NCBI GenBank assembly: GCA_023441845.1
Contig: JAEZNF010000513.1
Coordinates: 1-10,406 of the forward strand
Direction of reading: 5' to 3'
DNA from: Bacillota bacterium
GTDB taxonomy: Bacteria > Bacillota > Clostridia > Acetivibrionales > DSM-2933
DNA length: 10,406 nt
Shown here: positions 1 to 10,406 of the stretch, in pieces
Layout: the number at the start of each line of letters is the position of its first letter
Numbering within the stretch: the stretch's first letter is position 1
Position numbers and translations under genes: made by a program
Notes under the pieces: generated by a model
Seen by the model: the letters and a program-made list of their open reading frames with translations, nothing else
Database searches by the model: none
What the model was told of the DNA's origin: nothing

Positions 1-635
1 AGCCAGGGCTTGCAAAATCATTTGTTACTATATATGATGCTGTAATTTTCTGTATCGGAAATTTGAGGTTAGTTGCTGTAATCCTGATGTTCGTTCTTGT
101 TATTGGTGTATCAGGTATTCTTGACGAGTATGACCCTCTTATAGCTGATAGATATGGCTTGAATCTTGCTTTGGTAGGTGTATGGGGGAGTACCAGATAC
201 GTATTGGAAGCTATTGGCGGTAGAATAGCATATAAGCTTAAAAAGGTATTGGTTAGTTTTAAGATTAGTGACAGGTTTTATGCTATTTTAATACTATGCC
301 TTATAGCTGGATGTTTTTTGGGGATTTCAGGATGGACACGCAGTATAATTATTATGCCGTTATATGGGCTTTTTTATTTAATTATGGCTTCTGCAAGGGT
401 ATTGCATGAAGACTTCATACAGCAGCAAATAGAGGAGCAGGGACGTTCAACGGTGCATTCTCTGATATCCTTGATGGAAAATTTGTATGGTATGGCTTTC
501 TTCGGTGTCTTTTCATTTGTGCTGTCAGGAGTAGACTTACATAAGTCATTGGTTTTCATATCTTTGTATATTGTATTTGTAAGTGTAGTATTGTGGATGA
601 TTTATAATAAAGCTAAGAGAAGGGCTGCCCGATAG
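1..635 (+). CDS. MFS transporter, C-terminal half (5' end outside window)
   Basis: The reading frame is open from the first bases (codons begin at base 3) to a TAG at 633-635, so the gene starts upstream. The TTG at 63 is internal and should not be taken as the start. About 210 residues are visible, with six hydrophobic stretches separated by short basic or acidic loops: roughly LVAVILMFVLVIG, LNLALVGVWGSTRYVLE, FYAILILCLIAGCFLG, SIIIMPLYGLFYLIMA, ENLYGMAFFGVFSFVL and SLVFISLYIVFVSVVLW. The protein ends in a basic cytoplasmic tail (KAKRRAAR). This fits the second six-helix half of a 12-helix major facilitator transporter in the cytoplasmic membrane. The substrate cannot be told from this half. 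Another six-helix permease family is possible, but the pattern of a loop after the second helix followed by a basic stretch (YKLKK) is MFS-like. Confidence 0.75.
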   Translation, partial: PGLAKSFVTIYDAVIFCIGNLRLVAVILMFVLVIGVSGILDEYDPLIADRYGLNLALVGVWGSTRYVLEAIGGRIAYKLKKVLVSFKISDRFYAILILCLIAGCFLGISGWTRSIIIMPLYGLFYLIMASARVLHEDFIQQQIEEQGRSTVHSLISLMENLYGMAFFGVFSFVLSGVDLHKSLVFISLYIVFVSVVLWMIYNKAKRRAAR

Positions 636-647
636 GGCAGCTTTTCT
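618..647 (+). terminator. intrinsic terminator of the MFS gene
   Basis: GCTGCCC at 624-630 pairs perfectly with GGGCAGC at 635-641 around a GATA loop and is followed by TTTTCT. Flanking A/G and T/C bases extend the stem outward to about 618-647 with two G-T pairs. The hairpin contains the stop codon of the gene. Confidence 0.88.
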
Positions 648-652
648 AATTA

Positions 653-724
653 GGGCCATTTCTCGAAGAGAAATCTGGCAAAAGGCGAGAGGGCCTCAAT
701 GGCCCCGAGCCTTTTATTTGCCGG
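653..724 (+). other. candidate structured RNA element or bidirectional terminator
   Basis: Several complementary segments are packed into 72 bases. TTTCTC (659-664) pairs with GAGAAA (668-673). AAAAGGC (680-686) pairs with GCCTTTT (709-715) and encloses GGGCC (691-695) with GGCCC (701-705), separated by an internal gaga/cga loop. GGCAAA (677-682) can also pair with TTTGCC (717-722). GGGCCATT (653-660) is perfectly complementary to AATGGCCC (698-705), which competes with two of the other stems. The T-rich 712-719 could end transcription, and the minus strand reads similarly. It does not show the conserved blocks of c-di-GMP-I or c-di-GMP-II riboswitches as I know them, although the next gene is a c-di-GMP receptor type. 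It could be a riboswitch-like switch, a terminator, or a dispersed palindromic repeat. Confidence 0.45.
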
Positions 725-801
725 ATTATTATAAATATTTGCTGAGCTTAAGAAGGAAAAATACATTATTTGTCGAATATTAATCTATATTGTCACGGAA
801 T

Positions 802-807
802 TATAAT
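802..807 (+). promoter_or_regulatory. possible -10 box for the PilZ gene
   Basis: A perfect TATAAT lies about 100 bases before the PilZ start. No good -35 is present: the bases 17 upstream are ATTAAT. It lies downstream of the structured element at 653-724, so if this is the main promoter that element is not in the PilZ mRNA. Confidence 0.3.
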
Positions 808-904
808 CAACCGATTGCATTCATTACTGTTTTTCAAATTGCAATGTCTTAAAATTGCTGAAAGCACCCATTCTCTCACAGTTTCTAATAGCAAGGAGGA
901 TATC

Positions 905-1588
905 ATGTCTGGAACAAATTTATTGGATCGTACTGTCAAAGGCGAAGTCTTAAAAAGCCAAGCTGATGAGATATTCAAGGCAGGAGCAGTAATATCTATT
1001 AAAAAGCCTTCAAATCTTGAGTTTATGTTGAGTGTTATTCAAAAGATTGAGGGACAAAACATTTACTTTAGACTTCCGGAGGAATTTCTAGTAAAAAACG
1101 TTTTAAAGGGCGATTATCTTTGGTGCCACATAATGGATAATGACAATGAATATGTTGTGTATGGGCTCATAAGTGAAATAGGCATAAAGTATCCATGGGT
1201 AGTTGAAGTTGTTGCCGAGAAAATTACACGGTATAAAAACAACAGAAGAACCAAGCGTTATCTTGTTAACTTCCCTTCGAGAATTTTTTCAGCCGAAATG
1301 GAAAATGGTATCTATGCAATAATAAAAAACATAAGCATTACAGGATTTTCTGCAGTTTTCAAACAAGAATTGGATAGTTTCAGTAAAGTTACCGCCAGTA
1401 TTCCTGTTGATAAATTTACCAGTTTGCAATTTAAGGCTAAACCTGTAAGAGCTGTTGATAAAATAATTTATTTTGAGCATGGTTTTGAGATAACAGAAAT
1501 TGATTCTATAAACAAGGACTTGCTCGAAAGGCTTATTTATAAACTGGAATGTGATGAGACGGAATTTATAGCCGATAATCTCAGATAA
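905..1588 (+). CDS. PilZ-domain cyclic-di-GMP-binding protein (YcgR-like)
   Basis: A 227-residue cytoplasmic protein with no signal peptide or membrane segment. The ATG at 905 is chosen because AAGGAGGA (893-900) sits just ahead of it. A longer frame from a TTG at 770 has no such site, and its extra residues look non-coding. Residues about 25-105 form a beta-rich N-terminal domain as in YcgR-type proteins. Residues about 110-215 carry the PilZ domain with both ligand motifs intact: RxxxR at R114-R118 and NxSxxG at N142-S144-G147. Proteins of this family bind cyclic di-GMP and pass the signal to flagellar motors, polysaccharide synthases or other partners by contact. No motility or polysaccharide gene is adjacent here, so the target is unknown. 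It appears monocistronic, with its own terminator. Confidence 0.88.
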   Translation: MSGTNLLDRTVKGEVLKSQADEIFKAGAVISIKKPSNLEFMLSVIQKIEGQNIYFRLPEEFLVKNVLKGDYLWCHIMDNDNEYVVYGLISEIGIKYPWVVEVVAEKITRYKNNRRTKRYLVNFPSRIFSAEMENGIYAIIKNISITGFSAVFKQELDSFSKVTASIPVDKFTSLQFKAKPVRAVDKIIYFEHGFEITEIDSINKDLLERLIYKLECDETEFIADNLR

Positions 1589-1623
1589 TTATACGGCAGA
1601 TGAATATTTGGATTGAATTAATG

Positions 1624-1655
1624 AGGCTTCCGAGAAATTTCCGGGAAGCCTTTTT
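1624..1655 (+). terminator. intrinsic terminator of the PilZ gene
   Basis: AGGCTTCC (1624-1631) pairs with GGAAGCCT (1644-1651) around a 12-base loop and runs straight into TTTTT (1651-1655). Confidence 0.92.
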
Positions 1656-1867
1656 ACATATTTGACACCATTAATGGGGTTGTTACTTTTTATGGAGTGA
1701 CATGGAGGCCGGGCATTCCATAATTGTTGTTGTCTTGCCGGTTTATATTCTGCATATGGAGAAGTACTTTTTATCATAAAATAAGTTTTTGTTAATTCTC
1801 TTTGATAAATGGAAAACAATAAAATTGTAAAATATCAAACTTACTAGTATCATATAGATATTAACTT
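1656..1867. other. intergenic stretch, no gene recognised
   Basis: No convincing coding region is seen. A TTGACA (1662-1667) abuts a perfect 10-base palindrome CCATTAATGG (1668-1677), but a matching -10 box is poor (TACTTT after 16 bases). ATGGA occurs twice near 1692-1705 with TCCAT at about 1717. The rest becomes increasingly A+T-rich towards the promoter at 1868. Confidence 0.4.
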
Positions 1868-1873
1868 TATAAT
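1868..1873 (+). promoter_or_regulatory. predicted -10 box for the GTPase-NYN fusion gene
   Basis: A perfect TATAAT sits in an A+T-rich stretch 166 bases before the start codon. The -35 region is weak (TAGTAT at 1845-1850, 17-base spacer). Transcription would begin near 1880, exactly at the left arm of the hairpin at 1881-1929. A second candidate upstream is TTGATA (1802-1807) with TGTAAA (1826-1831) and an 18-base spacer. Confidence 0.45.
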
Positions 1874-1880
1874 TGAATAT

Positions 1881-1929
1881 ATTAATTAGTCAAAAAGCGT
1901 TAAGACATCGCTATTTTTCGCTAATTAAT
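1881..1929 (+). repeat. 49-nt inverted repeat (leader hairpin) upstream of the GTPase-NYN gene
   Basis: ATTAATTAG (1881-1889) is the exact reverse complement of CTAATTAAT (1921-1929). Inside, AGCG (1896-1899) pairs with CGCT (1909-1912), and AAAA (1892-1895) pairs with TTTT (1914-1917) past one bulged A, leaving a 9-base loop. If transcription starts at about 1880 this forms at the mRNA 5' end. It could protect the mRNA, act as an attenuator (the T-run follows the inner stem), or be an operator in DNA form. Confidence 0.6.
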
Positions 1930-1965
1930 ACATTATCGGTTAAAGTTGTTTATCTTTAGTAGTAG

Positions 1966-2016
1966 ATGAATCGAAATACAGGCCTAAATGGGCTGCAATA
2001 TAAAGAAAACAGGTAA
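1966..2016 (+). CDS. possible 16-residue leader peptide
   Basis: ATG at 1966 opens 16 codons, MNRNTGLNGLQYKENR, ending at TAA 2014-2016, 23 bases before the large gene's start. Tet(M)-class genes are known to be controlled by a translated leader with attenuation, which makes a short upstream ORF here worth noting. No good ribosome binding site precedes it (TAGTAG only), so it may be chance. Confidence 0.2.
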   Translation: MNRNTGLNGLQYKENR

Positions 2017-2039
2017 ACACGAAGGATTTGAAATAGATT

Positions 2040-4688
2040 ATGAAAAAATTGGTTATTGGAATATTAGCACATGTCGATGCGGGGAAGACAACATTATCGG
2101 AGGCTATGCTGTACTTAAGCGGCAAAATCGGGAAATTGGGAAGGGTAGACAATAAGAATGCCTATTTGGACACCTATGAACTGGAAAGGGCCAGAGGGAT
2201 AACTATTTTCTCCAAGCAGGCCGTGTTTGAGGCAGGCGAGACTCAGATAACCCTGCTTGATACCCCGGGACATGTGGATTTTTCGGCTGAAATGGAGAGG
2301 ACACTTCAGGTTCTGGATTATGCCATTTTAGTGATAAGCGGCGCGGATGGGGTGCAGGGGCATACCAAAACATTATGGCGGCTCCTTCAAATGTATCGGA
2401 TACCTGTTTTTTTATTTGTCAATAAGATGGACCAGAACGGGACGGATAAGAACAGGTTAATAATAGAATTGAAAGAGCAGCTGGACGATGGGTGTATTGA
2501 ATTCGGACAGGACAGGGCGGAGGATTTTTACGAACAACTGGCCATGTGTGAAGAAGTAATGATGGAAACCTACCTGAAAACAGGACATGTTGAAACAGTG
2601 CAGATTAAAAAGGCTGTCAGGGAACAAAAAGTATTTCCGTGTTTTTTCGGCTCGGCTTTAAGATTAGAGGGTGTTGAGCAATTCCTGCAGGGCATTGTTG
2701 AGTATGCCATGGTACCTTGCTATCCCAATGAGTTCGGGGCTAAAATATTCAAAATATCAAGGGATGAGCAGGGGAACCGTCTTACGCACATGAAGCTCAC
2801 AGGTGGAAGGCTTAAGGTGAAGGATGTCTTAACGAATGGCATCTGGGAAGAGAAAATTAACCAGATTCGCATATATTCCGGGCGGAAATTTGAGGCAGTA
2901 AATGAGATAGAGGCAGGAGCCGTATTTGCAGTAACGGGACTCAGCCAAACCAGACCGGGCGAAGGCCTGGGGATGGAGGAAGCTTCAAATGCGCCGGTAT
3001 TGGAACCTGTACTGTTCTATCAGATTATACTTCCGGAAGGCTGTGACCCGAAAGTAATGATTCCAAAGCTGCGTCAGATTGAAGAAGAGGAGCCCGAGCT
3101 TCATATTGTCTGGGATGAGCAGTTACAGGAGATTCAGGCACAGCTCATGGGAGAGGTGCAGATCGAAATTCTGCAGAGCCTTATTAAAAGCCGTTTTGGG
3201 GTTGAGGTGACCTTCGGCGCCGGAAAGATTGTGTATAAAGAGACTATTGCCAATGTAGTGGAAGGGGTAGGTCACTTTGAACCACTGCGGCATTATGCGG
3301 AGGTACACCTGTTATTGCAGCCGGGTGAGCCGGGAAGCGGCCTTAAGTTTGGTGTTGAATGCAGTGAGGATGACTTGAGCAAAAACTGGCAGAGGCTTAT
3401 ATTAACCCACCTGGAAGAAAAAGCACATAAAGGCGTTCTGACAGGGTCAGCCATTACTGATATGGAAATTACTCTGGTCTCAGGCAGAGCGCATAATAAA
3501 CATACAGAAGGCGGTGACTTCAGAGAGGCCACCTACCGCGCAGTGCGTCAGGGCTTAAAGGAGGCGGAATCCATATTGTTGGAGCCTTATTACGCATTTC
3601 AACTGGAACTGCCCGAGAAAATGGTAGGAAGGGCAATGACTGACATTGAGAGAATGCACGGCGTATGCGAGGTGTCGCAGACAAATGGCGAGATAGCGGT
3701 TCTTGTGGGGAGTGCCCCTGTAATTACCCTGAGTAATTATCAGAAAGAGGTAATTGCCTATACCAAAGGTATCGGAAAGCTTTTTTGCAGCTTGAAAGGG
3801 TATGAACCGTGCCATAACGCGCAAGAGGTAATAGAAAGTATCGGATATGATTCGGAAAGAGACGCGGGAAATCCCACAGGCTCTGTATTTTGTGAAAATG
3901 GCGCCGGCTTTTTGGTAGGTTGGGATGAAGTAAAGGACTACATGCATGTTGAAAGCTACCTTCAGGAAATAGATGATTCGTTGGAAGAAACAGCCGCAAA
4001 TCAGGCTTCATACACAGAAGAGAAGTGGATCAGTCTGGAAGAGATTGACCAAATTTTCAATAGAACCTTCTATGCCAACCAGGGGAAGAAGTCTGCCTGG
4101 AAAAGACGCAAACCACCGAGCGAAAGTTATTATAAACCTGTTACCTACGTCAGCAGACAACAGGAGCCGCTAAAAGATGAGTATCTCCTTGTGGATGGCT
4201 ATAATATCATCTATGCATGGCCTGAACTTAAGGAGCTTGCAGACGAGAATATGGATGCTGCCAGAACGAAATTGCTTGATTCTCTAAGTAATTACCAGGG
4301 GATTCGAAAATGCCGGATTATCGTTGTGTTTGATGCTTACCGTGTTCAGGGGCATGTTGAGGAAACAATCGACTATTTAAATATCCATATGGTCTTTACA
4401 AGGGAGGCGCAAACGGCCGACCAGTATATTGAAAGGTTTGCCCATGACAATCAGACAAAATATAGTATAACAGTTGCAACGTCAGACGGTTTACAGCAGA
4501 TCATAATAAGGGGGGCCGGATGTGCTTTATTATCGGCCAGAGAATTGAAGGCCGAGATGGAAGGGGCTAATGAAAGAATAAAGGAATATCAGGAAATACC
4601 GGGGAAAAACCGTAATTACCTGATGGATTCACTGTCACCTCTGGAGAAACAGCAGATGGAAGAACTGATTAAGAAGGAAAATGGTTAG
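2040..4688 (+). CDS. TetM/EF-G-like translational GTPase fused to a Rae1/YacP-like NYN endoribonuclease domain
   Basis: 882 residues from ATG 2040 (GAAGGA at 2022-2027, a rather long 12-base spacing). Residues 1-~640 resemble ribosomal protection proteins and EF-G. The GTPase motifs are AHVDAGKT (10-17), RGIT (52-55), DTPGH (74-78), NKMD (128-131) and GSA (204-206), followed by domains II-V. An EF-G-type domain IV tip lies at 481-495 (SGRAHNKHTEGGDFR). Tet(M) itself is about 640 residues. Here about 70 linker residues, with a basic patch KKSAWKRRK (683-691), lead to a ~135-residue domain at 714-850 closely matching Bacillus Rae1/YacP: LLVDGYNII (716-724), VVFDAY (762-767), ETAD-like QTAD (791-794) and VATSD (812-816). 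The acidic residues D719, D765, D794 and D816 are all present. Rae1 cleaves mRNA in the ribosomal A site, and EF-G-like factors bind the same site. I infer a ribosome-targeted nuclease. Tetracycline resistance is possible but unproven. The gene looks richer in G+C than its neighbours. Confidence 0.9.
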   Translation: MKKLVIGILAHVDAGKTTLSEAMLYLSGKIGKLGRVDNKNAYLDTYELERARGITIFSKQAVFEAGETQITLLDTPGHVDFSAEMERTLQVLDYAILVISGADGVQGHTKTLWRLLQMYRIPVFLFVNKMDQNGTDKNRLIIELKEQLDDGCIEFGQDRAEDFYEQLAMCEEVMMETYLKTGHVETVQIKKAVREQKVFPCFFGSALRLEGVEQFLQGIVEYAMVPCYPNEFGAKIFKISRDEQGNRLTHMKLTGGRLKVKDVLTNGIWEEKINQIRIYSGRKFEAVNEIEAGAVFAVTGLSQTRPGEGLGMEEASNAPVLEPVLFYQIILPEGCDPKVMIPKLRQIEEEEPELHIVWDEQLQEIQAQLMGEVQIEILQSLIKSRFGVEVTFGAGKIVYKETIANVVEGVGHFEPLRHYAEVHLLLQPGEPGSGLKFGVECSEDDLSKNWQRLILTHLEEKAHKGVLTGSAITDMEITLVSGRAHNKHTEGGDFREATYRAVRQGLKEAESILLEPYYAFQLELPEKMVGRAMTDIERMHGVCEVSQTNGEIAVLVGSAPVITLSNYQKEVIAYTKGIGKLFCSLKGYEPCHNAQEVIESIGYDSERDAGNPTGSVFCENGAGFLVGWDEVKDYMHVESYLQEIDDSLEETAANQASYTEEKWISLEEIDQIFNRTFYANQGKKSAWKRRKPPSESYYKPVTYVSRQQEPLKDEYLLVDGYNIIYAWPELKELADENMDAARTKLLDSLSNYQGIRKCRIIVVFDAYRVQGHVEETIDYLNIHMVFTREAQTADQYIERFAHDNQTKYSITVATSDGLQQIIIRGAGCALLSARELKAEMEGANERIKEYQEIPGKNRNYLMDSLSPLEKQQMEELIKKENG

Positions 4689-4691
4689 TAA

Positions 4692-4796
4692 AAAATCAAC
4701 TTAAAAGATGGATTGATCCATGTAGATGCCACCCTGGTGCAGAAAAGGAAGAAGGACTTGATTTTAAGGGGTACATATACAATTTCGGAAGTGTAA
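4692..4796 (+). pseudogene. 34-codon open stretch in frame after the GTPase-NYN stop, possible remnant
   Basis: After TAG (4686-4688) and a second stop TAA (4689-4691), the same frame stays open for 34 codons, KINLKDGLIHVDATLVQKRK then KDLILRGTYTISEV, to TAA 4794-4796. It has no ATG and no ribosome binding site. It may be the decayed C-terminus of a longer ancestral protein or simply chance. I do not recognise it. Confidence 0.15.
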
Positions 4797-4800
4797 TAAT

Positions 4801-4845
4801 ACGGAAGGGAATTAGCAGCTATGCTTAAACCCTTCCGTGTTTCTT
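4801..4845 (+). terminator. intrinsic terminator of the GTPase-NYN gene
   Basis: ACGGAAGGG (4801-4809) pairs perfectly over 9 bases with CCCTTCCGT (4830-4838), followed by GTTTCTT. The 20-base loop has a weak inner stem. It lies 113 bases past the stop codon, so the transcript carries a 3' untranslated tail including 4692-4796. It might also slow transcription from the minus strand. Confidence 0.82.
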
Positions 4846-4910
4846 ATTATCTGCGGTTTATTTTAATCATCCAAAAGTGCTGCATCGGTACTTACTGTGT
4901 AGATGTCTTC

Positions 4911-5066
4911 TTACGTGGTGGAGTGCAGCGTATTAGACTCTTTCACTTTGGACGTTCTATTGCTGTATCTCGTTATATATAAAGCCAAAATGAATCCGGC
5001 AAGGGCAAATGCTGCTGCAAGCAAGCCTGCAACCGTGAATCTGCTACAAATAAATTCATTTGCAAA
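4911..5066 (-). pseudogene. remnant of a membrane-anchored protein C-terminus
   Basis: On the minus strand an open frame runs from just after a stop (5067-5069) to TAA at 4911-4913, giving 51 residues with no usable start codon near its beginning. It holds one convincing membrane helix, TVAGLLAAAFALAGFILALY, followed by a basic, polar tail ITRYSNRTSK and then VKESNTLHSTT. The hydrophobic helix with positive residues after it is the pattern of a C-terminal membrane anchor of a surface protein. The codons are Gly/Ala-rich, unlike the A+T-rich flanks. With no start or body, I read it as the tail of a gene whose front was lost. The overlapping plus-strand frame 4903-5160 is taken as a shadow. Confidence 0.35.
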
Positions 5067-5129
5067 TTATATGTCGAAAGAAAGAGAATACACGCAATTA
5101 TTTACACAGCCATTTCCCGGCTGCAGATT

Positions 5130-6011
5130 TTATTTGCCGCGACAGACACGAAAACCCTGATCGTTTACTGCAATAAATGTCTCTAAATATTCATGGGAAG
5201 ACAACTCGCAGAATTGTTCGCCTCCAAGCCAACCGCCGCCCTTCCAAACCCGGTTAAAGCCACTGTCCGGGCCCATATGAGAGCCTTTTGAAAAACTGGT
5301 ATTACTATCAAAGTCTCCGTACCAGTCCCAGCACCATTCCCTTACATTACCTGACATATCGTAAAGACCTAGTTCATTAGGCTTTTTGGTACCGACAGAT
5401 TTCGTTTTATTCTTGTTGTTTTCTATCACGGGCCAGCTCCATTCTCCTGATAACTCTTTATCTCCTGAGTTTTTCCAATACCATGTTACTTCATCTACAT
5501 TATCACTGCCGCTGTATGTGTAACTTTTGCTCAGCTGACCCCCGGATGCAGCATATTCCCACTCTGCTTCGGTAGGCAACCGGTAACCGTCAGCTTCTTT
5601 ATTGATTGTTACAATCCATTTTATATTATCGTCATAATTCTTATTATTTGGGTCTTTTTTATTCTTATCTATATTGTAATACGGTTTTAAGCCCTCTTTT
5701 ATACTTCTTTTATTGCAATATTCAACACAGTCATACCAGCTTACTGTCTCTACCGGTAAATTGTTGCCTTTGAAGGTTGAAGGATTATCTCCCATTACCT
5801 CAACCCACTCTTTTTGAGTTGTCTCGTATTTGCCGATATAAAAGTCCGATAGTGTTATACCTTTTCCATAGTAGTTGGACTTTGTGTTCATAAAAGTCCC
5901 GCCTTTGACTAATACAAGGTTATCAGTCTTCTCTTGCTTTTCTTCTTGAGAACATGCAATTAAACCAACCATTACAACAACTATAAAAAGGGAAATCAAT
6001 AGTTTTCTCAT
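5130..6011 (-). CDS. SUMF1/FGE-sulfatase-domain lipoprotein, probably not catalytic
   Basis: 293 residues read leftward from ATG at 6011-6009, with GAGGAGA (complement of 6019-6025) correctly spaced. The N-terminus MRKLL, a hydrophobic core and LIAC (17-20) form a lipoprotein signal with Cys20 lipidated, so the protein sits on the outer face of the membrane. Residues about 33-292 are a formylglycine-generating-enzyme-type domain: YIGKYETTQKEW (58-69), PVETVSWYDCVEYCN (86-100), YRLPTEAEWEYAA (143-155), GLYDMSGNVREW (215-226), KGGGWLG (257-263) and GFRVCR (286-291). True FGEs use a Cys pair near the C-terminus for copper and catalysis. Here the first of these aligns with Gly263 and only C268 is kept, so sulfatase activation is unlikely. 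Many bacterial proteins of this fold act in ligand binding or with kinases and cell-surface systems. The role here is unknown. It is monocistronic and divergent from the response regulator. Confidence 0.88.
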   Translation of the reverse strand: MRKLLISLFIVVVMVGLIACSQEEKQEKTDNLVLVKGGTFMNTKSNYYGKGITLSDFYIGKYETTQKEWVEVMGDNPSTFKGNNLPVETVSWYDCVEYCNKRSIKEGLKPYYNIDKNKKDPNNKNYDDNIKWIVTINKEADGYRLPTEAEWEYAASGGQLSKSYTYSGSDNVDEVTWYWKNSGDKELSGEWSWPVIENNKNKTKSVGTKKPNELGLYDMSGNVREWCWDWYGDFDSNTSFSKGSHMGPDSGFNRVWKGGGWLGGEQFCELSSHEYLETFIAVNDQGFRVCRGK

Positions 6012-6044
6012 TTGAATATCTCCTCATAAATGATCTGTGTTTTC

Positions 6045-6073
6045 AGTATATAGCATTTTTACAGTTACATCAA
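6045..6073 (-). promoter_or_regulatory. sigma-A-type promoter of the SUMF1-like lipoprotein gene
   Basis: On the minus strand TTGATG (complement of 6068-6073) and TATACT (complement of 6045-6050) are separated by exactly 17 bases, predicting a start near 6038 and a leader of about 26 bases with the ribosome binding site inside it. Confidence 0.65.
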
Positions 6074-6111
6074 TCTCATGACACAAAAATAATAAATTTG
6101 TATTTTTATAA

Positions 6112-6152
6112 TTTGCATATAAAATAAGCAAATAAATTGAAAGATATGCAAA
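6112..6152. repeat. 9-bp inverted repeat in the divergent intergenic region
   Basis: TTTGCATAT (6112-6120) and ATATGCAAA (6144-6152) are perfect inverted copies 23 bases apart, upstream of the lipoprotein promoter. They may be a pair of regulator half-sites or an A+T-rich cruciform. No regulator can be assigned. Confidence 0.35.
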
Positions 6153-6204
6153 AAGTTGCTTGATTTGTTTGTTTTGTGTACATTACAGTATTCATACCGA
6201 AGGG

Positions 6205-6288
6205 ATGCCAATTGAAGTTATGTTTAAAGACAGAATTAATTCTGACATAATAAAAAGTTCAGGGTATAAAGGCTTTTTGTTGTTGTAG
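6205..6288 (+). CDS. possible 27-residue ORF upstream of the response regulator
   Basis: ATG 6205 to TAG 6286-6288 encodes MPIEVMFKDRINSDIIKSSG followed by YKGFLLL. An AGGG directly touches the ATG, which is too close to serve as a normal ribosome binding site. The composition is peptide-like but it contains the 14-bp palindrome and the proposed -35 box, so it may be chance or a gene remnant. I do not recognise it. Confidence 0.15.
   Translation: MPIEVMFKDRINSDIIKSSGYKGFLLL
6231..6244. promoter_or_regulatory. 14-bp perfect palindrome, candidate operator
   Basis: CAGAATTAATTCTG is self-complementary along its whole length. It lies about 40-50 bases upstream of the predicted response-regulator promoter, a usual place for a dimeric regulator. 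OmpR-type regulators normally prefer direct repeats, so another protein may be involved. Confidence 0.35.
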
Positions 6289-6312
6289 GTATGTATTTTG
6301 TAGTGTTACAAT
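6283..6312 (+). promoter_or_regulatory. possible promoter of the response regulator gene
   Basis: TTGTAG (6283-6288) and TACAAT (6307-6312) are 18 bases apart, predicting a start near 6319 and a leader of about 23 bases. CATAAT at 6316-6321 is an alternative -10 box with a poor -35. Confidence 0.4.
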
Positions 6313-6341
6313 TATCATAATAACGATTGTGGAGAATAGGT

Positions 6342-7022
6342 ATGGACAAAATACTGATTGTTGAAGACAACAAAGATGTGAATAAGATGCTTGCAGAGGT
6401 GTTGATCGGTGAGGGCTATGAGGTCTGTTCGGTATATAACGGTGTGGACGGGCTTAAAGAAATCAAGTCAAAGGAATATGACATGATTCTGCTTGATATT
6501 ATGCTCCCATATAAAAGCGGAGATGAAATATTAAAAGAAGTGCGTGAATTTTCGGATATTCCTGTCATTATTATTTCAGCTAAGGATATGACCGGTACAA
6601 AAATAGACCTTTTGAAAATGGGTGCAGATGATTATATAACAAAGCCATTTGATCTGGGTGAAGTTGTTGCAAGGGTGCAAACTAATCTCCGGCGTTTTAG
6701 AAAACAGGAACAGTCGGGAAAGGTCCTTAATTATAAGGATATGGTTGTTGATGACAAAGCAAATCGCATAACCGTTAATAACATGGAACTTGACTTGACT
6801 GCAAAGGAATATCGTATTATGGAACTGCTTCTCAAAAACAGGAATAAGGTATTTACCAAGGCTAATCTTTATGAGACCATCTGGCAGGATGCATATCTCG
6901 GAGATGATAATGCCGTGAAGACGCATATAAGCAATTTGAGGAGCAAGCTAAAAACTGCAAACCCGGATAATGAATATATTGAAACAGTATGGGGACTTGG
7001 ATACCGCCTTTATAAAGAATAA
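6342..7022 (+). CDS. OmpR/PhoB-family response regulator
   Basis: 226 residues from ATG 6342, which follows GGAGAA (6331-6336) at a good distance. A TTG at 6327 would overlap that site and is rejected. The receiver domain (1-~115) has the acidic pair E8-D9, phospho-acceptor D52 (LLDIMLP), S79 in the switch position and K101 (TKPF). The winged-helix DNA-binding domain (~128-225) shows LTAKEYRIMELLL, the recognition-helix region DNAVKTHISNLRSKL and the closing TVWGLGYRL. It should be phosphorylated by the kinase encoded at 8840 and activate the ABC genes, whose promoter carries phased repeats. It is separated from the ABC genes by 92 bases with a promoter, so it can be expressed alone, with read-through also likely since no terminator is seen. 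All key residues are present. Confidence 0.95.
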   Translation: MDKILIVEDNKDVNKMLAEVLIGEGYEVCSVYNGVDGLKEIKSKEYDMILLDIMLPYKSGDEILKEVREFSDIPVIIISAKDMTGTKIDLLKMGADDYITKPFDLGEVVARVQTNLRRFRKQEQSGKVLNYKDMVVDDKANRITVNNMELDLTAKEYRIMELLLKNRNKVFTKANLYETIWQDAYLGDDNAVKTHISNLRSKLKTANPDNEYIETVWGLGYRLYKE

Positions 7023-7057
7023 TCTTATCGAAATCTTTACGTTTTTGTTTTGCCGCT

Positions 7058-7092
7058 TAACCTTTTCTAACCTTTATACTTTATACTTAACT
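7058..7092 (+). promoter_or_regulatory. ABC-operon promoter with phased TAAC repeats, likely response-regulator site
   Basis: TAACCTTT occurs at 7058-7065 and again at 7068-7075, ten bases apart, and TAACT recurs at 7088, so all three TAAC units lie in 10-base phase. Direct repeats of about 10-11 bases are the usual binding pattern of OmpR/PhoB regulators. TATACT occurs at 7075-7080 and 7082-7087. The 7082 copy has no good -35 (AACCTT at 17 bases), which suits activation by a protein bound over the -35 region. Confidence 0.5.
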
Positions 7093-7114
7093 TATAGAAA
7101 GGGCAGGTGAGAAA

Positions 7115-8038
7115 ATGAAAGAACATATTTTGAAAACCAGTAGCCTTACGAAAACCTATCGTGGTGTCAATGTTTTGCAAGGTGTGTCGGTGACTTTGGA
7201 AGCCGGTAAAATATATGGTCTGATTGGACAAAACGGTGCAGGAAAAACCACGTTGATGCGTATTGTTGCCGGACTTACTTTTCCAACCGACGGAAGTATT
7301 GAACTTTTCGGCAAGAGCGGTGATAAAGACCTGCAGGCTGAAAGGAAAAGGTTGGGCTGCATGATTGAGTATCCAGGCCTGATTCCATACATGACTGCGC
7401 TGGAAAATCTCAAATATCACAGGCTGATACGGGGTATTCCAGGTAAGATAATAGAAAACGAGCTGCTGGCACTGGTGGGACTCGATAATACAGGTAATAA
7501 GAAGGCAAAGGACTTTTCTCTTGGCATGAAACAGCGCTTGGGTATAGCTGTAGCTTTGCTTGGAAATCCGGAAATGCTGATTCTGGATGAGCCCATCAAT
7601 GGCCTTGATCCATTGGGTGTAGTGGAAATAAGAAATTTGCTTTGCAAGTTGTGTGAGGAAAGGGATATGACAATTCTCATTTCCAGCCATAATCTGCCAG
7701 AGCTCTATCAAGTTGCTACCGATTATATAATTATACATAAGGGAACAATTAAAAAATCCATTACCTTAAGAGATCTGGAAGAAAGCTGTAAACATCATAT
7801 TCTGATTGGCTGCGACCAGCCTGAAAAGCTGGTAAGCGTTATTGAAATGCAACTTGGGACAACCAACTACAAGGTTATGCCTGACAAGACGGTTAAACTC
7901 TATGATTACTTGGATGACAAGGAGTTAGTGGCAAGAACCATCTTTGATAATGGGATTGTCATTACGGAATATACCATACAGGGAGACACTCTTGAAAACT
8001 ATTTTATATCCATAATAGGGGGTGACCGTAATGTATAA
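7115..8038 (+). CDS. ABC transporter ATP-binding protein, BcrA/LanF type
   Basis: 307 residues from ATG 7115 with AGGTGAG (7105-7111). A cytoplasmic ATPase subunit with Walker A GQNGAGKTT (38-46), signature FSLGMKQRL (134-142; C-loop SLGMK in place of LSGGQ), Walker B LILDEP (155-160), D-loop NGLDP (162-166) and switch H192 (SSHNL). The Q-loop position carries E85 (MIEYPGLIP), the 'E-loop' described for lantibiotic-immunity LanF ATPases and shared by BcrA-like proteins. The ~95 residues after 210 are the family's variable C-terminal part. With the permease encoded next, it should export or clear a peptide antibiotic such as a lantibiotic or bacitracin from the membrane. Its stop overlaps the permease start, implying coupled translation. 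The actual substrate cannot be read from the sequence. Confidence 0.93.
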   Translation: MKEHILKTSSLTKTYRGVNVLQGVSVTLEAGKIYGLIGQNGAGKTTLMRIVAGLTFPTDGSIELFGKSGDKDLQAERKRLGCMIEYPGLIPYMTALENLKYHRLIRGIPGKIIENELLALVGLDNTGNKKAKDFSLGMKQRLGIAVALLGNPEMLILDEPINGLDPLGVVEIRNLLCKLCEERDMTILISSHNLPELYQVATDYIIIHKGTIKKSITLRDLEESCKHHILIGCDQPEKLVSVIEMQLGTTNYKVMPDKTVKLYDYLDDKELVARTIFDNGIVITEYTIQGDTLENYFISIIGGDRNV

Positions 8039-8828
8039 CTTAATCCGGGCTGATTTATTTAAGATGAGAAAATCATCAATGATGAAGGTTCTATTTGGAA
8101 TCACATTTTTAAGTGCTGTAATAATAGCGGTTGTGGCATATATGATTCCAAAAGGAAAGATTGATCCGGGAATGGCTGAAACATTTTTTTTGTTCTCCGA
8201 TATAAACATGATAAGCATTTTGGGTGCCGTTATCGCAGGTGTTTTAATATGCGGTGACTTTGATAATAAAACAATTCATAACGCAGTTGCATCTGGCTGC
8301 AGCAGGGGTTCTATTTTATTAAGTAAAGCAATTGTGCTCTTCAGTGCTATGACATTTATTTTACTTCCATACATCATTATAACGGTAATCGCTTTGAGCA
8401 CAGGTACGAAGTTCAGTATGGGGGCTGTCGGCGTGGGATTCTTAAGTATACTGACACAGGAATCCGGTACAGCTTTCATGGCGTCGGAATTTTTTAAACT
8501 GTTGATTTCCATGCTAACCCTGATAATTGTATATGCGGCGCAATTGAGCCTTTGTATACCATTCGCTGTTGTATTTAAAAAGCCGGTTTTTGTGGTTGCT
8601 GTTTATTATGGTCTAACAATTCTTTTTGCACAGATAACCAGATTAAAAAACAGTTTTCCGACTTTTGAGAGTATTTTCTCTTGTACGCCATTTGGAAGCA
8701 TTTATACCATTACAAAAAATGATGTGGGTATGTTGGACATAGTTAAGACGATTTCCGGCAGCCTGGTATTTATAATTATAATGCTGGCTGTCACATACAG
8801 TATGTTTAAGAAATCCGAAATCAAGTAA
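8031..8828 (+). CDS. ABC-2-type permease, partner of the BcrA/LanF-like ATPase
   Basis: 265 residues from ATG 8031, preceded by AGGGGGTGA (8017-8025). A GTG at 8022 lies inside that site and is less likely. It overlaps the ATPase gene by 8 bases. Six hydrophobic segments are seen at about 20-38, 58-74, 98-123, 155-176, 185-202 and 238-257. The cytoplasmic loop after the second holds the typical ABC-2 coupling motif, ICGDFDNKTIHNAV (73-86) continuing SGCSRGSI. This is the pattern of BcrB/LanE/LanG permeases. Only one permease gene is present, so the transporter would be an A2B2 complex with a permease homodimer (BcrAB-like) rather than a LanFEG system with two different permeases. It functions in the cytoplasmic membrane. 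Confidence 0.88.
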   Translation: MYNLIRADLFKMRKSSMMKVLFGITFLSAVIIAVVAYMIPKGKIDPGMAETFFLFSDINMISILGAVIAGVLICGDFDNKTIHNAVASGCSRGSILLSKAIVLFSAMTFILLPYIIITVIALSTGTKFSMGAVGVGFLSILTQESGTAFMASEFFKLLISMLTLIIVYAAQLSLCIPFAVVFKKPVFVVAVYYGLTILFAQITRLKNSFPTFESIFSCTPFGSIYTITKNDVGMLDIVKTISGSLVFIIIMLAVTYSMFKKSEIK

Positions 8829-8839
8829 AAGAGGGGTTG

Positions 8840-9745
8840 GTGAAAGGTTTGGTAATTGCAGTTGGAATTTTGATTATTATAGTTTGTTTGTTTGCCCTGT
8901 ATATTGCTATTCTCCAATGGCAATTGCGAAACATCAACCGGCAGCTTGAAAAGCGGCTTTCATCCAATACAAAACAGCCTGTTAGTCTGGAACTTTTAAA
9001 TAATGAGTTGAATCAACTGACATCAAATATCAATAAATGCTTCAAGGCGGAGGAAACACTCCGTCTTGAAAGCGTTCACAATGAAAAGAAGTTTAAAGAG
9101 CTTATTGCCAATATATCCCATGATTTGCGAACCCCGCTTACTGCCGTCAAAGGGTATCAGCAACTCCTTAGTAATAGCGTTCTTAGTGATGACCAGCGGA
9201 AGAAACTCGAAATTGCTCAGAAATATGCTGAGGAACTGGGCCGTTTGATTGATCATTTTTTTGAGTATTCCTATCTTGTAAGTACAGACCCGAAAGTTAA
9301 ACATGAACGTATTAATCTTACAAGTCTTGTGACAGAGTGTCTGGCTGCGTCTGTACCTTCTTTTGAGGAACATGGGCTTACACTACAATTTGAAGAGGCG
9401 CCGTCTATATTTGTACTGACTAATCAGGAATTGATGGTGCGTATCGTCCAAAATCTAATCCGCAACTGCATGGCACATTCAGCAGGTGATGTTATGGTTC
9501 TAATTACAGCTTCCGAAAATGCTGTCATATCATTCAAAAACCCGGTTAAAAACGCTAATGAAATCGATGTAAAGCGTTTATTTGAGCGTTTCTATACAGG
9601 AGACCGGGCAAGAGGAAAAACTACAGGCCTCGGCCTGCACATTGTGAAGATTTTGGCGGAGCAGATAGGGGGAACTGTAAGTGCCCATTTGCAGGGCAAT
9701 GAGCTTGACATACAGGTGGAACTTCCTTTGTGCAGGTACAACTGA
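8840..9745 (+). CDS. sensor histidine kinase with a single membrane helix
   Basis: About 301 residues. GTG 8840 after GAGGGG (8831-8836) is my choice, but TTG 8837 and TTG 8849 are equally open, differing by a few residues only. One membrane helix (about 4-27) starts right at the N-terminus, so there is almost no extracellular part. A charged helical stretch follows to residue 80. The dimerisation and phosphotransfer helix has ISHDLRTP with His94. The ATPase domain has an N-box QNLIRNCMAHS (N209), a degenerate G1 region SFKNPVKN where DxGxG is normal, RLFERFYTGD, and G2 GLGLHIV (263-269). Kinases of BcrAB/LanFE-linked systems often show such an Asn variant. Eight bases separate it from the permease gene, so it belongs to that operon and should phosphorylate the response regulator of 6342-7022. 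No terminator follows. Confidence 0.93.
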   Translation: MKGLVIAVGILIIIVCLFALYIAILQWQLRNINRQLEKRLSSNTKQPVSLELLNNELNQLTSNINKCFKAEETLRLESVHNEKKFKELIANISHDLRTPLTAVKGYQQLLSNSVLSDDQRKKLEIAQKYAEELGRLIDHFFEYSYLVSTDPKVKHERINLTSLVTECLAASVPSFEEHGLTLQFEEAPSIFVLTNQELMVRIVQNLIRNCMAHSAGDVMVLITASENAVISFKNPVKNANEIDVKRLFERFYTGDRARGKTTGLGLHIVKILAEQIGGTVSAHLQGNELDIQVELPLCRYN

Positions 9746-9773
9746 TGAGGATATACTTATATTTTTTAAAGTG

Positions 9774-9782
9774 TGCTATAAT
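9774..9782 (+). promoter_or_regulatory. extended -10 promoter for the MnmD-like gene
   Basis: TGCTATAAT (9774-9782) is a perfect extended -10 element. The -35 region is weak (TACTTA at 9754-9759), which extended -10 promoters tolerate. Transcription would start near 9790, giving a leader of about 87 bases with a weak AATAAT/ATTATT hairpin at 9842-9857. Confidence 0.55.
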
Positions 9783-9876
9783 CTAATTGAAGTGAAGTAG
9801 AGAATTTGAAAAAAGAGGTTGAAACACGATAAATGGACTTGAATAATAGAAATTATTAAAAAGGAAAGTATAATAT

Positions 9877-10406
9877 ATGTTGATACCATCGTATCTTATG
9901 AATGAACATTTTGATGATCGTTATTTTGATGTAGTTAATGCTTTGGATGAAGCACAGCAGATATATTTCAGGTATAATAATCTAATTGAGCGGATCAATA
10001 TGGCAATAGCAGCAAAAAAACCGTTTATTATCGGTGAAACCGGCTTTGGGGCTGGGCGAGTGGTAGTTTCGCTCATGGAATTCCTGGAGAAAAGCGGTTT
10101 TACGAATATCTCTATAGAATATAATTCAGTTGAACTGTATCCTTTGAGTCCCGAGAGAATGTTATCTATCTTAAATGCATTTAGAGATCGGGTGGGTAAG
10201 GGAATCGATTCGCTTGTGGAAGCATATGGAAGTGTTGATATCAACGTACCTGGTTGGCATTCAATAATAATCCAGAAATCATTTGGGACAATTGAACTGA
10301 ATCTCTGGATAGGGGAAGCACTCGAAATGGTGGAAGCTTTGCAGAAAAAATGCGATGTCTGGTTCCTTGACGGGCACGGTCCCAAAAAAAATCCTTCGAT
10401 ATGGCG
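9877..10406 (+). CDS. MnmC N-terminal-domain-like (MnmD-type) SAM-dependent methyltransferase, 3' end outside window
   Basis: ATG 9877 follows AAGGAAAG (9861-9868). 176 codons are read before the window ends with the frame still open. The order of motifs matches the methyltransferase half of tRNA-modifying MnmC: YFDVVNALDEAQQIYF (16-31; family DVYFS..DGLEESRYVFL), the SAM-binding loop GETGFGAG (53-60), VELYPLS (85-91; family 'EKFPL') and FLDGHGPKKNPSIW (163-176; family LDGFAPAKNPxMW). MnmD converts nm5(s2)U to mnm5(s2)U at the tRNA wobble position. The substitutions GAGR for GTGL and DGHGPKK for DGFAPAK show a divergent member, and the substrate may differ. Whether an FAD-oxidase half is fused cannot be seen. 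The minus-strand frame 9921-10385 is a shadow. Confidence 0.85.
   Translation, partial: MLIPSYLMNEHFDDRYFDVVNALDEAQQIYFRYNNLIERINMAIAAKKPFIIGETGFGAGRVVVSLMEFLEKSGFTNISIEYNSVELYPLSPERMLSILNAFRDRVGKGIDSLVEAYGSVDINVPGWHSIIIQKSFGTIELNLWIGEALEMVEALQKKCDVWFLDGHGPKKNPSIW

Follow-up and report, generated by a model that had tools for sequence, protein, structure and literature searches.

The fused gene and its surroundings

The window analysed here, a stretch of 10,406 nucleotides from a member of the Bacillota, carries a gene whose 882-residue product joins a translational GTPase to a nuclease of the Rae1/YacP type (Table 1). EF-G domains G to V occupy residues 4–594; behind them lie a module some 50 residues long, a disordered linker and, at the C-terminus, an intact NYN domain. 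The G1–G5 motifs and the order of the EF-G domains are those of an EF2-type translational GTPase. The original prediction of a single chain with both kinds of domain was borne out by Pfam, in which the EF-G domains and NYN_YacP are both recognized, the latter at 181.9 bits against a cut-off of 24.6. In the predicted structure of the protein (pTM 0.69), the placement of the domains relative to one another is uncertain.

Table 1. Features of the fused gene, with positions in the window.
Feature	Position	Strand	Basis
Fused translational GTPase–Rae1/YacP NYN nuclease, 882 aa	2040..4688	+	ORF, Pfam, homologues
G domain, residues 4–223	2049..2708	+	Pfam; motifs conserved in 78 parsed loci
G1/P-loop AHVDAGKTT, residues 10–18	2067..2093	+	78/78; loci parsed by the G1 motif itself
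G2/switch I RGIT, residues 52–55	2193..2204	+	R 77/78; G, I, T 78/78
G3/switch II DTPGH, residues 74–78	2259..2273	+	H78 77/78; others 78/78
G4 NKMD, residues 128–131	2421..2432	+	N128 73/78, T in 5; K129, D131 78/78
G5 GSA, residues 204–206	2649..2657	+	78/78, 77/78, 72/78; A206 is G or S in 6
EF-G domain II, residues 233–305	2736..2954	+	Pfam
EF-G domain III, residues 322–393	3003..3218	+	Pfam
EF-G domain IV, residues 395–509	3222..3566	+	Pfam; most conserved domain of the family
Domain IV tip loop III GRAHNKHTEGGDFR, residues 482–495	3483..3524	+	Alignment; contains H485, K487
EF-G domain V, residues 513–594	3576..3821	+	Pfam
Family-specific module C591..GSVFC618..W628..H636, residues 591–640	3810..3959	+	C591 78/78; C618, H636 77/78
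Linker, residues 641–712	3960..4175	+	pLDDT <50 at 652–665 and 677–708
NYN_YacP (Rae1) nuclease domain, residues 716–877	4185..4670	+	Pfam, Rae1 comparison
D719-G-Y-N722 (Rae1 D7 block)	4194..4205	+	78/78 loci; 50 fused and stand-alone rows; 59/59 short forms
D765 (FDAY block)	4332..4334	+	Kept in 78 loci, 50 rows, 59 short forms
D794 (QTAD block, Rae1 D81)	4419..4421	+	Kept in 78 loci, 50 rows, 59 short forms
D816 (ATSD block, Rae1 D104)	4485..4487	+	Kept in 78 loci, 50 rows, 59 short forms

Both halves are present in all 120 best of the 7984 homologues scored, the window's own protein among them, and a mis-assembly or frameshift joining two separate genes is rejected on that basis. Ten odd genome cases bear on the same artefact: five of them (L208, L209, L211, L212 and L217) encode both halves in one frame, L210 ends at a contig edge, L213 and L215 have one in-frame stop each, the halves of L214 lie in two frames, and L216 is the short form discussed below. 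Conservation was counted in the best 80 of 587 relatives, taken as genome loci, of which 78 were parsed; the other two, L011 and L035, have the P-loop AHVDSGK, which the search pattern missed. Median identity to the window protein is 74.8% in domain IV, 52.1% in the NYN domain and 15.0% in the linker, the length of which ranges from 57 to 141 residues among 79 fused proteins. Relatives that lack the nuclease share the module between domain V and the linker, whereas none of the three TetM and three EF-G rows in the comparison has it; its C591, C618, H620 and H636 are at most suggestive of a zinc site, with N occupying the H620 position in the window protein.

The architecture is already on record in the 120 homologues listed, as had been anticipated, and is also in print. 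Atkinson 2015, in the accessible part of the text, reports clostridial "Tet proteins with YacP-like NYN domain" from ten species, names them Tet, and suggests an RNase-based resistance mechanism, with function being a suggestion only (PMC4342817). These proteins have the architecture of the window protein, which is a further member of this catalogued family, known since 2015. A literature search returned no functional study of the fusion, although the main Rae1 papers may mention it. New here are the replacement of stand-alone YacP by the fusion, a sister group without the nuclease, a single clade of fused NYN domains and a form without domains IV and V.

The other genes of the window, by their Pfam matches, encode a PilZ protein, a formylglycine-enzyme-like protein, a response regulator, an ABC transporter pair, a histidine kinase and a Methyltransf_30 fragment; a partial first reading frame (3–632) has no Pfam match. 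When flanking ORFs were clustered across 79 loci, no conserved neighbour of the fused gene emerged, the best being found in 12 of the 79, and these were generic regulators or transporters. Rfam gave no match in the window and, with seven further loci, three matches, none of them in the leader of a fused gene. Likewise, no attenuator-like terminator was found upstream of it, and none of the PADLOC anti-phage defence models matched the window protein at E 0.01.

The nuclease half is a Rae1 ortholog

The block-for-block likeness to Rae1 noted at the outset holds in detail. D719, D794 and D816 align with D7, D81 and D104 of Rae1, which we take to be its catalytic residues. All three, along with G720, Y721, N722 and D765, are invariant in the 78 parsed loci, and the same acidic residues are invariant across 50 rows of fused and stand-alone NYN domains. 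The fused domain has the Rae1 fold. Compared with B. subtilis Rae1/YacP (PDB 5MQ8, 5MQ9), the nuclease here makes up the C-terminal fifth of a GTPase, and its setting is different too: stand-alone YacP frames are 168–216 residues long and adjoin rlmB and sigH, whereas the fused gene is located outside that operon. In a tree of NYN domains, in which the bootstrap had not settled, the fused domains form one clade of 80 rows (88/95), and their nearest stand-alone relative, at locus L171, is still in an rlmB-yacP-sigH operon.

Fused and stand-alone genes exclude each other

In a sample of 196 genomes from the class of Anaerovorax odorimutans (Clostridia), NYN_YacP was found over its cut-off in 133, and there was no match at E 0.001 in the remaining 63. 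The fusion occurs in 74 genomes and the stand-alone gene in 59. Not one genome has both, where 22.3 would be expected under independence (hypergeometric 5e-16, from counts that ignore kinship); one fusion followed by descent and transfer may underlie many of these rows. The question of whether a stand-alone yacP accompanies the fusion could be put to these relatives, and no fused genome among the 196 has one over the cut-off.

Frame lengths separate the two classes. The 59 stand-alone frames are at most 216 residues long and 69 NYN frames are at least 734, while five frames of 313–618 residues were counted as fused because they are longer than any stand-alone frame and because a piece of the family GTPase occurs in the same genome; the two share a contig in G056, G197 and G202 and lie on different ones in G168 and G184. 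Second NYN matches in fused genomes, at about 21 bits against the cut-off of 24.6, are seen in two genomes of the sample (G132 and G186) and in one from a set of 12 (G003). Of 198 genomes from the class of Holdemania, 20 contain NYN_YacP above the cut-off, always in frames of 615–1109 residues and never as a stand-alone gene, and three more have matches below it. In 19 of these 20, the family GTPase accompanies the NYN domain (E 1e-140); the remaining genome carries the short form. Across the phylum, in a sample partly overlapping the first, NYN_YacP was found in 205 of 398 genomes at E 1e-6. Among the matches listed, only two genomes have two, one with a duplicated stand-alone gene and one with a gene apparently split over two contigs, and the 150 listed rows that were tallied comprise 127 of stand-alone length, 20 of fused length and 3 in between.

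The old chromosomal slot was traced with rlmB and sigH profiles built from seven and five stand-alone loci. In 16 of 20 stand-alone loci rlmB, yacP and sigH are consecutive, and two each of the others have yacP-sigH or rlmB-yacP; in NCBIfam, L171 matches both RlmB and SigH, and L163 matches SigH. In 12 of 20 fused genomes, a sigma-factor gene adjoins rlmB at gaps of at most 533 bases, with no NYN gene there, and in the other eight neither a sigma-factor gene nor NYN was found within about 1.5 kb on each side of the best rlmB locus. NCBIfam recognizes SigH in L179, L183 and L186, which have good profile scores, and only a sigma-70-family protein in L194. Since fused and stand-alone genes do not coexist in the genomes sampled and the rlmB slot has been left without yacP in these 12, the fusion is taken to be the Rae1 of these bacteria. 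On the plain reading of these gene arrangements, yacP would have been captured by the GTPase in a single event, with loss of the original gene wherever the fusion is found.

At L171, the yacP operon is preceded by the 3′ part of cysS and by a gene read as mrnC, which has no NCBIfam match.

The GTPase half is distinct from TetM

The EF-G/TetM-type body with five GTPase motifs, as first described, was recovered in the Pfam domains and in 28–30% identity to TetM and TetO, with which the protein shares EF-G domains I–V and the same factor fold. Its identity with TetM did not survive. The best NCBIfam model for the window protein, tet_protect, gave 410.4 bits against a cut-off of 775, the TetM model 237 against 1420 and a further tetracycline model 278.3 against 1100. 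In TetM, according to the accessible part of the source, the tip proline of domain IV, Pro509, acts in the tetracycline site and frees the drug (PMC8161019). Here, that position is held by K487, in 77 of the 78 parsed loci, within a family tip-loop consensus of GRAHxKHTEGGDFR. The C-terminus also differs from that of TetM and TetO, apart from the added nuclease. EF-G is resembled in domain order and in the tip-loop histidine, H485 (75 of 78), which aligns with a histidine in the three EF-G rows compared. However, no listed EF-G model reaches its cut-off (289.2 against 659.4 bits for the curated one), and separate EF-G-like frames of about 700 residues coexist with the fusion.

A tree of 61 GTPase rows, in which the bootstrap had not settled and letter make-up was uneven, recovers the family as a single clade (100/99), separate from both TetM and EF-G; it does not group with the four TetM rows, whose branch is long. 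Judged by sequence, the GTPase half is a subfamily of its own and the TetM label is wrong. If this reading is right, database entries named as tetracycline resistance proteins (P0003, P0005 and P0009 among the homologues) are misleading and may inflate counts of resistance genes. TetM-like genes, called by score band alone (380–404 bits, 643–644 residues, with six genomes carrying GTPases of 434–507 bits outside the count), are carried by 4 of the 74 fused genomes, 3 of the 59 with stand-alone YacP and 4 of the 63 without YacP. These similar frequencies indicate that the fusion does not spare its bacteria the need for tetM, and they speak against the drug-bound ribosomes of the original prediction.

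Within the family clade, an inner clade (100/99) comprises the 37 fused rows used and two nested rows without the nuclease. One of these two comes from a megaplasmid of Ligilactobacillus salivarius and the other from a viral contig, and both look as if the NYN domain had been lost secondarily. The sister group of this inner clade is made up of 13 further NYN-less rows (86/68). The existence of such relatives means that the GTPase is of some use even where no nuclease is attached. A two-gene partnership of an NYN-less GTPase with stand-alone YacP was rejected as a rule: an unfused family GTPase scoring over 500 bits is present in 7 of the 59 genomes that have stand-alone YacP and in 5 of the 63 that lack YacP. 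One of the seven is borderline (G142, 507 bits) and falls with the TetM rows, leaving 6 of 59 without it.

A short form without domains IV and V

The exceptional Holdemania-class genome, G260, has a frame of 615 residues (594 from the first Met) in which domains G to III are followed directly by a linker and an intact NYN domain; domain IV, domain V and the module are missing. Detached domains IV and V of the family were not found in G260, the sole matches being EF-G-like frames of 700 and 669 residues. A search with this short form returned 59 protein clusters of 569–595 residues among the best 120, with four shorter clusters (487–509 residues) excluded from the set. All 59 retain T17, G53-I54-T55, DTPGH, N128, K129, D131, G204 and S205 of the GTPase and D719, G720, Y721, N722, F764, D765, T787, D794 and D816 of the nuclease; G15 and K16 are kept in 58, with a gap in the other row, and R52 is replaced by K in 58. 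Alignment columns are occupied at 8% in domain IV, 2% in domain V, 13% in the module and 97% in the NYN domain. Five short forms examined with Pfam have neither EFG_IV nor EFG_C, and the two longer relatives tested have EFG_IV (below the cut-off in P0183).

In a tree of domains G to III, 15 of the 59 short forms make up one clade (100/98), nested among fusions that are otherwise full-length in a group of 27 rows (100/100) that clusters with Holdemania and Massilimicrobiota, both Erysipelotrichaceae. Only P0122 in the short-form set has a source name, Erysipelotrichaceae bacterium, as does the 509-residue partial P0135, and from these two and the tree the clade is probably of that family. One lineage has thus dispensed with the segment that extends to the decoding site while retaining its two catalytic ends; GTPase plus nuclease is what selection keeps. 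This retention is the strongest hint at mechanism, and the form shows which factor parts the nuclease really needs. RF3 is a G-II-III translational GTPase, and the Pfam domain set of the short form resembles it. In contrast to RF3, the short form ends in a NYN nuclease and descends from a full-length fusion.

Proposed role: a Rae1 carried by its own GTPase

Rae1 of B. subtilis cuts translated mRNA and is described, in the accessible parts of the literature, as an A-site endoribonuclease. EF2-type GTPases bind the factor site of the ribosome. We regard it as fairly probable that the fusion is its bacterium's Rae1, carried on a dedicated translational GTPase and cutting mRNA at paused ribosomes. 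The G-II-III(-IV-V) body would dock at the factor site, as EF-G, TetM and RF3 do, and the tethered NYN domain would cleave the message within the vacant A site or beside it. GTP hydrolysis would then free the protein, and the ribosome, on a truncated mRNA, would be left for rescue. The GTPase would in this way recruit and time the nuclease. In most members, domain IV would also probe the A site; in one clade, the nuclease would sit where domain IV was. Since TetM-type domain IV and Rae1 are both placed at the A site, they cannot sit there together in full-length members. The two presumably take turns, or the NYN domain cuts at the edge, and the linker would allow either. The original idea of a GTPase carrying a nuclease into the ribosome is strengthened by the exclusion of YacP and by the short clade; its link to drug-bound ribosomes is not.

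Alternatively, the NYN domain might act just as free Rae1 does, the GTPase afterwards removing the cut complex or splitting the ribosome with no steering of the cut. The long, flexible linker and the persistence of NYN-less relatives are in keeping with this order of events, as is the fact that stand-alone Rae1 works in B. subtilis, which to our knowledge has no such GTPase. EF-G needs domains IV and V for translocation and recycling, however, and the short form without them is nevertheless kept, which leaves this reading unlikely. Slightly less likely still is a factor for rRNA or tRNA processing or subunit assembly, the GTPase docking on a maturing subunit and the NYN domain trimming rRNA. 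Against it stand the cutting of translated mRNA by the B. subtilis ortholog, in the accessible accounts, the lack of any conserved neighbour, whether tied to rRNA or not (the best is shared by 12 of 79 loci), and the 63 of 196 genomes without NYN_YacP at E 0.001.

A third alternative is that the fusion shields the ribosome from tetracycline or some other A-site drug, the nuclease being an accessory; we find it very improbable. TetO and TetM are the closest solved relatives by sequence, several of the listed homologues carry such names from their sources, and domain IV, through whose proline TetM frees the drug (PMC8161019, in its accessible part), is the best conserved domain here. But that proline is K487, the tet_protect and TetM scores are below their cut-offs, the family forms a clade separate from TetM, TetM-like genes are spread over fused, stand-alone and YacP-less genomes alike, and no attenuator-like terminator was found upstream. 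A conserved clade also does without domain IV, domain V and the module, which makes drug protection an unlikely common function and favours a translational GTPase delivering Rae1 to the ribosome.

A bolder form of the paused-ribosome reading, to which we would give not quite an even chance, is a GTP-gated, self-delivering ribosome nuclease. The GTPase would recognize the paused ribosome and swing the NYN domain onto the A-site mRNA, and in the short clade the decoding-site arm would itself be an RNase. In much of Clostridia and in Erysipelotrichaceae-type bacteria, the Rae1 pathway would then have been rebuilt as one molecule. Eukaryotic no-go decay employs a GTPase plus an endonuclease, and the short form, if this is true, would be a bacterial, one-chain counterpart of that idea. 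RelE and YoeB also cut A-site mRNA, according to the accessible accounts, but these belong to a toxin-antitoxin setting, have no GTPase and are of unrelated fold. That Rae1 has been joined to a translational GTPase and its free copy removed provides independent evidence for a place of Rae1 in the factor/A-site cycle. In the fusion, moreover, one change in the GTPase could suffice to switch delivery off.

Natural variants of the fusion

Of all family members, a short natural form of the fusion may be the most informative; it is known from a Holdemania-class genome and also found, among the best 120 matches, in 59 protein clusters (P0121-P0181; 569-595 aa), all of which retain the key residues. 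A family GTPase that lacks the NYN domain is carried on megaplasmids of Ligilactobacillus salivarius, in one case near an rpsN (S14) gene (L143). Because this GTPase nests within the fused clade of the tree, the NYN domain was probably lost following transfer. Two NYN-less family GTPases (L148, L149) and a stand-alone YacP also occur together in a single genome, G118. A Cys/His module is common to fused and NYN-less members and may bind metal, despite the N620 found in the window at the H620 position.

Features in the window and in related loci
Feature	Location	Strand	Remark
Cys/His-bearing module (C591..C618..H620..H636)	window 3810-3959		3' of domain V
Response regulator, ABC transporter pair and histidine kinase	window 6342-9742		one run
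Methyltransf_30 fragment	window 9877-10404		contig end
Short natural fusion	L216:846-2690	minus	without domains IV, V and module
NYN-less family GTPase	L143:4986-6920		L. salivarius megaplasmid
Group II intron match	L003:8818-8980		directly downstream of fused gene
Fused gene	MT835563.1 5421-8006		'Bacteriophage sp.' record
Fused gene	MT835514.1 15276-17762		'Bacteriophage sp.' record

Genomic settings

Fused genes also occur in two unannotated faecal 'Bacteriophage sp.' records (95-96% of the query covered, 52-54% identity), which may be mislabelled host DNA. A 252-kb plasmid of an Agathobacter rectalis strain (NZ_CP143948.1, L144) bears a fused gene as well, adjoined by a BrnT/CopG-type toxin-antitoxin pair. 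Three genomes (G036, G053, G147) each encode two GTPases classed as TetM-like by score band alone, and G053 and G147 additionally carry the fusion. As for the window's other genes, the regulator, transporter and kinase run is of a kind typical of peptide-antibiotic sensing modules, and the Methyltransf_30 fragment resembles the tRNA-modifying MnmC.
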